A DNA stretch of 60,996 bases from Anaerolineaceae bacterium (GTDB taxonomy: Bacteria; Chloroflexota; Anaerolineae; Anaerolineales; Anaerolineaceae): positions 1 through 60,996 of the forward strand of contig WOYY01000046.1 in the NCBI GenBank assembly GCA_011620555.1. The letters run 5' to 3'. Under the pieces are notes generated by a model, which saw only the letters and a list, made by a program, of their open reading frames with translations, was not told the DNA's origin and did no database searches. This document shows, in pieces, positions 1 to 60,996 of this stretch. A program made the position numbers and the translations under genes. Numbering within the stretch: position 1 is the stretch's first letter; each line of letters opens with the position of its first letter.

Positions 1-2
1 TT

Positions 3-396
3 TTGGGTAACTTCAACCATAAAACAACCCGGATGATGAGGGAAATCAATTTCCAGGTCTTCAAAGAGATGATGAGAAAGAAAAAAACTAAAATCTATTC
101 CCATTGATATTGACAGCAGCCTGGTCATGGCAGGCCACCGGGAAGGTGCTGCCAGAGGATACAATTCCAAAAAGCCCGGTAATGTATGTTATAACATCCA
201 GTTCGCCTTCTGCAGTGAATTGAAGGCATATATCACTGGATTGGTAAGAAGCGGCAACACCTATGCCGCCAACAGTGCGGCCGAAATGATCAAAGAAACC
301 GTTGCCCACATCACCTGTGCCTGAAGCACTGGCGCAGGCAAAACGGATGCTTTGGAAATCCTGTTCCGCATGAATAGTGGCTATTTTATGAAGTAG
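3..396 (+). pseudogene. Decayed IS1380-family transposase fragment
   Basis: This is a broken piece of a transposase entering from the left edge. Frame 3 reads open from the edge to about position 95. The matching continuation is in frame 1, with the DDE-type motif IDIDSS at about 103-120, then GHREGAARGYNSKKPG and LVRSGNTYAAN, which resemble the IS1380 signature around GYNPKKPG and LRSGNT. A stop at 322-324 interrupts it, but the same frame resumes with ILFRMNSGYF, matching the FRADSGFF motif of the family. One frameshift and one in-frame stop show it is dead. No terminal inverted repeat is visible because the 5' part lies outside the window. Family assignment is from motif memory. Confidence 0.72.
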
Positions 397-460
397 ATCG
401 CTAAAAATGAACTGAAATGGAGGAAATGATGCTAAGATTAAATGCGTTCAGCAACAACCA

Positions 461-477
461 TCACCCTTCCAGGGTGA
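461..477. repeat. Small palindrome, copy 1 of a dispersed TTCCAG repeat
   Basis: A 7-base inverted repeat (TCACCCT / AGGGTGA) around a TCC loop lies just upstream of the CadD-like gene. Similar palindromes with the same TTCCAG core occur at 2279-2297 and, decayed, at 4731-4751. It could be a repetitive extragenic element or a weak hairpin. Confidence 0.45.
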
Positions 478-540
478 AAATGTTGGCAAAATATATCAGA
501 CATGGAATTTCGGACCAAAAACTTTAGAAGAGGTGAGCAA

Positions 541-1173
541 GTGATTCAAACGATCATTTCCGCACTGGCTGTTTTTGTCTCAACAAGTATTGATTATGTC
601 ATCATCCTGACCATAATTTTTGCCCAGGCGCGTACCAGGAAAAGTACGGGGCATATTGCCGGCGGTCTATACCTGGGAACCGGCTTCCTGGTCATGGTTA
701 GTTTGGTGGCGGCATTTGTTCTGAATTACGTTCCGGAAGAGTGGATGATCGGCTTTTTGGGTTTGATCCCGCTCTTTTTAGGGATAAGGGTTGCGATAAA
801 AGGAGGGGAGGAAGAGGAGGAGGAAGGGGAGGAAAACGAGATTGTCGAGAAACTGGAGTCTAGAAAATCTACTCAATTATTCTGGACAATTGCATTGATC
901 ACCATCGCTTCGGGTGGGGATAACCTCGGCATTTATATCCCCTATTTTGCCACCCTGTCAGGAAGCGAAATTGCTGTCGTGCTGATCATTTTCGCCATTT
1001 CAACTGCCGTCCTTTGTTTCCTGGGTAATACATTATCCACAATCCCCTTCATATCAAAGACCCTGGAAAAATATGAACGAATTATTGTCCCCATTGTCTA
1101 TATTGCTTTGGGAATCTTTATTATGCTTGAAAGCGGGACTATCGCCAGGATTCTGGAATTGATCAGGGGATAG
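541..1173 (+). CDS. CadD-like heavy-metal efflux transporter (LysE superfamily)
   Basis: This is a membrane transporter resembling cadmium-resistance protein CadD, which exports Cd2+ or related cations. The 210-residue protein starts IQTIISALAVF...TSIDYVIIL, which matches the CadD N-terminus. It has about six hydrophobic segments and a loop of consecutive glutamates (about residues 89-100) between TM3 and TM4, which could attract metal ions. GTG at 541 is preferred over ATG at 502 because AGAGGTGAG sits just upstream of it and the homologous start falls there. It stands alone between a dead transposase and a dead LCP gene, which fits an acquired metal-resistance cargo. Substrate is inferred. 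Length is normal for the family (about 205-215). Confidence 0.75.
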   Translation: MIQTIISALAVFVSTSIDYVIILTIIFAQARTRKSTGHIAGGLYLGTGFLVMVSLVAAFVLNYVPEEWMIGFLGLIPLFLGIRVAIKGGEEEEEEGEENEIVEKLESRKSTQLFWTIALITIASGGDNLGIYIPYFATLSGSEIAVVLIIFAISTAVLCFLGNTLSTIPFISKTLEKYERIIVPIVYIALGIFIMLESGTIARILELIRG

Positions 1174-1527
1174 GAGTTGTTGAACACCTGGGGCAGGTTT
1201 CACGATCTATTAACTACGGGTCAAGAAGCGGAAAGCGGACTTTCTCACGCGCTGCACACTCGTCACCGGAAGCAGTGCGAACAAAGTCTATTGGCTTCTT
1301 AGATTATCTTTCTACAAGGTAAGTCCTGACAGCGGGATGATAAGCCGGCTGGATTATGGGAGAATTATCTCCCCGACCGCCGCGGAAACCTGGTTCTATT
1401 AATTTTCAACTATTGGACTGAAAAAGCCTGCTCGGAGTGAAGGGCTTTTTTCAGTCTGATGTCTGGTGCTCCCTTTAGCTGTAGGGTGTGGAGGTGACGA
1501 ATACCTGTTTCATTCAGGCAGTGCAAT
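1174..1527. other. Intergenic, no gene recognised
   Basis: These 354 bases contain no convincing coding sequence or RNA gene. There are short hairpins such as GGGAGA...TCTCCC near 1360-1376, but no terminator with a T run. They may be remnants of the same decayed island as the flanking pseudogenes. Confidence 0.5.
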
Positions 1528-1969
1528 TTACGATTGATGGACCCAGTCAACCAGGTCCTGATCCCACAAGAAGACATCCATCTCTTTGCCAACCGCTGGG
1601 ACATAGACCCGGCTGTCCTGAATAGATCCAACGACGGATTGAAATATTGGATCTGGCCCGGGTTGACCTCGCTCGCCATGCACACCGCGGTCTGGATCTG
1701 TTGGGCGTTGATGTCCGTCAGGATGGAAGAAGCGAAGGCATCAAACAGGGATGGGATCTGCAAGATCGTTGCGGGGTCCAGCAGGCGGTCGAGAATGCCC
1801 TGAATGATGATTGATTGGGTATCAATGCGAGCGGTATTGGACGAATTCTTGCGGTTACGGACGAGGGCCAAGGCGTCTTCACCGTCGAGGATCTGCGTGC
1901 CCTCAGGAAAGTAGGCCCTGGTCTGGCATCCACCGCGGCTGGCACAGTGACTTCGATACCGCCTAATTG
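1528..1969 (-). pseudogene. Frameshifted remnant of an LCP (LytR-CpsA-Psr) family gene
   Basis: On the minus strand a 5'-truncated piece begins GGIEVTVPAAVDA, shifts frame near 1912 to YFPEGTQILDGEDALALVRNRKNSSN, and shifts again near 1645 to end VPAVGKEMDVFLWDQ...HQS and a stop at 1528-1530. The order GGVEV / FPxGxxxLDGxxAL / RxRK is typical of LCP proteins, which attach glycopolymers to the cell wall. The reading frame upstream of GGIEV is closed by a stop at 1970-1972, so the N-terminal half is missing. At least two frameshifts plus truncation make it a pseudogene. This is unlikely to be sequencing error alone, because half of the domain is absent. Confidence 0.68.
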
Positions 1970-2354
1970 TTATCGAACAATATACAACTTATTCTGATAC
2001 AACTTATTCTGATAGGTGCGCAGATAGCACCAAAAAATGTATAATTAGCTAAGATTGAGACTTCAAAGGCACAATTCTCAAGGATAGGATTCGAAAGATG
2101 CGGGGGACCATAGCCTTATTAATTATCAGCAAAACAAATTGTCACGTACGCGGCTGCGCCATGGCACATGACCTGCAACTCACGCTTTCTCAACTTAAGC
2201 CGTAGGTTACGTGCCGCGCAGCGCACGTGACAGCAAAGCCCAACACGCAGGGTGAATTACTAAACCATCAAACAATAGGTCACGCTTCCAGCGTGACAAA
2301 TCAGGCAAACCAAATCCACCCAACGCTTATCCGCTTCCTGCACAAACCACTACA
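1970..2354. other. Intergenic with a tandem 15-base duplication
   Basis: No gene is recognised here. A perfect 15-base tandem duplication (ACAACTTATTCTGAT, 1984-1998 and 1999-2013) marks the broken upstream edge of the LCP remnant. An imperfect long inverted repeat spans about 2140-2231 (GTCACGT... / ...GCACGTGAC). Confidence 0.5.
2279..2297. repeat. Small palindrome, copy 2 of the TTCCAG repeat
   Basis: An 8-base inverted repeat (GTCACGCT / AGCGTGAC) around TCC lies just 3' of the copB stop. It shares its core and the following ACAAAT with the decayed copy at 4731-4751. There is no T run, so it is not a classical terminator. Confidence 0.45.
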
Positions 2355-4409
2355 CTACAGTTCATCCTTTACCCGTCGCAGCAACTGGGCATTGACGGCT
2401 ACCACCACCGTGCTGATCGACATGATCAACGCGCCCATGGCCGGCGGCAGCACAAAACCAACCGGCGCCAACACGCCCGCCGCCAGCGGCAGGGCGATCA
2501 CGTTGTAGCCCGTCGCCCAGATCAGGTTCTGCCGCATCTTTTTGAAGGTCGCTTTGCTCAATTTAATCACCCGCAGGATGCCCATCGGGTCGCTGTCCAC
2601 CAGGATGATGCCAGCCGATTCAATTGCCACATCAGTGCCGCTCCCAATCGCGATCCCGACATCCGCCCGGGCCAATGCGGGCGCGTCATTGACTCCATCA
2701 CCCACCATCGCCACCTTTTTGCCTTCTTCCTGCAGCTGCCGGATCTTCTGATCCTTATTCTCAGGCAGCACCTCCGCGAAATAACGGTCGATACCCAGTT
2801 GATTTGCGACGGTCTTTGCCACTGCCTCGCTATCCCCGGTCAGCATCGCCACCTGGTAGCCCTGCTCATGAAGCTGCCGGACAGCTTCGGCGCTCGCCTC
2901 GCGGACCTGATCCGCCAGGCCAAAGCCTGCCAAAACGTCCTTGCCATTGGTCAAAAAGATCACCGTTTCACCTGACTGGTTTGCCTGATCAGAAAATTGC
3001 CTGATCTGATCGGTCAATTCAGCACCCTGCTCTTCGACCAGCCGGGGGTTGCCCAAATGATAGACCACGCCATCAACCTCGCCCTGAATGCCCTTGCCTT
3101 TAATGGCTTCAAATTTCTGAACCTCAGGCAAGGCCAGGCCTTTGTCCTCGGCGGCTTTGCGGATCGCCTTGGCGATCGGATGTTCCGAATCGCGCTCGAG
3201 GGCCGCCGCCAGGGCCAGCGCCTGGTCATCCTCCAGGTCGCTGAAAACCGTCAGCTCGCTCAATCCAAACTCACCCTGGGTCAGCGTGCCGGTTTTATCA
3301 AAGACGATCACATCCAGGTTCCGAGCCGCTTCCAAGGCAATCCGGTCCCGGATCAAAATCCCATTTGAGGCGCCAATCGATGTGGAAATCGCCACCACCA
3401 AAGGAATGGCCAGTCCCAAGGCGTGCGGACAGGCGATCACCAGCACCGTCGTCACCCGAGAGAGAATTTCGATATTCCAACCCTCCGCGATCAACCAGGC
3501 CACGGCCGTGATGGCAGCAACACCCAGAGCAATGTAGAACAGCCAGCCGGCGGCTTTATCCGCCAGGATCTGGGATCTGGATTTGGACTGCTGGGCTTCA
3601 GCGACCAGCCGCATGATGCCCGCCAGGGTCGTCTCCTCACCCACTGCGGTGACCCGCACGCGCAAGCTGCCATCCCCATTGATCGTGCCGCTGACAACCT
3701 TAGCGCCCTTTTCTTTGTGAACGGGTTGTGATTCTCCTGTAATCATGGATTCATTCATCGAAGATGATCCAGAAACGACCTCCCCATCGGCAGGCACACT
3801 CGCACCGGGACGAATGAGGACGAGGTCGCCTTTTTTCAACTCGGAGATTTTAACCGTCTCAACCGCATCCCCATCTGTGATGCGCTCCGCGGTATCGGGC
3901 AACAGCTTGGAAAGCTCATCCAGCGCGCCGCTCGCCTGGCGCACACTTCGCATCTCGATCCAATGTCCCAGGAGCATCACATCAACCAAAGTGACCAATT
4001 CCCAATAGAAGGACGCTTCCAAACGAAAGATCGTGGAAGCCAGGCTGTATAAGAAGGACGCCGCCAATGCCAATGAGATCAGGGTCATCATGCTGGGTTG
4101 TTTTTTCTTCAACTCTCCCCTGGCCATATCAAAGAAAGGCAGGCCGCCAATGATAAAGACAATAACCGAGAATATCGGGACGATCCATTGAGAAAATGGG
4201 AAAGTCGGCATACTATAGCCCAACCAGCCCTGAACGGTCGGGCTGAAAATGATCACGGGGATGCTCAGGACAAGTGAGATCCAGAACTTCCGCCTGAACA
4301 TCAGCTCATGGTGGCTCGGGCCGCCCTGCCGCCCACCGTGATCCTGATGGCTTTGGTGCTGCTGCATTTTCTGATCTTTCATCGAATGACCGATATGATT
4401 GGAGTCCAT
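2355..4409 (-). CDS. copB: Copper-translocating P1B-type ATPase, CopB type
   Basis: A heavy-metal P-type ATPase of 684 residues that would export copper across the inner membrane using ATP. The first 35 residues are His-rich, and there is no CxxC metal-binding domain, as usual for CopB. Motifs in order are TGES in the actuator domain (about 225), the transmembrane metal site CPH (about 330), DKTGT with the phosphorylated Asp (about 375), SEHPIA (about 415) and GDGVNDAPAL (about 575). CPH rather than CPC indicates the P1B-3 (CopB) class. An RBS (AAAGGATG) precedes ATG 4409. It is alone on its strand, and no CopZ or CsoR is adjacent. The nearest regulator is the TetR gene, with no proof of linkage. 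Confidence 0.9.
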   Translation of the reverse strand: MDSNHIGHSMKDQKMQQHQSHQDHGGRQGGPSHHELMFRRKFWISLVLSIPVIIFSPTVQGWLGYSMPTFPFSQWIVPIFSVIVFIIGGLPFFDMARGELKKKQPSMMTLISLALAASFLYSLASTIFRLEASFYWELVTLVDVMLLGHWIEMRSVRQASGALDELSKLLPDTAERITDGDAVETVKISELKKGDLVLIRPGASVPADGEVVSGSSSMNESMITGESQPVHKEKGAKVVSGTINGDGSLRVRVTAVGEETTLAGIMRLVAEAQQSKSRSQILADKAAGWLFYIALGVAAITAVAWLIAEGWNIEILSRVTTVLVIACPHALGLAIPLVVAISTSIGASNGILIRDRIALEAARNLDVIVFDKTGTLTQGEFGLSELTVFSDLEDDQALALAAALERDSEHPIAKAIRKAAEDKGLALPEVQKFEAIKGKGIQGEVDGVVYHLGNPRLVEEQGAELTDQIRQFSDQANQSGETVIFLTNGKDVLAGFGLADQVREASAEAVRQLHEQGYQVAMLTGDSEAVAKTVANQLGIDRYFAEVLPENKDQKIRQLQEEGKKVAMVGDGVNDAPALARADVGIAIGSGTDVAIESAGIILVDSDPMGILRVIKLSKATFKKMRQNLIWATGYNVIALPLAAGVLAPVGFVLPPAMGALIMSISTVVVAVNAQLLRRVKDEL

Positions 4410-4775
4410 TTCAACATCCTTTCTCTGCTCGATCTAAATAAGACTATTTTATTCATGTTATTGCACGAATATTAACCTAATATAGGAACACCCCCAATCC
4501 ACCCACTCATCCCCCTGGCATTTCATATTTAAGAACGGCAGTTATCACACATTGAGACCTTGCTTGCCCGCAGCCCAAGTAACTATTAATCACGGCAGCT
4601 GGGCGGGGATGATTAGCCTTCAAAAGCGCCACTCACGGCTATCGCGGGAGTCTCCCACTCGCCTGACAAGGGCTAAGCCGCGTTCTTCCCTGGAATTCCT
4701 ATCTGCAATGACCAGCAGTTCATTGTAGATCTCGCTTCCAGTGTGACAAATAAGTCCTGCAGATGGCTGCGCCGC
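4410..4775. other. Intergenic, no gene recognised; decayed TTCCAG repeat copy
   Basis: These 366 bases lie between copB and the TetR gene. At 4731-4751 CTCGCTTCCAGTGTGACAAAT is a decayed copy of the palindromic repeat seen at 461 and 2279. AT-rich stretches at about 4430-4490 could carry the copB promoter, but no clear -35/-10 pair stands out. Confidence 0.45.
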
Positions 4776-5366
4776 TTACCTAACTTCCCCCTCTCCCCCC
4801 GGCAAATTCGCCCTAACCAGCGGCAGGACCCTATCCGTGTAGGCTTCCAGATTTTCTCTGCTCTCCGCCCGGCCCCACTGTTCGGCCAGGCCATAAATCG
4901 TCCAGCTCGTTGCCACAGCAATGGACTTGCGGTCCCCCACCGCGGCCATCTTCTTCAGCCACATCTCCAGCAGTTCCTGGATCTGTTGCCGCACCTGGTT
5001 CTCAACGATCAATTCAAACTGGCTGTCCACGGTCTTGCAGTGGCTGCTCAAATCGCGGATGAATTCGCAAACTGTCATCACCAGCGCGCGCAGGTTGACC
5101 TGGCTGTAATGGCAGACGTTCAGCGCCCGGTGTTCCAGCTCCTCCCGGAAAATCCTCCGCAGAGTTTCATTGAGCAATTCATATTTATCTTTGTGGTGGG
5201 CATAAAACGTGGCCCGGTTCACCTCCGCCCGTTCGGTGATCTCCCGCACAGTGATCGATTTGAAGCTTTTTTCCTCCAGCAGACATTGGAAAGCCTCCTG
5301 GATATAATTGCGGGTCCGGCGAATTCGGGGGTCCAGCTTTTCATCTTCAAGTTTAATGTCCGTCAT
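4776..5366 (-). CDS. TetR/AcrR-family transcriptional regulator
   Basis: A 196-residue repressor-type protein. The N-terminal HTH covers residues about 12-60, with the motifs TRNYIQEAF, ITVREITERAEVNRATFYAHHKDKYEL typical of TetR (the recognition helix lies in VNRATFYAHH). The C-terminal part resembles the TetR_C domain of YfiR-like proteins and would bind an unknown ligand. GGAG precedes ATG 5366. It is divergent from the LUD-domain gene across 160 bases that contain a promoter and palindromic sequence. By the usual logic of such pairs it may repress that neighbour and itself. The ligand is unknown. Confidence 0.85.
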   Translation of the reverse strand: MTDIKLEDEKLDPRIRRTRNYIQEAFQCLLEEKSFKSITVREITERAEVNRATFYAHHKDKYELLNETLRRIFREELEHRALNVCHYSQVNLRALVMTVCEFIRDLSSHCKTVDSQFELIVENQVRQQIQELLEMWLKKMAAVGDRKSIAVATSWTIYGLAEQWGRAESRENLEAYTDRVLPLVRANLPGGEGEVR

Positions 5367-5411
5367 TTTGGCTCCGATGTTGTTTTTCCAACGTATCTCA
5401 GTTTTCGTCGG

Positions 5412-5440
5412 TTGACTAAACTAAGCAACTATCGTTTAAT
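5412..5440 (+). promoter_or_regulatory. Probable sigma70-type promoter of the LUD gene
   Basis: TTGACT (5412-5417), a 17-base spacer and TTTAAT (5435-5440) lie about 87 bases upstream of the LUD start. AGCAACT is repeated at 5424 and 5442, 18 bases apart, around the -10, which could be part of a TetR operator. Confidence 0.5.
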
Positions 5441-5458
5441 GAGCAACTGTTAATGGAA

Positions 5459-5473
5459 ATACAACAGATGTAT
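5459..5473. promoter_or_regulatory. Candidate TetR operator palindrome
   Basis: ATACA-ACAGA-TGTAT is a near-perfect 15-base palindrome in the leader between the divergent TetR and LUD genes. Size and position fit a TetR operator. It is not experimentally known. Confidence 0.4.
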
Positions 5474-5526
5474 ATTATCATAAAATGGTAAGGAAAAGTC
5501 AAGAAAAAGAAAGGTAAGGATAAACT

Positions 5527-6180
5527 ATGGATAATGAAAAACGGATCAATCAAATCGCAAAACAACCCCCGAACGAGGCTTTTTCTCGCTTGGCTTCGGA
5601 TGAGCGGGTGAAAAAGACCGCCGAAGCGCTGACCGCCAACGGCATGGAAGCCTTCATCGCTGAAAACGGCGCCGAGGCCAAAGCCAAGCTCTTTGAACTC
5701 ATCCCCGAAGGCGCTGAGGTCTTCACCGCCACCTCCCGCACCTTAGACACTCTCGACGTGGCGGATGAAATTGCCAAACGCTATGACTCGGTCCGTGAAA
5801 AGCTCGCCGGAATGAACCCCGAAACTCAAAACCGTGAAATGGTCAAATTGGGAGCGACTCCAGAATATATTGTCGGCAGCGTCCACGCCATCACGGAGAG
5901 CGGCACCGTCGTGATCGCCTCCAACACAGGCAGCCAGCTGGCCGGGTATGCCGCAGCAGCCGCACAGGTCATCTGGGTGGTCAGCACCAAGAAAATCGTC
6001 GCCGATCTGGACGAGGCCATCAAGCGAATATATGAATATACCTACCCCCTGGAAGACGAACGCCTTCAGAAACTCTATAACGGCATGCACAGCAATGTCA
6101 GCAAGATGCTCTTCGTCCATCGAGAGATCATGCCCAACCGGACGAAAGTCATCCTGGTGAAGGAAGACCTGGGATATTAA
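5527..6180 (+). CDS. LUD-domain protein (LutC/YkgG-related)
   Basis: A 217-residue soluble protein made of a single LUD domain (formerly DUF162). This domain is found in LutB/LutC of lactate oxidation and in many stand-alone anaerobe proteins. Seen motifs are TATSRTLDTL (about residues 68-77), ESGTVVIASNTGSQL (about 123-137) and the C-terminal HREIMPNRTKVILVKEDLGY. No LutA or LutB lies nearby, so a lactate role cannot be claimed. An RBS (GGTAAGGA) precedes ATG. It is transcribed divergently from the TetR gene, its likely regulator. The biochemical role is unknown. Confidence 0.8.
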   Translation: MDNEKRINQIAKQPPNEAFSRLASDERVKKTAEALTANGMEAFIAENGAEAKAKLFELIPEGAEVFTATSRTLDTLDVADEIAKRYDSVREKLAGMNPETQNREMVKLGATPEYIVGSVHAITESGTVVIASNTGSQLAGYAAAAAQVIWVVSTKKIVADLDEAIKRIYEYTYPLEDERLQKLYNGMHSNVSKMLFVHREIMPNRTKVILVKEDLGY

Positions 6181-6216
6181 TTCGTTTTCAAACTTCGCCA
6201 TACAATTAAAATGCCG

Positions 6217-6241
6217 CAGGGTGGGTCGCTGACCCACCCTG
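6217..6241 (+). terminator. Strong hairpin after the LUD gene
   Basis: An 11-base perfect stem (CAGGGTGGGTC / GACCCACCCTG) with a GCT loop starts 36 bases after the LUD stop. The following T run is weak (GAAAGTTTT), so termination is probable, not certain. Confidence 0.5.
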
Positions 6242-6319
6242 AAAGTTTTAAATCGGCAAATTACAACATGAAAACATAGATCATGCCAAGCGGCAAGGCT
6301 GCGCCGCATGACTCCCAAA

Positions 6320-6622
6320 CTATTTCATCTTCGCGATCATCGCATCCACTTCGGATGCCCCCTCCGCATAAAACTTTTCCTCAGAAGGGTCCAGCTCATG
6401 GAGCAATCTCAAAAATTCCCCCGCGTGCATGCGTTCCTCATCAGCAATGCTCTTGAGCACATCAATGGCAAGTTTGTTGTCCGTGGACTCCGCAAGCTGC
6501 ATATACAGTTGGATGGCTTCATACTCCGCCGCCACCATGAACCGAATAGCTCTGATCAGCTCCTCGTCAGTCAGCTTCCTGGCGTTGGCCAATCCTGAAA
6601 ATGGTGATCCAAACTCTGGCAT
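6320..6622 (-). CDS. EncFtn-like half-ferritin (encapsulated-ferritin family)
   Basis: A 100-residue ferritin-like protein that would oxidise and store or detoxify iron as a multimer. The two-helix half-ferritin pattern is visible: Glu33/Glu35 in AAEYEAIQLYMQ and the DEERMH motif with Glu62/Glu63 and His66. Length and motifs match EncFtn cargo domains such as the one fused to the Pyrococcus furiosus encapsulin. The usual encapsulin shell gene is not next to it, and the C-terminus (EVDAMIAKMK) is short. AAGGAG precedes ATG 6622. The rubrerythrin superfamily is the alternative assignment. No CxxC rubredoxin domain is present. Confidence 0.75.
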   Translation of the reverse strand: MPEFGSPFSGLANARKLTDEELIRAIRFMVAAEYEAIQLYMQLAESTDNKLAIDVLKSIADEERMHAGEFLRLLHELDPSEEKFYAEGASEVDAMIAKMK

Positions 6623-6913
6623 GTCAATTCTCCTTGATTAATGGTGTTAACTTTCACCCCACGATTTGCGCGAGCGGCCCATGAGCGAGTTCCAAAACCA
6701 GGGAACAACCCCTTCTCACTTAACGCCAGAACTTCGCCCATGTCCCCACAAGTCCGGTGCACGCGCTCAGCAGCGGGTAGATTCAATTATAAAGGCTTTT
6801 ATTCATTTCTGTTAGGCGGGGGCTTCCAAAGATCAGTGGTTAAAGCAAGTCACATCTTAGGATGAATGTGTCTATTAAAAAGAAAATCATCCAGTTAATT
6901 TAATTTTCCGTAC
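6623..6913. other. Intergenic, nothing recognised
   Basis: About 290 bases between the ferritin gene and the tRNA terminator. Open frames on both strands lack homology signals, consistent codon use or RBSs. The segment next to 6623 should hold the ferritin promoter, but no clear hexamer pair is seen. Confidence 0.45.
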
Positions 6914-6937
6914 AAAAAACCCCTTTCGGGGCTTTTA
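6914..6937 (-). terminator. Rho-independent terminator of the hisS/tRNA-His unit
   Basis: Read on the minus strand, AAAAGCCCC-GAA-AGGGGTTTTTT forms a GC stem with a T tail immediately 3' of tRNA-His. It ends the minus-strand transcript. Confidence 0.8.
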
Positions 6938-6940
6938 AGG

Positions 6941-7013
6941 GGTGCCTGGACGGTTTCGAACCCTCAACCTCTGCATCCACAGTGCAGCGCTCTGCCGTTG
7001 AGCTACAGGCACC
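6941..7013 (-). tRNA. tRNA-His (GTG anticodon)
   Basis: A cloverleaf can be drawn. The 7-bp acceptor is GTGCCTG / CAGGCAC with the extra G-1 opposite C73 that defines tRNA-His. The D arm has stem GCTC/GAGC. The anticodon stem CTGCA/TGCAG carries loop CTGTGGA (anticodon GTG). The T arm is GAGGG-TTCGAAA-CCGTC, whose middle pair is a G.G mismatch. The CCA end is not fully encoded (CCT follows). It lies 24 bases downstream of hisS on the same strand. Confidence 0.93.
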
Positions 7014-7037
7014 ATATTGAAGCATGATTTTATCACA

Positions 7038-8315
7038 TCAGAGTGCGGATGGCAAGAATTTCTCCACTTCGCTCACCAGGTCTGCCCGCGCCGCCACAAC
7101 CTGCTCACGGGTTTTGAGGTTCTTCACGGCCGCCTGCCCTGCCTTCACCTCATCGGGTCCGAGGATCACCGCAACCGGAATATCCAGCTTATCAGCGAAC
7201 TTGAACTGCTTGCCCATTTTATCCGCCTCGGGATAAACCACCGTGCGCAGTCCCGCCTCCCGCAGCCTCACCGCCGCTTTCAGCGATTCAGGCAGGGTCG
7301 CTTCATCAAAGACGGTCACCAGCACCTGCGGTTTCTCGCCAAGGTTGGCCGGGATCACGCCGGCATCTGTCAGCACCAGTTCGATGACCACATCGCCCAT
7401 AGCGAAACCCACACCCGAAAGGGCGTTGCCGCCCACGTCCGCCACGAGGTTGTCATAGCGTCCGCCGCCAAAGATCGCCCGGCCCTGGCCGCCCAGCTCA
7501 AAGGCCTCAAAGACCGTCCCGGTGTAATAGTCCAGCCCGCGGATCACCCGGGGGTTGTACTGGACGTAATCCTGGATGCCGAAAGCCGCCAAGAGCTTAA
7601 AGAATTCGACCAACTCCTCCGATTCCTGCCAAAGATCATTATCATTGAGCAGCTCCAGCAAGGCATCCACCTGAGTCTCCGTCAACCCGGACTCAAGCGC
7701 ATATTTTCGCCAGGCGGGTTCCGAGAGCTTATCCAGTTTATCAACCACCCGGAAAACCTGTTTCCCCAGGTCCTTCGAGATTTCCAGCCTGGCAAAGGCC
7801 GCGTCCATCAGCCGGCGGTTATTGACATAGATCCTCACCTGGTCCGGACTGAGGCCGGCCTCCTTCAGGAAGGTCGCTGCGACGGCGACGATCTCTGCGT
7901 CCGCGGCCACAGACCCTGCGCCGACCAGGTCGATATTCCATTGAAAGAATTCCCGAGTCCGGCCGCGCTGGGGCTTCTCATAGCGCCACATCGGGCCGAT
8001 CGACCACCAGCGCAGGGGCAAAGGCAGGTCATATTGCTTCTGCGCCACCATCCGCGCCAGGGTCGGCGTCAGCTCCGGCCGCAATGTCAGGTCTTCCCCC
8101 CCGCGGGAGGTGAAAACAAAGGATTGTTCCTTGACCAATTCCTCACCGGATTTGGCCGCGTAGAGATCAATGAACTCCAGGCAGGGGCCATCATATTCCT
8201 GATACCCAAAGCGCGTGGAGACCCGCCGGATGATATCAAACATCCAGCGCCGGATGGCCATCTGGTCAGGGTAAAAATCCCGGGTTCCTTTAACTCTGCG
8301 CACAATCTCCGCCAT
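7038..8315 (-). CDS. hisS: Histidyl-tRNA synthetase
   Basis: A class II aminoacyl-tRNA synthetase of 425 residues that charges tRNA-His with histidine. Motif 1 begins at VKGTRDFYPDQ (residues 8-18). Motif 2 is the WRYEKPQRGRTREFFQ stretch (about 110-125). The histidine-specific motifs RGLDYYTGTVFE (about 265) and FGGGRYDNL (about 285) are both intact. The C-terminal anticodon-binding domain follows from about 325 to the end. Length is normal for bacteria. It directly precedes tRNA-His with no terminator between them, so the enzyme and its substrate tRNA are probably co-transcribed. It is transcribed away from the hydrogenase cluster. Confidence 0.96.
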   Translation of the reverse strand: MAEIVRRVKGTRDFYPDQMAIRRWMFDIIRRVSTRFGYQEYDGPCLEFIDLYAAKSGEELVKEQSFVFTSRGGEDLTLRPELTPTLARMVAQKQYDLPLPLRWWSIGPMWRYEKPQRGRTREFFQWNIDLVGAGSVAADAEIVAVAATFLKEAGLSPDQVRIYVNNRRLMDAAFARLEISKDLGKQVFRVVDKLDKLSEPAWRKYALESGLTETQVDALLELLNDNDLWQESEELVEFFKLLAAFGIQDYVQYNPRVIRGLDYYTGTVFEAFELGGQGRAIFGGGRYDNLVADVGGNALSGVGFAMGDVVIELVLTDAGVIPANLGEKPQVLVTVFDEATLPESLKAAVRLREAGLRTVVYPEADKMGKQFKFADKLDIPVAVILGPDEVKAGQAAVKNLKTREQVVAARADLVSEVEKFLPSAL

Positions 8316-8457
8316 TCAAGCCTCTTTCAAGCTATTTTTTCTTAGTATAACATCACCATTCTACCTGCATAAACTCATTTTCAGGACAAATACCTGATTT
8401 TGGCGAAATTTACGATAAAATAAGGGATGTGCATTAGCCATTTAAGTAAAGGTTATT

Positions 8458-8829
8458 ATGAAACTTTCCAGAATCGTCCAGCTTCTCAACGGAAAAATTC
8501 TAACGAATCCTGATATCGAGGAAAAAGAGATTGCCGGCGCCATGGGCGCCGATCTGATGAGTGATGTCCTGGCCTCCATCCAACCCGAAGCCGCCCTGCT
8601 GACCGGGCTATGCAACCCCCAGGTCGTCCGGACCGCCCTGATCGCGGACATCCGCGCGATCATCTTTGTCCGCGGCAAAAATCCGGCCTGGGAAGCGATT
8701 GACCTGGCCAACAAAGAAGGCATCCCCCTGGTCACAACGGCAGTCGGCCTTTTTGAAGCCTGCGGCATCCTCTATAATGCCGGCTTGGCCAGCCTGGAAC
8801 TCCCTGCCCAGGAAGACTGTTCCGACTAA
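8458..8829 (+). CDS. DRTGG-domain protein 1 of the hydrogenase cluster
   Basis: A 123-residue soluble protein made of one DRTGG-type domain, a small fold of unknown function often found near NADH-linked [FeFe] hydrogenases and in phosphotransacetylase-like proteins. Visible features are the start MKLSRIVQLLNGKIL, the MGADLMSDVL segment (about residues 29-39) and the closing part GIPLVTTAVGLFEACGILYNAG. A second copy with the same architecture lies at 9840. TAAAGG precedes ATG. It is the first gene of a tightly spaced plus-strand operon. Its role is probably regulatory or assembly-related (inference). Confidence 0.8.
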   Translation: MKLSRIVQLLNGKILTNPDIEEKEIAGAMGADLMSDVLASIQPEAALLTGLCNPQVVRTALIADIRAIIFVRGKNPAWEAIDLANKEGIPLVTTAVGLFEACGILYNAGLASLELPAQEDCSD

Positions 8830-8840
8830 AAAGGGGCCCC

Positions 8841-9812
8841 ATGGCAACCCGTAATCCGATCATCTCAGACGAATACGCAGAGAACATCACCAAAGTTGAA
8901 GAACTCGCTTATGAACTCCGCATCCACGAAGTGATGACGGAGAATGTGCTCTGCCTCTCCCCAGACATGGTGATGAAAGAAGCGGTTGAGACCTTCCAAA
9001 AGAATCGGATCTCCGGCGCGCCGGTCACGGAGAACGACGCCCTGATCGGCATCCTCAGCATGGAAGACCTGATGCGCGCCCTGCAGGAAAACGGCCTGAC
9101 TTCCAAGGTGCGGGATTACATGACCCGCGATGTGGTCTCCGTCCGGAAACATGACCCCGTCGTGGAAGCGCTGAAATCCTTCGCCAGGACCAAATTCGGC
9201 CGCCTGCCCGTGCTGGATGAAAACGGCCGTGTGGTCGGGATCATCACCAAGGGCGACATCAGCAACGGCTTGCTGACTGCCCTGCAGAAAGACTACCAGG
9301 CGGAAGAAGTGATCCGCTACCGGGCGAGCCACCTCTTTGAGGACATCATCTCGGACCGCACCAGCCTGATCCTGCGTTATGACATCAAGAAGGGCGACTT
9401 CGTCCACGGCGGCAACGCCTCCAGCAACATCAAACGTGCCCTCTTGCGTCTCGGGGCTTCCCCTCAGATCGCCCGCCGCTGCGGAATTGCCGTCTACGAA
9501 GCGGAAATGAACCTGATCATCCACACCGATCACGGCGGCATCCTGCGGGTCGAGATCGAACCGCATAAGATCAGCATGGAAGCCTATGACGATGGCCCCG
9601 GAATCCAGGATATTGATCTGGCGATGAAGCCCGGCTATTCCACCGCCTCCAACGAGGTCCGCGAGATGGGCTTTGGCGCGGGGATGGGTCTGGTCAATAT
9701 CAAACGCTGCGTGGACGAAATGAAGCTGATCTCCTCCGCCAAACGCGGCACCAACCTTTACATGATCATCTTCCTCGAGAATCACGATAATAATCCGAAC
9801 CCCTTCGGTTAA
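8841..9812 (+). CDS. CBS-pair protein with RsbT/RsbW-like ATPase domain
   Basis: A 323-residue cytosolic signalling protein. Two CBS domains (about residues 28-85 and 90-150, with VMTENV and YMTRDVVSV starts) would sense adenine nucleotides. A C-terminal HATPase domain of the anti-sigma/serine-kinase type follows. The N-box is EAEMNLIIH (about 230), G1 is DDGPGI (about 250) and G2 is GFGAGMGLVNIKR (about 275). The stretch preceding the N-box (SSNIKRALLRLG) also resembles RsbT-type kinases. It lies between two DRTGG genes, and the three together look like a signalling module attached to the hydrogenase. No sigma factor or anti-anti-sigma partner is in the window, so the target is unknown. Confidence 0.82.
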   Translation: MATRNPIISDEYAENITKVEELAYELRIHEVMTENVLCLSPDMVMKEAVETFQKNRISGAPVTENDALIGILSMEDLMRALQENGLTSKVRDYMTRDVVSVRKHDPVVEALKSFARTKFGRLPVLDENGRVVGIITKGDISNGLLTALQKDYQAEEVIRYRASHLFEDIISDRTSLILRYDIKKGDFVHGGNASSNIKRALLRLGASPQIARRCGIAVYEAEMNLIIHTDHGGILRVEIEPHKISMEAYDDGPGIQDIDLAMKPGYSTASNEVREMGFGAGMGLVNIKRCVDEMKLISSAKRGTNLYMIIFLENHDNNPNPFG

Positions 9813-9839
9813 TTCACCTTATTAGCAAAGTGAGGCACT

Positions 9840-10190
9840 ATGAAACTGGATAAGATCGTCAAGGATCTGGACCTCAAAGTCCTGACCGCTCCCGTTGATT
9901 TAAGCGCCGTAGAGGTTGAATGCGGGTACTGCTCGGATCTGCTCAGCTGCGTGATGACCGGGGCGGACCCTGGCGCGGTCTGGGTCACCCTGATGGCGCA
10001 TGGCAACATTGTGGCCGTGGCTGCCCTGCTGGACCTCGCCGCAGTGATCATCACGGAAGACGCCCAGCCCGAAGCAGAGACCATCAAACAGGCCGAAGAA
10101 AAAGACGTCACCCTGCTCTCCTCCCCCAAAGACAGTTTCCACATCGTCGGCAAACTGTGGGATCTGGGCCTCAGAGCGCGCAAAGTCTGA
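9840..10190 (+). CDS. DRTGG-domain protein 2 of the hydrogenase cluster
   Basis: A 116-residue paralogue of the gene at 8458. Both open with MKL-(S/D)-(R/K)-IV and share the central GxxxDLLS/MSDV-like segment and the hydrophobic VAVAALLDLAAVIIT strand pattern. Here the segment is VECGYCSDLLSCVMTGAD, with three cysteines close together (about residues 25-37) that the first copy lacks, so a metal or thiol role is possible. GTGAGG precedes ATG. It is spaced 27 bases after the kinase-like gene and 19 before the PHP gene, clearly in one operon. Confidence 0.78.
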   Translation: MKLDKIVKDLDLKVLTAPVDLSAVEVECGYCSDLLSCVMTGADPGAVWVTLMAHGNIVAVAALLDLAAVIITEDAQPEAETIKQAEEKDVTLLSSPKDSFHIVGKLWDLGLRARKV

Positions 10191-10209
10191 CCCTCACGCT
10201 AAGGAAACC

Positions 10210-10992
10210 TTGAAAATTTATCAGGCGGAACTCCATGTGCACACCGTCCTCTCCCCCTGCGCGGGGGTTGAGATGATCCCGCCCCTGATCGTCCAACAGG
10301 CTCTGCAATCCGGTCTCAACCTGATCGCCATCACCGATCACAACGCCAGCGAAAACGTCCCCGCCGTGATCGCCGCGGCCAAAGGGGAAGACCTGGCCGT
10401 CCTGCCGGGCATGGAACTCCAGACCGAAGAAGAGGTCCACTCGCTTTGCCTTTTCGATACCCTGGAGCAATTAAATGCCCTGCAGAAAGTTGTGGACGAC
10501 GCCCTGCCGGACACACCCAACAACGTGGAGTTCTTTGGCGAACAATACATCGTGGATGAAACCGGCACCTTCATCCGGCGCAAAGACGAACTGCTGATCA
10601 ACAACACCCGGCTCAGCCTGGAAGAAGCCTTCCGGATTGTCACCGACCTCGGCGGGCTGTTCATCCCCGCCCACGTGAACCGGCAGGCCTTCGGCCTGAT
10701 CTACCACCTCGGTTTTGTTCCCCCAGACCTCGACCTGCAAGCCATTGAAATCTCCCGGCAGATCACCCCGGAAAAAGCCATCACCACCTATCCACAGCTG
10801 ATCAATTACCCGCTGATCCAGAGCGGCGACGTCCATTATTTAGCGGATTTTCTCGGCGTCAACCAGTTTTTGATGGAAGAACCCAGCATTGCAGAAATCA
10901 AAAAGGCCTTCAGGGGGCAGGATGGACGCTGGTTCAGGCTCCACCCGCCTTTGGATAATTTCTCCAGCTTAAATATTACATTTGGATATTGA
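10210..10992 (+). CDS. PHP-domain phosphoesterase of the hydrogenase cluster
   Basis: A 260-residue metal-dependent phosphoesterase-like protein of the PHP family. Metal-ligand motifs are visible: ELHVHTVLSPC (HxH, residues 6-16), AITDHNASEN (about 39-48), GMELQTEEEVHSL (about 64-76), IPAHVNRQ (about 152) and the terminal GDVHY (about 216). The start is TTG 10210 behind AAGGAAA. Homologues sit in the same place in HydABC-type hydrogenase operons of Clostridia and Thermotogae, with unknown substrate. After it comes a 96-base gap, the largest inside the cluster, so an internal promoter is possible. Confidence 0.8.
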   Translation: MKIYQAELHVHTVLSPCAGVEMIPPLIVQQALQSGLNLIAITDHNASENVPAVIAAAKGEDLAVLPGMELQTEEEVHSLCLFDTLEQLNALQKVVDDALPDTPNNVEFFGEQYIVDETGTFIRRKDELLINNTRLSLEEAFRIVTDLGGLFIPAHVNRQAFGLIYHLGFVPPDLDLQAIEISRQITPEKAITTYPQLINYPLIQSGDVHYLADFLGVNQFLMEEPSIAEIKKAFRGQDGRWFRLHPPLDNFSSLNITFGY

Positions 10993-11088
10993 CCCAAACG
11001 CCAACCGCGATTACACTCATTTGTGGTTAATTTCACAAACAAGCTTGCAATGCGCCTGTTAACCTGATCAAATTACTGGAGTAGACAA

Positions 11089-11607
11089 TTGATGCTGAAG
11101 ACTCTCGAAAAAATACCGGCTGAAGACCCCCTGAACAATCCAGAACAACGAAAAATCATCGACAGTATCCTGGAAAAGAACAAGGACGTTGCCGGCGCGA
11201 CCATGGTTGTCCTGAACAGCCTTCAGGAATCGATCGGTTTCATCTCCCCTGCCATGCAGGTTTATGTGGCGAAAAAACTGGAAGAACCTGTCAGCCGCGT
11301 CCACGGCGTCGTTTCATTCTATTCATTCTTCACCACCACCCCGCGCGGCAAGCACACCATCAAGTTCTGCGTGGGCACGGCCTGCTATGTCGGTGGGATT
11401 GAACAGATCATTGAAAAAGCCAAACAAATCCTGAGCATTGAACCGGGTGAAACCACCGAAGACGGCATGATCACCCTGGAGCTTTGCCGCTGTGTGGGCG
11501 CCTGCAGCCAGGCGCCAGTGGTCGTGGTGGATGACCTGGTGCAGGGCCGCGTCAAGCCCAACAAATTCCCCAAGGTGATCCAGGACATCAAGTCAGAGGA
11601 AGCCTAA
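11089..11607 (+). CDS. hydC: HydC/NuoE-type subunit 1 with thioredoxin-fold [2Fe-2S]
   Basis: A 24-kDa-type subunit (172 residues) of an NADH-linked hydrogenase that carries one [2Fe-2S] cluster and partners the flavoprotein HydB. A helical N-terminal region (1-80) is followed by the thioredoxin fold, with ligands in FCVGTACYVGG (C-x4-C, about residues 99-104) and LCRCVGACSQAP (C-x3-C, about 140). All four cysteines are present. The start is either TTG 11089 or ATG 11092 after GGAG. The second copy is at 14422. It is coupled to the next gene, whose start abuts its stop. Confidence 0.9.
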   Translation: MMLKTLEKIPAEDPLNNPEQRKIIDSILEKNKDVAGATMVVLNSLQESIGFISPAMQVYVAKKLEEPVSRVHGVVSFYSFFTTTPRGKHTIKFCVGTACYVGGIEQIIEKAKQILSIEPGETTEDGMITLELCRCVGACSQAPVVVVDDLVQGRVKPNKFPKVIQDIKSEEA

Positions 11608-12174
11608 TTGCGAGAACTGGCGCTGCATATCCTGGATATCGCCGAGAACAGCATCTCCGCCGGTGCCGACAGGATCAGGATCTCCGTGGAGGAAAACCTC
11701 CGGGAGGACCGACTGACCATCACCATCGAGGATAACGGCAAGGGAATGGATGCCGAAACGGTCGCCAGGATCACCGATCCCTTCATCACCTCCCGCACCA
11801 CCCGCAGCGTTGGCCTGGGGATACCCTTTTTCAAAGCAGCGGCAGAAGCCTGCGAAGGGTATTTCACCATTCAATCCCAACCTGGCCTGGGAACCACTGT
11901 AACAGCTGTTTTCAAACGCAGCCACATCGACAGGATGCCTCTGGGCGACCTGGCTGGAACCTTACAAACCCTGATTATCGGCACGCCGGAAGTTCATTGG
12001 ATTTTTGAATACCGCATCAATGATGAGGAATTTCAGTTCGACGATCAACCGGTCAAAGTAATCCTCGCCGGCATCCCTTTATCGGACCCCAGCGTGATGC
12101 GCTATATCCGGGAAACCCTACGAACTGGCATTGATAAAGTCCGCCAGAAATCGTTAACACCCGCCAATCACTAG
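11608..12174 (+). CDS. HATPase-domain protein of the hydrogenase cluster
   Basis: A 188-residue GHKL ATPase-like protein without the dimerisation/His-phosphotransfer domain of a real histidine kinase. N-box: HILDIAENSISAGA (residues about 7-20). G1: EDNGKGMD (about 42-49). G2: RSVGLGIPFFKAAAEACEG (about 67-85). The C-terminal 80 residues are of unknown fold. The TTG start abuts the hydC1 stop, so translation is coupled. Similar genes lie between hydC and hydB in HydABC operons of anaerobes, and their function is unproven. It may work with the CBS/RsbT-like kinase upstream (inference). Confidence 0.78.
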   Translation: MRELALHILDIAENSISAGADRIRISVEENLREDRLTITIEDNGKGMDAETVARITDPFITSRTTRSVGLGIPFFKAAAEACEGYFTIQSQPGLGTTVTAVFKRSHIDRMPLGDLAGTLQTLIIGTPEVHWIFEYRINDEEFQFDDQPVKVILAGIPLSDPSVMRYIRETLRTGIDKVRQKSLTPANH

Positions 12175-12198
12175 ATACTAATCAACAGGAGAATGAAC

Positions 12199-12567
12199 AT
12201 GCCTACAGTGAAATCGTTGGATGACTTGAAGAAAATTCGGGAAGAAGCCCTCAAGAAACAGCAGATGAAAGAAACATCTGGTAAATCGGAAGTGATCGTG
12301 GGAATGGGAACTGTTGGCATCGCCGCCGGCGCGCGCGAAACCCTCAAAGCGATCCTCGATACCATTGAAGAAGACAACCTTGAAAATATCATCGTCCGCC
12401 AAACCGGCAACATCGGCCTGGACTCCTTTGAGCCCATCGTCCAGGTGATCCTGCCTGGTAAAGAGAAGGTTACCTATGGCAAGGTCAATGGCGACATGGC
12501 CCGCAAGATCATGAAACAACATGTCGTTGGCGGCGAGATCGTCAAGGAATATCAAATAGAAGGATAA
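12199..12567 (+). CDS. Thioredoxin-fold ferredoxin-like protein lacking all cysteines
   Basis: A 122-residue protein of the (2Fe-2S) thioredoxin-like ferredoxin family that normally accompanies hydrogenase operons. The fold is recognisable from GMGTVGIAAGARE (about residues 35-47), QTGNIGLDSFEPIVQV (68-83), GKEKVTYGKV and KQHVVGGEIV. The cluster ligands are gone: Cys is replaced by Val39, Asn71 and Asp75, and there is no cysteine anywhere in the protein. It probably acts as a structural or regulatory subunit and not as an electron carrier (inference). ATG 12199 fits the AGGAG spacing better than ATG 12193. Confidence 0.82.
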   Translation: MPTVKSLDDLKKIREEALKKQQMKETSGKSEVIVGMGTVGIAAGARETLKAILDTIEEDNLENIIVRQTGNIGLDSFEPIVQVILPGKEKVTYGKVNGDMARKIMKQHVVGGEIVKEYQIEG

Positions 12568-12602
12568 AGCAGAATCTAACCCATTCTGGAAGGTATTTTT
12601 TT

Positions 12603-14387
12603 ATGGCATATTTCCGTTCGCACGTCCTCATCTCAATTGATCCCGTATGCGTCCAAAAAGGCGCGTACGATCTGATCCGCGCATTTCAGGACGAGCTGGT
12701 TAAACAAGGCTTGATTGATGAAATTGAAGTCTTGGAAACAGCCCGGATTGGCAACCCCGAAACCGAAGGCCCTGACCTGATAGTCTATCCTGAAGGCGTG
12801 CATTACACCAACATAACGGTCAAAGATGTCCCCTATCTGGTTGAAGAACAGTTCCTCAAAGGTCGGGTCGCAGAACAATTTGTTCAGGAAACCAAACAAA
12901 CCTTGGATGAAGAATTCTCCGCCCCGCGGGCCAAAGAGGTCCGGGTTATCCTCAAAAACATCGGCGAGATTGACCCCCTGAACATTGAAGATTACATCGC
13001 CCGGGATGGCTACATGGCCCTGGGCAAAGTCCTCACTGAAATGACCCCCGAAGAAACCATCCAGGTGGTCCTGGATTCCGGCTTGCGCGGTCGCGGCGGC
13101 GCCGGTTTCCCCACTGGCCTCAAGTGGAAATTTATCCGCGCGGCCGAAGGCGAGCCCAAATACATGATCTGCAACGCCGATGAAGGCGACCCGGGCGCTT
13201 TCGCCAACCGCCGTGTGCTGGAAGGCGACCCCCACTCCGTGATCGAGGGCATGATCATCGGCGCTTATGCCGCCGGCTCTTCCCAGGGCTATATCTACTG
13301 CCGGGCGGAATATCCCATCGCCGTGCAGACCCTCAAAGTCGCGATTGAACAGGCCCGCAGCCTCGGCCTGCTGGGTGAAAACATCCTCGGCACCGGTTTC
13401 TCATTCGACCTCGAAGTCCGCATGGGTGCAGGCGCGTTCGTCTGCGGAGAGGAAACCGCCCTGATGGCCTCCATCGAAGGCAAACGCGGCGAGCCGCGGC
13501 CCCGTCCGCCCTTTCCCGCCCAAAAAGGCCTCTGGCAGAAACCCTCCAACATCAACAACGTGGAAACCTATTCCAACGTGCCGCAGATCATCCTCAATGG
13601 CGCGGCATGGTTTGCCAGCCTGGGCTATGAGAAAAGCAAAGGCACCAAGACTTTCTCGATGGCCGGCGATGTCAAGAATACCGGTCTGATCGAAGTCCCT
13701 TTCGGCATCACCCTCCGCGAGATCATCTACGATGTCGGCGGCGGCATCAAGGAAGACAAAGCCTTCAAAGCCGTCCAGACCGGCGGCCCGATGGGCGGCT
13801 GTCTGCCCGAAAAATACCTGGACCTCCCCATGGACTATGAAGCGCTGGGGAAAGCCGGTTCCATTCTGGGTTCCGGCGGTCTGGTTGTGATGGATGAAGA
13901 CACCTGCATGGTCGATATCGCCCGTTTCTTCATGGAGTTCACCCAGGACGAATCCTGCGGCAAATGCACCCCATGCCGGGTCGGCACCCGCCGGATCCTT
14001 GAAATCCTCACCCGGATTTGCGATGGCAAGGGCCGTCCTGATGACATCGACACGCTGCGCTATCTATGCGAAGAAATTAACGAAAACAGTCTCTGCGGTT
14101 TGGGAAAAGGAGCACCCAACCCTGTCAAGAGTACCTTGGAACACTTCCTGGACGAATACGAAGCCCACATCTATGAAAAACGTTGTCCAGCGAAAGTTTG
14201 CAAATCCCTGATCCGCTTTGAGATCATCGACGGTGACTGCACCGGTTGTACGCTTTGCGCCCGGAACTGCCCCGTTCAGGCGATCTCCGGTGAGCGCCGT
14301 CAGACCCATGTGATTGACCCCGACATCTGCATCAAATGCGGCATCTGTGAACAACTTTGTCCCTACGATGCCATCGAGATCGTGTAA
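12603..14387 (+). CDS. hydB: HydB/NuoF-type flavoprotein subunit 1 with C-terminal 2[4Fe-4S] domain
   Basis: A 594-residue NADH-binding subunit that would take electrons from FMN through Fe-S clusters to ferredoxin or the hydrogenase. The order is an N-terminal thioredoxin-like domain (1-105), the FMN site GLRGRGGAGFPTGLKW (about 161-176), the NAD site GAGAFVCGEETALM (about 279), a [4Fe-4S] site SCGKCTPC plus a later LCGLG Cys (about 455-505), and a C-terminal ferredoxin with CTGCTLCARNC and CIKCGICEQLC. In the N-terminal domain only Cys16 remains and the TGC-like motif reads TARIG, so its [2Fe-2S] cluster is lost. It is the longer of two HydB paralogues here. Confidence 0.93.
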   Translation: MAYFRSHVLISIDPVCVQKGAYDLIRAFQDELVKQGLIDEIEVLETARIGNPETEGPDLIVYPEGVHYTNITVKDVPYLVEEQFLKGRVAEQFVQETKQTLDEEFSAPRAKEVRVILKNIGEIDPLNIEDYIARDGYMALGKVLTEMTPEETIQVVLDSGLRGRGGAGFPTGLKWKFIRAAEGEPKYMICNADEGDPGAFANRRVLEGDPHSVIEGMIIGAYAAGSSQGYIYCRAEYPIAVQTLKVAIEQARSLGLLGENILGTGFSFDLEVRMGAGAFVCGEETALMASIEGKRGEPRPRPPFPAQKGLWQKPSNINNVETYSNVPQIILNGAAWFASLGYEKSKGTKTFSMAGDVKNTGLIEVPFGITLREIIYDVGGGIKEDKAFKAVQTGGPMGGCLPEKYLDLPMDYEALGKAGSILGSGGLVVMDEDTCMVDIARFFMEFTQDESCGKCTPCRVGTRRILEILTRICDGKGRPDDIDTLRYLCEEINENSLCGLGKGAPNPVKSTLEHFLDEYEAHIYEKRCPAKVCKSLIRFEIIDGDCTGCTLCARNCPVQAISGERRQTHVIDPDICIKCGICEQLCPYDAIEIV

Positions 14388-14421
14388 CACCATTCGGACC
14401 CTAAATCAGAGGAGGAAGGCA

Positions 14422-14901
14422 ATGCCTGTCGAAGTCAAAGGAGAACAAGATGTTCGAAGCTTCGTACGAACGCTTGTCAAAGAGCAAGGAAGCGAGAAAG
14501 CCGAACTCATCCCCATCCTGCATCAGATCAACCATGAAATGGGCTATATCTCGGATGAGGCGATCCAGGAACTGAGCGAGCGAATGCAGATCCCGGCCAG
14601 TCACATCTTTTCCGTCGCGACTTTCTACCGAATGCTTTCAACGGAGCCAAGGGGGCGTCATGTGATCCAATTCTGTGAAAGCGCTCCCTGCCATGTGGCA
14701 GGCGGCCGCCAGGTCTGGCAGAGCCTGCAAAAAGAGCTTGGCCTGACAAACGGAGAGACCAGCGCTGACGAAAAATGGACCCTGATTACGACCAGTTGTC
14801 TGGGCGTCTGCGGGATCGGTCCGGTCGTGATCGTTGACCATGACATTTATGGCAATGTCACGCCCGACCAGGTGCCAACCCTATTGAAGAATTACGATTA
14901 G
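14422..14901 (+). CDS. hydC: HydC/NuoE-type subunit 2
   Basis: A 159-residue second [2Fe-2S] thioredoxin-fold subunit, the partner of the following HydB2. Ligands are intact in FCESAPCHVAGG (C-x4-C) and TSCLGVCGIGP (C-x3-C). The helical N-terminal half contains ELIPILHQINHEMGYI, typical of NuoE. ATG 14422 is chosen because GGAGGAAGG stands directly before it. An in-frame extension upstream to 14314 would overlap hydB1 and has no homology. Its stop is 10 bases before hydB2. The duplicate C-B pair is the unusual part of this operon. Confidence 0.9.
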   Translation: MPVEVKGEQDVRSFVRTLVKEQGSEKAELIPILHQINHEMGYISDEAIQELSERMQIPASHIFSVATFYRMLSTEPRGRHVIQFCESAPCHVAGGRQVWQSLQKELGLTNGETSADEKWTLITTSCLGVCGIGPVVIVDHDIYGNVTPDQVPTLLKNYD

Positions 14902-14911
14902 GAGAGAACTC

Positions 14912-16558
14912 ATGAAAGCAATTCGTTCAATGGTGTTGGTCTCCGGGGATCAGGAAAGCATGAAACACGGCGCGTTGGAGGTTTTCATTGCCATCCAGCA
15001 GCAGCTGGCAGTCTTTGGTCTGGCGGAAGAAATTACCGTTTCCATGGTCAATGACATCAGCAAACCCGGCCTGGATCCTTTGGTTTTGGTTTATCCGGAC
15101 GCCGTGATCTACGGCGGCGTCACGCCCGACGATGTCCCTTTTCTAGTCGAAGAACATCTCTACAAGGGCCGCGTCGTCGAAGAGAAACGGGTCTCTCCCT
15201 ATGATCTGACGGGCCGGATCGCCTGGCTCTCCGCCCGCAAGGGCACCCTCCCGGCCGAAAACCGGATCGTGCTCAAGAACGTGGGCCTGATCGATCCTGA
15301 AAATATTGATGATTACATCCTCAGCGAGGGTTATGAAGCCCTCGGCAAAGTCCTCAGGGAAATGACCCCCGAAGAAACGATTGCCGAGATCAAAGCCTCC
15401 GGTCTGCGCGGCCGGGGCGGCGCGGGCTTCCCCACCGGCCTCAAATGGCAGTTTGTGTCCGGCGCAAAGGGTGACAAGAAATACGTGATCTGCAACGCGG
15501 ATGAAAGCGAACCCGGCACCTTCAAAGACCGCCTGGTCCTTGAAGGCGACCCGCACGCGATCATCGAAGCGATGATGATCGGGGCTTATTCGGTCGGCGC
15601 AGACGAAGGTTTTGTCTACATCCGGGGCGAATATCGCCTGGCGATCAGCCGGATGCAAAAAGCCATCGAACAGGCCGAAGCCTACGGCCTGCTGGGCGAC
15701 CATATTTTCGGCACCGATTTCTCCTTCAAACTGCATGTGCATGCCGGCGCAGGCGCCTACATCTGCGGCGAAGAAACCGCCCTGATCGAATCGATCGAAG
15801 GCAATCGCGGCGAACCCCGCCCCCGCCCGCCTTACCCGACCACCTCAGGCTTATGGAAAAAACCGACCTTGGTCAATAACGTCGAAACCTTGGCCAATAT
15901 CCCGGCCATCATCCGCAACGGCGCCGCCTGGTACAAGGCGATCGGCACCCCCTCAAGCCCCGGCACAAAGGTTTACACCATCCTGGGCAACGTGAACGTG
16001 ACCGGCCTGATCGAAGTCCCGATGGGGATCACCCTGCGGGAGGTCGTTTCGATCTACGGCAAAGGGATGAAAAATGGGAGCAGCTTCAAGCTCGCCCAGA
16101 CCGGCGGCTCCAGCGGTTCCATCATCCCAGCCAGTTTGCAGGACACCCCCATGGATTTTGATTCGTTTGCAAAAGCAGGTGTCTCACTGGGTTCAGGCGC
16201 ATTGTTGATCTGCAATGAAGAGGTCTGTGTGGTGGATCTGGCTAAAGTCTTGCTGAACTTCTTCCGGTTCGAATCCTGCGGCAAATGCAACCCCTGCCGG
16301 ATCGGGAACAGCCGTTCCTACGAAGTTCTCAGCAATATCGCTGAAGGCGTTGGCACAGAGCAGGACCTGAAAGACCTACAAATGATGGCAGATCAACTTT
16401 ACCAGCTTTCAAACTGCGGCCTGGGTCAAACAGCCGGTTCACCGCTGCGCGATATCCTGGCCCATTTCCGGGCGGAAGTTGAAGCCCACATCAAACTCAA
16501 AGTCTGTCCCGCAGGCGTCTGCTCCATGAGCGGCCACCGGGTATACCAGATCGACTGA
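14912..16558 (+). CDS. hydB: HydB/NuoF-type flavoprotein subunit 2, without C-terminal ferredoxin domain
   Basis: A 548-residue paralogue of the subunit at 12603. The FMN motif GLRGRGGAGFPTGLKW and the NAD motif GAGAYICGEETALIES are intact, and so is the [4Fe-4S] site SCGKCNPC with the later NCGLG cysteine. Two differences are visible. It ends at CPAGVCSMSGHRVYQID and has no 2[4Fe-4S] ferredoxin tail. Its N-terminal thioredoxin-like domain (1-92) has no cysteine at all. It could be an alternative NAD(P)H module or part of a double-headed complex (inference). RBS: AGGAGAG before ATG 14912. Confidence 0.92.
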   Translation: MKAIRSMVLVSGDQESMKHGALEVFIAIQQQLAVFGLAEEITVSMVNDISKPGLDPLVLVYPDAVIYGGVTPDDVPFLVEEHLYKGRVVEEKRVSPYDLTGRIAWLSARKGTLPAENRIVLKNVGLIDPENIDDYILSEGYEALGKVLREMTPEETIAEIKASGLRGRGGAGFPTGLKWQFVSGAKGDKKYVICNADESEPGTFKDRLVLEGDPHAIIEAMMIGAYSVGADEGFVYIRGEYRLAISRMQKAIEQAEAYGLLGDHIFGTDFSFKLHVHAGAGAYICGEETALIESIEGNRGEPRPRPPYPTTSGLWKKPTLVNNVETLANIPAIIRNGAAWYKAIGTPSSPGTKVYTILGNVNVTGLIEVPMGITLREVVSIYGKGMKNGSSFKLAQTGGSSGSIIPASLQDTPMDFDSFAKAGVSLGSGALLICNEEVCVVDLAKVLLNFFRFESCGKCNPCRIGNSRSYEVLSNIAEGVGTEQDLKDLQMMADQLYQLSNCGLGQTAGSPLRDILAHFRAEVEAHIKLKVCPAGVCSMSGHRVYQID

Positions 16559-16584
16559 AACAGGAGTAATGGAGAGTCCTTATT

Positions 16585-18480
16585 ATGATCAAACTGACAA
16601 TTGACGGAAAAACAATTGAGGTACAGGAAGGGACGACCGTCCTCGAAGCGGCTGGAGAAGCCGGCGTCTATGTCCCAACCCTCTGCCACCACCCCCAGCT
16701 GACCCCCTACGGCGGCTGCCGCCTGTGCATGGTCGATATTGAAGGCGCAAAGACCTTACAGCCCTCCTGCACCCTCCCTGCCACCGACGGCATGGTGGTG
16801 AATACCAAAACCCAAAAAGTGCTGGATGCCCGCAAATTTGTGCTCACCCTGATCTTCAGTGAGCGGAACCACTTTTGCATGTACTGCCAGGTCTCGGGCG
16901 GCGATTGCGAACTGCAAAACCGGGCCTATGACGAAGGCATGACCCACTGGGACCTCCAGCCCAACTGGACCCCCTACGAAGTGGATGGCTCCCATCCCTT
17001 CATCGTCCTGGATAATAACCGCTGCATCCTCTGCCGCCGCTGCGTCCGAGCCTGCGGTGAACTGGTCGGCAACTATACCCTTGGTTTCGAGGACCGCGGC
17101 GCCAAGAGCTACCTGGTGGCGGATTACGATGTGCCCCTCGGCGAAAGCACCTGCATCTCCTGCGGCACCTGTGTTCAGATCTGCCCCACCGGTGCGCTGA
17201 TCGACCGCCAGAGCGCCTATCAGGGCAAAGAAACCGAAGTCGATCATCACGTCGGCGTCTGCACGGAATGCTCCGTTGGCTGCGTCCGTGATGTTCTCAC
17301 CCGAGATAATCGCCTGGTGCGGATTGAAGGTGAGTGGGATGCCGAGCCGACCCACGGCTTGCTCTGCGAAAAAGGCCGCTTCCAGCCTCTCGAAGAGGAC
17401 CGCGCCCGAGTGCTGACTCCTCTGGTCCGCAAAAATGGCAGCCTTAAAGCCGCCACCTGGGATGAAGCTCTGAATGCCGTTGCCACTGGCCTGGGCGCAG
17501 GCCAGGGTCTGGCCGCCCTTGCCTCCACCCGACTCTCGGCAGAAGCCCTGGCGTATTTCAAGTCACTCTTCGCCGACAAACTCGCGGCCGGAACCGTCAC
17601 CAGCCTGGAAGAGGGCGCGGCAACAGCTTCCCTCTCCAAACTGGCGGAGAAACTGGGCAAACCCTTCGAATCCTCGCTGGATGTCCTCAAAGCCACCGAA
17701 ACCGTCCTGGCGCTCGAACTGGATCTGGTTGAGGATCACCAGGTCGCGGGCTTCTTCATCAAACGCCAGCTGCAGGATAGCACCAAACTCTACGTCGCCG
17801 GGCAGGAAGCCAACGCCCTGGCCGCCGATGCCAAAGCCCTCCTGCCCCTCAACCCGGGCAGCGAAGCCGCCCTGCTGGTCAAATTGGTGGATGCCGTTGA
17901 AAACGGCACCGGTGACGCTGAATTGGCCCCCGTTGTGGACGCCCTGAAAGCGGCTGAACGCCCTGTGATCGTCTATGGCAAGACCTTTGCCTGCAATGCG
18001 GATGACATTGCGCTGGAAGCCCTCCTCAAGCTCGCCGATTTGACCGGCGCGGCTTTGATCGGCGTCAAAGGCAATGCAAACTCAATGGCCGCCGCCCAAT
18101 TGGGCCTGGAAGCCCCCTTCAAAGCCAATGGCTATTCCGCCGCTGTGGTTGCGCTGGGCGATGAAGCGCCCTCCGCAAAACTCACCAAAGCCCTGGAAGA
18201 GATCCCCTTCGTCGTGGCGCTGAGCGCCTATGAATCCCAATTGTCCAGCGGTGCGGATGTCGTCCTGCCCGTGGCGATGTGGGCTGAAGAATCCGGCAGC
18301 TATCTCAGCATGGACGGCCGCCTGCAGAAGACAGTCCAATCGCTGACCGTTCCTGAAGGCGTACTGACCACGCTGGAAGCCCTCAAAAAGGTCGCCAGCC
18401 AGTTGCAGGTCGAGCCGGATCAGGATTGGAAAGCCAGCCTGATGGCGCGAACGCCCTCCATCCAAATCCAGGAAGCCTAA
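16585..18480 (+). CDS. HydA/HoxU-like Fe-S subunit with vestigial molybdopterin-type domain
   Basis: A 631-residue electron-transfer subunit linking the flavoproteins to the [NiFe] subunits. Ligand sets are visible: a plant-type [2Fe-2S] (Cys34, 45, 48, 62), the His-Cys [4Fe-4S] of HoxU type (His96, Cys98, 101, 108), two [4Fe-4S] (Cys147, 150, 153, 157 and Cys190, 193, 196, 200) and an extra CxxCxxxC set (Cys226, 229, 233 and 261) of the kind that opens molybdopterin oxidoreductases. Residues about 265-631 follow a degraded NuoG/FdhA-like fold rich in Ala and Leu, with no H-cluster. It replaces the [FeFe] HydA of classical HydABC operons. Confidence 0.88.
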   Translation: MIKLTIDGKTIEVQEGTTVLEAAGEAGVYVPTLCHHPQLTPYGGCRLCMVDIEGAKTLQPSCTLPATDGMVVNTKTQKVLDARKFVLTLIFSERNHFCMYCQVSGGDCELQNRAYDEGMTHWDLQPNWTPYEVDGSHPFIVLDNNRCILCRRCVRACGELVGNYTLGFEDRGAKSYLVADYDVPLGESTCISCGTCVQICPTGALIDRQSAYQGKETEVDHHVGVCTECSVGCVRDVLTRDNRLVRIEGEWDAEPTHGLLCEKGRFQPLEEDRARVLTPLVRKNGSLKAATWDEALNAVATGLGAGQGLAALASTRLSAEALAYFKSLFADKLAAGTVTSLEEGAATASLSKLAEKLGKPFESSLDVLKATETVLALELDLVEDHQVAGFFIKRQLQDSTKLYVAGQEANALAADAKALLPLNPGSEAALLVKLVDAVENGTGDAELAPVVDALKAAERPVIVYGKTFACNADDIALEALLKLADLTGAALIGVKGNANSMAAAQLGLEAPFKANGYSAAVVALGDEAPSAKLTKALEEIPFVVALSAYESQLSSGADVVLPVAMWAEESGSYLSMDGRLQKTVQSLTVPEGVLTTLEALKKVASQLQVEPDQDWKASLMARTPSIQIQEA

Positions 18481-18526
18481 AGCCTGCGATACAATATTGG
18501 TACATGAATCGAAAGGATAAATCATT

Positions 18527-19069
18527 ATGACAAAACCCACAGTAGCCTCTGATTGGCTTTGCGGATGCGCCGGATGTCACATGTCTCTCCTCGATATCGA
18601 CGAGCGCATTCTCCAGGTTGTGGAGTTGGTGGACCTCCGGGCAACACCGATCACGGACCTCAAGCAGCCGGATGAGCAGGGAGTCACCGTTGGTATCCTT
18701 GAAGGCGGCATCAATAACACCTATAATGAGGAAGTTGCCAAAAGGATGCGCGAACGCTGCAAGATCCTGGTGGCCCTCGGTGACTGCGCCGTTTTCGGCG
18801 GCGTGCCCGCCATGCGGAACTTTGTTGGCGTCGAATCGGCCCTCCAACGGGCTTATATTGACGCTGAGAGCGTTGATGCCGACGGGCTGATCCCCGCCGA
18901 TCCGGAGTTAGCGAAAATGACTCGGGTGAGCGCGGTGAGCGAAGTCATCCCGGTTGATGTCTTTATCCCCGGCTGTCCGCCTGATGCAGACGTGATCTTC
19001 TACGCGCTGGCCGAACTGGCTCAGGGCCGCATCCCGGAGATCAAAAATGACAAGCTGCATTGGCACTAG
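18527..19069 (+). CDS. hydS: [NiFe] hydrogenase small subunit, group 3d (HoxY) type
   Basis: A 180-residue small subunit that carries one proximal [4Fe-4S] cluster next to the NiFe site. Ligands are in WLCGCAGCHMSLLD (Cys14 and Cys17), GDCAVFGG (about Cys86) and PGCPPDADV (about Cys149). There is no Tat signal, so it is cytosolic. The short length and the GCHMSLLD motif match HoxY and the HydS of the NiFe HydABCSL enzyme. AAAGGAT precedes ATG. It is followed 12 bases later by the large subunit. Confidence 0.94.
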   Translation: MTKPTVASDWLCGCAGCHMSLLDIDERILQVVELVDLRATPITDLKQPDEQGVTVGILEGGINNTYNEEVAKRMRERCKILVALGDCAVFGGVPAMRNFVGVESALQRAYIDAESVDADGLIPADPELAKMTRVSAVSEVIPVDVFIPGCPPDADVIFYALAELAQGRIPEIKNDKLHWH

Positions 19070-19081
19070 GAGGAACGAATA

Positions 19082-20509
19082 ATGGTAGCTGAAAAAATTA
19101 CAATTGAACCCGTAACCCGAATTGAGGGCCATGCCAAGGTCACCATTCACATGAATGATGCCGGCGGCGTGGACCATGCTTATTTCCATGTCAACGAGTT
19201 CCGGGGATTCGAAAAGTTCTGTGAAGGGCGGATGTACTTTGAAATGCCCCAGATCACACCTCGGATTTGCGGCATTTGCCCCGTGAGCCATCACCTCGCC
19301 AGCGCCAAAGCCGGCGATATCCTGATGGGCGCCAAACCGCCCCGCCCCGCCAACCTCCTGCGTGAGCTGATGCACATGGGTCAGATCATCCAGAGCCACG
19401 GCATGCACTTCTTTGAACTGGCCGGGCCGGACCTGATCCTGGGTTTTGACGCCGATCCCGCCATCCGCAATGTGGTGGGCTTGATTGGCGCGGACCCCGC
19501 CCTGACGGTCAAAGCCGTCGAACTGCGCAAATTCGGGCAGGACATCATCTATCAGGTCGGCGGCCGCCGGATCCACCCGAACTTCGCGGTCCCCGGCGGG
19601 GTTAACCGGGCGCTGAACGTTGAAAAACGCGATCACATGCTGGCTGGGCTGGACCAGGCCATTGAAACAACCCAAATCGGCCTCAAGCTGATCAAAGACT
19701 GGGCTTCTGCCAATATCGAAGATATTGAAAAGTTCGCCGTCTTCCACACCGGCTACATGGGCCTCGTGACCCCTGAGAACGGTCTGGAACTCTATGACGG
19801 CAATGTCCGCCTGGTCGGCCGCGAAGGCAAAGAACTGGAATGCTTTGATGCCCAGGATTATCTGGACGTCATTTCCGAACATGTTGAAAACTGGTCCTAC
19901 CTCAAGTTCCCCTATTACAAAAAAATGGGATGGCCGGATGGCGTTTATCGGGTTGGCCCGCTCGGCCGCTTGAATACGATTGATCACATTGATACGCCTC
20001 TGGCCCAGGCTGAGTTCGAAGTCTACAGGCAGCTCGACGGTGGTCAACCGGTCTTCCAGACCCTCTATTACCACTATGCCCGCCTGATCGAGACCCTCTT
20101 CGCCATCGAACGTGCTCGGGAATTGCTGGAAGATCCCGATATCCTCGGCACAGACATCCTCAACACCCACCGGGACCCCAAGGAAATGGCCGTGGGCGTG
20201 ATTGAAGCGCCGCGCGGCACCCTCTTCCACCAATATTGGGTCAACCCCCATGGCCAGCTGGAACGGGTGAACCTGATCGTTTCGACCGGGCATAACAACT
20301 GGGCGATGAGCGAAGCTGTCGACTCCGTTGCCAAGACCTACGTCAAAGGCCCTGAAGTTCAGGAAGGGATGCTGAACCGGGTTGAAGCGGCCATTCGGGC
20401 CTATGACCCCTGCCTCTCCTGCTCCACCCATGCAATCGGCCAGATGCCGATCACCATTGACGTCCTCGATGCCGGCGGCAAGATCACCCAAACCCTCCAG
20501 CGCGACTGA
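19082..20509 (+). CDS. hydL: [NiFe] hydrogenase large subunit, group 3d (HoxH) type
   Basis: The 475-residue catalytic subunit, which reversibly oxidises H2 at the Ni-Fe(CN)2CO site. The L1 motif is [11 protein letters not shown] (Cys63, Cys66). The L2 motif is DPCLSCSTH (Cys444, Cys447, His450). Maturation should remove the 25 residues after His450. The N-terminal [14 protein letters not shown] is typical of all large subunits. The motif flavour ([11 protein letters not shown] / [10 protein letters not shown]) is group 3d. AGGAGGAAC precedes ATG. It ends the structural operon 25 bases before a strong terminator. Direction in vivo (H2 production or uptake) cannot be read from sequence. Confidence 0.96.
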
Positions 20510-20533
20510 TCTGAACGCTTAAATCTATTAACG

Positions 20534-20579
20534 GATCCCCTTCTTGAGCTTAATCGGTGGAAGAAGGGGATCGTTTTTT
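20534..20579 (+). terminator. Strong terminator closing the hydrogenase structural operon
   Basis: A 12-base perfect stem (GATCCCCTTCTT / AAGAAGGGGATC, 20534-20545 and 20561-20572) is followed by GTTTTTT. It separates the large subunit from the maturation genes. Confidence 0.9.
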
Positions 20580-20603
20580 CACCACAATGCAGGAAAGCAC
20601 ACC

Positions 20604-21092
20604 ATGCAGGCAGATACTCTCATCATAGGCATAGGAAACGCCGACCGCCAGGACGATGGCGTGGGCTGGCATATCCTCAAGAACCTGGCGGAAAGGCTGG
20701 GCACGACCGTACCGGAAGATCCGGGGGAGATCGTCGAGGTCGAAACCGACAAAGCGGATCTGATGTTCATTTTGCAGATCTACCCCGAACTGGCCGAAAC
20801 TATTTCCCATTATCAGCGGGTCTGTTTTGTGGACGCTCACACGGCGGATATCGCCGAGGAGATCTCCTGGACAACCCTGGACCCCGAATATGAGAAATCG
20901 CCCCTCACCCATCATATGTCCCCCCGGACCGTGCTCTCGATTGGCGCCGCGATTTACAGCTCAATGCCAGAGGCGATCCTCGTCTCCGTGCGAGGTTACC
21001 ACTTCCAATTTGAGCGTGCGCTGAGCGCTGAGACGGAAGCCCTGGCAAAAAAGGCGATTGACCGCCTTTGGGACTGGATCAATTCCAATTAA
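20604..21092 (+). CDS. Hydrogenase maturation peptidase (HoxW/HyaD family)
   Basis: A 162-residue endopeptidase that would trim the C-terminus of the large subunit after Ni insertion. The N-terminal LIIGIGNADRQDDGVGWH contains the GxGN...DDGVG signature with the nickel-binding Asp. A further conserved Asp is in VCFVDAHT and a His in THHMSP. ATG 20604 is preferred. An in-frame ATG at 20544 lies inside the terminator hairpin, while AGGAAAG precedes 20604. It is the first gene of the maturation set. The 120-base gap after it may hold another promoter (TTGACA near 21142). Confidence 0.88.
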   Translation: MQADTLIIGIGNADRQDDGVGWHILKNLAERLGTTVPEDPGEIVEVETDKADLMFILQIYPELAETISHYQRVCFVDAHTADIAEEISWTTLDPEYEKSPLTHHMSPRTVLSIGAAIYSSMPEAILVSVRGYHFQFERALSAETEALAKKAIDRLWDWINSN

Positions 21093-21212
21093 TCGTGCAT
21101 GACTGTTGTCACTGGGGCTAAATGACATACTACAATTTCGGATTTTGACATTCAAGTGTAACGTTAAAGGATAGCTGGAGGCTGGAAATCTCACTACTTA
21201 TTAAAGGTTCTA

Positions 21213-21689
21213 ATGCTCAATCAGGCAGATATCACGACAACAATAAAAACAATCCCCTGGTTCCTTGAACTCCACCCGGAGAGCATTGAACGGCTGGCAA
21301 GCATTGCCAATGTCTGCTCTTTTTCCACTGGGGACATCATCTTCAACGAAGGTGAACAGCACCCTATCCTCTACATCCTGCTGGAAGGTAAAGTCCTGCT
21401 GGAGAGCTTTGTCCCCGGGCATGGCGTCCTCCCGATCTTCATCGCTGAATCATTGGACGTCATCGGCTGGTCCAGCCTGACGCCCGTTGTCCGCCAAAAG
21501 ACCAGCACCGCCCGGGTCCTGGAAAGCACCCGAGCCTTGAGCTTCAGCGCTGAACCCCTGATGGAGCTTTGCGAATCAGACTGCGAGCTGGGATTTGTGA
21601 TCATGCGCCGGCTGGCAAACATCGTTGCCACTCGTTACCTGAACCACAAATTGCACCTCCTGGAATTGATCTCCGCTCAGGATGGCTAA
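21213..21689 (+). CDS. Cyclic-nucleotide-binding-fold protein without DNA-binding domain
   Basis: A 158-residue protein consisting of one CRP/FNR-type cNMP-binding beta-barrel (about residues 15-135: PWFLELHPESIERLA, FNEGEQHPILYILLEGKV, ESLDVIGWSSL). The C-terminal HTH of CRP/FNR regulators is absent, since the chain ends about 25 residues after the barrel helix. The phosphate-binding cassette RxA is not clearly present, so ligand binding is uncertain. It sits between the peptidase and hypA, so a role as sensor or structural factor for the hydrogenase is suggested by context only. Confidence 0.78.
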   Translation: MLNQADITTTIKTIPWFLELHPESIERLASIANVCSFSTGDIIFNEGEQHPILYILLEGKVLLESFVPGHGVLPIFIAESLDVIGWSSLTPVVRQKTSTARVLESTRALSFSAEPLMELCESDCELGFVIMRRLANIVATRYLNHKLHLLELISAQDG

Positions 21690-21739
21690 GCGAGCGGGCC
21701 GGTTTCGCCCTAAAACCACAATATTTATCATAATAGTAT

Positions 21740-21745
21740 TATAAT
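21740..21745 (+). promoter_or_regulatory. -10 element placing the hypA start at +1 (probable leaderless mRNA)
   Basis: TATAAT at 21740-21745 is followed by six bases and then ATG 21752. No Shine-Dalgarno sequence lies before hypA. The spacing puts transcription start at the A of the start codon. No good -35 is visible. Confidence 0.45.
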
Positions 21746-21751
21746 TAACGA

Positions 21752-22096
21752 ATGCACGAACTATCCGTAACCGAAAGTGTGCTTGAAATTGCCTGCAAGC
21801 ACGCCGAGCAGGCTCGGGCGAAAAAGGTCACCGACATCTACCTGGTGATCGGCAAACTTTCCAGCATTGTGGACGATTCAGTCCAGTTCTATTGGGACTT
21901 CATCAGCAAGGGGACGATCTGCGAGGAAGCCACCCTGCATTTCAAGCGAATCCCCGCTGAAATGGTTTGTCTGGATTGCAACCACAACTATACGCTCGAA
22001 GACGAGCTTACCCCCTGCCCCCAGTGTGGCAGCGCCAGGATCAGAGTGGTCGCTGGCGATGAATTCAACCTCGAAAGCATAGAAGTTCAGAGATAA
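21752..22096 (+). CDS. hypA: Hydrogenase nickel incorporation protein HypA
   Basis: A 114-residue nickel chaperone that works with HypB to insert Ni into the large subunit. The N-terminal Met-His-Glu (MHELSVTESV) provides the Ni site. The Zn site is formed by CLDCNH and CPQCGS (two CxxC pairs, residues about 73-93). Length is typical. No RBS is visible and a TATAAT lies 12 to 7 bases before the ATG. hypB follows two bases after its stop. Confidence 0.95.
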   Translation: MHELSVTESVLEIACKHAEQARAKKVTDIYLVIGKLSSIVDDSVQFYWDFISKGTICEEATLHFKRIPAEMVCLDCNHNYTLEDELTPCPQCGSARIRVVAGDEFNLESIEVQR

Positions 22097-22098
22097 AA

Positions 22099-22761
22099 AT
22101 GAGCGAAAACCGAATCAAAATCGTTGAAAAGATCCTGGATGCCAATGACCGGCTGGCAAACTCCAACCGGCAGCGCTTCAATGAGGTCGGTGTTTATTCG
22201 ATCAACCTGATGGCTTCCCCTGGCGCCGGCAAGACCTCTTTCATCCTCAAGACCATCGAAGGCCTCATGGCGGATGGCGTTCAGATCGGCGTGATCGAGG
22301 GCGATACCGCCCCCGTGACCATCGACTCGGACAAAATCAATGCCGCCGGAATGCCCGCGATCCAGATCAACACCGGCGGCGAGTGCCACCTGGACGCCGT
22401 GATGCTGGAAAATGCCATTGACCAGATGGACCTCAGCCCCCTGGACCTGGTGATCGTTGAAAACGTCGGCAACCTGATCTGCCCGGCCGCCTTCGCCCTG
22501 GGCACGCACAGCAACGTGCTGGTCGCCAGCATTCCCGAAGGGGATGACAAACCCTACAAATATCCCAACATCTACCGCGGTCTGGATGTGCTGATCATCA
22601 ATAAAACCGACCTGCTGCCCTATATCGACTTCAACATGGACTATTTCCGCCAGGGTGTGGAAATGCTCAACCCCGGCCTGACGACCTTCGCCGTCTCCTG
22701 CAAGACAGGCGAAGGGATGGATCCCTGGCTGGAGTGGTTGAAGGGCCGAATCTCAAAATAA
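22099..22761 (+). CDS. hypB: Hydrogenase nickel incorporation GTPase HypB
   Basis: A 220-residue SIMIBI GTPase that drives Ni transfer. The P-loop is ASPGAGKTS (about residues 38-46), followed by EGDTAPVTIDSDKI, the metal-site region GGECHLDA (Cys and His, about 94-101), the switch ENVGNLICPA and NKTDLLP (G4). The His-rich N-terminal extension of some HypBs is absent. Its start follows hypA by two bases, so the pair is co-translated. Confidence 0.96.
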   Translation: MSENRIKIVEKILDANDRLANSNRQRFNEVGVYSINLMASPGAGKTSFILKTIEGLMADGVQIGVIEGDTAPVTIDSDKINAAGMPAIQINTGGECHLDAVMLENAIDQMDLSPLDLVIVENVGNLICPAAFALGTHSNVLVASIPEGDDKPYKYPNIYRGLDVLIINKTDLLPYIDFNMDYFRQGVEMLNPGLTTFAVSCKTGEGMDPWLEWLKGRISK

Positions 22762-22773
22762 GCTCCGCCATTC

Positions 22774-25068
22774 ATGGATGCCATCAGCCGCCATATCCAC
22801 ATCAATGGGATCGTTCAAGGGGTCGGATTCCGGCCGTTCATCTTTAACCTGGCGCTCGAACACCAGCTCGCGGGTTGGGTCTGCAACTCCGCCAGCGGCG
22901 TGGACATCGAGGTCACCGGTGCGGCCAGCGACCTGACGGCCTTTATCAAGGCGATACCGGTTCAAGCTCCCCCCTTGGCGCAGATCGATTCGCTGGAAGA
23001 CCACGCCATCACCCTCCAATTCTTTGAGGGGTTCAAAATCGTGCCCAGCCAGGATCAGGCAACGGATTTCATCCCCGTCTCGCCCGATGTGGCGATCTGC
23101 GACCAGTGCCGGGAGGAACTCTTTGACCCTGCGGACCGGCGCTACCGCTACCCCTTCATCAACTGCACCAACTGCGGCCCCCGTTTCACGATCATCAAAG
23201 AGATCCCCTATGACCGGCCCAAGACCACCATGGCCGGGTTTGAGATGTGCCCCAATTGCCGGGCGGAATATGAGAATCCCCGCGACCGGCGCTTCCACGC
23301 CCAGCCCGTCGCCTGCCCGGTCTGCGGGCCGCAGGTCTGGCTGGAAGATGCCCAGGGGCGGCACCTCGCTGATCGGGAGGATGCCATTCAGGCCGCTCGC
23401 AAACGCCTGGCGGAAGGTAAAATCCTGGCGATCAAAGGGCTGGGCGGTTTCCACCTGGCCTGCGATGCTGGCAACCCCGCCGCCGTGGCCGCCCTGCGGG
23501 AAAGGAAACATCGGCCGGATAAGCCCTTTGCCCTGATGGCCTTTGACCTGCCCATAATCAGAAGTTACGTGCGGGCGGGTGAACCGGCGGAAGCCCTGCT
23601 CCGCAGCCCCCAGGCGCCGATCGTCCTCCTGCCGAAAGTTGAAAACGCAGCCCTCGCGCCGAATATCGCCCCTGGCCAATCCCGCCTGGGGTTCATGCTG
23701 CCCTATACTCCCTTGCACCTGCTCCTGCTGGAACCCGAGCCGGGTTACCCGGAAGTCTTCGTGATGACCAGCGGCAACCGCTCCGAGGAGCCGATTCTTC
23801 ATACCAACGAAGCGGCGCGGGAAAAGCTGGCCGGCATCGCCGATGCTTTTCTGATGCACGACCGGCCGATTGACCAGCGGGTTGATGATTCGGTGGTCGC
23901 ACTCTTCCAAGATCACGCCTATCCCGTCCGGCGGGCCAGGGGCTATGCCCCCAACCCCATCCGGCTCCATCGCCAGGTCCCGCAGGTGCTGGCGGTCGGC
24001 CCGCAGATGAAAAACACGATCTGCCTCACCCGGGAAAAATACGCTTTCCTGAGCCACTATATCGGCGAGATGGAAAACTGGGAAACCCTCCAGGATTTCA
24101 AGGCCGCGATTGCACACTATCAGTCCCTTTTCCGCATCCGGCCGGAAGGCATCGCCCATGACCTGCACCCGGATTACCTCTCCACGCAGTACGCCCTGGA
24201 ACAGGCGGAGAGCGAGTCCCTGCCGTTGATCGGCGTCCAGCACCACCATGCCCACCTGGCGGCCGTCGCCGTTGAAAACGGTCTGCCCCCTGAGGAGCAG
24301 GTGGCCGGGCTGATCTTTGACGGCACGGGTTATGGCCCCGACGGCACGATCTGGGGCGGCGAAGTCCTGATTGGCAGCTGCGCCAGCTTCACCCGCGCCT
24401 ATCACTTACAGCCCCTCCCGCTGCCCGGCGGCGAAGCGGCCATCCGTAAACCAGCCCGGATGGCCCTCAGCCTGCTCTGGGCGCTGGGAGTGCCCTGGGA
24501 GGCCGACCTGGCCCCCGTCCAGGCCCTGAGCCAGATTGAACGAGCAGCCCTCAGCCATCAACTGGCGCAGGGGATCAACACGCCTCAGACCTCCTCCATG
24601 GGCCGGCTGTTTGACGCTGTCTCAGCGCTGCTGGGCATGCGCCAGGAAGTCACCTATGAAGGCCAGGCCGCCATCGAACTGGAAGCTCTGGCTGATCCGG
24701 GGGAAGTAGGGTACTATTCCTGGCAGATTGAAGGCGAAGAGATCCGAATCGCCCCCATGGTGACTGAAATCCTGAGCAACATTCGGGAAGGTCTCACGCC
24801 TGCAACCCTCTCGGCCCGCTTCCATAACACGCTCGCCCGCATCAGCCTGGATCTGGCGGAACGGGTCCGTCGGGAAACTGGCATCGAAAAAATTGCCCTT
24901 TCCGGCGGCGTCTGGCAGAACCTGCGCCTGCTGGAAACAACCACAGACCTATTACGCAAGCACGGCTTTCAGCCCCTGACCCACCAGCAAACGCCTCCCA
25001 ATGATGGCTGCGTCGCTTTCGGTCAGGCGATGATCGCCGCTTACCGTTTATCACCACACAAGGAGTGA
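22774..25068 (+). CDS. hypF: Carbamoyltransferase HypF
   Basis: A 764-residue enzyme that converts carbamoyl phosphate to the thiocarbamate precursor of the cyanide ligands. The order is an acylphosphatase domain (VQGVGFRPF, residues about 12-20), two zinc-finger sets (CDQC...CTNCGPRFT and CPNC...CPVCGP, about 105-190), a YrdC-like domain (KGLGGFHL ... RKHRPDKPFALM, about 220-255) and a Kae1-like domain with the metal motif HHHAHLAAV (about 490). It is full length with no frameshift. The start is 12 bases after hypB and the stop is 3 bases before hypC. Confidence 0.97.
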   Translation: MDAISRHIHINGIVQGVGFRPFIFNLALEHQLAGWVCNSASGVDIEVTGAASDLTAFIKAIPVQAPPLAQIDSLEDHAITLQFFEGFKIVPSQDQATDFIPVSPDVAICDQCREELFDPADRRYRYPFINCTNCGPRFTIIKEIPYDRPKTTMAGFEMCPNCRAEYENPRDRRFHAQPVACPVCGPQVWLEDAQGRHLADREDAIQAARKRLAEGKILAIKGLGGFHLACDAGNPAAVAALRERKHRPDKPFALMAFDLPIIRSYVRAGEPAEALLRSPQAPIVLLPKVENAALAPNIAPGQSRLGFMLPYTPLHLLLLEPEPGYPEVFVMTSGNRSEEPILHTNEAAREKLAGIADAFLMHDRPIDQRVDDSVVALFQDHAYPVRRARGYAPNPIRLHRQVPQVLAVGPQMKNTICLTREKYAFLSHYIGEMENWETLQDFKAAIAHYQSLFRIRPEGIAHDLHPDYLSTQYALEQAESESLPLIGVQHHHAHLAAVAVENGLPPEEQVAGLIFDGTGYGPDGTIWGGEVLIGSCASFTRAYHLQPLPLPGGEAAIRKPARMALSLLWALGVPWEADLAPVQALSQIERAALSHQLAQGINTPQTSSMGRLFDAVSALLGMRQEVTYEGQAAIELEALADPGEVGYYSWQIEGEEIRIAPMVTEILSNIREGLTPATLSARFHNTLARISLDLAERVRRETGIEKIALSGGVWQNLRLLETTTDLLRKHGFQPLTHQQTPPNDGCVAFGQAMIAAYRLSPHKE

Positions 25069-25071
25069 CTC

Positions 25072-25329
25072 ATGTGCCTCGGAATCCCCGGCAGAATTGA
25101 ATCGGTCTACGAAGACCACGGCACGAAGATGGCAAAAATCGACTTCGGCGGAGTCCAGCGCGAGGCCTGCATCGAAGTTATCCCCGAGGCAAAGCCCGGT
25201 GACTGGACCATTGTCCATGCCGGCTTTGCGCTGAACCTGCTGAGCGAGGAGGAGGCCCGCGAGACCCTCGACATCCTCGAGCAGATGGCCGAACTGGCTG
25301 ATTTGGAAGATCAGGAGCGAAGTGGCTGA
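25072..25329 (+). CDS. hypC: Hydrogenase assembly chaperone HypC
   Basis: An 85-residue chaperone that carries the Fe(CN)2CO unit with HypD and delivers it to the large subunit. The essential N-terminal Cys2 is present (MCLGIPG), and so are the HAGFALN motif (about residues 46-52) and the C-terminal helix. AAGGAGTG precedes ATG. It overlaps hypD by 8 bases. Confidence 0.96.
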
Positions 25330-26428
25330 CCCGACCCCCGATTTCCTCTCCGGTTATCGCAACGCCAAACTGGTCAAAACCGTCCTGGCGGAGATCCGCC
25401 AAACCGTCACGCAGCCCTGGACGCTGATGGAAATCTGCGGCGGACAGACCCACGCGATCATGCAGTACGGGCTGGATCAGCTCCTGCCAGATGAGATCGA
25501 ACTGGTTCATGGGCCGGGCTGCCCGGTCTGCGTCACCTCGCTGGAGCTGATCGACCAGGCTCTGATGATCGCCCAACAGCCGGAGGTGATCTTCACTTCC
25601 TTTGGCGACATGTTGCGGGTGCCGGGTTCCACGGCGGACCTGTTCTCCATCCGGGCAGCCGGCGGAGATGTGCGCGTGGTCTATGCCCCGCTGGACGCGG
25701 TCAAGATCGCCGCTCAAAATCCCGAAAAACAGGTCGTCTTCTTTGCCATCGGCTTTGAGACTACCGCGCCTGCCAATGCCATGGCCGTCATCCAGGCGGA
25801 AAAACTGGGATTAAAGAACTTCTCCATCCTGCCCGCCAACGTTCTGGTCCCGCCCGCGATGCACGCCATCCTCTCCAGCCCGCAAAACCGTATCCAGGGC
25901 TTCCTGGCCGCGGGGCATGTCTGCGCCGTGATGGGATACTGGGAATACCCGTCCATCGCTGAGAAATATCAAACCCCGATGGCCGTCACCGGATTTGAAC
26001 CGCTCGACCTGGTCAACGGCATTTTGGAAACCGTGAAAATGCTGGAGGAAGGCCGGGTGGCGGTCGAAAACGCCTATTCCCGGGTGGTGACCTTTGAAGG
26101 AAATAAGGTCGCCCAGCAGATGATCGCCAAAGTCTTCCAACCCGTGGACCGCAACTGGCGCGGGATCGGCACGATCCCCCTCAGCGGGTACGGCCTGACG
26201 GAAACCTACGAACCCTTTGACGCCACCCAGCGCTTTAACACAGGCGAAATCCGAACCGAGGAATCAAAAATCTGCATCGCCGGCCAGGTCCTCCAAGGCA
26301 TCAAGAAACCCTCGCAATGCCCGGCCTTTGGCACCCTCTGCAACCCGCAGACGCCGCTGGGCGCGCCGATGGTTTCATCGGAAGGCGCCTGCGCCGCGTA
26401 TTACCGCTATGGCAGGAAATCCTCATGA
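25322..26428 (+). CDS. hypD: Fe-(CN)2CO assembly protein HypD
   Basis: A 368-residue [4Fe-4S] scaffold on which the iron-cyanide-carbonyl unit is built. Signature motifs are [13 protein letters not shown] (about 38-50), [11 protein letters not shown] (about 63-73), [10 protein letters not shown] (about 148), [11 protein letters not shown] and the C-terminal cysteine set in [20 protein letters not shown] and GACAAYYRY. The start is GTG 25322, inside the end of hypC. Its TGA overlaps the ATG of hypE (ATGA). Confidence 0.96.
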
Positions 26429-27501
26429 CAGGAAAAACCTTTGAACCCATCACCATGCAGGGGCCGGTCTGCCCCGTCCCCCATCACCACACCGACACCG
26501 TTGTGATCGGCCACGGCAGCGGGGGCACGATGACCCAGGACCTGATCCGCAATATTTTCCAATCCCGCCTGGGCAATGCCTATCTGGAGCAGGGCAATGA
26601 TGCCGCCCGGATCGCCATTCAGGGCAGCGCCGGCGAACTCGCCGTCTCAACCGATTCCCACGTGGTCTTCCCGCTCTTCTTTCCCGGAGGCGATATCGGC
26701 CGGCTGGCGATTTGCGGCACGGTCAACGACGTTGCCATGCTGGGCGCCAAGCCCGCCTTCCTGACCGCCGGGTTCATTCTGGAAGAAGGCCTGCCGATGG
26801 AAACCCTGACCCGGGTGATCGAATCGATGGCCGCTGCCTGTGAGGAGGCCGGCGTACAGATCGTGGCCGGGGATACCAAAGTGGTGGAAAAAGGCAAAGC
26901 CGACGGAATCTTCATTAACACCGCCGGTTTCGGACTAATTCCCCCCGGACGGGACCTCGGCGGCCAGCTCGCCCAGCCGGGCGATGTCGTGCTGATCTCA
27001 GGCACCCTGGGCGACCACGGGATCGCCGTCCTGCAGGCCCGTGGTGACCTGGGGTTCGAATCCGGGATCCAATCCGACGCTGCGCCGCTCAACAAAATGA
27101 TCGCCGCCCTGCTGGAGGCCATCCCGAGGGTCCATGTCCTGCGGGACCCCACCCGCGGCGGCCTGGCAACCACGCTCAAGGAGATCGCCTGCCAGAGCCA
27201 GGTCAGTATCCATTTGGAAGAAGAGTCCATCCCGATCAGGCCGGAAGTCCGCACCGCCTGCGACATGCTGGGCTTCGACCCGCTCTACCTGGCCAATGAG
27301 GGCAAGCTGATCGTGGTGCTGCCGGAAGAAAATGCCAACCAGGCCCTGGAAATCCTCCGTCAAAACCCCTATGGCGCTATGGCTACGCGCATCGGTTCAG
27401 TTTCCGCAGCGGACCCCGAACAGGTCCTGCTGCACACCCCCTATGGGACCACCCGCATCCTCGATATGCTCTCCGGCGAGATCCTCCCCAGGATTTGCTG
27501 A
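26425..27501 (+). CDS. hypE: Carbamoyl dehydratase HypE
   Basis: A 358-residue PurM-like ATPase that dehydrates the thiocarbamate on its C-terminal Cys to thiocyanate. The C-terminus ends PRIC, the required terminal cysteine motif. The ATP-binding region includes [11 protein letters not shown] and [13 protein letters not shown]. The start at 26425 overlaps the hypD stop. A further upstream in-frame ATG at 26317 would overlap hypD by over 100 bases and gives no homologous residues. It is the last gene of the maturation operon. Confidence 0.96.
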
Positions 27502-27504
27502 ATC

Positions 27505-27533
27505 TTGCCCTCCCGCCCCGAACCTACTATACT
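27505..27533 (+). promoter_or_regulatory. Promoter of the methyltransferase/PIG-L pair
   Basis: TTGCCC (27505-27510), a 17-base spacer and TATACT (27528-27533) lie directly after the hypE stop and 40 bases before the methyltransferase start. Confidence 0.5.
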
Positions 27534-27573
27534 TAGGGGCGATCACTTATTATTTGATGATGAAGGAACAAAT

Positions 27574-28374
27574 ATGAAAATTGAGTACGTGGAAACCACC
27601 AGCGATTTGATGACCCGGATCAATATCCATGATGCCTACGGCGCCCGCGATATTGATAAATGGATGTTGGATGTCCTGCCGCTCGAACAGGACATGGCAA
27701 TTTTGGATGTTGGCTGCGGCGCCGGCAAACAGTGCTTCTCCTACCTCGCCCATCTCAGCGGCAAAGCAGAGATCATCGGCGGCGATGTCTCGGAAGAACT
27801 GCTGGCCAAAGCCCAGGAAGAAAACCAGAAACTCGGCAACCGGGTCACCTTCCAGCCCCTCAACTTCAACGTGCCCTTCCTTTTCCCGGATAACACCTTC
27901 GACCTCGTTTCCTGTTCCTTCGCCATCTACTATGCGGAAGACATTCCCTTCACCATCAAAGAGATGCACCGGGTCCTCAAACCGGACGGCACCCTCTTCA
28001 CCACCGGCCCCATGCCGGAGAACAAGCAGATGTTCTACGAGATCATCAAGGAAGCCACCGGCAAGCACATCCCGCCCATGCCCGGCAGCTCGCGCTATGC
28101 CTCCGAAATTTTGGATGCCGTCAAAGCGACCTTCTCCAAGACGAAAATTGAGGTCTTCGAGAACCCCCTGACCTTCCCCTCCGTCGAACCCTTCATTGCC
28201 TACACCCGGGCCAGCCTCTCCGAAGACCGCCTGCTCTGGAACGCCTTCTTCCAGACCAAAGAGGACTTTGAAACTGTGATGGACGAGATCACCCAGGTCG
28301 CCCAAAAATGGTTCGAGCGGGACGGCAAGCTGGTGATGACCAAAGTGGTCGGCGGAATCCTCGCCACAAAGTAG
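27574..28374 (+). CDS. Class I SAM-dependent methyltransferase
   Basis: A 266-residue methyltransferase with the SAM motif ILDVGCGAGKQ (about residues 42-52), acidic motif II (GGDVSEE) and post-motif NTFDLVSCSFAIYYAED with HRVLKPDG further on. This arrangement fits the Methyltransf_11 group. ATG 27574 follows GAAGGA. An upstream in-frame start at 27505 is not supported by homology. It is paired with a PIG-L deacetylase 6 bases downstream, so both may modify a sugar or glycolipid (inference). The acceptor cannot be named. Confidence 0.82.
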   Translation: MKIEYVETTSDLMTRINIHDAYGARDIDKWMLDVLPLEQDMAILDVGCGAGKQCFSYLAHLSGKAEIIGGDVSEELLAKAQEENQKLGNRVTFQPLNFNVPFLFPDNTFDLVSCSFAIYYAEDIPFTIKEMHRVLKPDGTLFTTGPMPENKQMFYEIIKEATGKHIPPMPGSSRYASEILDAVKATFSKTKIEVFENPLTFPSVEPFIAYTRASLSEDRLLWNAFFQTKEDFETVMDEITQVAQKWFERDGKLVMTKVVGGILATK

Positions 28375-28380
28375 GCCGAT

Positions 28381-29034
28381 ATGAACCATAACATGACCTT
28401 TTACGGTGAGACTCTGCTCTTCATCGGCGCCCACCCGGACGACATCGAATTGGGCTGCGGCGCGCTGATCGCGGAGATCGGCGACCGGGCCAAGGTGATT
28501 TGCGTCACGCTATCGGATAATCAGGAAAACCCAGACCTGCTGAACCTGGTGGAAGAGCACCGCAACAGTATGTCCCTGCTGGGCGTCAAGCCCGAGAATG
28601 ACATCCTCCGGCAGTTCACCACTCGGCGCTTCCAGGCCGCCCGCCAGGAGATCCTGGAAGAGATGCTGGCCTTGAAAAAGGCCTATCACCCGGAAACCGT
28701 CTTCGTCCACACGGCGCAGGACATCCATCAAGACCACAAGACCATCACAGAAGAAGCGCTGCGGGCCTTCCGCGGCACCACTGTGCTGGGCTTCGATGTC
28801 CTCCGGTCCAGTTATGGCTTCTTCCCCAATTTCCTGGTGGAGGTTTCAGAGCAAAGCGTTCAGACCAAACTCGATGCCCTGAAAGCCTATAAAACCTACC
28901 AGGACCGCTATTACTTCGAGGATAAGATCCTCTACGCCACTGCCATCCGGCATGGCGCGCTGGCCGAACGGCCCTTCGCCGAAGGCTTTGACATCCTGCG
29001 GATCGTCGGCGAGTTTGGCCAAGCAGTCGACTGA
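28381..29034 (+). CDS. PIG-L family N-acetylglucosaminyl deacetylase-like protein
   Basis: A 217-residue zinc hydrolase of the LmbE/PIG-L family, which removes acetyl groups from N-acetylated amino sugars. The zinc motif AHPDDIELGCG (about residues 17-27) and the third ligand region DIHQDHKTI (about 117-125) are intact. No signal peptide is seen, so it is cytosolic. The partner methyltransferase precedes it. Members act in bacillithiol, mycothiol, glycolipid or antibiotic pathways, and none can be chosen here. Confidence 0.85.
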   Translation: MNHNMTFYGETLLFIGAHPDDIELGCGALIAEIGDRAKVICVTLSDNQENPDLLNLVEEHRNSMSLLGVKPENDILRQFTTRRFQAARQEILEEMLALKKAYHPETVFVHTAQDIHQDHKTITEEALRAFRGTTVLGFDVLRSSYGFFPNFLVEVSEQSVQTKLDALKAYKTYQDRYYFEDKILYATAIRHGALAERPFAEGFDILRIVGEFGQAVD

Positions 29035-29050
29035 CCCGAAGAAGACGCCA

Positions 29051-29087
29051 TTAAAAACGAAAAGGGTGTCCAATTTGAACACCCTTT
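29051..29087. terminator. Bidirectional terminator between PIG-L and Rieske genes
   Basis: A 9-base stem (AAAGGGTGT / ACACCCTTT) lies between convergent genes. On the minus strand it is followed by TCGTTTTT, on the plus strand by a weak T run. Confidence 0.75.
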
Positions 29088-29107
29088 ACTGTTTAAAACC
29101 GTTTTGC

Positions 29108-29428
29108 CTATTCCTCAACCCCGATTTCAACCATCCCAGCCACCACCCGCACCGGATAGGCTGGCACATCCCGCACTGCCGGGAGGCTCAGCACCTCACC
29201 CGTGCGGATGTCAAACCGGGCGCCATGCCGGGGACAGATAATCTGGTGCCCTTCCACTTCCCCCTCGCCCAATGACCCCATGTCGTGGGTGCAGAGATCG
29301 GCGATCGCATAATAGTCGCCTGCCAGGTTGAAGATCACCACCGGCTCATCGTCCAGATCAATGAAAAGCCGCTCTCCGGAAGGCAAATCCTCTACCGGGC
29401 AAATCGGATAATAGGTCAATTCTGCCAT
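29108..29428 (-). CDS. Rieske-type [2Fe-2S] ferredoxin
   Basis: A 106-residue soluble Rieske protein. Cluster ligands are in LCTHDMGSLGEG (Cys-x-His, residues about 46-48) and IICPRHGARFD (Cys-x2-His, about 64-67), as in small ferredoxins that feed dioxygenases or NirD. No signal peptide or membrane anchor is present, so it is cytosolic. In an anaerobe it may be an electron carrier of unknown partner. It lies downstream of a small unknown gene, with a terminator-like hairpin between them, and convergent with the PIG-L gene. Confidence 0.9.
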   Translation of the reverse strand: MAELTYYPICPVEDLPSGERLFIDLDDEPVVIFNLAGDYYAIADLCTHDMGSLGEGEVEGHQIICPRHGARFDIRTGEVLSLPAVRDVPAYPVRVVAGMVEIGVEE

Positions 29429-29440
29429 CTTTCCTCCTCA

Positions 29441-29477
29441 AGAAAAAGAAAGGCGGCCACTAATCAATGGACCGCCT
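29441..29477 (-). terminator. Terminator after the small unknown gene
   Basis: Read on the minus strand, AGGCGGTCCA...TGGCCGCCT forms an imperfect stem followed by TTCTTTTTCTT. It separates the 29501 gene from the Rieske gene. Confidence 0.65.
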
Positions 29478-29500
29478 CTAATCATCAATTCAAAACCGGT

Positions 29501-29794
29501 TCAACTGGCCTGGTAACCTGTGGGCCGGGCGGCGTCCTTCTTCGTATGCCGAATCAGGTGGGAATCAAAAGGGAACCACAGAATATGGTCAGGAACCATC
29601 CAGCCGTCCGTCAGGTAAACATTCGTCCGAAACTGCACAGCGACCATTTTGTCATCCACCTGAACGACGATTCCTTTCACCCAGTCCCGAATGCGCTCAC
29701 CGTTCTTCTCGTGATCGCAAAAGACTTCTACCGAATCCCCAACCTGGTAATTGCTGTCTTCCTCTGGTGGTCTCATAAAGGGTGATCTTGCCAT
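29501..29794 (-). CDS. Small protein of unknown function, SH3-like core
   Basis: I do not recognise this 97-residue protein. It has an SH3/KOW-like strand pattern (YQVGDSVEVFCDHE, VKGIVVQVDDKMVAVQF) followed by DGWMVPDHILWFP, and no membrane segment or cysteine pair. AGGAGG precedes ATG 29794. Codon use and the terminator after it support a real gene. It lies between sufD and the Rieske gene on the same strand, but a 110-base gap separates it from sufD. It may be lineage-specific. Confidence 0.65.
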   Translation of the reverse strand: MARSPFMRPPEEDSNYQVGDSVEVFCDHEKNGERIRDWVKGIVVQVDDKMVAVQFRTNVYLTDGWMVPDHILWFPFDSHLIRHTKKDAARPTGYQAS

Positions 29795-29904
29795 TAATCC
29801 TCCTTAAAATTAAGAATTCCTGCTATTAATTAAATCCAAATTCATTCATCATATTCTAGCAGATATGATGTCTATTTTCTATTAACTCACCAGTGTGGAT
29901 TGGC

Positions 29905-31257
29905 TTAATCCTGACCCATCTTTTCCTGAATGGCGTCAAGGAAGCGATTCCGCACACCTTCAAAGGGAATCCGCTCCATGATCGGCGTAAAGAAGCCCAT
30001 CACGATCAATTGCTCAGCATCTTTGCGGGGAATGCCCCGGCTGAGCAGGTAGAAAAGCAGCGATTCATCAATCTTGCCGACCGTCGCCCCATGCGTGCAG
30101 CGCACGTCATCGGCCAGGATCTCAAGGCCAGGGATCGAATCCGCCCGCGCGCCCTTTGAAAGGATCAGGTTCCGGTTGGCCTGATAGCCATCCGTCCCAA
30201 GCGCACCGGGCGCAACGTAAATCATCCCCTGCCAAACGGACCGGCTGTGGTCCATCAGCGCGCCTTTATAGAGCAGGTCGCTGGTGGTGTTCGGCGCCAT
30301 GTGGTTCTGCTGGGTATCGTGGTCCAGGTGTTGGCGGCCGCTGGCGAAATAAAAACCGGACATGCGACCCTGCGCGCCGGCTTCCACCAGGTCAATGTCG
30401 GAGAAATTTTTGGTCAGATGGGTCCCCATCGCGCCGAAAATCCATTCCAAAGCGCCATCGCCCATCACGCGCGCCCGTTCCCGGGTGAAAGACCAGACGT
30501 TGTCGCCCCAGGATTGCAACTCGACAAAATTCAGCCTGGCATTGCGGCCGACGTAAATCTCCACAATCCCATCGTGCAGAATTTGAGCCTCCCCACTGCC
30601 CTTTGGCGAGGCGGACTCATGCACAAAGGTCGCCTGGGCGCCTTCTTCCAGCCAGACGACCAAATGGTTAAAGAAAGCCTGGTTTTCTCCAGCGCCCCAA
30701 TAAAGGCTTTGGAGCGGCTTCTCCACGATCACATTCTTCGGAACGTACAAAACCACCCCATCGGAAGCCATGGCAGCCGCCAGGGCGGTGAATTTATCCT
30801 CAGCAGGCGAAACGATCTGCCCCAATAGGCGGTTCAGCAGATCCGGGTGCTGTTCTTCGGCCTCATGGAAGTCCATGAAAACCACGCCCTGCGCGGCGGC
30901 GTCCTCATCCAGCCAGCGCTGGGGTTCCGTCATCCCGGAAATCACCTGCCCGGCCCGTTCGGAACCGGTGGTGACCGGGTCCAGCAGACCCGTCGGGGGC
31001 TTTGGCAGCTCCCTGCTGAATTCAGCGGGCCTGAAAAGCTCCGTATTCAACCCGCGGATATCCGTCCTTCGCCAGGGGTCATCCCGCAGCGTGGGAAAAG
31101 GCAGGGTGGTGGAAGTCTCCCAGGCTGACCAATGGTAAGCCCGCAGGTGTTCATCGGATAACCGGGGTAAATCGCTTTTTGAGAAGTTGAATTCCGCCAG
31201 GGCAGTCTGCTCAGCAGACCCCTTGCGTCGGGTAACGATCTTGGGGTTTTGCGCCAT
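29905..31257 (-). CDS. sufD: Fe-S cluster assembly protein SufD
   Basis: A 450-residue scaffold component that pairs with SufB in the SufBC2D complex for Fe-S cluster assembly and iron acquisition. The C-terminal beta-helix shows the conserved CTHGATVGKIDESLLFYLLSRGI segment (about residues 395-417), ending with the helical MGFFTPIMERIP. Length and order (last gene of sufCBD) are typical. Its Cys in RCTHGAT corresponds to the conserved cluster-associated position. It is co-transcribed with sufB, 26 bases apart. Confidence 0.93.
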   Translation of the reverse strand: MAQNPKIVTRRKGSAEQTALAEFNFSKSDLPRLSDEHLRAYHWSAWETSTTLPFPTLRDDPWRRTDIRGLNTELFRPAEFSRELPKPPTGLLDPVTTGSERAGQVISGMTEPQRWLDEDAAAQGVVFMDFHEAEEQHPDLLNRLLGQIVSPAEDKFTALAAAMASDGVVLYVPKNVIVEKPLQSLYWGAGENQAFFNHLVVWLEEGAQATFVHESASPKGSGEAQILHDGIVEIYVGRNARLNFVELQSWGDNVWSFTRERARVMGDGALEWIFGAMGTHLTKNFSDIDLVEAGAQGRMSGFYFASGRQHLDHDTQQNHMAPNTTSDLLYKGALMDHSRSVWQGMIYVAPGALGTDGYQANRNLILSKGARADSIPGLEILADDVRCTHGATVGKIDESLLFYLLSRGIPRKDAEQLIVMGFFTPIMERIPFEGVRNRFLDAIQEKMGQD

Positions 31258-31283
31258 GAATCCTGTTTCTTTCTGTGCTTTGA

Positions 31284-32696
31284 CTAACCAACCGAACCGA
31301 TCATCTGGAGCTGGATCAGGCGGTTCATTTCGACGGCATACTCCATCGGCAACTCTTTGACCAGCGGCTCAATGAAACCGGAAACCACCATCGTGGTCGC
31401 CTCTTCTTCCGTCATGCCGCGGCTCATCAGGTAAAAGAGCTGCTCCTCGCCCACCTTCGAGACGGTGGCCTCGTGGCCCAGGGTCACATCTTCGGCATCC
31501 ACCTCAATAGAAGGATAAGTATCCGAGCGGGAGTCGTGATTCAACAGCAGGGCATCACAAACCACATTTGATTTGGAGCCTTCCGCTTCAGGGAAAACCT
31601 TCAACAGCCCACGATAGGAACAGCGGCCGTTGCCTCGACTGATGGACTTGGACGTGATCTTACTGGAAGTGTTCGGGGCAAAATGCAGGGCCTTACCGCC
31701 GGCATCCTGGTGCTGACCGGGGCCGGCAAAGGCCACGGAGAGGATCTCACCATGCGCGCCGGGTTCCATCAGGTAACAGGAGGGGTATTTCATGGTGGTC
31801 TTGGAGCCGAGGTTCGCATCCACCCATTCCATTGTCCCATTCTCATACACCATCGCCCGCTGGGTCACCAGGTTATAAACATTGTTGGACCAGTTCTGGA
31901 TGGTGCTGTAGCGCACCCGGGCATTCTTCTTGACCACAATCTCGATCACACCGGAGTGGAAAGAGTTAGTCGTATAGAGTGGCGCGGTGCAGCCTTCAAC
32001 ATAATGCACCTGAGCGCCCTCATCGGCGATGATCAGAGAGCGTTCGAACTGCCCAATATTGGCCATGTTCAAGCGGAAATAAGCCTGCAGAGGCAGCTTG
32101 ACCTCGACACCCTTGGGGACATACACAAAGGAACCACCCGACCAGACCGCGCTGTTCAAAGCGGCAAATTTGTTGTCCTCGATCGGGATGACGGTCGAAA
32201 AATATTCCCGGAAGAGATCGGGGTGATGGCGCAGGCCGTCCTCAATCGACATGAAGATCACGCCCTGCTGTTCCAGCTCTTCCTGGACATTGTGATAGAT
32301 CATCTCTGAGTCATACTGTGCGCCCACGCCGGCCAGATACTTCCGCTCGGCCTCGGGAATGCCCAACTTTTCAAAGGTGTTCTTGATCGTCTCCGGGACG
32401 TCATCCCAGGTACGCCCTTCAGCATCCGTCGGTTTTACATAATAATAAATATCATCGAGATTTAGGTCGCTCAGATCCGCACCCCAGGTGGGGATCGGAC
32501 GGGACAGGAAGTGCTTCAGCGCTTTCAGCCGGAATTCCAGCATCCACTCCGGCTCACCTTTCATCGCGGAGATTTGCCGGACGACTTCCTCATTCAGACC
32601 TTTGCGACTCTTAAAGACAAAAGTGTCCGGGTCGCTGAATCCGTATTGATAGTCGTTTAATTCATTTAAAAAATCAGTCTCCGGGTTTTTACCCAT
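31284..32696 (-). CDS. sufB: Fe-S cluster assembly scaffold SufB
   Basis: The 470-residue main scaffold of the SUF system. Recognisable segments are [11 protein letters not shown] (about 33), [15 protein letters not shown] (about 195-209), the EGCTAP motif (about 243), [12 protein letters not shown] and the C-terminal [22 protein letters not shown] (about 410-431). The protein is continuous, with no intein, although sufB is a common intein site. The start is ATG 32696 with a GGAGG just upstream. It is the middle gene of sufC-sufB-sufD. No sufS or sufU is in this window. Confidence 0.96.
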
Positions 32697-32719
32697 GGAA
32701 GACCTCCGTGAGTTTCTGT

Positions 32720-33499
32720 TTAGTTAACAAGCTCGGGTTCGCCGTATTTTTCACGGACCCAGTCGTAACCGTTCTCCTCAAGCTGCAAGGCCAGGTCTCG
32801 GCTGCCCGATTCGACGATCTTACCGTTATACATGATATGCACAAAGTCGGGCTGAATGTAGTTCAGGATCCGCTGATAGTGCGTGATGACCATCACACCC
32901 ATCTTGGGGCCTTTGATCGCGTTGACGCCTTCCGAAACGATCCGGATCGCATCAATATCGAGGCCGGAATCCGTCTCATCCATAATGGCAAAGGCCGGTT
33001 CCAGGACAGCCATCTGCAACACCTCGGTGCGTTTCTTTTCACCACCGGAAAAGCCCTCGTTCAGATAGCGGCCACCGAAGGCATAGTCCATCTCCAGCAG
33101 GTCCATCTTGCTTTTCAGCAGTTTCCGGAATTCCAGGATGGAAATATCCTCCTGAGGCGGTTCCGCGTGGCGCCGGCGGGCATTGATCGCCGTCCGCAGG
33201 AAATTGGCCACCGTGACGCCCGAAATCGAGACCGGATACTGGAAAGCCAAAAAGAGGCCGGCTCTCGAGCGTTCATCGGGTTTCATCCCCAGAATGCTCT
33301 GCCCATCAATCAGGATGTCACCCTCCGTGATCTCATAACTGGGATGCCCCATGATCGTATAAGCCAGAGTGGACTTCCCTGTCCCGTTAGGCCCCATGAT
33401 GGCATGGACCTCACCCTGCCGAATGGTCAGGTTGAGTCCTTTGATGATCTGTTTATCTTCAATGGAAACATACAAGTCTTTGATCGTCAGTTCTGACAT
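32720..33499 (-). CDS. sufC: Fe-S assembly ATPase SufC
   Basis: A 259-residue ABC-type ATPase that drives the SufBC2D complex. Walker [10 protein letters not shown] (about residues 36-44). Signature: FSGGEKKR (about 149-156), typical of SufC. Walker [13 protein letters not shown] (about 170-181). H-loop: VITHYQR. AGGAG stands 8 bases before ATG 33499. It is the first gene of the operon, downstream of a near-consensus promoter and a palindrome. Confidence 0.97.
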
Positions 33500-33516
33500 C
33501 CAAACTCCTAAAACTG

Positions 33517-33536
33517 ATTGGACTATTCAGTCCAAT
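33517..33536. promoter_or_regulatory. Candidate operator in the suf leader
   Basis: A perfect 8-base inverted repeat (ATTGGACT / AGTCCAAT) with an ATTC spacer lies between the suf promoter and the sufC start. It could be bound by the SufR-like regulator encoded at 35496 (inference) or form an RNA hairpin near the RBS. Confidence 0.5.
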
Positions 33537-33572
33537 CTCATCCGAATTATCTCAATTCATTTAAGCTTAGAA

Positions 33573-33601
33573 ATTATAGCATGCGGGCAATCGAGTGTCA
33601 A
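33573..33601 (-). promoter_or_regulatory. Near-consensus sigma70 promoter of sufCBD
   Basis: On the minus strand TTGACA (33601-33596), a 17-base spacer and TATAAT (33578-33573) give a perfect consensus pair. Transcription should start near 33566, leaving a leader of about 65 bases that contains the palindrome at 33517-33536. Confidence 0.85.
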
Positions 33602-33702
33602 TATTTAGCATAAATATCTAATAAATTATTTAGGCAAAAAGAGACTGCTGCCTCGAGCTCCTTTTGGGGCGCCGATCGATCTTCGCCCTCCTGATTAAAG
33701 CC

Positions 33703-33738
33703 AAAATCCCTTTGCTGATTCTCTGGCAAAGGGATTTT
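33703..33738. terminator. Hairpin with 12-base stem in the suf/LysM intergenic region
   Basis: AAAATCCCTTTG pairs perfectly with CAAAGGGATTTT. It lies 3' of a small minus-strand membrane-protein remnant and upstream of the suf promoter, so it may insulate the two. U-rich ends fit a terminator on either strand. Confidence 0.55.
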
Positions 33739-33756
33739 AAACCTATTCAGCGAAGT

Positions 33757-33891
33757 TTACAAACCCTTCAGGAGGGTCGCAAACAGGAGCATTAACCAGG
33801 CGCTGCCCAGGAACCCAAAAGCGCGTTCCGAGATGCCAGCGACATAGACGAACTTGAAGAAGATAGATAGGAGACCCGCTAAAAACGTGAC
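33757..33891 (-). pseudogene. Possible remnant of a small membrane protein
   Basis: A minus-strand open stretch of about 44 codons reads FLAGLLSIFFKFVYVAGISE, then a second hydrophobic segment, WLMLLFATLLKGL, and a stop. Two membrane-like helices and a terminator-like hairpin just downstream suggest the C-terminus of a former gene. A stop precedes it (33892-33894) and there is no start codon with an RBS. It could also be chance. The rest of 33602-34149 shows no gene. Confidence 0.3.
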
Positions 33892-34149
33892 CTACCATAC
33901 TCATTTCTTCGGTGGTGTTAATTGCAGATTGATTTCTCCTTAGTGTGACTGATCGGATGAAATTGAATAAGGCTTGGGATAAACGGTGGTGAAATTTTCA
34001 TTCTCACACCTATTATATAAAATTACATTCTCAGTTCAATCCTTAAAATAATCTCCAAATAATAAGAATTTAATATCTGGTTGATCAGTTTATGATAAAA
34101 TAAAAGTGAATTTAGACCGGATTAATCCAGATAGACAAAGGAGATAAGA

Positions 34150-34674
34150 ATGGCAGAGCAAGAAAAAAAAGAAGGAATATTTAAAAAGACAGTTGACGCT
34201 TTCTCATCTAAAGACGAAAAAGAAACCATCGCAGAATTGGAAGCTGAACTGGAACAGGCCAAGAAGGACTCCGAAGCAGCCAAAACCGCAATCAATGACC
34301 TGATGAAACAAAACACTGAAGCCAAAAAAGATAGCTCATCCGCTGACATGAAGGCCAAAGCCGCTGAGAAACGGATCGCGGAGCTTGAAGCCAAGCTTAA
34401 AGACCTCACCGTCAAGGAAAAACAGGTCGGCGCTTCCAAAGCCAGCGTACTGGAAGAGAAACTCGCCAAACCCGCCATTATCACCGTCCACACCGTCGAA
34501 TCCAACAACCAGACCCTCAGCCATGTGGCGCTCAAGTACTACAAGCATGCCACCCCGCCCTACTGGCAATATCTGCTCGAGCACAACAAAGAGGTCCTCA
34601 AAGGCAGCGAAAAGAACATCCGCATGGGCATGAAGCTCGAAATTCCAGAACTTCCTGAGGAATTGAAAGACTAA
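34150..34674 (+). CDS. Cytosolic coiled-coil protein with C-terminal LysM domain
   Basis: A 174-residue protein without signal peptide or membrane helix. Residues about 20-110 are highly charged, Lys/Glu/Ala-rich heptads that should form a coiled coil. Residues about 115-168 form a LysM-like domain (IITVHTVESNNQTLSHVALKYY ... NIRMGMKLEIPEL). LysM domains usually bind peptidoglycan outside, but some cytosolic ones (YgaU/Kbp type) bind K+ or act as scaffolds. AAAGGAG precedes ATG. The next gene starts one base after its stop, so the two probably work together. Function is unknown. Confidence 0.72.
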   Translation: MAEQEKKEGIFKKTVDAFSSKDEKETIAELEAELEQAKKDSEAAKTAINDLMKQNTEAKKDSSSADMKAKAAEKRIAELEAKLKDLTVKEKQVGASKASVLEEKLAKPAIITVHTVESNNQTLSHVALKYYKHATPPYWQYLLEHNKEVLKGSEKNIRMGMKLEIPELPEELKD

Positions 34675-34675
34675 G

Positions 34676-35314
34676 ATGGCGAACAATATCGACCTGAGCC
34701 AGATCTTTCAGACGGTTTCAGCGGCTCTTGCCACCCAGCAAAGCGACCTCAACGAAGCGGACAGCTACAACCACGATCACGGCGACCACATGGTCCAGAT
34801 TTTTGATCTGGTTCAAAAAGCGGTCAGTAAAAAATCAGACGAGCCTGTCGCCGACCAGCTGGCCTATGCCAGCAAAGTCCTCTCCAAAGAATCGGATAGC
34901 GGTTCAGCGAAACTCTATGCAGACGGTCTGGCAAATGCCGCCAAAACCTTCACAGGGTCCGAACTGAATGCCGATAACCTGACAACCCTGGTGCAAGGCC
35001 TGATGAACGTCAGCCCGGCCCAGGAACAAGCCCCCCAATCCGAGAGCGGCAATCCCCTCGGCTCATTACTGTCCGGCCTGATGGGCGGCCAGGAAAAGGC
35101 CAGCGAAGAAGATTCCACCCTTGGGATGGACGATGTCCTGCGCGCCGGCTTGGCCTTCTACCAGTCCAAGCAGAGCGGGGACAGCAACATGGAAGCCGCA
35201 ATGGATGCCCTCATGGCGGCCAGCCCGATGGGGCAATCCGCCCACCGGTCCCAATCCGGTTCAATCGTTGCCTCAACCATCATGAGCTTCGCCAGGAATT
35301 TGGGCGGAAAATAA
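34676..35314 (+). CDS. Unknown protein, partner of the LysM protein
   Basis: A 212-residue soluble protein that I do not recognise firmly. The N-terminal half has DLSQIFQTVSAALATQQSDLNEAD and YNHDHGDHMVQIFDLVQKAV. The DHGDHM element is faintly like the metal-binding part of DhaL/DAK2 domains, but the usual second Asp pattern is not complete. The middle is Gly/Ser/Gln-rich (about 110-145), and the C-terminus ends in a small helical ASTIMSFARNLGGK. It starts one base after the LysM gene and has a terminator after it, so these two genes form a unit. Confidence 0.6.
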   Translation: MANNIDLSQIFQTVSAALATQQSDLNEADSYNHDHGDHMVQIFDLVQKAVSKKSDEPVADQLAYASKVLSKESDSGSAKLYADGLANAAKTFTGSELNADNLTTLVQGLMNVSPAQEQAPQSESGNPLGSLLSGLMGGQEKASEEDSTLGMDDVLRAGLAFYQSKQSGDSNMEAAMDALMAASPMGQSAHRSQSGSIVASTIMSFARNLGGK

Positions 35315-35341
35315 CCCAAAGAATACCCATAAGGTACCTTT

Positions 35342-35372
35342 CAAGGCGCTCAAATGGGCGCCTTGATGTTTT
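35342..35372 (+). terminator. Terminator of the LysM/unknown gene pair
   Basis: CAAGGCGC / GCGCCTTG is an 8-base perfect stem with an 8-base loop, followed by ATGTTTT, 28 bases after the stop codon. Confidence 0.7.
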
Positions 35373-35420
35373 AATCACCGCCATTCGAGGGTACAATTTT
35401 TTGGATAAAAATCATATATA

Positions 35421-35450
35421 TTGACAAAATGATTTCCGACGTGCTAAAAT
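35421..35450 (+). promoter_or_regulatory. Promoter of the SufR-like gene
   Basis: TTGACA (35421-35426), an 18-base spacer and TAAAAT (35445-35450) precede the gene. The -10 lies in CGTG-CTAAAAT-CACG, a small palindrome that could be an autoregulatory site. Confidence 0.6.
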
Positions 35451-35495
35451 CACGCATTACAGAATGGAAATCCATCAACGGAGATAAGGGACGCT

Positions 35496-36119
35496 ATGAA
35501 AAGTACACGCGAAAAGATCATGAGGACCCTGCTCGCCTTCCCCCGGTCAACGATTAACGACCTGGCCGATTCGGTGGGCATTAATGGCATATCGGTCCGG
35601 CACCACCTGATCTCTTTGGAAGCGGACGATCTCGTCACCTCCTCCGAAGAACGGCATGGCGTCGGCCGTCCTCACCTGGTCTATTCTCTGACGGATAAGG
35701 GGATCGAGCAATTTCCCAGCAGCTACCTCCGCCTGACTCAACGCATCCTAGATACCCTGAAAGACAAACTCAGCAACGCGGAACTGGAAGCCTTATTCCA
35801 ACAGATCGGCTTGGGTATCGCCGCGAAATACGGCGAAGCGCTTGAAACCAAATCCACTGAAGAACGGGTTAAGATTCTCGAGTCGGTCTTATCCAAAGAG
35901 GGTTTTATCATTGAATGGAAAAAGGACAATGATTCAGTCAGGCTGGTGTCCTTATCCTGCCCCTACTACCGGATCGGTCTGGACCATCCCGAGATTTGCG
36001 CGCTGGATCACACCCTGATTTCGGCATTTGTAGCCGCTCCGGTTGAAGTTGAGACCTGCATCCTCAACAACGATGATTGCTGCACGTATCGAATCCCCCT
36101 GAACCATCAAGAAGGTTGA
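35496..36119 (+). CDS. SufR-like iron-sulfur transcriptional regulator
   Basis: A 207-residue DNA-binding protein. A winged HTH (residues 1-70: TREKIMRTLLAFPRSTINDLADSV, ISVRHHLISLEADDLV) is followed by a C-terminal Cys-rich domain with CPYYRIG, HPEICALDH and CILNNDDCCTYRI. This spacing (CPY...HPxIC...C...CxY) matches SufR, whose [4Fe-4S] cluster reports Fe-S status and controls the suf operon. A MIP18-family gene follows one base later. The sufCBD operon lies 2 kb upstream in the opposite orientation, so regulation of it is plausible but not shown. Confidence 0.82.
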   Translation: MKSTREKIMRTLLAFPRSTINDLADSVGINGISVRHHLISLEADDLVTSSEERHGVGRPHLVYSLTDKGIEQFPSSYLRLTQRILDTLKDKLSNAELEALFQQIGLGIAAKYGEALETKSTEERVKILESVLSKEGFIIEWKKDNDSVRLVSLSCPYYRIGLDHPEICALDHTLISAFVAAPVEVETCILNNDDCCTYRIPLNHQEG

Positions 36120-36120
36120 T

Positions 36121-36468
36121 ATGAGCGAAAAAACACCTCTGAATCTCCCCATCTGGGAAATCGAAAATACCCACCCCGACCTGGTCGGCGAGCTGGAAGA
36201 AGGCCTGAGTGAAATTGTCGATCCGGAATTGGGTTTGAACATCATCCAGCTCGGCCTGGTCCGGGATATTGAGATCAAAGAGGACCAAGCCGTCGTCACC
36301 ATGATCCTGACCACCCCCTTCTGCCCTTATGGCCCTTCCATGATCGAAACGACCCGGACTAGGATTGAGAAGATCCTCAAAATGCCCGCCAAGATCAATT
36401 ATGGCCGCGAAACCTGGGACCCGACCATGATGGAAGAAGGCCTGGCGGATGACTGGGGCCTTTACTGA
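36121..36468 (+). CDS. MIP18/DUF59-family Fe-S maturation protein (SufT-like)
   Basis: A 115-residue single-domain protein of the MIP18 family, which takes part in Fe-S cluster maturation. Seen motifs are IVDPELGLNIIQLGLV (about 32-47) and TTPFCPYG with the conserved Cys (about residue 68). It starts one base after the SufR-like gene, so both are probably co-expressed. The paralogous PaaD-type assignment is less likely because no phenylacetate genes are near. Confidence 0.85.
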   Translation: MSEKTPLNLPIWEIENTHPDLVGELEEGLSEIVDPELGLNIIQLGLVRDIEIKEDQAVVTMILTTPFCPYGPSMIETTRTRIEKILKMPAKINYGRETWDPTMMEEGLADDWGLY

Positions 36469-36528
36469 TCTGACCGAATATAAAAAGGCATTGCGTTTTC
36501 CCACTGCCTCATCTTTTTAAAAAAGTGA

Positions 36529-36855
36529 TTAAAGACTAAATAGTTTTATCAACTTCATGCCGAGGCCAAGGTTTCCGCTCACTTTGACCTTCCCCAGCAT
36601 AAAAGCCCGCATCGGGTCCAGCTCTTGCATCAGGATTTTTATGCCATCCTCTGCATCCGCTTTGATGGAAATGTCTGGCTCCTCAATATTCCCCTCTTTG
36701 ATGGTGCAGGTCTGGTCCTTGATCTCTAAGACCCAATCCGAGGCCTGACCACCGGAAAACATACATTGAACAGATGCCGAGACACCCTCTGCCATTTCCG
36801 GATTGAAATGCTTGGGGATCTCCCGCATAATTTCTGCTATTTCCATCTCAGCCAT
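36529..36855 (-). CDS. SCP2 sterol-carrier-domain protein
   Basis: A 108-residue single SCP2 domain, a hydrophobic-ligand binding fold. Visible segments are IPKHFNPEMAEG, IKDQTCTIKEG, DISIKADAEDGIKILMQELDPMRAFMLGKVKVSGNLGLGMKL, typical of bacterial SCP2 proteins. ATG 36855 is chosen because GAGGGA lies before it. The ATG at 36870 would lie deeper in the preceding gene. It overlaps the methyltransferase stop by 8 bases. The ligand is unknown. Confidence 0.85.
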   Translation of the reverse strand: MAEMEIAEIMREIPKHFNPEMAEGVSASVQCMFSGGQASDWVLEIKDQTCTIKEGNIEEPDISIKADAEDGIKILMQELDPMRAFMLGKVKVSGNLGLGMKLIKLFSL

Positions 36856-37444
36856 CAATAACTCCCTCATCGTAGTTATTCAGCTTTGTAATTATAACCC
36901 AGGCAATTCCATTCCGCTTCTGGACTTCCAGCGCCGCCTTCCGCCCCTGCAGTCCCATCGAAGCGATCGTTTCAGGTTTTACAAAGTGGCTCCGCATGAG
37001 CAGAAGCTTTTCCCCCAGAGCAATCAATTTCACGACGAAATGATGGATATCCGGTTCTTCAATGATGATCCGCCCGCCCGGCGCAACCATCCGCCACATC
37101 TCGTCCAGGGTCCTTCGCTGATCGATCACATGGTGAAAAGCGTCCACCATGATCACCAGGTCAAACTGCGCCGATGGGTAGGGCAAACGCTCAGCCGTCG
37201 AGACCACCACATCAAGCCCTCTGGCCTGCGCCTCCCGCGCCATGCCAGGCGCAGCATCAGAGACGACGATAGATTTCACCCTGGGCTGAAAAAGGATGGA
37301 TACCCGGCCCGTTCCCCCACCCACGTCCAAAACCCGGTCTTCCGATCCGGGTCTGGCAATCTCCAGCATTTCGGTGTCAACATGCCGGCCGAAGACACGG
37401 TTGTAGATGGGGCCGATGAAGTCAAAATGATCAAATTTGGACAT
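36848..37444 (-). CDS. Class I SAM-dependent methyltransferase
   Basis: A 198-residue methyltransferase. Motif I: VLDVGGGTGRVS (about residues 39-50). Motif II: VVSDAAPGM. Post-motif: FDLVIMVDAFHHVIDQ with MVAPGGRIIIEEPD further on. It resembles the UbiE/Methyltransf_11 group. It is coupled to the SCP2 gene by an 8-base overlap and lies 7 bases after feoB, so all four minus-strand genes (feoA, feoB, methyltransferase, SCP2) may be co-transcribed. The acceptor is unknown, and a lipid would fit the SCP2 partner. Confidence 0.82.
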   Translation of the reverse strand: MSKFDHFDFIGPIYNRVFGRHVDTEMLEIARPGSEDRVLDVGGGTGRVSILFQPRVKSIVVSDAAPGMAREAQARGLDVVVSTAERLPYPSAQFDLVIMVDAFHHVIDQRRTLDEMWRMVAPGGRIIIEEPDIHHFVVKLIALGEKLLLMRSHFVKPETIASMGLQGRKAALEVQKRNGIAWVIITKLNNYDEGVIDG

Positions 37445-37451
37445 AAGTGGA

Positions 37452-39365
37452 TTAGAAAATGATCATCGCAAACCCCCGGGCGACCAGGCCTGCCAGGGTC
37501 GCAATCAGGGTCGTCAATCCGATGATTTGCCACATCATCTTGGTGCCCAGCTCCTTCTTGATCACGATCATGGTTGCCAAACAAGGAACATAGAACACAA
37601 CAAAAACCGCATAGGTGATCATCTGGACCGGGTTGAGAACCATGGCAAAATCCATCGACCCCAGCGCCTGCCCCAGCATCACCAGCGAGAGTTCCTTGCG
37701 CAGCACGCCGAAGATCAACGGTACCCCAACCTGACTGGGGAGTCCCAGAAGCCACGACAAAGGCCGTACGAGGATATTCAAATAGCGCGAGACATCGAAA
37801 TAATTCAGCACGGAAAGCATCACGCTGCCGACAATCAACAGCGGCCAGGCTTCCACAACGAATTCCCGGATCCGCCACCAGGCTTTACTGGCAACCGCTT
37901 TGAGGGTCGGCACCCGGTAGACAGGCATCTCCAGGATCAGCCCCGGCGATTCATCCGGCACCAGCTTGGAAAGCAGTTTGGCCGTCAGGGCGATCACAAA
38001 GAGGTCAAAGAGGTAAATCCCCAGTGCCAGGACGGGCCCCAAATAGTAGGCCACCAGGCCAAACACCACGGCCAGCCGGGCTGCGCAGGGCACCATGGTG
38101 GAAAGCGCCGCCGAGATGAAGCGTTCGCGTTTATCTTCCAAAATCCGGGTGGACATGATCGCTGGCACATTGCAGCCGAAACCGAGGATGAAAGGCACAA
38201 TGGATTTCCCATGCAGCCCCAACTTGTGCATCAGGGCATCCATCAGGAAGGCGACCCGGGGCAGATAGCCGACATCTTCCAGAAATCCCAGCCCAACCAG
38301 GAAAGGCACCAGATAGGGCAGCACAATGGCAACCCCGCCTGAGATGCCCTGGATCAGGGCCACCGTAACCTGCGGAATAAAACCGCTGTCATCAGTGAAC
38401 AGGGATAAGAGCCAGACTTCCAGTTGATCGAACAGACCCATCAGAGGGGGTTCGATCAACCCGCCGATCGCGTAGACCAGCTGGAAAAAGCCAAAAAGGA
38501 TCAGTACCAGGAAGACATAGCCAAAAGCCGGATGCAGCAGGACATCGTCCAGTTTATCTCGGAAAGTGATCCGCCTCGCCCCCTGCTGGATCACCTGTTT
38601 GGCAAACTTATCCGCCAGCCCGATCCGTTCGCTGTTGATGACCCACTCCGGGGATTGCCCCCGGTCTACCTTCAGGGATTTCTGATAAGTCGCCAGTTTC
38701 TCAGCAACTTCCGGTTTTTGCGAAAGGACATCCGCAAGGATTTCCTGATCGCCTTCCAACAGCTTGATCGCCACCTCCCGGGGGTTGAGATAGCTCCTGA
38801 CCCCCTCGAGATCGTGGATCAGCGAACTCAGATAGCGCTCGATATCCGTACTGTAAATGGGCTGATGGGGGAGTTTTTTCTCCCGGCCGACATGATAGGC
38901 CGTGACAAAAAGCGGCTGGATGCCGCGCCCCTTGGAGGCGATCATCGGGATCACCGGAGCGCCAACCAGCGCTTTCAGCTGTTCGACATCCACCCGGATG
39001 CCGAGTCGGTCGGCCTCGTCCATCATATTGAGCGCAATGACCACGGGTACGCCCAGCTCCAGCATCTCAACTGTCATTGAAAGCCCATAGGACAGATGGC
39101 TTGCATCCAGCACATTGATCACCACATCGACCGCATTCGAGGTCAGATATTTGATGACCTCCCGCTCGGCCGGGTTTGTGCCCGCCAGGCTGTAGGTGCC
39201 GGGCAGATCTACCACACCAAGCACATCCCCCAGGACCCGGACTTTGCTCTCGGTAAAAGTCACCGTGGTGCCGGAGAAGTTGCCGGTTTCCGCTTTATAT
39301 CCCGCGACCTGATTGAATAAGGTGCTTTTACCGCAATTGGGCTGACCGATAAGGGCTATCCGCAT
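37452..39365 (-). CDS. feoB: Ferrous iron transporter FeoB
   Basis: A 637-residue Fe2+ importer with an N-terminal GTPase. G1: GQPNCGKST (residues 7-15). G2/G3: FSGTT, DLPGTY. G4: NMMD. A helical linker follows (about 170-270), then about nine membrane segments with the gate motifs FGCNVPAIMSTRIL (about 380) and VPCLATM (about 600). Length is slightly short (many have about 700 to 770 residues) because the C-terminal extension is absent. Its ATG overlaps the feoA stop. Typical of anaerobes, where Fe2+ is the main iron form. Confidence 0.97.
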   Translation of the reverse strand: MRIALIGQPNCGKSTLFNQVAGYKAETGNFSGTTVTFTESKVRVLGDVLGVVDLPGTYSLAGTNPAEREVIKYLTSNAVDVVINVLDASHLSYGLSMTVEMLELGVPVVIALNMMDEADRLGIRVDVEQLKALVGAPVIPMIASKGRGIQPLFVTAYHVGREKKLPHQPIYSTDIERYLSSLIHDLEGVRSYLNPREVAIKLLEGDQEILADVLSQKPEVAEKLATYQKSLKVDRGQSPEWVINSERIGLADKFAKQVIQQGARRITFRDKLDDVLLHPAFGYVFLVLILFGFFQLVYAIGGLIEPPLMGLFDQLEVWLLSLFTDDSGFIPQVTVALIQGISGGVAIVLPYLVPFLVGLGFLEDVGYLPRVAFLMDALMHKLGLHGKSIVPFILGFGCNVPAIMSTRILEDKRERFISAALSTMVPCAARLAVVFGLVAYYLGPVLALGIYLFDLFVIALTAKLLSKLVPDESPGLILEMPVYRVPTLKAVASKAWWRIREFVVEAWPLLIVGSVMLSVLNYFDVSRYLNILVRPLSWLLGLPSQVGVPLIFGVLRKELSLVMLGQALGSMDFAMVLNPVQMITYAVFVVFYVPCLATMIVIKKELGTKMMWQIIGLTTLIATLAGLVARGFAMIIF

Positions 39366-39592
39366 TATTTCACAACCTCGACCTGAATCCTTCCGGCAAT
39401 CCGCCGCCCAAGCGCCACAGACCGCCCTTCAACATCCAGCATCAGCGGCCCGCCCATCGGCGCATACCGCAGCACCTTGACGACCCGGCCTGGGCTTACA
39501 CCTAGTTGAACCAGCTTATAAAAAACAGACTTTCCCCCCAGAAAGTCAACAATTCGCACGGATTTGCCTTTAGGCACATCTAATAAATTCAT
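39365..39592 (-). CDS. feoA: Ferrous iron transport protein FeoA
   Basis: A 75-residue SH3-like protein that supports FeoB. Typical elements are LLDVPKGKSVRIVDF, LVQLGVSPGRVVKVLRYAPMGGPLMLDVEG and ALGRRIAGRIQVEV. Translation is coupled with feoB (stop and start overlap). GAGG precedes ATG 39592, and a good promoter lies at 39620-39648. Confidence 0.93.
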   Translation of the reverse strand: MNLLDVPKGKSVRIVDFLGGKSVFYKLVQLGVSPGRVVKVLRYAPMGGPLMLDVEGRSVALGRRIAGRIQVEVVK

Positions 39593-39619
39593 TTAGCCTC
39601 ATATAATATAGATCACCCT

Positions 39620-39648
39620 ATTCTATCTTTTGCCTCCCAACCCGTCAA
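39620..39648 (-). promoter_or_regulatory. Promoter of the feoAB operon
   Basis: On the minus strand TTGACG (39648-39643), a 17-base spacer and TAGAAT (39625-39620) precede feoA by about 28 bases. The AT-rich palindrome TATAATATAG just downstream could be a Fur-like site, but no clear 19-base Fur box is seen. Confidence 0.6.
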
Positions 39649-39737
39649 GGAAAGATGTCACCCGGCGGCGGTATAAATGGCATCGCATTTTGCAATATAA
39701 TCAAAGCGACCTTTGAAAGTAAAGGAAGGATCGCAGG

Positions 39738-39902
39738 ATGAAAGCCGTTCAACCCTATGACATTCAGGACCGCACCGTGCTCGAATAAATGCAGGTTGAT
39801 CTCAACCCCCTGAGCACCCATCCATACCTTGCGGCCCAGTCTGACAAGACATTCCAAACTGCCGTCCACCACGCCGGGATCAAGGTCTTCATCAACTTCT
39901 GA
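39738..39902 (+). pseudogene. Interrupted small reading frame
   Basis: ATG 39738 follows AGGAAGGA and reads MKAVQPYDIQDRTVLE, a stop, then in the same frame MQVDLNPLSTHPYLA...TAVHHAGIKVFINF and TGA (39900-39902). A good RBS with an early in-frame stop suggests a recently broken or decayed gene of about 54 codons. The family is not recognised. The rest of 39593-39976 shows only the feo promoter. Confidence 0.35.
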
Positions 39903-39976
39903 ACCTCATTTCCTGTTTTCAGGAAAATCACAGTCCGCCCTGATCAAATCATTTTTCACACAGAAAGAGAAATCAA

Positions 39977-41158
39977 ATGCCAGCGTCCCCCCTCCCCCCA
40001 TTGATGATGACCTCGGAAATGGGCACCTTCCACCGGCAGACCATTGAAGAACTCAAAGCCAACATCGTTGACCGAGTCCTGGTGGACTTTGACTACACCG
40101 CCCCAATCCGGAAAGCCCTGCTGGAACTGAAATCCGACCTGACCACCGGCACCCTGCAACCCCTGGCGGAGACGACCAGCGACAAAGCGCTGTGGGATGA
40201 AGACACCCAGCCCTGGTGGGGCAAATCCTGGTTAGAGGTCCCCTGGCTGCTGGCAGAGACCTACTTCTACCGTAAGCTGCTTGAGGCCGTGCAGTATTTC
40301 CAGCCCGGCCCCTGGATGGGTCGGGACCCCTATCGCCGGATGAAGGCGGGCGAGATCGCCAAAGCGCTCGCGCCTTTCATTGCCGAATATGAGGTGATGG
40401 CCGACGCCAATGACCAGGCGGGGTTCGCCAGCGCAATCGCCAAGGCGCTTTGGGGGAACCGGTCGGACCTCAGCAATTTGCAGCATTACGACACGGAAGC
40501 CAGCACCCGCGACCACCAGATCATCCGCAACGAGAGTGACGCCGTCTATGAGCTGCTGAAAAGCAAACCGGCCAGGATTGCCTACTTCTTTGACAACGTC
40601 GGCCGGGAATTTTATTTTGACCTGGCCTTCATCCAATACCTGATCCGGGGCGGTTTTGCAGAGTCGATCACTTTCTATCTTAAAAACCAGCCCTTCTTCG
40701 TCTCGGACGCGATGGTCGCGGACTTTTGGCATATCCTGGACGCGCTCGAAGGCTCAGGGTCGGACAAGGCCGTCCAACTGGCCGCGGAGATCCGGGGCTG
40801 GATCAAATCGGGCGTGATTGATATCGAAGCGCCACCCTTCCTCGCCACCAGCCGGGAATTCAACCAGCTGCCGGAGAGTTTGCGGGACCAGCTCAAGGCC
40901 TACGATCTGGCAATCCTCAAAGGCGACGCCAACTACCGCCGGGTGATCGGGGACCGGCATTGGGATCCCACCACCCCGTTTGCCGAGGTCACGGATTACT
41001 TCCCCACCTCGGTGGTCAGCCTGCGGACTCTCAAGGCTGAATTGATCGTCGGCCTGACGCCGCAGCAACTGGAAGATTTCAGACAAAACGCCGAACCGAA
41101 TTGGATGATCAACGGCAAGCGCGGCATGATCTCCTTCAGGGGGACGCCGAAAAAATAA
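39977..41158 (+). CDS. DUF89/ARMT1-family metal-dependent phosphatase
   Basis: A 393-residue protein of the damage-control phosphatase family (DUF89), which hydrolyses phosphorylated metabolites such as fructose-1-phosphate or damaged cofactors. Motifs are LPPLMMTSEMGTF at the N-terminus, YFFDNVGREFYFDLAFI (about 203-219, the conserved DNxGxE with metal ligands) and AILKGDANYRRVIGDRHW (about 312-329, KGDxNYRxLxGD). Start 39977 keeps the N-terminal LPPLM motif found in subfamily III members. The substrate is unknown. It stands alone between terminators. Confidence 0.85.
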   Translation: MPASPLPPLMMTSEMGTFHRQTIEELKANIVDRVLVDFDYTAPIRKALLELKSDLTTGTLQPLAETTSDKALWDEDTQPWWGKSWLEVPWLLAETYFYRKLLEAVQYFQPGPWMGRDPYRRMKAGEIAKALAPFIAEYEVMADANDQAGFASAIAKALWGNRSDLSNLQHYDTEASTRDHQIIRNESDAVYELLKSKPARIAYFFDNVGREFYFDLAFIQYLIRGGFAESITFYLKNQPFFVSDAMVADFWHILDALEGSGSDKAVQLAAEIRGWIKSGVIDIEAPPFLATSREFNQLPESLRDQLKAYDLAILKGDANYRRVIGDRHWDPTTPFAEVTDYFPTSVVSLRTLKAELIVGLTPQQLEDFRQNAEPNWMINGKRGMISFRGTPKK

Positions 41159-41188
41159 ATAGCAATAATAAATTGGCTACACGAATCA

Positions 41189-41219
41189 AGCGGCGGGCCG
41201 TCTTTTCCCACCGCTTTTA
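41189..41219 (+). terminator. Terminator after the DUF89 gene
   Basis: AAGCGG-C-GGG ... CCC-A-CCGCTT forms an imperfect stem followed by TTTAA, 30 bases after the stop. Confidence 0.6.
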
Positions 41220-41221
41220 AC

Positions 41222-41250
41222 TTGCATCAAATCGAGCTTGTCTTTATAAT
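41222..41250 (+). promoter_or_regulatory. Promoter of the DnaE2-like gene
   Basis: TTGCAT (41222-41227), a 17-base spacer and a perfect TATAAT (41245-41250). The start codon at 41271 is only about 14 bases after the predicted +1. Confidence 0.7.
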
Positions 41251-41257
41251 AGAATTA

Positions 41258-41269
41258 GAATATTTGTTC
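41258..41269. promoter_or_regulatory. LexA-like SOS box at the DnaE2-like gene start
   Basis: GAAT-ATTT-GTTC differs by one base from the GAAC-N4-GTTC core used by Gram-positive-type LexA. It lies between the -10 and the start codon, where a repressor would block transcription. Confidence 0.45.
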
Positions 41270-41270
41270 G

Positions 41271-44200
41271 ATGATTGACTTAAACGAACCCATGTCGATT
41301 CCCTATCTGCGCACGCACTCCTCCTATGGCTTCCTCGAAGCGCTCTCATCCCCAGAGTCGCTTGTTGAGGCCGCTCGGGAGGCGGGCGTCCCTTGTTTGG
41401 GCCTGACCGATCACCGCACGCTTTCCGGCGCGATCGAATTCTTTGAAGCCTGTCAGCAGGCTGAGATCAAACCCGTTCTCGGCCTGGAGGTGGACCTCCG
41501 CTTTCACGGCCATTCCGGGCAGCTGACCCTGCTCGCCAAAGACAGGGAGGGCTGGTCCGGCCTCTGCCGGCTGAGCAGCCTGATGATGGTAGAGCACCGG
41601 ACTCTGAATTCAGAGGACCTCGCCAGGCACCGCGGGGGTCTGATCGCCATCGCGGGCGGCCCCCGCGGGCTGCTGCGAGAACTGCTGCTCTCCTCCCCGC
41701 CGGCGGAAAAGAATCCGCAGCAGTTTCTGGCAGCCCTGCAAAGCACCTTTGGTGAAGACCTCTTCATCGAACTCCAGCGCTATGCCAATGGCCCAATGCA
41801 AAGCGAGGCAGCGCTCCGGGAACTGGCCGCGGGCTTCAAAGTTCCCTTGATCGCGACCCAGGATATCCATTACCGCTATCCTACAGAGGAAAAGCTCTTC
41901 AGCACCCTGACCGCCATCCGCCACAACACGACGCTTCAAGGCCTTTCCAGCCGGCTCCTCCCGCCCGGCCCGGCTTACTTCCCCGCGCCCGAAGATTTTC
42001 GCTACCGTTACCGGGACTGCCCCGAAACAATCAACGCCCTCAACCTGCTGAGCGACAGGATTCAGCTTGAACTGCCCGTCGGTGAGCTGAACTTCCCGAC
42101 CTTCCCCACGCCCGCCGATCAGACCCAGGCGGACTTCCTGCGGGAAAAGGCTTTTTCCGGGGCAAAACGGATCTATAAAAACCTGACGCCTGAGATCACC
42201 TCCCGGCTGGAGTATGAACTCGGCATCATCACCCAGATGGGCTATGAACCGATCTTCCTGATCGTTGAGGATGTCTTGGATCATGCTCGCCAGGTGGGCA
42301 TCCCAACCTCCTCCCGCGGCTCCGCGGCCTCCTCCCTGGTAGCCCACTGTCTCAACATCACCTCGCCCGACCCCCTGGCGCTCAACCTCTACTTCGAACG
42401 CTTCCTCAACCCGGCCCGCAAGAAACCGCCAGACATTGACACCGATATTGCCTCCCACCGGCGGGAAGAGCTGATCCAATACATCTTCGAGACCTACGGC
42501 CGGGACAGGGTCGCGATGGTCGGGACGGTCAACCGTTACCGGCCAAAATCCGCGCTGGGCGATGTGGCCAAGGCTTACGGCCTTTCGCCGGAGACCATCC
42601 GGCAGCTCTCCCGAAAATTGCCGTCCTCATTCCATTTCCGCCGTTCGGAGGACGAGCAGGACCCCTTTGCGCCGCTGATGCGCGAGGGCGCCAACCCTTT
42701 GATTCAGGATGTGGTCGCCGATGCCCGCGCCCTGCTCGACCTGCCCCGCCACCTCTCCGTCCATCCCGGCGGGGTGATCATCGCACCTTTCCCCATCACC
42801 GACCTCGTCCCCCTGGTCCACTCGGACACGCTCGGGATCAACCATGCCCAGTATGATCTGGACGGGATCGAGAAGCTGGGGCTGGTCAAGATCGACATGC
42901 TGGGAATCCGCGGCCTGACCGTCCTGGGCGAAGTCGCCGACCGGATCCAATCCTGGCGGTTGAGCGAGTTCGGCAACGGCCTCGAAGTGCTCGCCAGCAT
43001 CCCGCTTGAGGACGAGGCAACCTCGCAAACCGTTGTGGAGGCCAGGACCCTTGGCTGCTTTCAGATCGAAAGCCCCGGGATGCGCGGGACGCTGCGGGAG
43101 ATCCAGGCCAAAACTGTGGAGGACATCATGGCGGCCCTGGCGCTCTACCGGCCCGGTCCGCTGCGAGGCGGCCTGCGGGACGCCTTTGTCCGCCGTTTCC
43201 GCGGCGAAGAGGAAGTCACCCCCATCCATAGCTCGCTGACGGACTTATTGGGAAGCACCTATGGCGTGATTCTCTATCAGGAGCAAGTCCTGCGGATCGC
43301 GCACGAGCTTGGCGGTCTATCCATCGCCCAGGCCGATATCCTCCGCCGGGCGATGAGCCATTTTGACCCGGGCGGCGTCATGGATACCCTCCGCCGGAAT
43401 TTCATTCAGGGCGCGCGTGCCCTCCACAACGTCCCGGAGGAAACCGCCGAGCGGATCTGGGAGATGATGGCCGCCTTTGCGGGGTACGGCTTCCCGAAAG
43501 CCCACGCCGCCTCCTATGCCCAGCTGGCCTGGAACTCCGCCTGGTGCAAAACCCACTACCCGGCCGAGTTCATGGCGGCCGTGCTGGGGTTTGACGGCGG
43601 ATATTATTCGCAGCGGGTTTACCTGATGGAAGCGCGCCGTCTGGGGCTGCCGCTCCACCCGCCCCACATCAACCATTCCAATGGCCATTTCCGGGTGATC
43701 TACCCCAAAGGAGAGCCGCACCTGTACATGGGCCTGGGCCAGGTCCGGGACCTCACCCAGCGCACCCTGCGGAACATCATCCAAAACCGGCCCTATCATT
43801 CGCTGGAGGATTTCCTGCTCCGGGTGGACCCGCAGCGGAAGGAAGCCCAACACTTATTGATGGTTGGCGCGTTGGATGGCCTCGTCACCATCCCGGAAGG
43901 CCTGCAAAGGATCGAACATCAACGCCCGCCTGGGCAGATGCAGCTTTTTGGCGCACCGGAAGCCGCGGCGGATTGGGACGAAGCCCGGCGGCTCCAGGCC
44001 CAGCGGGAACTGCTCGGGGTGACCCTCGGGATGAGTCCTCTGGAGCAAATTGCCGACGAAATCCAGTCCTGCGGGGCGATCACCACCCTGGAGGCCGAAG
44101 ACCACGGCGGTGAAAAAGTCACTCTGGCCGGGATGCGCCAGACCCTGCGGCGCACGCGCAGCCGATCTACGCACCAGATGATGGCTTATCTCACCCTCGA

Positions 44201-44369
44201 AGATCTGGAAGGCTCCCTGCAGGTCTTGGTTCCGCCCAGGCTCTACCGCACGGTCTATGATGAACTCCGGGAATCAGGCCCTTTCCTGATTAAGGGCCTG
44301 ATTGAGGACGATCCGGAACGGCACCAGATTCGGATGATTGCGGAAGAGGTGCATCTGATCAGAATTTAA
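41271..44369 (+). CDS. DNA polymerase III alpha subunit, error-prone DnaE2/ImuC-like
   Basis: A 1032-residue C-family DNA polymerase. An N-terminal PHP domain (about 10-200: RTHSSYGFLEAL, GLTDHRTLSG) precedes the polymerase. Catalytic aspartates are Asp388 and Asp390 in PDIDTDI and Asp542 in KIDMLG. The chain ends after an OB-fold region (about 940-1010) without the long C-terminal tau-binding part of replicative DnaE. The length (about 1030, against about 1160 in replicative DnaE) fits DnaE2/ImuC, the translesion polymerase of the mutasome. No imuA or imuB is adjacent. No RBS is visible before ATG 41271, and ATG 41292 is an alternative start. Confidence 0.82.
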   Translation: MIDLNEPMSIPYLRTHSSYGFLEALSSPESLVEAAREAGVPCLGLTDHRTLSGAIEFFEACQQAEIKPVLGLEVDLRFHGHSGQLTLLAKDREGWSGLCRLSSLMMVEHRTLNSEDLARHRGGLIAIAGGPRGLLRELLLSSPPAEKNPQQFLAALQSTFGEDLFIELQRYANGPMQSEAALRELAAGFKVPLIATQDIHYRYPTEEKLFSTLTAIRHNTTLQGLSSRLLPPGPAYFPAPEDFRYRYRDCPETINALNLLSDRIQLELPVGELNFPTFPTPADQTQADFLREKAFSGAKRIYKNLTPEITSRLEYELGIITQMGYEPIFLIVEDVLDHARQVGIPTSSRGSAASSLVAHCLNITSPDPLALNLYFERFLNPARKKPPDIDTDIASHRREELIQYIFETYGRDRVAMVGTVNRYRPKSALGDVAKAYGLSPETIRQLSRKLPSSFHFRRSEDEQDPFAPLMREGANPLIQDVVADARALLDLPRHLSVHPGGVIIAPFPITDLVPLVHSDTLGINHAQYDLDGIEKLGLVKIDMLGIRGLTVLGEVADRIQSWRLSEFGNGLEVLASIPLEDEATSQTVVEARTLGCFQIESPGMRGTLREIQAKTVEDIMAALALYRPGPLRGGLRDAFVRRFRGEEEVTPIHSSLTDLLGSTYGVILYQEQVLRIAHELGGLSIAQADILRRAMSHFDPGGVMDTLRRNFIQGARALHNVPEETAERIWEMMAAFAGYGFPKAHAASYAQLAWNSAWCKTHYPAEFMAAVLGFDGGYYSQRVYLMEARRLGLPLHPPHINHSNGHFRVIYPKGEPHLYMGLGQVRDLTQRTLRNIIQNRPYHSLEDFLLRVDPQRKEAQHLLMVGALDGLVTIPEGLQRIEHQRPPGQMQLFGAPEAAADWDEARRLQAQRELLGVTLGMSPLEQIADEIQSCGAITTLEAEDHGGEKVTLAGMRQTLRRTRSRSTHQMMAYLTLEDLEGSLQVLVPPRLYRTVYDELRESGPFLIKGLIEDDPERHQIRMIAEEVHLIRI

Positions 44370-44372
44370 GCT

Positions 44373-44403
44373 GAAATCGTCTCTAACAGAAATCGTCTCT
44401 AAC
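44373..44403. repeat. 16-base tandem duplication after dnaE2
   Basis: GAAATCGTCTCTAAC occurs twice with a 16-base period (44373-44387 and 44389-44403), directly after the polymerase stop codon. Probably a replication slippage product. Confidence 0.7.
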
Positions 44404-44467
44404 CTTGCTCAGCATTCTCTTAACCACTATACTTAAACCATCTCAAAGAATCCGCTCAGGAGGACCA

Positions 44468-46108
44468 ATGGCCACAAAAAAACAACCTTGGTATATGAAC
44501 GCCTTTTTCTATCAAGTCCATGTTCGGGCCTACTGCGATTCGAACGCGGATGGGATTGGCGATCTGCTGGGGTTGGTCAGCAAGTTGGATTACATCAAGG
44601 CGCTGGGCGTTGACTGCGTCTGGATTATGCCGATCTACCCTTCCCCGCTGAACGATGATGGCTATGACATCGCGGATTACTATGATGTCCATCCCGATTA
44701 TGGCGTGATTGAAGACTTCCAACACCTGGTGCAGGCCGCCCACGAGCGCGGTCTGAAGGTGATCGCCGACCTGGTGCTGAACCATACCTCAGACCAACAC
44801 CCCTGGTTCCAAGCCGCCCGGTCGGACCCCAACTCTAAATATCACGATTATTACGTCTGGTCGGACACCAACGACAAATACAGCGATGCCCGGATCATCT
44901 TCCTCGATACGGAAGAGTCCAACTGGACCTATGATGAAGAGGCCGGGCAATACTACTGGCACAGGTTCTATTCCTCCCAGCCGGACCTGAACTATGACAA
45001 CCCGGAGGTCCGGGAGGAAATGCTCAATGTGATGAAATTCTGGCTGGACCTGGGAATCGACGGATTCCGGGCGGACGCCGTCCCCTACCTGATCGAACGG
45101 GAGGGGACCAATTGCGAGAACCTGCCGGAAACCCATGAAATCCTCAAGTCCATCCGGGCCTATCTGGACGCCAACTATCAGGACAAGATCCTGCTGGCCG
45201 AAGCTAACCAGTGGCCCAAAGACGTCCGGCCCTACTTTGGTGATGGCGACGAATTCCACATGGGCTTCCATTTCCCCGTCATGCCCCGGATCTATATGGC
45301 GATCAAGCAAGGCGACGCCACGCCGATCCGCTGGATCATGGCTCAGACGCCGGACATTCCGGAAGGGACCCAATGGTGCACCTTCTTGCGCAACCACGAC
45401 GAGCTGACCCTTGAAATGGTCACCGAAGAGGAGCGGCAATGGATGTGGGAACAATACGCGCCCGTTCCGCGGATGCGCCAAAACCTGGGGATCCGTCGCC
45501 GTTTGGCGCCCCTGCTAGACAACGACCCCCGCAAGATCCTGCTCGCCAATGCCCTGCTCTATTCCCTGCCCGGCGCGCCGATCATCTATTACGGAGATGA
45601 GATCGGGATGGGCGATAATATCTGGCTGCCGGACCGCAACGGCGTGCGAACGCCCATGCAATGGAATGCCGGCCTGAACGCCGGTTTTTCCGAGGCCCCG
45701 CCCGAGATGCTCTATGAACCCATCATCACGGAGGGCAAATTCAGCTATAAAATCGTCAATGTCGCCGCTGAGGAAAATGATCCGGAATCCCTGCTGACCA
45801 AGATGAAGCACCTGATTCGAGTCCGGCATGAAAACCCCATTCTGGCGATGGGAGCGTATGAGTTTTTAGCCCCAGAGGTCAATGCCGTCCTGGCCATCCA
45901 TCGCTCACTCGACTCGGAAGACCTGGTCTGCATCCTGAACCTCACCGAACAACCCCAAAAGCTGGACCTAGATCTTTCCCGCTGGAATGGCGCAAAAGTG
46001 ATAGACTTGCTAACTGAAGACCCCTTCCCCGGAATCACAGGCGAACCCTATGCCATCGCACTCAAACCCTGGACCTTCCACTGGTTGAAGTTATCTTCCG
46101 AGGCATAA
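44468..46108 (+). CDS. GH13 enzyme, trehalose synthase (TreS)-like
   Basis: A 546-residue alpha-amylase-family enzyme that probably interconverts maltose and trehalose. The (beta/alpha)8 barrel motifs are [13 protein letters not shown] (about 101-113), [10 protein letters not shown] with the nucleophile Asp (about 200), LLAEANQWP with the acid Glu (about 244) and [10 protein letters not shown] with the stabilising Asp (about 310). The motif set and [10 protein letters not shown] favour TreS over oligo-1,6-glucosidase. AGGAGGA lies directly before ATG 44468. No fused maltokinase domain. A -10 (TATACT) lies at about 44430. Exact specificity is inferred from motifs. Confidence 0.82.
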
Positions 46109-46154
46109 CCCGTTATCCTCTTCCGGACCTAGAAAGAACGCAAATCACAGTAAA

Positions 46155-47567
46155 ATGAACGCAACGGATCCCCAAAACGGCTTTCACGAGTGGCTGTCGC
46201 AATATATCAAACCTCTTGACCGAAAACGGCGTAAAGAGATCATCGAAAACATTCGCCAAGCGGCCACTCCCGGCTTTGATTATTTCTTTTTTGTGGTATT
46301 ATCCGGCGCCATCGCCACGCTTGGCCTGATCAACAACTCCCCAGCCGTGATCATCGGTGCAATGGTCGTCGCCCCATTGATGTCCCCCATCCTGGGCGTC
46401 GGCCTCGGCTCCATCACAGCGGATGCCCGCCTTGCGAGGGATTCCGTGTCCGCCCTCGTCCGGGGTGCGGTGATTTCCGTTCTGCTGTCCGCCTTGTTGA
46501 CCTTATCGAACCTTTATCTGCCATTCGTCCCCTCTCTCATGGAAATCCCCAACGAGATCCTGAGCCGGACCCAGCCCACTCCCAACGACCTGATTATCGC
46601 GCTTGCGGGCGGCCTGGCTGCGGCCTATGCCCTTTCCCAGCCGCACCTGTCCGCGGCGCTGCCGGGTGTCGCCATCGCCACCGCGCTGATGCCCCCGCTT
46701 TCCGTGATCGGGATCGGGCTTGCCCTCGGCCGCTGGGATGTCGCCGGCGGTGCAGCCCTGCTTTTCCTGACCAACGCGGTCACGATTGCCTTTGCAGCAA
46801 TGCTGGTCTTTTTTCTGGAAGGATTCTCGCCCAGAAGAGTGCAGGATAACGGGAGCGTGCCGCGCACCCTGTGGGTCTCAGCGCTGCTGACCCTGCTCCT
46901 GCTCATCCCCCTGACCATCCTCGGCGCTCGGTTCGTCGCCCAGGCGCAGGAAAACCGTTTGATCAACAATATCGTCCAGACGGAGTTGACTGAAATGGAC
47001 CAGGCGGAATTGGTTGAGCTGCAAATCACCCGGATTGACAAGGAGATCCACCTCGACCTGACCGTCAGCGCCAGCTCCCCGCCCACCTATTCCCAGATCG
47101 TGGCCCTGCAAGAGGCATTGGTCGCCCGCGTGGACCAGCCGGTTTCAGTCATCATGAATTACCTGAAATCCGAGCGCCTGGACCCCCTGATCCCACCCAC
47201 CACCACGCCGACCCCCACAGAAGGCCCAAGCCTGACGCCGACCACCACCCCCACCCCGACGGTGACGCTCACCCCAACCCCGCTCCTGCCCTCCGCCACG
47301 CCGACCGCGTCCATCACGCCCACCCCCCAGGCGGTATTTGTGATCCGCTCCTCCGTCCCCGCCTATAACACCCTCTATGATGAACCCGGAGGAGAAATCC
47401 TGAAATATCTCTCGGCCAATGAAACCCTCTTCGATCTCAACCAGATCCTCGTCTACGATGGCCTGATCTGGGTCAAGGTGCAGGATGAGGACGGCAACAC
47501 CGGCTGGTTCCCTAAAATTTACCTATCCTATCCAACTGCAACAGTTACCGAAACACTCACACCCTGA
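46155..47567 (+). CDS. DUF389 membrane protein fused to a Thr/Pro linker and SH3 domain
   Basis: A 470-residue membrane protein. Residues about 35-255 form the DUF389 core, with about six hydrophobic segments, including [18 protein letters not shown] and [20 protein letters not shown] soluble part follows (about 260-345), then a Thr/Pro-rich linker (about 347-390, repeated TPTP and TTTPT) and a C-terminal SH3-like domain (about 393-460, with [19 protein letters not shown]). The linker and SH3 domain should face outside the membrane and may touch the cell envelope. DUF389 function is not known. No RBS is seen at ATG 46155. Confidence 0.82.
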
Positions 47568-47593
47568 TTTCAAAACAAACCTGGAGGTTGACT

Positions 47594-47755
47594 ATGTCTT
47601 CTTATGAATGTGTGTCCTGCGGCTATGTCTATAACCCGGAAGAAGGTGACCCCTTTGGGGGGATCGCGCCCGGCACTGCTTTCGAGGATCTACCCGATGA
47701 TTGGGTCTGCCCGGATTGCGGCCTCGGCAAGGAAGAATTCGTCAAGATCGATTGA
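47594..47755 (+). CDS. Rubredoxin
   Basis: A 53-residue electron carrier with one FeS4 site. Ligands are Cys6 and Cys9 ([15 protein letters not shown]) and Cys39 and Cys42 ([10 protein letters not shown]). GGAGGT stands 7 bases before ATG. It sits 82 bases upstream of the superoxide reductase gene, for which rubredoxin is the usual electron donor. Length is standard. Confidence 0.96.
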
Positions 47756-47772
47756 TGAACGCCTGCCTGACC

Positions 47773-47800
47773 CTTGAGGGAGAATTTAGAGTAGTATAAT
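47773..47800 (+). promoter_or_regulatory. Promoter of the superoxide reductase gene
   Basis: A perfect TATAAT (47795-47800) with a weak CTTGAG (47773-47778) 16 bases upstream lies between rubredoxin and the superoxide reductase gene, so the latter may have its own promoter. Confidence 0.5.
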
Positions 47801-47837
47801 AAAGACAAAGCCACAAGTTAAGAAAGGATTATGCCTT

Positions 47838-48230
47838 ATGTCCATTGGTGAATATCTCCAAAATGCAGATTGGAAATCCGAAAAGCACGCTCCGGTCATT
47901 GAATGCCCGGATATGGTCGCAGCGGATGAAGAATTCCTTGTATCGCTCGAGATCGGCAAAGAGATCCCTCATCCCAACACCACCGAACATCACATCGAAT
48001 GGATTGAAGTTTACTTCAAACCCGAGTCCGACAAGTTCCCCCACCTGGTGGGCAAATTCGGCTTCAGCGGTCATGGCGAATCGATTAAAGGCGCCAATGA
48101 AGGTCCGCTCCACACCGAACCCAAAGTCCAGGTGGCCCTCAAAGTCAAAGAATCCGGCACACTGATGGCTATGTCCTACTGCAATATCCATGGCCTCTGG
48201 GAATCCAGTAAAGACATCAAAGTCGGCTAA
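47838..48230 (+). CDS. Superoxide reductase (neelaredoxin type, class II)
   Basis: A 130-residue protein that reduces superoxide to peroxide without making O2. The Fe(His)4Cys site is visible: EKHAPVIECP (Glu15, His17), HPNTTEHH (His45, His51) and YCNIHGLW (Cys115, His118). The N-terminal desulforedoxin domain of class I enzymes is absent, so it is a 1Fe superoxide reductase. Rubredoxin immediately upstream is the likely donor. A terminator follows. ATG 47838 is used because the earlier ATG at 47828 soon meets a stop. Confidence 0.95.
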   Translation: MSIGEYLQNADWKSEKHAPVIECPDMVAADEEFLVSLEIGKEIPHPNTTEHHIEWIEVYFKPESDKFPHLVGKFGFSGHGESIKGANEGPLHTEPKVQVALKVKESGTLMAMSYCNIHGLWESSKDIKVG

Positions 48231-48257
48231 AATCCCGGCCGCACAAGAAGAGTGAGA

Positions 48258-48290
48258 ACAGGTGCCCATATCCGTGGGCGCCTGTTTTTT
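48258..48290 (+). terminator. Terminator after superoxide reductase
   Basis: ACAGGTGCCCA pairs with TGGGCGCCTGT (one mismatch), followed by TTTTTT, 27 bases after the stop codon. It insulates the ATP synthase operon. Confidence 0.85.
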
Positions 48291-48344
48291 AGTAATCAGG
48301 CAGAACTGTAAACCCATTTAGACCATTTGTCACCAGCCCTGGAT

Positions 48345-48373
48345 TTGACAAAGGGCTTCGATGCAAGGATAAT
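48345..48373 (+). promoter_or_regulatory. Promoter of the N-ATPase operon
   Basis: A consensus TTGACA (48345-48350), a 17-base spacer and GATAAT (48368-48373) lie about 76 bases before atpD. Confidence 0.7.
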
Positions 48374-48433
48374 TAGGATTGAATTTTTTAAGATAACAAT
48401 CCTTAAAGCGGAAAATAAAACAGCAACCATTGA

Positions 48434-50236
<1,803 letters not shown>

Positions 50237-50240
<4 letters not shown>

Positions 50241-50512
50241 GCAAAGACCCGAAATCGGATAGAGAGAAGTCTGCGCTCCTTCGTGATTTCACCAAGACAT
50301 CCCTCGGCTGGGAGCTGGCCATCCCGATCTTCGGAGGGGCTTTGTTGGGTCATTTTTTGGATAAGGCAAGCGGTTCCACATTCACCTTTATGCTGATCCT
50401 GACCCTTGTCGGGATTGCCGTTGGATATTACAACCTGATGCGTCACATCGAACTGGAAGTCTTGATGTTAAAGATCAAAAAGAAACGTCAAGAGGAGCAA
50501 CCGGACCAATGA
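50237..50512 (+). CDS. atpQ: N-ATPase AtpQ, AtpI-like membrane protein
   Basis: A 91-residue protein with two hydrophobic segments (ELAIPIFGGALLGHFLD and FMLILTLVGIAVGYYNLM) and basic ends, typical of AtpI-family assembly proteins. Position between atpC and atpR is characteristic of N-ATPase operons. It overlaps atpC (ATGA) and atpR by 4 bases. Confidence 0.9.
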
Positions 50513-50820
50513 GCGCGTGGGAATGGCCGCTTTGGATCTTGTTGGGGGGCGGGATTGCTCTGCTCTTTCTAAACACCCAGAAATGGTCCGTCCAACAGAT
50601 CGCGCCGGGAAAGCCCTTTATCAGTCAAGTGATTATATTGGGCGGCAGCCTAATCCGCTGGTTGCTGATCGCACTGATCCTCGTGCTTGCGCTCAAGCGA
50701 TCTGCTGTGGCTGCACTGGTTTTCTTTGCGGCATTCATGATCGCCCGGATCGTTATCCTGTTTGTCTGGGAAAGACAATGGCGGTTAACTGGCATTCAAA
50801 CCAATAGTCAGAAGGATTAG
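50509..50820 (+). CDS. atpR: N-ATPase AtpR membrane protein
   Basis: A 103-residue protein with about three membrane segments (WPLWILLGGGIALLFL, LIRWLLIALILVLALK, SAVAALVFFAAFMIARIVI). The conserved basic residues KRSAV and IARIV at membrane edges fit AtpR, found only in N-ATPase operons and thought to help c-ring assembly. Overlapping start with atpQ. Confidence 0.88.
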   Translation: MSAWEWPLWILLGGGIALLFLNTQKWSVQQIAPGKPFISQVIILGGSLIRWLLIALILVLALKRSAVAALVFFAAFMIARIVILFVWERQWRLTGIQTNSQKD

Positions 50821-50825
50821 TTTAT

Positions 50826-51512
50826 ATGGAGGCAATAGCCCCCCAGGTCATTTTCTATCTTTTTGGGTTACCCATCACGGACACGGTCGTGTCCACCTGG
50901 GTTATGATGGTCGTTCTCATCATTGCCGCCCTTATCATCAGAAAATATGCCCCGCATATCGGTGAATTCATCATTGAGATGATTAACAGCATTGTCGCAT
51001 CCGTGATGCCCGAGGATGCCCGGGTGATCAAATATCTTCCCTTCCTCGGCACATTGGCGCTGTTTCTCGTGCTCGGAAATATCTTCAGTATCTTTCCGCT
51101 GATGGTCTCGCCGACAGCCAACATCAACACCACTTTCGCTCTCGCCATGCTGGTCTTTTTTGCCGTTCATTACTATGGCGTCCGAGAAAAAGGAGTGTGG
51201 CGATATATCAAGGACACTGCCACACCGATTTTCGTTTTCCCCCTCGAAATCATCAGCCAGCTTTCCCGCACCCTCTCGCTGACCATCCGTTTATTTGGCA
51301 ACATCCTCAGCACGGACCTGGTCGTGGCGATCATCTTCTCGCTGATCCCCTTCATCGTTCCGCTACCGCTGATGGTCCTGGGGATGCTGACGGGCGTCCT
51401 CCAGGCCTATATTTTTACCGTTTTAGCCTCACTCTATATCGCATCCGCAATCGAAATTTCAGATGTCGAAAAAGAACGTCGTCAAATGAAACAGGAATTG
51501 AAGGAATCTTAG
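50826..51512 (+). CDS. atpB: N-ATPase Fo a subunit
   Basis: The 228-residue stator channel subunit of Fo. The essential Arg is in SLTIRLFGNILSTD (about residue 156). It has five or more membrane segments and the conserved Asn and Gln/Glu-rich helices of the a subunit. AAGGA precedes ATG. It follows atpR by 5 bases. Channel residues fit either H+ or Na+ coupling, and the c subunit is more informative. Confidence 0.95.
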   Translation: MEAIAPQVIFYLFGLPITDTVVSTWVMMVVLIIAALIIRKYAPHIGEFIIEMINSIVASVMPEDARVIKYLPFLGTLALFLVLGNIFSIFPLMVSPTANINTTFALAMLVFFAVHYYGVREKGVWRYIKDTATPIFVFPLEIISQLSRTLSLTIRLFGNILSTDLVVAIIFSLIPFIVPLPLMVLGMLTGVLQAYIFTVLASLYIASAIEISDVEKERRQMKQELKES

Positions 51513-51538
51513 CACTCTTTTAGAAAGGATTTACGCCT

Positions 51539-51814
51539 ATGTGGCAATTAGACTCTGGAACCATCGTAACCCTCATCACCATCATGTTTTCTGTTGGAGG
51601 CATCGTTTTAGGCTCCATCGTCCCAGCATTAATGGAGGGCAAAGCCGTCCAAAAAGCCCTGGAAGGGATGACCCGCCAGCCTGATGCGGCCAATGACCTG
51701 CGGACCACCCTGCTGATCTCCATGGCGTTGTTGGAATCGACCGCGATCTATTCATTGCTTGTTGTACTGATCTTGATCTTCGGGAATCCCCTAATCAGCC
51801 AATTCTTTGGATGA
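51539..51814 (+). CDS. atpE: N-ATPase Fo c subunit with Na+-binding signature
   Basis: A 91-residue c subunit (two helices). The ion site is Glu66-Ser67-Thr68 and Tyr71 in LLESTAIYS, the pattern of Na+-binding c rings. In helix 1 Glu33 (PALMEGKAV) replaces the Gln32 of the Ilyobacter ring, giving the two-carboxylate site seen in many N-ATPases. The loop MTRQPDA is conserved. AAAGGA precedes ATG. Sequence predicts Na+ coupling. H+ coupling cannot be fully excluded. Confidence 0.95.
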   Translation: MWQLDSGTIVTLITIMFSVGGIVLGSIVPALMEGKAVQKALEGMTRQPDAANDLRTTLLISMALLESTAIYSLLVVLILIFGNPLISQFFG

Positions 51815-51835
51815 GTATCTCTAAGGAGATAGCCC

Positions 51836-52621
51836 ATGATAAATATTGAAATTGTAACGATCCTCGCCCAGGTCATCAACTTCCTGATTCTGGCGGTCGC
51901 ACTCTATTTCATCCTCTTCAAACCGATCGTCAAACAGATGAACGACCGGGCTGCGGAGCGGGAGGCCTTGTTGGAAGAAGCGAGGCTTGAGGAAGCAGAG
52001 GCCGCGGTGAAGGTCGAAGAGATCAACCAACGGCTGGCTGCCATTGATACAGAAATTGAGGCCCGGCTTCAGGAAGCCTACCAGAAGGCCCAGGAGCAAA
52101 GCGAATCCTTACTGGAGGCCACTCATCTGGAAGCCGAACAAATCCTCAGAGAAGCCGAGCGAGAGGCCCAGAAAAGGCAGCAGCAGGAGGTCGCCCAATT
52201 GCAGGAAGAGTTGGTCGACTCGATCCTGGATATCTCCGGCCAGGTCCTCGCCAAAGCCGCGCCGGAAGTCATCCACGACAATTTTATTGACGAGCTGACC
52301 CATGAGATCTGGGAGCTTGGCAAAACCGATATGCGCCAGGTGCATGCGATCCGCGAATCACTCACGGGCCGCACGCCGACGGTCTTCGTCACCTCCGCCA
52401 AGGAATTGACCCCCGACCAGCAGCGCAACCTCATCCGCACTTTCAGCGCGCTCGCCGACAGCAACGTGAACATGGAGATCAAGATTGACCCCAAATTGAT
52501 CACCGGCATTCGCGTCCGGATGGGTGATCTCGTGGTTGAAAACACCTTGGCCATGGAACTGACCGAACTCAAATCAGACGTCGCAGCAGCCCTGGAGGAA
52601 AACCTTGATGGAAAGCCGTAA
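51836..52621 (+). CDS. atpF: N-ATPase b subunit fused to a delta-like domain
   Basis: A 261-residue fusion protein. An N-terminal membrane anchor (VTILAQVINFLILAVALYFI, residues about 5-24) leads to a long charged coiled coil (about 30-140), then a C-terminal delta-like domain (about 150-261, with SAKELTPDQQRNLI and GIRVRMGDLVVENTL). There is no separate atpH, as normal for N-ATPases. AAGGAG precedes ATG. It overlaps atpA by 14 bases. Confidence 0.93.
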   Translation: MINIEIVTILAQVINFLILAVALYFILFKPIVKQMNDRAAEREALLEEARLEEAEAAVKVEEINQRLAAIDTEIEARLQEAYQKAQEQSESLLEATHLEAEQILREAEREAQKRQQQEVAQLQEELVDSILDISGQVLAKAAPEVIHDNFIDELTHEIWELGKTDMRQVHAIRESLTGRTPTVFVTSAKELTPDQQRNLIRTFSALADSNVNMEIKIDPKLITGIRVRMGDLVVENTLAMELTELKSDVAAALEENLDGKP

Positions 52622-54287
52622 TCCCCGCTCCTCCGGGGAGATGAACAAAATCCTTGATGCTTTTTCAGAGGAACTTGAAAGTCGCGCCAAGCTCGCGCCC
52701 TCCACGGATTCATTCATCCAATCCGTTCGGGAAAAGGTCGCCAGGGAAGACTCTCCTCTCGCCAAGAAAAAGATCAGGAAACTGATCTCAACCCTTGAAG
52801 AGCAGTCCACCGATCTGCCCAACCGGGTCCGTTTCCGTGATGTGGGCACCGTCCAGCACATCGGCAACGGGATCGCCACGGTCTCCGGCCTGCCGAATGT
52901 CAGCATTGACGAGATCGTCACCTTCCCCACCGGCGTGGAAGGCATGGCGCTGAACCTGGAACAAAAGCATGTGGACCTGATCATGCTCGGCACCGAAAAA
53001 GGCATCCGGGGCGGCGATCTGGTCCAGGCCACCGGCAAAAGGCTGAGCATCCCTGTCGGCGGTGCATTCCTCGGTCGGATCGTGGACCCACTGGGCACCC
53101 CCCTGGACAACGACACGCCGATCGAGATCAGCGAATACCGCTATCTCTCCCGAACAGCCCCCGGCGTGATCCACCGGTCCCCGGTGAACGAATCGCTCTT
53201 GACCGGCACCAAACTCATTGACGCGCTTTTCCCGATTGGCCGAGGCCAGCGGGAACTGATCCTTGGTGACCGCCAGACCGGCAAAACAACTCTGGCAATT
53301 GACGCCATTCTCAGTCAAAAGCAAAGCGATGTCCGCTGCATCTATGTGGCGATTGGTCAGAAGAAATCTTCCACCCTCTCCGTCATCAACACGCTTCGCA
53401 AGCATGAGATGTTAAGCCGGACGGCTATTATTATCAGCAGTTCGGATGACCAACCCGCGCTGAGATACCTGGCGCCCTATGCCGGGATGACCCTGGCGGA
53501 ATATTTCCTCGACCTTGGGCTGGATGTCCTGGTCGTCTTTGACGACCTCACGAAACATGCCGATGCCTACCGCGAGCTGAGCCTGCTGCTCAGGCGCCCG
53601 CCGGGGCGGGAAGCCTACCCCGGAGACATCTTTTATCTGCATTCCCGCCTGTTGGAACGCGCCTGCAAACTCAATGCCGAAGAAGGGGGCGGATCGATCA
53701 CTGCCCTGCCGATCGCAGCCACCCAAAACGGCAATATCTCCGGCTATATTCCCACCAACCTGATTTCGATCACGGACGGGCAGATCGTGCTGGATACCAA
53801 CCTCTTTAACCAGGGGCAAAAGCCGGCAATTGATATCGGCCAGTCTGTCTCCCGGGTGGGCGGCGCGGCGCAGAAACCAGCCATCCGCGAACTTGTCGGA
53901 GACCTGAAACTGGAATTGTCCCAATACCAGGAAGTCGAACACTTCACCCGCTTCGGCACTGAAGTGGATGAGGCAACCCGCAAACAGATCCAAAAAGGTC
54001 AGCGTATTTTAGCGGTCCTCAAGCAAAAGCCCCACGAGCCGGCTTCTTTCGTCAGCACCGTGGTCATCCTCTATGCCCTCAATCACGGGTTTATCGACCG
54101 GATTCCGATCCGGCAAATCCAGAAATTCAAGACCAGGCTCGTTGCCCATTTTTACGAGCATGAAGCCCAGCTGGTCAGCGAGATCGAAAAAGAGGGCGCA
54201 TTGAGCGAGAATATTGAACAGAAATTAACCCAGGTTCTCACTGAATTCAGTAAAACCTGGTTGGAAGAGAAGGGTGCGAGCTTATGA
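52608..54287 (+). CDS. atpA: N-ATPase F1 alpha subunit
   Basis: A 559-residue non-catalytic alpha subunit. A long charged N-terminal extension (about 75 residues) precedes VGTVQHIGNGIATVSGL. Walker A is GDRQTGKTTL (about 219-228). The VFDDLTKHADAYR region (about 318) and LSRVGGAAQKPAIREL (about 420) are intact. ATG 52608 is preferred over TTG 52605. Its stop overlaps the start of the PII-like gene (ATGA), linking their translation. Confidence 0.95.
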   Translation: MESRNPRSSGEMNKILDAFSEELESRAKLAPSTDSFIQSVREKVAREDSPLAKKKIRKLISTLEEQSTDLPNRVRFRDVGTVQHIGNGIATVSGLPNVSIDEIVTFPTGVEGMALNLEQKHVDLIMLGTEKGIRGGDLVQATGKRLSIPVGGAFLGRIVDPLGTPLDNDTPIEISEYRYLSRTAPGVIHRSPVNESLLTGTKLIDALFPIGRGQRELILGDRQTGKTTLAIDAILSQKQSDVRCIYVAIGQKKSSTLSVINTLRKHEMLSRTAIIISSSDDQPALRYLAPYAGMTLAEYFLDLGLDVLVVFDDLTKHADAYRELSLLLRRPPGREAYPGDIFYLHSRLLERACKLNAEEGGGSITALPIAATQNGNISGYIPTNLISITDGQIVLDTNLFNQGQKPAIDIGQSVSRVGGAAQKPAIRELVGDLKLELSQYQEVEHFTRFGTEVDEATRKQIQKGQRILAVLKQKPHEPASFVSTVVILYALNHGFIDRIPIRQIQKFKTRLVAHFYEHEAQLVSEIEKEGALSENIEQKLTQVLTEFSKTWLEEKGASL

Positions 54288-54604
54288 AGATGGTCATGGT
54301 CGTTGTCCCATCCAATAACGCGGAGCCAGTTCTGGACGCATTGATCAACGCCGGGCACACCGCCACCTATGCTGAAACCCAAGGCGGCATGCTCCGCCAG
54401 AGCCAAAAGTCTTTGTTCATCGCAGTCAAAGAGACTCAGTTGGAAGAAGTCCTGACCCTCATCAAGGAACACTGCCGGACCAGGGTGGAAATGAGTCCTC
54501 AGACCGCTGAGGACGCGCTCGCCCTAGACAGCACCGCGGTGACGGCTGACCTGGGCGGCGCCGTTGCCTTTGTCTGGGATATCGGCCGGATCGAGACCTT
54601 CTAG
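54284..54604 (+). CDS. PII-like protein of the cyclic-di-AMP receptor family (DarA/PstA-like) inside the N-ATPase operon
   Basis: A 106-residue protein whose start overlaps the atpA stop and which ends 6 bases before atpG. It matches the cyclic-di-AMP receptor family (PF06153): MKMVMVVVPSNNAEPVLDAL, the T-loop segment ETQGGMLRQSQKSLFIAV against the TTGGFLKAGNTTFMIG of PstA, then VLTLIKEHCRTR and DLGGAVAFVWDI against EVGGATVFVLPV. Gly34-Gly35 and Leu37 are kept, but Arg26, Phe36 and Asn41 of Staphylococcus PstA are Thr, Met and Gln, so ligand binding is uncertain. By position it is a candidate regulator of the ATPase (inference). It is not part of the described atpDCQRBEFAG order. Confidence 0.78.
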   Translation: MKMVMVVVPSNNAEPVLDALINAGHTATYAETQGGMLRQSQKSLFIAVKETQLEEVLTLIKEHCRTRVEMSPQTAEDALALDSTAVTADLGGAVAFVWDIGRIETF

Positions 54605-54610
54605 GAAAAA

Positions 54611-55510
54611 ATGAGTCAGTCTTACGAGCGCATTGTCGCCAGGTTGAATAATTTGCAGGCCATTGAGCCTCTTTTAGGCGCGTTGCGCACGATCTCGATG
54701 GGCACTTGGCAAATGGCTCAAAATAAGCTCAGCCGCCTGGCCGATTATCAGGAAAATTATCATCGGGTTCTGGCCCAAATCGCACCGCTCTTGAATGAAT
54801 CCGATCAAACGCGACTCCGCCCGGTTGAAAACCCGGAGGATGGCAAAATCGCCAATATCGCCCTGCTGATCGGCACCGAGCGCGGGCTTTGCGGCAGATT
54901 CAACGAAAACCTGGTGGAAAGCGCTCTGCAATGGATGAAAAGCCAGCCTGACGAAGACTTTAAAATTTGGGCTATGGGTTCCCGGATCATCAAAAGCCTT
55001 GGCAAACAGGGGATCGAACCAGTCTGGTCCGAACCGCTGAATGCCAACAGCCTGGGGTCCTACCGCCAGGCCTATCTGATAACCCAGCAATGGGCGCAGA
55101 AAGTTGAGAACGCCGAAATCAGCCGCTTGACAGTCCTCCATCAGAAGGCAAAAGGGGAAGGCAAAGTGCAATTCACAGCTGTGAACTTGTTCCCCTTTGA
55201 CCTGAAACTGGACAAAACAAAGCCTCAGGCCGAAGACCTCCCCTGGCCCCCGCCGATCATTGAAACTGATCCGGAGGGCATCTACCAGCAGATCAGAGGG
55301 CACTTCATTGCATCCACCTTCTACCAGGCGCTGCTCGAATCGGCGATTGCGGAGCATTCCTCAAGATTCATCCTGCTGGAAGAGGCAAAAAAGAATACGG
55401 ATGACATCATCACCGACCTGAATCGGGATTTAAATATTGAACGAAAACGAAAAATTACTCGCGACATGCAAGAACTTGCGATTGGGGCTGGATTAATAGA
55501 TAATAAATAG
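54611..55510 (+). CDS. atpG: N-ATPase F1 gamma subunit
   Basis: The 299-residue central-shaft gamma subunit. N- and C-terminal coiled-coil helices are clear (ERIVARLNNLQAIEPLLGALRTISMGTWQMA and the end EERKRKITRDMQELAIGAGLI-type region, the latter read as IERKRKITRDMQEL). The Rossmann-like middle (ALLIGTERGLCGRFNENLV) is standard. Slightly divergent, as in N-ATPases. It ends the ATPase genes, and the AraB-like gene begins 43 bases later with no terminator between. Confidence 0.94.
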   Translation: MSQSYERIVARLNNLQAIEPLLGALRTISMGTWQMAQNKLSRLADYQENYHRVLAQIAPLLNESDQTRLRPVENPEDGKIANIALLIGTERGLCGRFNENLVESALQWMKSQPDEDFKIWAMGSRIIKSLGKQGIEPVWSEPLNANSLGSYRQAYLITQQWAQKVENAEISRLTVLHQKAKGEGKVQFTAVNLFPFDLKLDKTKPQAEDLPWPPPIIETDPEGIYQQIRGHFIASTFYQALLESAIAEHSSRFILLEEAKKNTDDIITDLNRDLNIERKRKITRDMQELAIGAGLIDNK

Positions 55511-55553
55511 ACTTGCAAAAAGCGACTTGGCCTAATTTTAAGGAGTATGAACC

Positions 55554-57245
55554 TTGAGTGGAAAGAAGAAATTCACCATTGGCATCGAATTTGGCAACGA
55601 AACGGTTACTGCGCTTCTGGTGAATGTCAGTAATGGGAATTGCATCAACGCGGCCACCTATCATTACACCCACGGAATCATTACTGAAAAGCTACCCGAA
55701 ACGGATGTGAAATTAGACCCCGGTTGGGCTTTACATCACCCCCGGGATTACATCACCGCCCTCAAGCGGACGGTTCCCCAACTTCTAAAGGGCAATCCAG
55801 TCGATGCAGACCAAATCATCGGGATCGGCATCAGTTTTGCGGATTCAACCCTGATCCCCACCACTTCCGACGGCACGCCCCTGGCGCTGCTAGAAGACTA
55901 CAAAGACAATCCCAACGCCTGGCCGAAGGCCGGCCGGCACACCGCGGCCAAGGACAAAGCCAACCAGATCACCCAGCTGGCAGCCGAACGGTTTGAGACA
56001 TTCCTCGACCGGTATGGCGGCCAAATCAATGCGGAATGGTTTTTTCCAAAAGTCTGGGAGACCTACGAGGAATCCTCCTCAATTTATCACGCCGCTGACC
56101 GGCTGATTGAGGGCTGTGACTGGGTCACCTGGCAGCTGACCGGGGTTGAATCCAGGAGCATTGCAGCCGCGGGATATAAAGCGCTCTGGTCGAAAACCGA
56201 AGGCTTTCCCCTCGAAACTTTTTTTGGCTCAATGGCTCCGGACCTGGCGAATGTCATTGACGACAAAATGCTGAGGGAGATCGCGCCCCTCGGGCAGCAG
56301 GTGGGCGAACTCACTGAGGAAGCCGCCCGCTGGATGAAGCTCCCGCCCGGCATCCCTGTGACCACCGGCACCTTGAACAACCAGGCAGCCGTCCCCGCCA
56401 CTGGCGTGGTGGAGCCAGGCAATATGGCTATCCTCCTCGGAACCCGCTTTGTTCATCTGATTCTCTCGGATAAGGAACACCGAATTCCAGGCATGGTCGG
56501 CATGGTGGAGGATGGGATCGTTCCCGGCCACATTGGCTACGAAGCCGGTCAAGCCAGCGGAGGCAATCATTTTGCCTGGTTCATCCAAAATGCAGTCCCC
56601 GAGCAATACGCCAGAGAAGCCCGAAGGAAAAAACAGAGCATCTTTAATTGGATGGAAAGAAAAGCTGCCGCCCTGGAACCGGCCGAATCCGGTCTGATTG
56701 CGCTGGACTGGTGGAATGGCAACCGCAGCATCCTGGTGGATGAAGACCTTTCCGGGCTGATCCTGGGCTACGACCTCCAGACCAAACCAGAAGAGATCTA
56801 CCGGGCCATTCTGGAAGCGACCGCCTATGGCACCCGTAAGATCATCGAGACCTTCATCGCCAGCGGCGTCCCGATCAATGAGATCATCCTCACCGGCGGG
56901 GCGCCCATGCAAAACCAATTGCTGTTGAACATCCTCGCCAACGTGACCGGCATGGAGATCAAGGTCGCCAATTGCCCCCATTCATCCTCAATGGGCGCGG
57001 CTATGTATGCCGCAGTTGCCGCGGGAGAAGCCCGGGGCGGGTATGCCTCGATCGAAGAAGCCAGCCGAAATATGGCCCACCTGATGCCAAAGACCTTCCT
57101 GCCAAACAACAACGACAAGAAGGTTTATAACCGCTTGTATTCGGAATATACCCTGCTCCACGACTATTTCGGTTACGGCTATAATGACGCCATGAAACGG
57201 CTGAAAAACCTGCGAGCCGGCATATTGGAAAAGAAACAGCGCTGA
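55554..57245 (+). CDS. AraB-like FGGY protein with altered catalytic site
   Basis: A 563-residue protein of the FGGY sugar-kinase family, closest by motifs to L-ribulokinase AraB: EWFFPK, GCDWVTWQLTG, AGYKALW, PGHIGYEAGQAS, DWWNGNRS and AAMYAAVAAG. At the catalytic position AraB has FDAH (Asp274 in Bacillus numbering); here it is LNNQ with Asn275. EAGQxxxGD reads GGNHFAWF and the LWKDHTA segment reads PKAGRHTA. So the catalytic Asp and a substrate Lys are missing, and kinase activity is doubtful. The start is TTG 55554 behind AAGGAG. It follows atpG without a terminator and precedes one. Confidence 0.82.
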   Translation: MSGKKKFTIGIEFGNETVTALLVNVSNGNCINAATYHYTHGIITEKLPETDVKLDPGWALHHPRDYITALKRTVPQLLKGNPVDADQIIGIGISFADSTLIPTTSDGTPLALLEDYKDNPNAWPKAGRHTAAKDKANQITQLAAERFETFLDRYGGQINAEWFFPKVWETYEESSSIYHAADRLIEGCDWVTWQLTGVESRSIAAAGYKALWSKTEGFPLETFFGSMAPDLANVIDDKMLREIAPLGQQVGELTEEAARWMKLPPGIPVTTGTLNNQAAVPATGVVEPGNMAILLGTRFVHLILSDKEHRIPGMVGMVEDGIVPGHIGYEAGQASGGNHFAWFIQNAVPEQYAREARRKKQSIFNWMERKAAALEPAESGLIALDWWNGNRSILVDEDLSGLILGYDLQTKPEEIYRAILEATAYGTRKIIETFIASGVPINEIILTGGAPMQNQLLLNILANVTGMEIKVANCPHSSSMGAAMYAAVAAGEARGGYASIEEASRNMAHLMPKTFLPNNNDKKVYNRLYSEYTLLHDYFGYGYNDAMKRLKNLRAGILEKKQR

Positions 57246-57263
57246 GCAGGAAAAGACAAGGGC

Positions 57264-57298
57264 AGCCACCGTTCCCACAAAAGGACGGTGGCTTTTTT
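57264..57298 (+). terminator. Terminator after the AraB-like gene (end of ATPase transcript)
   Basis: AGCCACCGT / ACGGTGGCT form a 9-base perfect stem followed by a TTTTT run, 19 bases after the stop codon. Confidence 0.9.
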
Positions 57299-57353
57299 AT
57301 TGACTGATTTATTTGATTATTTGGTGGCCGATTCACCCTCGACGTTTCAGTGG

Positions 57354-57362
57354 TGGTATAAT
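57354..57362 (+). promoter_or_regulatory. Extended -10 promoter of the ABC ATPase gene
   Basis: TGGTATAAT is an extended -10 (TG-n-TATAAT) about 38 bases before the start codon, with no clear -35. It is flanked by AGTGG ... CCACT, a small inverted repeat that could be an operator. Confidence 0.6.
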
Positions 57363-57400
57363 GGAGCCACTAAATTTTTCAGATAGGAGGAACATTTATT

Positions 57401-58513
57401 ATGGCAAGTGTAACGTACGATCACGTATGGAAAAAGTTCGGCGATGTCATCGCGCTGAACGACCTGAGCATCCAAGTCGCAGACAAGGAATTCCTTGTCT
57501 TGGTCGGTCCATCAGGTTGCGGCAAGACCACGGCATTGCGATGCCTCGCAGGGCTTGAAGAGGTGACGGAAGGTGATGTGCTGATTGGTGACCAGGTCGT
57601 CAATGACGTGGCCCCCAAAGACCGCGATATCGCAATGGTCTTCCAGTCCTACGCCCTCTATCCTCATATGTCCGTCTTTGACAACATGGCTTTTGGCCTC
57701 AAGCTTCGCAAAGTCCCCAAGGACGAGATTAAAACCAAGGTTGAAGAAGCCGCCAAGATCCTCGGCATTGAACAACTTTTGGACCGGAAACCCCGCGAGC
57801 TTTCCGGCGGTCAGCGCCAGCGTGTGGCAGTCGGCCGGGCCATCGTCCGTGAGCCAAAAGTGTTCCTCTTTGATGAGCCGCTCTCCAACCTGGATGCCAA
57901 ACTGCGGGTTCAAACCCGCGCCCAGATCAGCAAGCTGCACAAGCGGCTCCAAACCACCTTTATTTACGTGACTCATGACCAGACCGAGGCCATGACCATG
58001 GCCACCCGGATCGCGGTCCTCAATAAGGGCGTGTTGCAGCAGTTGGATACCCCCCAACAGCTCTATGACTTGCCCGCCAACCTGTTCGTTGCCGGTTTCA
58101 TTGGCTCGCCTGCCATGAACTTCTTTGATGGCAAATTGGTCAAAGAAGGCGACGATATGTTCGTTGACCTGACTAGCTTCAAAGTGCGGGTCCCAAAGGA
58201 ACGCCAGGATGTGTATGAATATCTGGCCGGGCAGGAAGTGATCTTCGGCATCCGCCCAGAAGATATCCACAACCCCGAATTTGCCCCACCCTCCATCATT
58301 GCAGAATCTGTGGAGTGCAAAGTGGATGTGACCGAGTTGATGGGCAACGAAATCTTCCTCTACCTGATGCATGGCGAACACAATTTCGTCGCTCGGGTGG
58401 ACCCCCGTACCCGGGTCACCATGGGTGAGGACATCAAAGTGGTCTTCAATATGGCGAACTTCCACATCTTCGACCCCAAGGCCAATCCGGACAACCCGGT
58501 TGCCGTTCGCTAA
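57401..58513 (+). CDS. Orphan ABC transporter ATPase, MsmK/UgpC type
   Basis: A 370-residue sugar-type ABC ATPase. Walker A: GPSGCGKTT (residues about 36-44). Q-loop: FQSYALYPHMS. Signature: LSGGQRQRVAVGR (about 133-145). Walker B: VFLFDEPLSNLD. H-loop: THDQTEAMTM. A C-terminal TOBE domain (about 240-360, GIRPEDI) is typical of UgpC/MalK/MsmK. No permease or binding protein is adjacent, so it probably serves several sugar transporters encoded elsewhere, as MsmK does. AGGAGG precedes ATG. A terminator follows. Confidence 0.93.
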   Translation: MASVTYDHVWKKFGDVIALNDLSIQVADKEFLVLVGPSGCGKTTALRCLAGLEEVTEGDVLIGDQVVNDVAPKDRDIAMVFQSYALYPHMSVFDNMAFGLKLRKVPKDEIKTKVEEAAKILGIEQLLDRKPRELSGGQRQRVAVGRAIVREPKVFLFDEPLSNLDAKLRVQTRAQISKLHKRLQTTFIYVTHDQTEAMTMATRIAVLNKGVLQQLDTPQQLYDLPANLFVAGFIGSPAMNFFDGKLVKEGDDMFVDLTSFKVRVPKERQDVYEYLAGQEVIFGIRPEDIHNPEFAPPSIIAESVECKVDVTELMGNEIFLYLMHGEHNFVARVDPRTRVTMGEDIKVVFNMANFHIFDPKANPDNPVAVR

Positions 58514-58531
58514 ACCCTAGCCAGAAAACCG

Positions 58532-58563
58532 AAAGCGGCCCCTCAACGGGACCGCTTTTTTTA
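58532..58563. terminator. Bidirectional terminator between convergent genes
   Basis: AAAGCGG-C-CCC ... GGG-A-CCGCTTT forms an imperfect stem with a T run on the plus strand, ending the ABC ATPase gene next to the convergent DUF1461 gene. Confidence 0.8.
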
Positions 58564-58564
58564 T

Positions 58565-59230
58565 TCAATTTGGGTTAAGCTTTTTCCCCTTCGGCTTTGT
58601 CAATAGGATCAACAGGCCCCCAAAGATCAGACTGAATAGCCCAACTGCGATGAAAGCATCCTGCCAAAAGCGTATCGGGAAAAGCCGGATCAGGGTATCG
58701 GATGTGTAAAACATCCAGGTGCCGTCCTGGAAGAAAAGCGTGTGAAACCAGGTGAATAATTGATCGAAGGCCAACGCGACAAATAATAGAATGGCGCCAA
58801 TCAGCCCCAGGGTGCCCCAGCCCCCGCGCCTAAAAGCCAAAAGCAGCTCAGCGCGCCAGCCCTGCTTCACAGCCAGAATGATCACGCCCAAAAGAGCCAG
58901 GACCGAGATGGCCAGCGCAATCCGCATCCCCGTGACAACCGTCTTGACATCCTCCATATGGCTCAATTCGTTCTCGTTATAGATCGGATTGCCATCTTCA
59001 AAGGTCAGATCCCCGAGGTAATCAATGCCATCATTATTGACCAGGTAGATGATCGAGGGCGCCGACCATGTCAGCCGGTCCTCCAGTGTGAAGCCATAAG
59101 GGTCATCCGGGAAACCCGGCATTCGGTATTCGACCTGGGCAAAGACCGGGGTGATCAACAAGCGGACGGAGAGCATCAACACCACCAGGGGGGTGAGGAT
59201 CGTGACGAACCAACCGAGAGTTTTTCTCAT
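58565..59230 (-). CDS. DUF1461/TIGR01906-family membrane protein
   Basis: A membrane protein of about 221 residues. An N-terminal membrane helix, a soluble loop (about 35-105), and three further hydrophobic segments are visible. The signature FHTLFFQDGTWMFYTSDTLIRLFPIRFWQDAF (residues given here only in part) is characteristic of DUF1461. ATG 59230 follows AGAAGG. ATG 59248, overlapping the upstream stop as ATGA, is an alternative start. It is coupled with the spermidine-synthase-like gene upstream. Function is unknown. Confidence 0.8.
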   Translation of the reverse strand: MRKTLGWFVTILTPLVVLMLSVRLLITPVFAQVEYRMPGFPDDPYGFTLEDRLTWSAPSIIYLVNNDGIDYLGDLTFEDGNPIYNENELSHMEDVKTVVTGMRIALAISVLALLGVIILAVKQGWRAELLLAFRRGGWGTLGLIGAILLFVALAFDQLFTWFHTLFFQDGTWMFYTSDTLIRLFPIRFWQDAFIAVGLFSLIFGGLLILLTKPKGKKLNPN

Positions 59231-59244
59231 TGTTACCTTCTCTT

Positions 59245-60804
59245 TCATTGCAAATTTTCTATTCCGCCGCCCAGGATGAAATCCACCACAATTCTATTGG
59301 TCACCCATTCAATCGGCGTTCTGTCATCAGTATAAACCCTGGTCATCTCTGGCTCAGGCTGCATGTTCATCAAAGTGGTCGTCATCGCGTTTAATAACAG
59401 CGGGTCCACAGCAGGGTCTTCAGCAATCAGAGCATAATTCTCCCAGAGATTATCCCAGCTGCCCGGCTGACGGGTGGCAAACAGGATCGTATTGAACGAA
59501 TTGGGCAAATCCATCGCAAACACCGTCGGAAAGACCTGCCGGATAGTCGTGGCCAGGTCATTCACCAGAGCGCGGTCCACCGGGCTGCGGCCGACGTTGA
59601 TCACCAGCACCCCCTGATCCGTCAAATGGGCGTAGGCTGTCTCAAAGAACTCCAACGTGGTCATCTGCCAGGGGATATAGGGCGGCCGGTAGGCATCCAC
59701 GCTGATGATGTCATAAGCCGCCTCAGAGTGGGTCAGTCCCCAGCGCCCGTCTTCAACAATGACGTTCAAATTCGGCTCACCCATTTCAAAGAATTCCTGC
59801 CCAACTTCCACAATTTTCGGGTCAATCTCAAACCCATCAATCGCCAGGTCGCTGCCAAAGACGGCCGTCGCCTGGCGGGCCGTCGTGCCGGCAGCCAGGC
59901 CAACCACCGCTATGCTCTTCACAGAATCGACGCTGTGGGGAGAGGCATTGAAAAACGGCGCAACCAGCACCTGAGACCAGGGGCCGTTATAGAAAAGTTC
60001 GGTAGGATGGTAGACGGAGTGAAAGCCCTGGCCTTCATTCAAGCGCAAATAGCGATAGGGGCCATATTCCAATACCTGAATATAATTGTAGGCCGATTCG
60101 GTCTCATAGATCATGTTTTCCGAGGCTTTATCCGTGCCCCGCGCACCAAAAATCCAGAGCAGCAAGAGGACCAAAGGCATCCAGGCCTGGCGCAGCCAGG
60201 ATTTGAAATCCACGGCCACCAGAAAGCCGATTGTTGCAACGAGCATCAACACGCTGCTGAAGAATAAAAAGGTTCGAAAAGTTCCAATCCAGGGGATCAG
60301 CACCAGCACAGGCAGGAAGGTCCCGACGAACGAACCAAGGGTCGAGATCGCGGAGAGCCGCCCCGACTCCTTCCCCGCATTTTCAGTATCCCGCAAGGCG
60401 AGCTTCAGGGCAAAGGGCGAAGCCATCCCGATCAGGGTCACCGGCACGATGAACAAAATCAGCACCGTGATGAAGGCCCCGACCAGCAGAGGGATTTGGA
60501 AAGTGTCAAAAGCGTTGGCCGCCGCCCGCAACAAGGGTCGGGCGACCATCGGCACCAAGCCCACCGTCAGGCTGGCCCACATCAGCAGGCGATAAAAAAC
60601 TTTTGGCTCCGGGTGCGTGTCAGCCAGCTTCCCGCCCAGCCAATACCCCAAGGTCAGGTAGATCAGGATCAGGCCGATGATACAGGCCCAAACCAGGTTG
60701 CTGGTGCCGTAAACGTTCCCCAAAAGGCGGGATGCTGAAAGCTCCACCGCCAGCGATGTCATGCCTGAAAAGAAGACTGTGATGTAAAGATATTTCTTAT
60801 TCAA
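59245..60804 (-). CDS. Membrane-anchored spermidine-synthase-like protein
   Basis: A 519-residue two-part protein. Residues about 5-220 contain seven hydrophobic segments (ITVFFSGMTSLAVELSASRL, IIGLILIYLTLGYWLGG, LFIVPVTLIGMASPFALK). Residues about 235-480 form a spermidine-synthase-like Rossmann domain (VVGLAAGTTARQATA, GFEIDPKIVEVGQEFF, IVEDGRWGL, ISVDAYRPPYIPW). Such fusions are common in Chloroflexi and rarely make spermidine, since their active-site residues vary. The enzymatic role is open. It lies just downstream of the window-end region and is co-transcribed with DUF1461. Confidence 0.82.
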   Translation of the reverse strand: MNKKYLYITVFFSGMTSLAVELSASRLLGNVYGTSNLVWACIIGLILIYLTLGYWLGGKLADTHPEPKVFYRLLMWASLTVGLVPMVARPLLRAAANAFDTFQIPLLVGAFITVLILFIVPVTLIGMASPFALKLALRDTENAGKESGRLSAISTLGSFVGTFLPVLVLIPWIGTFRTFLFFSSVLMLVATIGFLVAVDFKSWLRQAWMPLVLLLLWIFGARGTDKASENMIYETESAYNYIQVLEYGPYRYLRLNEGQGFHSVYHPTELFYNGPWSQVLVAPFFNASPHSVDSVKSIAVVGLAAGTTARQATAVFGSDLAIDGFEIDPKIVEVGQEFFEMGEPNLNVIVEDGRWGLTHSEAAYDIISVDAYRPPYIPWQMTTLEFFETAYAHLTDQGVLVINVGRSPVDRALVNDLATTIRQVFPTVFAMDLPNSFNTILFATRQPGSWDNLWENYALIAEDPAVDPLLLNAMTTTLMNMQPEPEMTRVYTDDRTPIEWVTNRIVVDFILGGGIENLQ

Positions 60805-60996
60805 AAGGATCCTCCGCTGGATCGAAAAACCATAAGCCTCATTATAACGGATTGAAACAGGAAGATAAACCTCCCTAAAGTAAGGTTTTATTTTGAGGCA
60901 TTACGCCTCCTCTGTCAGACCACGGGCCGCCCCAGAGCCATCCCAGGAACGCACAGCGAAGCCTCCCTGCGATTCTACCCAGTTGGAGGCATAAAT
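60805..60996. other. Right-edge intergenic segment
   Basis: These 192 bases hold the probable promoter region of the spermidine-synthase-like gene and a small hairpin (GAGGCATTACGCCTC, about 60895-60909). No gene is recognised. The edge may cut a feature that continues outside. Confidence 0.4.

Follow-up and report, generated by a model that had tools for sequence, protein, structure and literature searches.

The window (the entire 60,996-nucleotide stretch of DNA that we analysed) carries on its forward strand an operon for an F-type ATPase. The operon opens with atpD (beta subunit, 48449..49894) and continues with atpC (epsilon subunit, 49881..50240; PF02823), an atpQ-like gene (50237..50512; ATPase_gene1, PF09527, 57 bits), a gene for an atpR-like small membrane protein (50509..50820), atpB (a subunit, 50826..51512; PF00119), atpE (c subunit, 51539..51814; PF00137 and TIGR01260), atpF (51836..52621), which encodes a b subunit with a C-terminal OSCP (delta) domain (PF00430 and PF00213), atpA (alpha subunit, 52605..54287), a gene of the DarA/PstA family (darA, 54284..54604) and atpG (gamma subunit, 54611..55510; PF00231, 138 bits). 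The last gene is an araB homologue at 55554..57245, whose product we refer to as the operon AraB. Both atpD and atpA were assigned by profile matches; atpR was named by position, its PF03899 score of 20.9 bits lying below the cut-off of 25.1. A promoter-like site on the same strand precedes atpD (48345..48373; TTGACA-17-GATAAT, scoring 11/12), in a scan that found eight sites against 6.9 expected by chance.

According to the available text on N-type ATPases (PMC5376962), their operons follow the order atpDCQRBEFAG, and the present operon matches that order, with the beta and epsilon genes first and Q and R (the latter by position) inserted. Unlike an N-type operon, however, it has darA before atpG and araB after it, and its products score below the cut-offs of the alt_F1F0 NCBIfam models (beta 585.2 against 752, alpha 610.7 against 750.5, gamma 83 against 282.35, b 108.7 against 224.7, a 161.7 against 302.1 and c 77.2 against 130.85). 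The window genome also has a second ATPase operon (G000 contig C77, L157), which has a like gene order, no darA match and a DUF1622 gene after it. In one relative, G014 (98% complete), no F-type alpha match other than that of the araB-containing operon was obtained at E 1e-60.

The araB reading frame encodes 563 amino acids from a TTG start, with AAGGAG 8 nucleotides upstream. It follows atpG after a gap of 43 nucleotides that holds no + strand terminator, as the first-pass annotation had stated; an intrinsic terminator lies instead just 3' of araB (57264..57293, + strand; an 11-pair stem and a T tail), where it likely marks the operon end. This is the strongest + strand terminator in the scanned region, the other two (50546 and 57351) being weak. 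Judging from spacing and terminator position, atpG and araB are likely co-transcribed. A promoter-like site before araB (55476-55504) is weak, scoring 9/12, and such sites occur at chance level.

Profile searches found both FGGY domains in the protein (PF00370 and PF02782), and it exceeds the cut-offs of NF003154 (598.8 bits against 428) and TIGR01234 (594.1 against 583.25). Its top relative in the PDB by far is the L-ribulokinase of Bacillus halodurans, 3qdk (609.5 bits, E 4.7e-182, residues 5-555, 48% identity); the second match, 3gg4, reaches 105.5 bits. Similarity to ribulokinase over the whole length, as first read from the letters, is borne out by these matches. An AlphaFold2 model, computed from a 27-row alignment (the window protein and 26 of the best 80 loci from a pattern scan), has a pLDDT of 88.5 and a pTM of 0.89, with segment 387-400 below 50, and a Foldseek search with this model ranks 3qdk first (TM 0.92, 48% identity). 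The structure prediction that the first-pass annotation had proposed thus gives a predicted fold of two FGGY domains, actin-like, as in 3qdk.

Inspection of the active site, however, reveals that many of the residues that define this enzyme are gone. Alignment with 3qdk shows NVDAH changed to TLNNQ, with Asn275 (codon 56376..56378, + strand) replacing the catalytic Asp (3qdk Asp274, SePSK Asp221), VGD changed to GGN (Asn338, 56565..56567), and LWKHHAAQ changed to AGRHTAAK, with Gly127 and Arg128 for Trp and Lys. All three sites had been picked out correctly at the outset as changed functional positions, but the count was too low: at least seven further changes accompany them (Asp to Glu12, Thr to Asn15, Arg to Thr19, Asp to Ser94, Thr to Ala96, Cys to Ser98 and GTS to GTR). 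In the DxGT phosphate/metal motif, Glu12 and Asn15 (codons 12-15, 55587..55598) take the place of Asp and Thr (SePSK Asp8 and Thr11). Relative to 3qdk, the protein is without the catalytic Asp, the DxGT motif, the Ser of the second phosphate loop and the Trp-Lys pair; relative to an ordinary AraB, it sits in an ATPase operon and in a genome that has no AraA match.

We placed these changes in an alignment of 105 rows, comprising 12 operon-linked proteins, 92 other AraB proteins and L027, which at 33% identity was aligned and left out of the counts; L002, L003, L028 and L029, distant or partial FGGY proteins, were dropped before counting. Of the 136 columns in which the 92 other rows are near-invariant, the window protein departs at 32, among them Glu12, Thr19, Ser94, Ala96, Ser98, Gly127, Arg128, Asn275, Gln277, Arg298 and Asn338. 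The Thr site of DxGT, Asn15 in the window protein, is Thr in 85 and Ser in seven of the 92. In the FGGY kinase SePSK, the substitutions D8A, T11A and D221A reduce ATP hydrolysis with D-ribulose, according to the available text (PMC4880283); the equivalents of all three residues mutated in that text are replaced in the operon AraB (Glu12, Asn15 and Asn275), where columns 12 and 15 would correspond to Asp8 and Thr11 by way of the common motif. Two of the four L-ribulose contacts that the same text gives for 3qdk (Ala96, Lys208, Asp274 and Glu329) are kept, as Lys209 and Glu330, Asp97 and Asn275 taking the place of the other two. The adenine-side GG motif is also retained. An assembly error was rejected as the source of the changes, since a nearly identical set occurs in the sister genome G009 (82% identity), which consists of two contigs.

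Orthologues were gathered from a search of 101 genomes, from a pattern scan of genome contigs, which confirmed at least 542 relatives, supplied the best 80 for use and may miss very near genomes, and from 400 genomes drawn from the order, 58 of which gave a match and 30 a readable locus. Twelve proteins form a single clade with support of 100 in three trees: the window protein, ten from genus mates (65-82% identity) and one from G054, of another genus (58%). The order atpA-darA-atpG-araB is found in all 12; among the best 80 of the at least 542 relatives from the scan, none has atp genes near araB in the DNA covered (at most 9 kb on each side, often less). One of the loci examined, L086, has a darA homologue about 4 kb from its araB.

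The first-pass annotation had named conservation of Asn275 as one check on its reading, and Asp in orthologues as evidence against it. The outcome is divided: seven of the 12 lack the Asp, having Asn (the window, G009 and G054) or Ser (G006, G012, G014 and G013) instead, but five keep it (G010, G011, G003, G015 and G001), so that its loss has not become fixed in the clade. Nearly all motifs are retained in G010, G011 and G015. The G003 protein has lost Asp92 (L059 numbering), and that of G001 has kept the catalytic Asp and lost Thr13, Arg17, the Trp-Lys pair, the Thr of GTS and one Gly of the adenine motif. Outside the clade, the equivalent of Asp274 is present in 92 of 92 AraB rows without atp genes alongside. 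Re-reading the 30 loci from the order search found nine that were operon-linked, and the remaining 21, at least five of which come from genomes already among the 92, all keep the Asp; their 19-site string varies only by Thr or Ser at one place.

How often the residue was lost depends on the tree. The operon tree (amylase, atpD, B, E, F, A, darA, atpG and ugpC; 2932 columns, 23% filled for G001) requires at least five changes of Asp state; it makes G011 (Asp) the sister of G014 (Ser) with support of 100/100 and rejects a single clade of the six Asp-less genomes of the genus (p-AU 0.0007). A tree of the operon AraB from all columns groups these six together (84/86), with two changes by our count. 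Once the motif columns are removed the group dissolves and three changes result; a clade of the six is still compatible with those data (p-AU 0.385), and neither arrangement is rejected. We did not rely on the grouping of the six rows in our first tree (SH-aLRT 95), which dissolved without the active-site columns. A single loss for all seven was rejected, as L014 lies outside the genus clade, which includes Asp-keeping rows. Because the Asp is universal outside the clade, we read the changes as losses; they would number between one and four within the genus, and would be several if the gene travelled with its operon. The phylogeny suggested in the first-pass annotation therefore places the loss inside the clade, more than once, so that the lost residues stand and a fixed trait does not. 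With outgroups added, the operon tree pairs G054 with G042, with a long-branch warning; G042 has a darA-type operon and no AraB match to the clade, and, if the pairing is real, the gene would have been gained or lost twice.

Decay of an active site could mark an early pseudogene on its way out, and the loss of functional motifs, together with drift at other near-invariant columns, is what such a gene would display. None of the 12 frames has an internal stop, however, and 196 of 563 positions are invariant across all 12 proteins. Nei-Gojobori dN/dS, computable for araB in two of six pairs (the other four being saturated), is 0.057 between the window and G009 and 0.044 between G006 and G012, both pairs consisting of proteins without the Asp. 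The corresponding window-G009 values are 0.078 for atpA, 0.189 for atpG, 0.030 for darA, 0.048 for atpD and 0.041 for ugpC, ratios that are rough because dS exceeds 1 for seven of the eight genes; atpG in G006-G012 gives 0.118. Given intact frames and low dN/dS, we rejected the pseudogene reading, which we consider highly improbable. The fastest of the eight genes compared, a set without atpC, Q, R and E, is atpG (dN/dS 0.19 for window-G009), above araB.

The decay is focused. Across the six Asp-less rows of the genus, the rate of variation at columns that are near-invariant in AraB is 0.61 times that elsewhere; in the rows of G010, G011, G003 and G015 the same ratio is 0.23, which indicates that the Asp-keeping proteins are slightly relaxed as well. 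In 5000 sextets drawn from 50 held-out Chloroflexota AraB rows, with the near-invariant columns defined on 42 non-Chloroflexota rows, the mean ratio is 0.09 and the maximum 0.21. According to these data, the protein is needed in its folded form, and its chemistry is of no consequence in the decayed members.

The kept Lys209 and Glu330 contacts, the adenine-side GG motif of the window protein and the three or four of the 12 members that look intact could be taken to mean that the protein is still an enzyme, one whose altered residues serve an FGGY kinase or phosphotransfer-like activity on another substrate. The replacements differ between lineages, however (Asn or Ser for the catalytic Asp, Glu or Asn at the N-terminal Asp, and DSD, GHQ or GSN as well as GTR for GTS), which argues for loss rather than for new conserved chemistry, and we judge this reading to be improbable. 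Because the phosphate/metal motif and the second phosphate loop are altered along with the catalytic Asp, in a gene that is intact, under purifying selection and in a fixed operon slot, the evidence supports the view that the window protein is a pseudokinase, presumably without kinase activity. Where the first-pass annotation had offered a pseudokinase or a new activity, the former holds for the window protein, with its active-site losses in an intact, selected gene; the latter finds no support here and is not needed.

The arabinose pathway offers a possible setting for this decay. The window genome (96% complete) has no AraA (PF02610) match anywhere and no AraD (TIGR00760) match above 51 bits, and the earlier statement that no arabinose genes are near can be extended to the whole genome for PF02610. 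Among the 12 genomes, AraA is found only in G010, G011 and G015 (the G015 copy being cut by a contig end), and AraD, for which the TIGR00760 cut-off is 389.1, scores 410, 406 and 388 bits in these three and at most 133 in the other nine. The same three are among the four with an intact-looking operon AraB; the fourth, G003, is 75% complete. Asp is lost in all six AraA-less genomes of 95-98% completeness, and is kept without detected AraA in G001 and G003 (66% and 75% complete). Independent contrasts between AraA and Asp state number only two (starred branches) or three, all in the same direction, a number with which significance is unreachable; when incomplete genomes are counted as AraA-less, a mean of 1.6 of three contrasts agree, none disagrees and 1.4 show no difference. 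An intact AraB also occurs in G034 (99% complete), which has no AraA match.

We considered and dropped the idea that an intact operon AraB alone supplies the ribulokinase step of the arabinose pathway, as a different FGGY kinase lies beside araA-araD in G010 and G015 and one lies beside araD in G011; the operon AraB therefore need not serve that pathway. The G010 kinase (L176:8020-9621) is a non-AraB FGGY protein that reaches no NCBIfam cut-off, and the G015 kinase (L178:7811-9445) a non-AraB FGGY protein with no NCBIfam match at E 1e-30; a non-AraB FGGY kinase beside araD-araA could be an unrecognised ribulokinase. Automatic annotation, for its part, would call the window protein an ordinary L-ribulokinase, as it passes both NF003154 and TIGR01234. 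The Asp-less L008, L013 and L014 pass NF003154 too, all three mutation-tested residues in the available SePSK text are replaced in the window protein, and its genome has no AraA; we find this reading barely credible.

The explanation that we favour, to which we assign about an even chance, is that a captured ribulokinase has been kept for a non-catalytic role, most likely an ATPase-linked one, and has decayed where its substrate is gone. An L-ribulokinase gene would have become the last gene of an atpD-C-Q-R-B-E-F-A-darA-G operon in the ancestor of the genus and G054, and its product would have acquired a further function, one that depends on the fold but not on kinase catalysis. Most likely it would bind to the ATPase or tune it in response to a ligand (a sugar, an adenine nucleotide or a partner protein). 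The active site would be largely preserved in cells that make L-ribulose; in those lacking the arabinose pathway it would have decayed, in more than one lineage, with the rest of the protein under strong purifying selection.

That the role is exercised on the ATPase is our guess, and the simplest one, because araB is the last gene before the terminator and is absent together with the alpha subunit. Seventeen genomes were compared, 16 from the genus plus G054; both the operon AraB and a close ATPase alpha subunit occur in 12 of them, and neither occurs in five. G002, G004, G005, G007 and G008, which are 69-81% complete, show no operon AraB and no F-type alpha match at E 1e-60. These five may be incomplete assemblies or a lineage without an F-type ATPase; G005 has a distant, Asp-keeping AraB elsewhere in its genome (L026). 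The protein could instead be retained for a non-catalytic role that has nothing to do with the ATPase, sharing with it only the operon promoter and a syntenic block. Amylase, DUF389 and ugpC genes flank the operon and are syntenic with the atp genes in most of the genus, so that the position next to atpG does not count as independent support for an ATPase link, and the ATPase does not need the operon AraB, because other genera have a darA-type operon without araB. The joint absence in all five alpha-less genomes, perhaps a single lineage, and the placement of the terminator after araB, with none before it, speak against such an unrelated role, which we regard as unlikely though worth weighing. 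Given a non-catalytic role, we hold the ATPase link to be a little better than even, and not more, since the genes might also be adjacent simply through synteny of the entire block; 11 of the 12 cases lie in one genus.

Action through a protein partner has precedents among FGGY kinases. Structures of LsrK with HPr (PDB 5ya0-5ya2), in which an FGGY kinase acts through protein contact, are among the Foldseek matches of our model. GlpK, regulated by EIIAGlc, is another FGGY kinase with a protein partner; both LsrK and GlpK are active enzymes, unlike the window protein, which is presumably inactive. Enzymes that have lost their activity and been retained for some other function are known, chiefly from protein kinases. 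In its available text, a paper on FGGY evolution (PMC3245297) sets out subgroups of AraB that differ in their specificity residues; the main text contains neither 'pseudo' nor 'chloroflex'. In the literature within reach, which covers subscription journals thinly, we found no report of a ribulokinase-derived dead enzyme or of one in an ATP synthase operon. The present case shows curated family models calling ribulokinase a protein whose residues make that unlikely and, with active-looking and decayed versions in one operon slot, makes the step from enzyme to non-enzyme directly testable by comparison. If the ATPase link is true, the protein would represent a new type of regulator for ATP synthase.

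The other unusual gene of the operon, darA, is more widespread. Its product belongs to the family of PII-like c-di-AMP receptors (PF06153, 61.3 bits against a cut-off of 27) and lies below the cut-off of the equivalog model NF058593 (61.5 against 140). A search of 147 genomes of the Anaerolineaceae family with the protein matched 129, many by paralogues only; the 30 best matches, from 30 genomes in nine genera, follow atpA in every case and precede atpG in 27. In 15 larger regions from seven other genera, darA likewise follows atpA, atpG is next in 13, and no araB match occurs within the DNA covered. At two loci, L159 and L160 (G164 and G166), a LacI-type regulator follows darA and no gamma subunit was found alongside.

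The PstA loop has the consensus TKLxxxGGFLxxGNTT, and Thr28, GGFL and Asn41 are the c-di-AMP contacts tested by mutation, in the available text of the PstA study (PMC4316997). Beyond the family match, the operon protein keeps Thr28 and the GG and Leu of the GGFL loop; unlike PstA as described there, the window copy has Met for Phe36 and Gln for Asn41, and its gene sits in an ATPase operon. The loop reads GGMLRQSQ in 21 of 27 aligned copies, with the Met in 24 and the last Gln in all 27. c-di-AMP is probably made in these bacteria, because a diadenylate cyclase (PF02457) is encoded in all 12 genomes; in the portion of the literature searched we found no report that sets c-di-AMP or DarA in a Chloroflexi or F-type ATPase context. 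Taken with the operon AraB, this gene suggests, tentatively and well short of an even chance, that the operon builds two sensors into its rotary ATPase: the PII-like member of the c-di-AMP receptor family, encoded between alpha and gamma, and, after gamma, a pentulose- or nucleotide-binding pseudokinase that would set ATPase activity. The kinase site would then have decayed in up to five lineages as only a sensing or docking surface was needed. The presence of darA in ATPase operons may be a more general finding than the decayed kinase beside it.
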